A stretch of DNA of 5,169 bases from Bacillota bacterium (lineage in GTDB: Bacteria > Bacillota_E > JAJZYS01 > JAILZS01), in assembly GCA_021817625.1 (NCBI GenBank), contig JAKASY010000197.1, positions 1 through 5,169 on the forward strand, written 5' to 3'. This document shows, in pieces, positions 1 through 5,169 of this stretch (its first letter is position 1; every line of letters begins with the position of its first letter). The notes under the pieces are model-generated. The model saw only the letters and a program-made list of their open reading frames with translations, made no database searches and was not told where the DNA came from. A program made the position numbers and the translations under genes.

Positions 1-128
1 TCCACGCCCAGGAGCTCAACTCCGACCAGGAGCACCTTTGCCCAGAGGTCGATGACGATGCCCTTCTCCAGGATGCGGTCGAGGACTTCCACCAGGCTGG
101 CACCGCCGAGACTGGTCTTGACAGCCAC
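1..128 (-). CDS. gvpA: Gas vesicle structural protein, GvpA/GvpJ family (N-terminal part, cut by window edge)
   Basis: GvpA is the small hydrophobic protein whose ribbed polymer forms the gas-vesicle wall; GvpJ and GvpM are minor paralogues. Only 42 residues are visible before the gene leaves the window. They begin [15 protein letters not shown], continue through [13 protein letters not shown] and end in VGVELLGV. This matches the conserved N-terminal half of the family: an N-terminal helix (SLAEVIDRILDKG in typical members) and then the wall-forming beta strand (VIDAWVRVSLVGIELL). Oddities are Lys where Arg is usual and Leu where Ser is usual in the RVSLVG segment. I chose the GTG at 128 because it gives the family's usual MAV N-terminus and follows a strong Shine-Dalgarno. 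An in-frame ATG at 164 would add 12 atypical residues and has no ribosome site. Seven of the 42 codons end in A/T, against none of the first 42 codons of the GT2 gene starting at 4753. The family call is firm; GvpA versus GvpJ needs the missing C-terminus. Confidence 0.87.
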
Positions 129-137
129 GGTAGCAAG

Positions 138-146
138 CACCTCCCC
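138..146 (-). promoter_or_regulatory. Ribosome-binding site of the gas vesicle gene
   Basis: The minus strand reads GGGGAGGTG here. Its GGAGG core (140-144) lies 11 nt before the GTG at 128, or 9 nt if the extended GGAGGTG match is counted. It is the strongest Shine-Dalgarno sequence in the window. It lies inside the coding extension that an ATG start at 164 would create, which is the main reason to prefer the GTG start. Confidence 0.75.
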
Positions 147-164
147 ATCGATCTCGGTACCCAT

Positions 165-186
165 GGCGGCGGGTTGGACCGCCGCC
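165..186 (-). promoter_or_regulatory. GC-only hairpin in the leader of the gas vesicle gene
   Basis: Positions 165-172 (ggcggcgg) and 179-186 (ccgccgcc) form a perfect 8-bp all-G/C stem around a 6-nt loop. It lies 36 nt upstream of the GTG start at 128. No T-run follows on the minus strand, so it is not a canonical intrinsic terminator. It could influence leader folding or mRNA stability. In DNA this GC-rich, a stem of this size may also arise by chance, so a regulatory role is inference. Confidence 0.4.
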
Positions 187-234
187 CGGCCATACCTATG
201 TCCCACTCGGACAGGGGGTGCAGACATCCCAACA

Positions 235-277
235 CCTCGACGGCGGCCGCCGACGCGGACGGCAGATGCCGTCGAGG
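235..277 (-). repeat. Nested inverted repeats between the GT4 gene and the gas vesicle gene
   Basis: A perfect 10-bp inverted repeat joins 235-244 (cctcgacggc) with 268-277 (gccgtcgagg). Two further structures overlap it. One is a 12-bp perfect palindrome at 241-252 (cggcggccgccg). The other is a 7-bp repeat at 258-264 and 267-273 (gacggca / tgccgtc) with a 2-nt spacer. The long stem and the 7-bp stem share 268-273 and so cannot both form in one RNA. The element lies downstream of the GT4 stop and upstream of the gas vesicle gene, without a following T-run. It could be a terminator-like or processing structure for the glycan operon, an operator, or an attenuator-like leader. The sequence does not decide between these. 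Confidence 0.45.
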
Positions 278-400
278 CGCGCAGCCACGCCTGGCCCCGC
301 ACATGTCCCGGTGACGGCGAGCGTCGAGCCCCACGGCCGCCAGCCGCCGCACGGTGGGCCCGCGGTGGCCGCGCGGCCGGGCATGACCCGACGTGGGCGG

Positions 401-1456
401 CTAGCGTGTGCCCGCCGCCGTCGCGTCGACGTGTCGGTGCAGGTGCTCGTGCACCTGCGCGGCCAGTCGCTCCCACGTCCAGTCGGCAGCGCTGCGCTCG
501 CCCGCGCGCGCAAGGTCACGCGCCCACTCGGGACGGGCCAGGAGGGTCTCCACCGCTTCGGCCAGGAGCCCTGGCGAGCGCGCCGGCACGATCAGGCCGT
601 TGCGTCCGCTTTCGACCAGGTCGTGCACGCCGCCCGCGTCGGCCGTGACCACCGGGGTGCCGCACGCCATCGCCTCCAGCACAGGCAGCCCGAGCCCTTC
701 GAACCAGGAGGGGAAGAGAAATATGTCAGAGCGCCGGTAGCAGTCAGCCATGGCCGCGTCGTCCGGCGCCACCCAGAGGTCGTACGCACCTTGGACGTCC
801 TCGACCGGCCCCTCCGGCATCGCCACCGCCACCCGCACGTCCGGGTGGCGCGCGCGCACGACCGCCATGGCAGCCCAGAATTCACGGTTGCCCTTGAACA
901 CGTAGCCGCGCGACGCCGGGCGGGCGATCGCGAAGATGCGTGGGCCTTTGCGGCTCAGGGGCGGCACTCGCCCGGCCGAGCGGTAGACCGCGTGGTCGAC
1001 GCCGGGCTGGACGATGCCCACCGGGGTCCTCCCGGTCGCGCCCGTCACCATCGCCGCAAGCCAGCGGGAGATGGCGAGGACCGGCACCGGCAGCCGATAG
1101 GTGGCAACGGCGGCCTCCCACTCGGGGATGAGGAGCGGCTCGAAGCTGAGGCTGAGGCGAAGGCAGCGGGGACCGTAACGCGCGTAGGCGGAGGCCGAGG
1201 TCATCCAGTAGTTCGGGAGGGCGACGTCGCCCTCGGGCAGGTACTCTGGTCTGAGGGAGGGCACGCGCAGCAGGCGCGAACGCAGGGCGTACGCCACCGG
1301 CTGTCCCTCGGGCACCACCATGGCGACGTCGACGCCGAGGTCGGTCAACCCGTTCGCGAGCTCGGCGAGAAACCGGCAGCCGCCCCCGATGTGCAGGCTG
1401 ACGTTCGGGATGACCACCCGCAGCGGCCGCCGCTGGCAGCGCGGGCACGGAGGCAC
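401..1456 (-). CDS. Glycosyltransferase family 4 (GT-B fold)
   Basis: This is a predicted retaining GT-B glycosyltransferase that moves a sugar from a nucleotide donor to a growing surface glycan at the cytoplasmic side of the membrane. With a GTG start at 1456 it has 351 residues, within the usual GT4 range. The first Rossmann domain opens at about residue 12 ([15 protein letters not shown]), the glycine-rich loop of the family. The C-terminal domain carries an RGYVFKG segment near residue 185 and the EX7E signature in [12 protein letters not shown], with glutamates at about 253 and 261. GTPVV and GLIVP segments follow, typical of donor binding. The central [11 protein letters not shown] / LAISRWL region faintly recalls WsaF-type rhamnosyltransferases, which is not enough to assign a substrate. 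The open frame runs further upstream but overlaps the preceding gene. GTG 1456 has a GGGAG sequence 10 nt before it; GTGs at 1525, 1516 or 1417 are alternatives. Fold is confident, donor and acceptor unknown. Confidence 0.9.
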
Positions 1457-1466
1457 GGCCCTTAGG

Positions 1467-1471
1467 CTCCC
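1467..1471 (-). promoter_or_regulatory. Candidate ribosome-binding site deciding the GT4 start
   Basis: GGGAG on the minus strand, 10 nt upstream of the GTG at 1456. It is moderate in quality. A purine-rich GGAGGGGG run further upstream sits too close to the GTG at 1516 to serve it well. The start choice therefore remains uncertain by roughly 10-25 residues. Confidence 0.4.
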
Positions 1472-1553
1472 AGGTCGGTTGCGTTCATTGCTCGACCAGC
1501 TCTGCGATGCGCCCACCCCCTCCACCGCCGGCGGATCGGATGCCGGCCCGCCG

Positions 1554-3170
1554 TCAGGTCCGCCTCGCCACGCCAAGCCACTCGAGATGCTCGGGCACGC
1601 GCACGGTGACGAGGCGCACCAGGTCGCGGGCATCGAGCACCGGCCTCTGCCAGCGTCCAGCCAGCTCGAGCACAAGCGCCGGCGTGCGCCTGCCTGCGTC
1701 CACCAGGGCGACGTCGAAGCCTGAGGGGTCAACCGACGCACCCGCGGCGCCGTCCTCGAGCACGATGCTGCGCAGCTCCGCCAGTCCGTGGCCCGCCACC
1801 CGCGCGAAGTCGCTATCTAGCGCGTCCCGGCGGTCGCACACGAAGAGAAGCCGGACGGGCGGCACCCGTGCGGCCAGAACCCGCGCAAGCCGCACGCCTC
1901 TCGGCGACGCCAGACGCGTGGTGCTCCGGGCCACGACCAGCGTGCGGCCCAGGGGGCGCCAGGCGAGCAGGGGCGCGGGCGGGCGGTCGGGCACGAACGG
2001 CACGCCCACGACGTCGGGCAGGCGGGCCCGGGTCGCGACCCATGTCTCCTCGGGTCCGTCGGAGACGCTGACGTAGGTGAACGAGCGGCCACGCGCCACC
2101 GCGTCCGCAAGGGCGGCCAGCCAGTCGTCGGCGCAGTCGAGGCGGCGGGCGCCGCCGTCGACAAGGCGCAGGCCCTCCGCCGCGCACTCGTTGGGGTCGA
2201 GACCGAGCGCCAGGCCCTCACCGCCCCGCCACAGCCGGGTCAGCGTGTCCTGGTAGCCCACCTGGACGGGGAGGGAGACGCGCTCCTGGAATGCCGACAG
2301 GTCCGCCAGGACGTTCGGCCGCCAGGCACCGGCGAGGTCCCTCACGCCGACGGCTAGCTCGTCGCCCGCCCGACCGATGTCGAGCGCGACCCGTGCGAGC
2401 CGCCGGGCAATGCCTGCGCAGATGGGCACGGACGCCGCCCCGGCCGCCACGAGCGCGAGGTCGAACCGCATGCCCTCCAGGCGGGCGAGCACACCGTCCG
2501 CGGCGGCGATGCCGGCGACCGGCGCGACCGGTGCCACGTCGGCCACTCCGCCCGCGCGCAGGGCATCGCACACGCGCTCCGCCTCGTTGCCGACCACCAC
2601 CACGGCGCGTCGCTCCGGGCCAAGCACCAGTCGCTCCAGCCAGCCCCCGGCGTGCAGGGCGGCGCCGGCTGTGGAATCGGCCACCAGCACCCGGCCGAGA
2701 TCCACGCCTTGTCGGGTTAGCGCATGGACTGCAGTCGCCTGGGCCACGAAGTGCCGGCTCACGGGCAGGCCCAGCGCGTCCGCCTGCCGCACCGCCGACA
2801 CGAGGCGCTGACGGTCCTCCTCGAGGCTCTGCACGCTGTCCACCCGGTACCCGGCATTGGCGAAGGCGGCCAGCGGCACGGGGACGACGAACGGATTGAG
2901 CAGCTCGGCGGCGCCCATGCGCAGGGCATACGCCTCGGTGTCGCCTACGCTCGCGAGCGCGAACCCCCGGCCCTCGTCCAGGGCGGCGCGCACACGCTGG
3001 TACAGTAGAGCCGGACCGACCCCGGCGGCGGCGGCGCGCGCCCGGCGGCGGGCGCGGGCGGTGCCGAGCTGAAGGACCGCGGCGGGGGTCATGGAGAGGG
3101 GCCAGCCCTCCGGCGGACCAAGGGCTTGGACCATCGCCAGGGTACGCCCGTACTCGAGAAGGTCGTCCAC
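1554..3170 (-). CDS. Large protein with tandem GT-D-like glycosyltransferase domains
   Basis: This 538-residue protein has no signal peptide or membrane segment that I can see. Residues about 55-275 resemble the GT-D fold (the DUF1792 / GT-D-like glycosyltransferase group). A GRGFALASVGDTEA motif holds D77 and E79, corresponding to the family's metal-binding DxE. A helical stretch with AVRQADALGLP follows (about 126-136). Then comes FDLALVAAGA (236-245) and LARVALDIGRAGDEL (258-272), the 'can it be cancelled / DiGh' part of the fold. Residues about 350-520 repeat this order in weaker form: GRSFTYVSVSDGPEE (361-375), PVRLLFVCDRR, FDVALVDAGR (485-494) and RPVLDARDLVRL. The second copy lacks about 40 residues, including the AD..G-P helix, and has D371 with E374/E375 in place of DxE. 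The GTG start is supported by AAGGGGG 7 nt upstream. It sits 66 nt after the GT2 gene. Activity is inferred; the second half may be a non-catalytic partner domain. Confidence 0.75.
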   Translation of the reverse strand: MDDLLEYGRTLAMVQALGPPEGWPLSMTPAAVLQLGTARARRRARAAAAGVGPALLYQRVRAALDEGRGFALASVGDTEAYALRMGAAELLNPFVVPVPLAAFANAGYRVDSVQSLEEDRQRLVSAVRQADALGLPVSRHFVAQATAVHALTRQGVDLGRVLVADSTAGAALHAGGWLERLVLGPERRAVVVVGNEAERVCDALRAGGVADVAPVAPVAGIAAADGVLARLEGMRFDLALVAAGAASVPICAGIARRLARVALDIGRAGDELAVGVRDLAGAWRPNVLADLSAFQERVSLPVQVGYQDTLTRLWRGGEGLALGLDPNECAAEGLRLVDGGARRLDCADDWLAALADAVARGRSFTYVSVSDGPEETWVATRARLPDVVGVPFVPDRPPAPLLAWRPLGRTLVVARSTTRLASPRGVRLARVLAARVPPVRLLFVCDRRDALDSDFARVAGHGLAELRSIVLEDGAAGASVDPSGFDVALVDAGRRTPALVLELAGRWQRPVLDARDLVRLVTVRVPEHLEWLGVARRT

Positions 3171-3177
3171 CCGCCTG

Positions 3178-3185
3178 CCCCCTTC
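3178..3185 (-). promoter_or_regulatory. Ribosome-binding site of the tandem GT-D-like gene
   Basis: The minus strand reads GAAGGGGG, followed by a 7-nt spacer and the GTG at 3170. It lies in the 66-nt gap after the upstream GT2 gene, so this gene can initiate independently even if it is co-transcribed. Confidence 0.55.
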
Positions 3186-3236
3186 GTCTGGGACCGGTTC
3201 AACGGCCGCGTCGCGCCATCGGTCGCAATGGCGGCG

Positions 3237-4052
3237 CTAGGGCGGCTCAAGGCCACCCGCCCGGTACCAGGCCCGCGCCTTCTCCAGCACCCTGGCGTGG
3301 TACGCAAAGGCGTCGTCGCGCAGGCTCAGGTTGCCGCCATGCCAGCGGTAGCGGATGAGCGGCAGGGGGATGTGGCCGAAGCGGTGGTCGCGCGAGAGCC
3401 TCAGCCACATGTCCCAGTCCTGGGCCTGGAGGAGGCCCTCGTCGAAGCCCCCGACCGCGTCCATCGCCGACCTGCGCACGAGCGTCGTGGAGCCGTTGAT
3501 GAAGCAGAAGCGGAAGAGCTCGCGCACCATCCTGGCATGGTCGTCGAAGGCAGAGGAGCGAAGGAGGTAGCTGTTGCCCGTCAGCTCGTCGTCGACATAG
3601 ACGTCGGCGTATACAAGAGCGACGTCGGGGTGCGCGCGTAGGTACGCGACCTGCGCGGCCAGCTTGTCGGGCATGAACCGGTCGTCGCTGCTCAGCCAGG
3701 CGATGTGGCTGCCGTGCGCCTGCCGGATCGCGGTGTTGAGGGCGGCGGCGGTGCCCGCGTGGTCCTGGCGCACCTTGCGGACCGGCATCGACAGCGGCCC
3801 CAGCGCCTGGATCTCCCCCCAGCCGCCGTCGGTGGAGCCGTCGTCCACGATCACCAGCTCGAGGTCCCGGAAGGTCTGCGCGTCGACGCTCTCCACCGCG
3901 TCACGGACGAAGCGCCGGTGGTTGTAGACAGGGATCACCACGCTCACGAGTGGCGCCCTGGCCGGTGCCGAGACGCCCGGCGCGAGGTGCGAAAGGGCCG
4001 TGCTCAGCCAGCCCCGCCTAGACCCTAGCGGTCCCTGCCGGCCGGCGGTCAA
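3237..4052 (-). CDS. Glycosyltransferase family 2 (GT-A fold), second of a tandem pair
   Basis: This is a predicted inverting GT-A glycosyltransferase acting on a surface glycan precursor in the cytoplasm. With the TTG start it has 271 residues. The GT2 core begins at about residue 36 with VSVVIPVYNH. It has the nucleotide-binding DDGSTDG at 70-76, the AALN helix at about 104, and AWLSSDDRF with the metal-binding SDD at 122-124. FINGSTTLVRR follows, then QDWDMWLRL at 211-219 carrying the acidic residues at the expected catalytic-base position, and IRYRWHGGNLS near the end. No membrane segment follows the domain. It is clearly paralogous to the GT2 gene just upstream. TTG 4052 is chosen because its TTGA overlaps the upstream stop by 4 nt and GGAGG lies 8 nt before it. 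This adds a roughly 35-residue, Gly/Arg/Pro-rich lead-in not typical of the family. A GTG at 3947, with AGGG 8 nt upstream, would give a standard compact N-terminus. Substrate unknown. Confidence 0.92.
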   Translation of the reverse strand: MTAGRQGPLGSRRGWLSTALSHLAPGVSAPARAPLVSVVIPVYNHRRFVRDAVESVDAQTFRDLELVIVDDGSTDGGWGEIQALGPLSMPVRKVRQDHAGTAAALNTAIRQAHGSHIAWLSSDDRFMPDKLAAQVAYLRAHPDVALVYADVYVDDELTGNSYLLRSSAFDDHARMVRELFRFCFINGSTTLVRRSAMDAVGGFDEGLLQAQDWDMWLRLSRDHRFGHIPLPLIRYRWHGGNLSLRDDAFAYHARVLEKARAWYRAGGLEPP

Positions 4053-4753
4053 GGTCCCGTCCTCCGGTAGCGAGCCTGGACGACCGGCCGGTAGGCCAGC
4101 GCGTCCGGCCGTGCGCTCAGCCGGCGCGGGTGGACGCGGTAGTAGACGAGCGGCTCGGGAATGTGGCTGAAGTCGTATGCGCGCGCAAGGCGGATCCACA
4201 TGTCGTAGTCGTGCGACTGGGGGAGGGACTCGTCGAACGGCCCCACGCGGTCGAACGCCTCCCGCAGGATGAGCGTGGTCGAGCCGTTGATCAGGCAGCC
4301 GCTGCCGACCAGGGCGTCGAACCACGCCTGGCGGTCAGGATAGGTTGGGGGCCGCTCCCGCCGGAGGATGTTGCCGTCCTCGTCCGTGCTGTAGAAGTCG
4401 CTGTAGACGAGGCCGAGGTCGGGGAGGGCGGGCCGCTCGCGCTCGACCTGCGCCATCTCGACCTCGAGCTTGCGGGGCAGGAAGCGGTCGTCGGCGCTCA
4501 GCCAGGCTACCCACTCGCCCCGCGCCAGCGAGATGGCACGGTTCAGGGCGGCGGCGGCACCGCGGTGGGGCGCGCGCACGAGGGTGACGCGCGGCAGACG
4601 GGCCGCCACGCGGTCCGCCGAGCCGTCGGTCGACCCGTCGTCCACGACGATCACCTCGTAGTCGCCGTAGGTCTGGGCGAACACGCTGTCGAGCGCGGCG
4701 TCCACGAACTCGGCGTGGTTGTAGAGCGGCATCACGACGCTGACGCGCGCCAC
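4049..4753 (-). CDS. Glycosyltransferase family 2 (GT-A fold), first of a tandem pair
   Basis: This predicted inverting GT-A glycosyltransferase has 234 residues, a compact single-domain form. It starts directly on the first beta strand (ARVSVVMPLYNH). Visible motifs are DDGSTDGS from residue 38, GAAAALNRAI (65-74), AWLSADDRF with D88/D89 as the DxD-equivalent metal site, INGSTTLILRE (155-165), HDYDMWIRLA (181-190) with catalytic-position acids, and a VYYRVHPRRLS tail. There is no transmembrane segment, so it presumably works as a soluble or peripheral enzyme. The GTG start lies 2 nt after the epimerase stop, with GAGGA 9 nt upstream inside that gene's last codons. It overlaps the next gene by 4 nt. 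All of its first 42 codons end in G or C. The sister gene downstream follows the same motif order through to the C-terminus (LSARPDALAYR here, LSLRDDAFAYH there), which suggests a duplication followed by divergence in specificity. Substrate unknown. Confidence 0.93.
   Translation of the reverse strand: MARVSVVMPLYNHAEFVDAALDSVFAQTYGDYEVIVVDDGSTDGSADRVAARLPRVTLVRAPHRGAAAALNRAISLARGEWVAWLSADDRFLPRKLEVEMAQVERERPALPDLGLVYSDFYSTDEDGNILRRERPPTYPDRQAWFDALVGSGCLINGSTTLILREAFDRVGPFDESLPQSHDYDMWIRLARAYDFSHIPEPLVYYRVHPRRLSARPDALAYRPVVQARYRRTGP
4061..4065 (-). promoter_or_regulatory. Ribosome-binding site inside the upstream gene, with a TTGA stop/start overlap
   Basis: A perfect GGAGG lies within the last codons of the first GT2 gene, 8 nt before the TTG at 4052. 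The TGA stop of the first gene (4049-4051) and this TTG share bases as TTGA. This is the arrangement expected for translational coupling, in which ribosomes ending the first gene restart on the second. It favours TTG 4052 over the downstream GTG 3947. Confidence 0.6.
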
Positions 4754-4755
4754 GG

Positions 4756-5169
4756 CTAGGCGTCCTCGCGCGCCGTCTGGGCGCGCATCCAGTCGACGGT
4801 GCGGGGCACGCCCACCTCGAGCGGCGTGCTGGGGCGATGGCCGAGGTCCGCCACGGCCCGGTCGATGCGCGGCCGCTTGTCCCGGCAGTTGTGAAGCTCG
4901 CGCCCGACGCGCCGCGCGAGGGCGGGACTCGCGCCGGTGGCCCCGAGGACGATCCGGGCCAGATCCTCCACCGAGCGGTACTCGGCGCCGCCCACGTTGT
5001 ACACGGCGCCGGCGCGAAACGCCTCGGCGGCGTTGGCCAGGGTCGCGACCGCGTTGTCGACGTACATGAAGGCGCGGTGGTAGCCCTCGTACACGTCGAA
5101 GGGGAGCCCGTTCACGGCATGGTAGACGAACAGGCAGACGACGCTTCGGTAGGGGTGGTAGGCCTCCCC
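4756..5169 (-). CDS. NAD-dependent sugar-nucleotide epimerase/dehydratase, extended SDR family (C-terminal part, cut by window edge)
   Basis: The visible 137 residues are the substrate-binding C-terminal half of an extended short-chain dehydrogenase/reductase that converts a nucleotide sugar, presumably supplying a donor for the transferases encoded downstream. The frame is open to the window edge and begins GEAYHPYRSVVCLF, a segment seen in epimerase/dehydratases of polysaccharide clusters. GYHRAFMYVDNAV (about residues 30-42) is the R-x-F-x-Y-V-D-D region that contacts the sugar nucleotide; here the second Asp is Asn. AVYNVGGAEYRSVEDLA (about 56-72) is the conserved VYNVGG strand, and DLGHRPSTPLEVGV leads into the terminal VDWM helix near the end. 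The Rossmann domain with GxxGxxG and the YxxxK catalytic pair lies outside the window. Substrate (epimerase, 4,6-dehydratase or decarboxylase type) therefore cannot be fixed. It leads into the GT2 gene with only 2 nt between them. Confidence 0.9.
   Translation of the reverse strand, partial: GEAYHPYRSVVCLFVYHAVNGLPFDVYEGYHRAFMYVDNAVATLANAAEAFRAGAVYNVGGAEYRSVEDLARIVLGATGASPALARRVGRELHNCRDKRPRIDRAVADLGHRPSTPLEVGVPRTVDWMRAQTAREDA
4763..4767 (-). promoter_or_regulatory. Ribosome-binding site of the first GT2 gene
   Basis: GAGGA on the minus strand, within the last codons of the epimerase gene and 9 nt before the GTG at 4753. With the 2-nt intergenic gap this indicates co-transcription and probable coupling of the two genes. 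Confidence 0.45.

Follow-up and report, generated by a model that had tools for sequence, protein, structure and literature searches.

The 538-codon open reading frame (ORF) at positions 1554..3170 on the minus strand of the window (the whole stretch of DNA that was analyzed, 5,169 nucleotides) appears to encode a GT-D-like glycosyltransferase whose C-terminal half resembles a second, degenerate copy of the same domain. Our preferred reading, to which we assign a probability of roughly 55%, is that the N-terminal half (residues ~55–275) is a catalytic GT-D-like domain, while the C-terminal half (residues ~340–515) goes back to an old internal duplication and has since degenerated. Its later part is probably a divergent GT-D-like copy, as judged from sequence comparisons, with duplication being on balance the likelier cause of the resemblance. 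The C-terminal copy has probably lost catalytic activity, and a second active site is unlikely.

The frame runs without a stop through 538 codons, beginning at a GTG at position 3170 and ending at 1554, and an ATG at 3134 is also possible as a start. GC content by codon position is 0.84/0.54/0.88, a coding-like base use that is similar across ten successive 150-base stretches, and the ORF is a real gene (75% GC). In the order of transcription, it is preceded by an NAD-dependent sugar dehydratase/epimerase-like gene, of which the window edge leaves the 3′ part (4756..5169; TIGR01181, E = 2e-9, below the cut-off of that model; no Pfam match at E 1), by a GT2 family glycosyltransferase of 234 amino acids (4049..4753; PF00535, E = 7.6e-30) and by a second GT2 family glycosyltransferase (3237..4043 for the stretch as scanned; PF00535, E = 3.6e-28). 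It is followed by a GT4 family glycosyltransferase (401..1456, 351 amino acids from a GTG at 1456, longer starts being possible; PF13692, E = 2.1e-23) and by the beginning of gvpA, which encodes a gas-vesicle protein, at the other edge of the window (3–164 with an ATG at 164; PF00741, E = 8.6e-9, for the residues encoded at ~98–3). All of these genes lie on the minus strand. The same-strand flanking frames with a family match before gvpA are sugar enzymes, gvpA itself being located downstream of the glycan genes, and, judging by these family matches, the neighborhood has the character of a polysaccharide or glycan cluster. The GT4 frame remains open upstream of the GTG at 1456 into the GT-D-like gene, with possible starts up to 1741 (1457–1741, minus strand), and an overlap of the two genes is possible. 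The two adjacent GT2 transferases (3237–4753, minus strand) are alike by eye. Among the 60 listed of 545 plasmid records, the lowest E value for the GT2 transferase at 4049–4753 was 3e-37 (36% identity), obtained with a plasmid of Priestia megaterium that also carries spore-coat genes.

The N-terminal half had been proposed to be GT-D-like in a sequence-only reading of this DNA, and two curated profiles, both matched above their cut-offs, strongly support this proposal. Residues 55–270 (2361..3008, minus strand) align to positions 5–208 of the 210 positions of PF22882 (GT-D-like; E = 8.3e-32, 110.7 bits, curated cut-off 27), and residues 55–275 match NF040628 (GT-D fold domain-containing glycosyltransferase; E = 2.1e-25, 89.6 bits, cut-off 75). 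DUF1792 was absent from the Pfam matches of the protein at E 1, and a PDB sequence search with the full 538 residues found none. The N-terminal copy contains a DxE motif, D77-T-E79 (2934..2942, minus strand), as a candidate metal site. In DUF1792, the enzyme on which the GT-D class was founded, Mn2+ is coordinated by a DxE (Asp-X-Glu) motif, according to a paper on TagA (PMC6493773). By analogy, D77 and E79 would be the same residues as those of the DUF1792 motif, and the place of the motif in PF22882 would correspond likewise.

The name of PF22882 refers only to a fold-like domain, and full-text searches of open-license literature found no paper under that name or accession, nor any that mentions NF040628, ‘GT-D-like’ or ‘GT-D fold domain-containing’. 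This leaves some room for the view that the N-terminal half is not a transferase and that the protein as a whole, although it belongs to the GT-D-like superfamily, is non-catalytic or acts in some other way. We consider this improbable given the presence of the DxE motif, the three glycosyltransferase neighbors and the naming of NF040628 as a glycosyltransferase, although a name is no test.

The order of motifs in the N-terminal half had further been claimed to recur in the C-terminal half. All eight motif strings quoted for this claim are present, in the claimed order: GRGFALASVGDTEA from residue 67 is paired with GRSFTYVSVSDGPEE from residue 361 (offset 294), RRAVVVVGNE from 187 with PVRLLFVCDR from 438, FDLALVAAGA from 236 with FDVALVDAGR from 485 (offset 249), and VALDIGRAGDEL from 261 with PVLDARDLVRL from 510. 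The computed alignment contains an additional pair that had not been listed before, GRVL-VADST (159) and GRTLVVARST (408), again with an offset of 249. A shortening of the C-terminal copy by ~45 residues between the first and the later motifs is thus seen, as had been described. The further claim that the AD..G-P helix is necessarily part of what was lost was rejected, as two computed alignments disagree: one pairs ADALGLP (130–136) with PDVVGVP (385–391), while in the other the same C-terminal stretch is aligned to NPFVVPVPLAAF and AD..G-P stays unpaired.

The plain pairwise likeness of the two halves is weak and suggestive only. Their Smith-Waterman score was 68, as compared to 43.9 ± 7.7 for shuffled sequences; of 1000 shuffles, 8 scored at least as high, and 4 of 1000 did so when gaps were softened and ends trimmed. 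When the comparison was split, 15 of 5000 shuffles attained the score of the later part (residues 159–290 against 408–538) and 157 of 5000 that of the first part (50–158 against 335–407). The repeat claim is therefore supported for the later motifs, which are also supported by the profile chimeras described below, while the first pair is only marginal. Among real segments of high-GC proteins, the score of the two halves was reached by 15/812 (raw) and 4/812 (z), with softer gaps by 8/812 and 10/812, and with an alignment permitting one long gap by 2/762 and 3/762 (raw and z, respectively). The later part alone, with a score of 62, was equalled by 20 of 5563 overlapping real segments. BLASTP gave an E value of 0.029 over 29 residues and hhalign of the single sequences a P value of 0.039 over 29 columns. 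In phmmer, the comparison scored 2.8 bits, less than at least 8 of 2000 shuffles, and the C-terminal half was not separated from shuffles.

These last values are compatible with a substantial, if less probable, alternative, namely that the C-terminal half is an accessory domain of unrelated origin, either Rossmann-like or of another alpha/beta type, and that the parallels arise from shared periodicity and from the Ala/Val/Leu-rich composition of a gene with 75% GC. The phmmer score, which was no better than that of shuffles, fits such a domain, as do the unrelated real segments that score equally (15/812 raw; 20/5563). The same applies to the C-terminal half on its own, which in three different cuts had no Pfam or NCBIfam match at E 10 and stayed below the curated GT-D-like cut-off.

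Because HMMER may drop a weak half-domain, C-terminal residues 408–538 were joined behind N-terminal residues 50–158, and the joint sequence was scored. On PF22882, this chimera reached 39.3 bits in a single alignment to positions 5–200 of 210, extending to residue 511/512, as compared to 32.4 bits for residues 50–158 alone and 30.5, 30.6 and 31.6 bits for two scrambled controls and one reversed control. On NF040628, the same chimera obtained 32.1 bits (positions 6–189 of 223, extending to residue 493), as compared to 28.0 bits for residues 50–158 alone and 25.5–26.4 bits for eight controls, among them five real segments taken from the window's own GT4, GT2 and epimerase-like proteins. In a PF22882 test with a shorter anchor, the piece of the C-terminal half scored 24.7 bits (E = 1.7e-5), and none of the 25 other members of the set of 26 did better; all 25 carried real segments, 24 of which had been picked from 5563 overlapping segments for their high similarity to the second part of the N-terminal half. 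The gain is only 6–9 bits over the controls and 4–7 bits over the first part alone, and since PF22882 and NF040628 probably share members, the two chimera tests are not fully independent. The collinear gain of residues 408–538 over the controls indicates resemblance to the GT-D-like family, not membership in it. At the profile level, these tests establish that residues 408 to ~500 resemble the second half of GT-D-like domains. The stretch that extends the GT-D-like profile behind the first N-terminal part (residues 408–512; 1635..1949, minus strand) is the one highlighted both by the chimeras and by the shuffles of residues 408–538 (15/5000). An unrelated domain would not readily explain why both profiles extend collinearly into the later C-terminal half (to 511 on PF22882 and 493 on NF040628), nor why none of the 25, 3 or 8 controls, segments of the neighboring GT4 and GT2 proteins included, scored as well.

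No gain was observed for the first segment of the C-terminal half. In the opposite chimera, residues 335–407 placed before the second N-terminal part scored 69.2; the second part alone gave 70.2, and three controls ranged from 68.6 to 70.8. Likewise, residues 340–377 (2040..2153, minus strand), the start of the C-terminal half with the claimed GRSFTYVSVSDG parallel, scored 96.1 when placed before residues 84–290, the same as residues 84–290 alone (controls 95.4–97.2). The C-terminal copy with N-terminal residues 84–122 inserted in its gap matched nothing, and neither did its scrambled control, while replacing N-terminal residues 123–158 by 378–407 made a difference too small to favor either view (84.2 vs. 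81.6 and 81.7 for scrambled sequences and 82.8 for a plain deletion). For the first strand and the D371/E374 pair, the parallel consists of a likeness seen by eye and the marginal pairwise score of residues 335–407, and we do not extend it beyond these. The claim of a degenerate second copy is thus supported by the controlled chimeras from residue 408 to ~493 (NF040628) or 512 (PF22882), and falls short for the first segment with D371/E374 and for the C-terminal half taken alone. The lack of profile support for this first segment is a further point in favor of an unrelated domain.

The sequence-only reading had left the choice between a two-site transferase and a catalytic domain combined with a pseudo-domain. 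In the first case, both halves would be active GT-D sites, making the protein a GT-D counterpart of the bifunctional dGT1, which sets a precedent for two transferase activities, GT-D and GT-A, in one protein (PMC5063993). D371 and E374/E375 are located near the expected DxE position. However, the proposed counterpart of the motif, D371-G-P-E374-E375 (2046..2060, minus strand), has an altered spacing and no profile support: the C-terminal half reads D-G-P-E-E, not D-x-E, where the N-terminal copy has D-T-E, the segment with D371/E374 adds nothing to the profile score, and the C-terminal copy is ~45 residues shorter. Two active sites therefore appear very improbable, and the combination of a catalytic domain with a pseudo-domain is the better of the two options.

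Structure prediction was of limited use. Single-sequence AlphaFold gave a mean pLDDT of 35 for the whole protein, which is not usable, and of 45 for residues 340–538. The low-confidence model of the C-terminal half contains strands at 365–368, 410–416, 439–445 and 486–491, over or beside the claimed motifs, in alternating helix-strand order. FD.ALV-like strands in such an order are common to many Rossmann-like domains. Foldseek with this model (pLDDT 45) returned no match at E 0.001, the top chains being GTPase, isomerase and aminotransferase-like, and VIA with the same low-confidence model gave Z scores of at most 7.7 with Arf-type GTPases on top. No GT-D enzyme was present among the best 50 rows of either search, a result that carries no weight with a model of such low confidence.

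No homologue was found in protein-database searches with the full-length protein, residues 50–285, or residues 232–285 of a 400-amino-acid piece; these searches rank by shared five-letter words, which are easily filled by Ala-rich proteins, and do not establish absence. Searches of genome contigs with the 538-amino-acid protein and of viral contigs yielded no relative, and neither did tblastn of the full protein against plasmids and phages or of the N-terminal half against plasmids at E 10, while the C-terminal half had one plasmid match, in a transposase (E = 4). Such homologue searches favor close relatives and do not show that none exist; as no homologue came up, they gave no sign of conservation for either half. 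A degenerate DNA pattern derived from a GT-D ending (VA.D.GH) retrieved 25 viral stretches, 22 of which carried the motif in frame; none was GT-D-like by eye. Scanning genome contigs with the neighboring GT4 identified one Kofleriaceae contig. In the phylum of genome G001, one of 140 genomes had a PF22882 match at E 0.001, below the cut-off; the profile was found in none of 57 genomes, all drawn from genomes already encountered, and in none of 15 plasmid records, and NF040628 was found in none of 56 relatives. Since nothing was found in control genomes either, these zeros say little about the occurrence of the family elsewhere. In genome G085, from the phylum reached through the Kofleriaceae contig, residues 230–281 of a 327-amino-acid protein (L002 1360–2343, minus strand) match the end of PF22882 with 21.3 bits, below the cut-off. 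This protein carries FDVALIGAGG, which resembles the FD.ALV-type motif of the 538-amino-acid protein.

Returning to the preferred reading of a catalytic domain followed by a degenerate copy, we infer that an old internal duplication of a GT-D-like domain would have given rise to the C-terminal half, which would then have been shortened by ~45 residues and have lost the DxE spacing. The N-terminal domain may bind a nucleotide sugar and a divalent metal via D77-x-E79 and add a single sugar to a surface or extracellular glycan under construction, which the neighboring GT2, GT2 and GT4 enzymes would also build. The C-terminal copy would transfer no sugar and might pack on the N-terminal domain as an acceptor-binding or stabilizing lobe. 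The substrate and the role of the C-terminal copy are inferences. A more specific proposal, which we make tentatively and consider doubtful, is a GT-D enzyme of two tandem lobes, formed by internal duplication, in which the second, a degenerate pseudo-transferase, would bind the acceptor or contribute to a composite cleft between the two. If true, a tandem arrangement whose second site has decayed would show how a small domain gains acceptor binding, and the presence of both halves in one chain allows a direct test by mutating each.

GT-D is an apparently little-studied glycosyltransferase fold, with ten papers naming DUF1792 in the open-license full texts searched. A literature search on inactive tandem glycosyltransferase domains found nothing, and none of four papers retrieved for tandem GT-D glycosyltransferases dealt with the subject by title. 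The N-terminal half matches nearly the full length of both PF22882 and NF040628, yet these profiles describe a single domain, whereas the 538-amino-acid protein has a second, weakly matching copy in the same chain. TagA, which has a GT-E fold, is described as having limited structural homology with DUF1792, as lacking a DxE motif and as ion-independent (PMC6493773), and is set apart by this description from the N-terminal half, which has the motif. The nearest described multi-domain case is dGT1 of Streptococcus parasanguinis, in which a DUF1792 (GT-D) domain precedes a GT-A domain and both have an activity of their own (PMC5063993); the earlier statement that GT-D can be fused to another transferase fold is correct for this enzyme. 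In both proteins, a GT-D-type domain forms the N-terminal part of a longer chain that belongs to a glycan pathway. They differ in that the C-terminal domain of dGT1 is GT-A, whereas the C-terminal half described here has no Pfam match at E 10, including no GT2 match, while both GT2 neighbors match PF00535, and it leans toward a GT-D-like domain.
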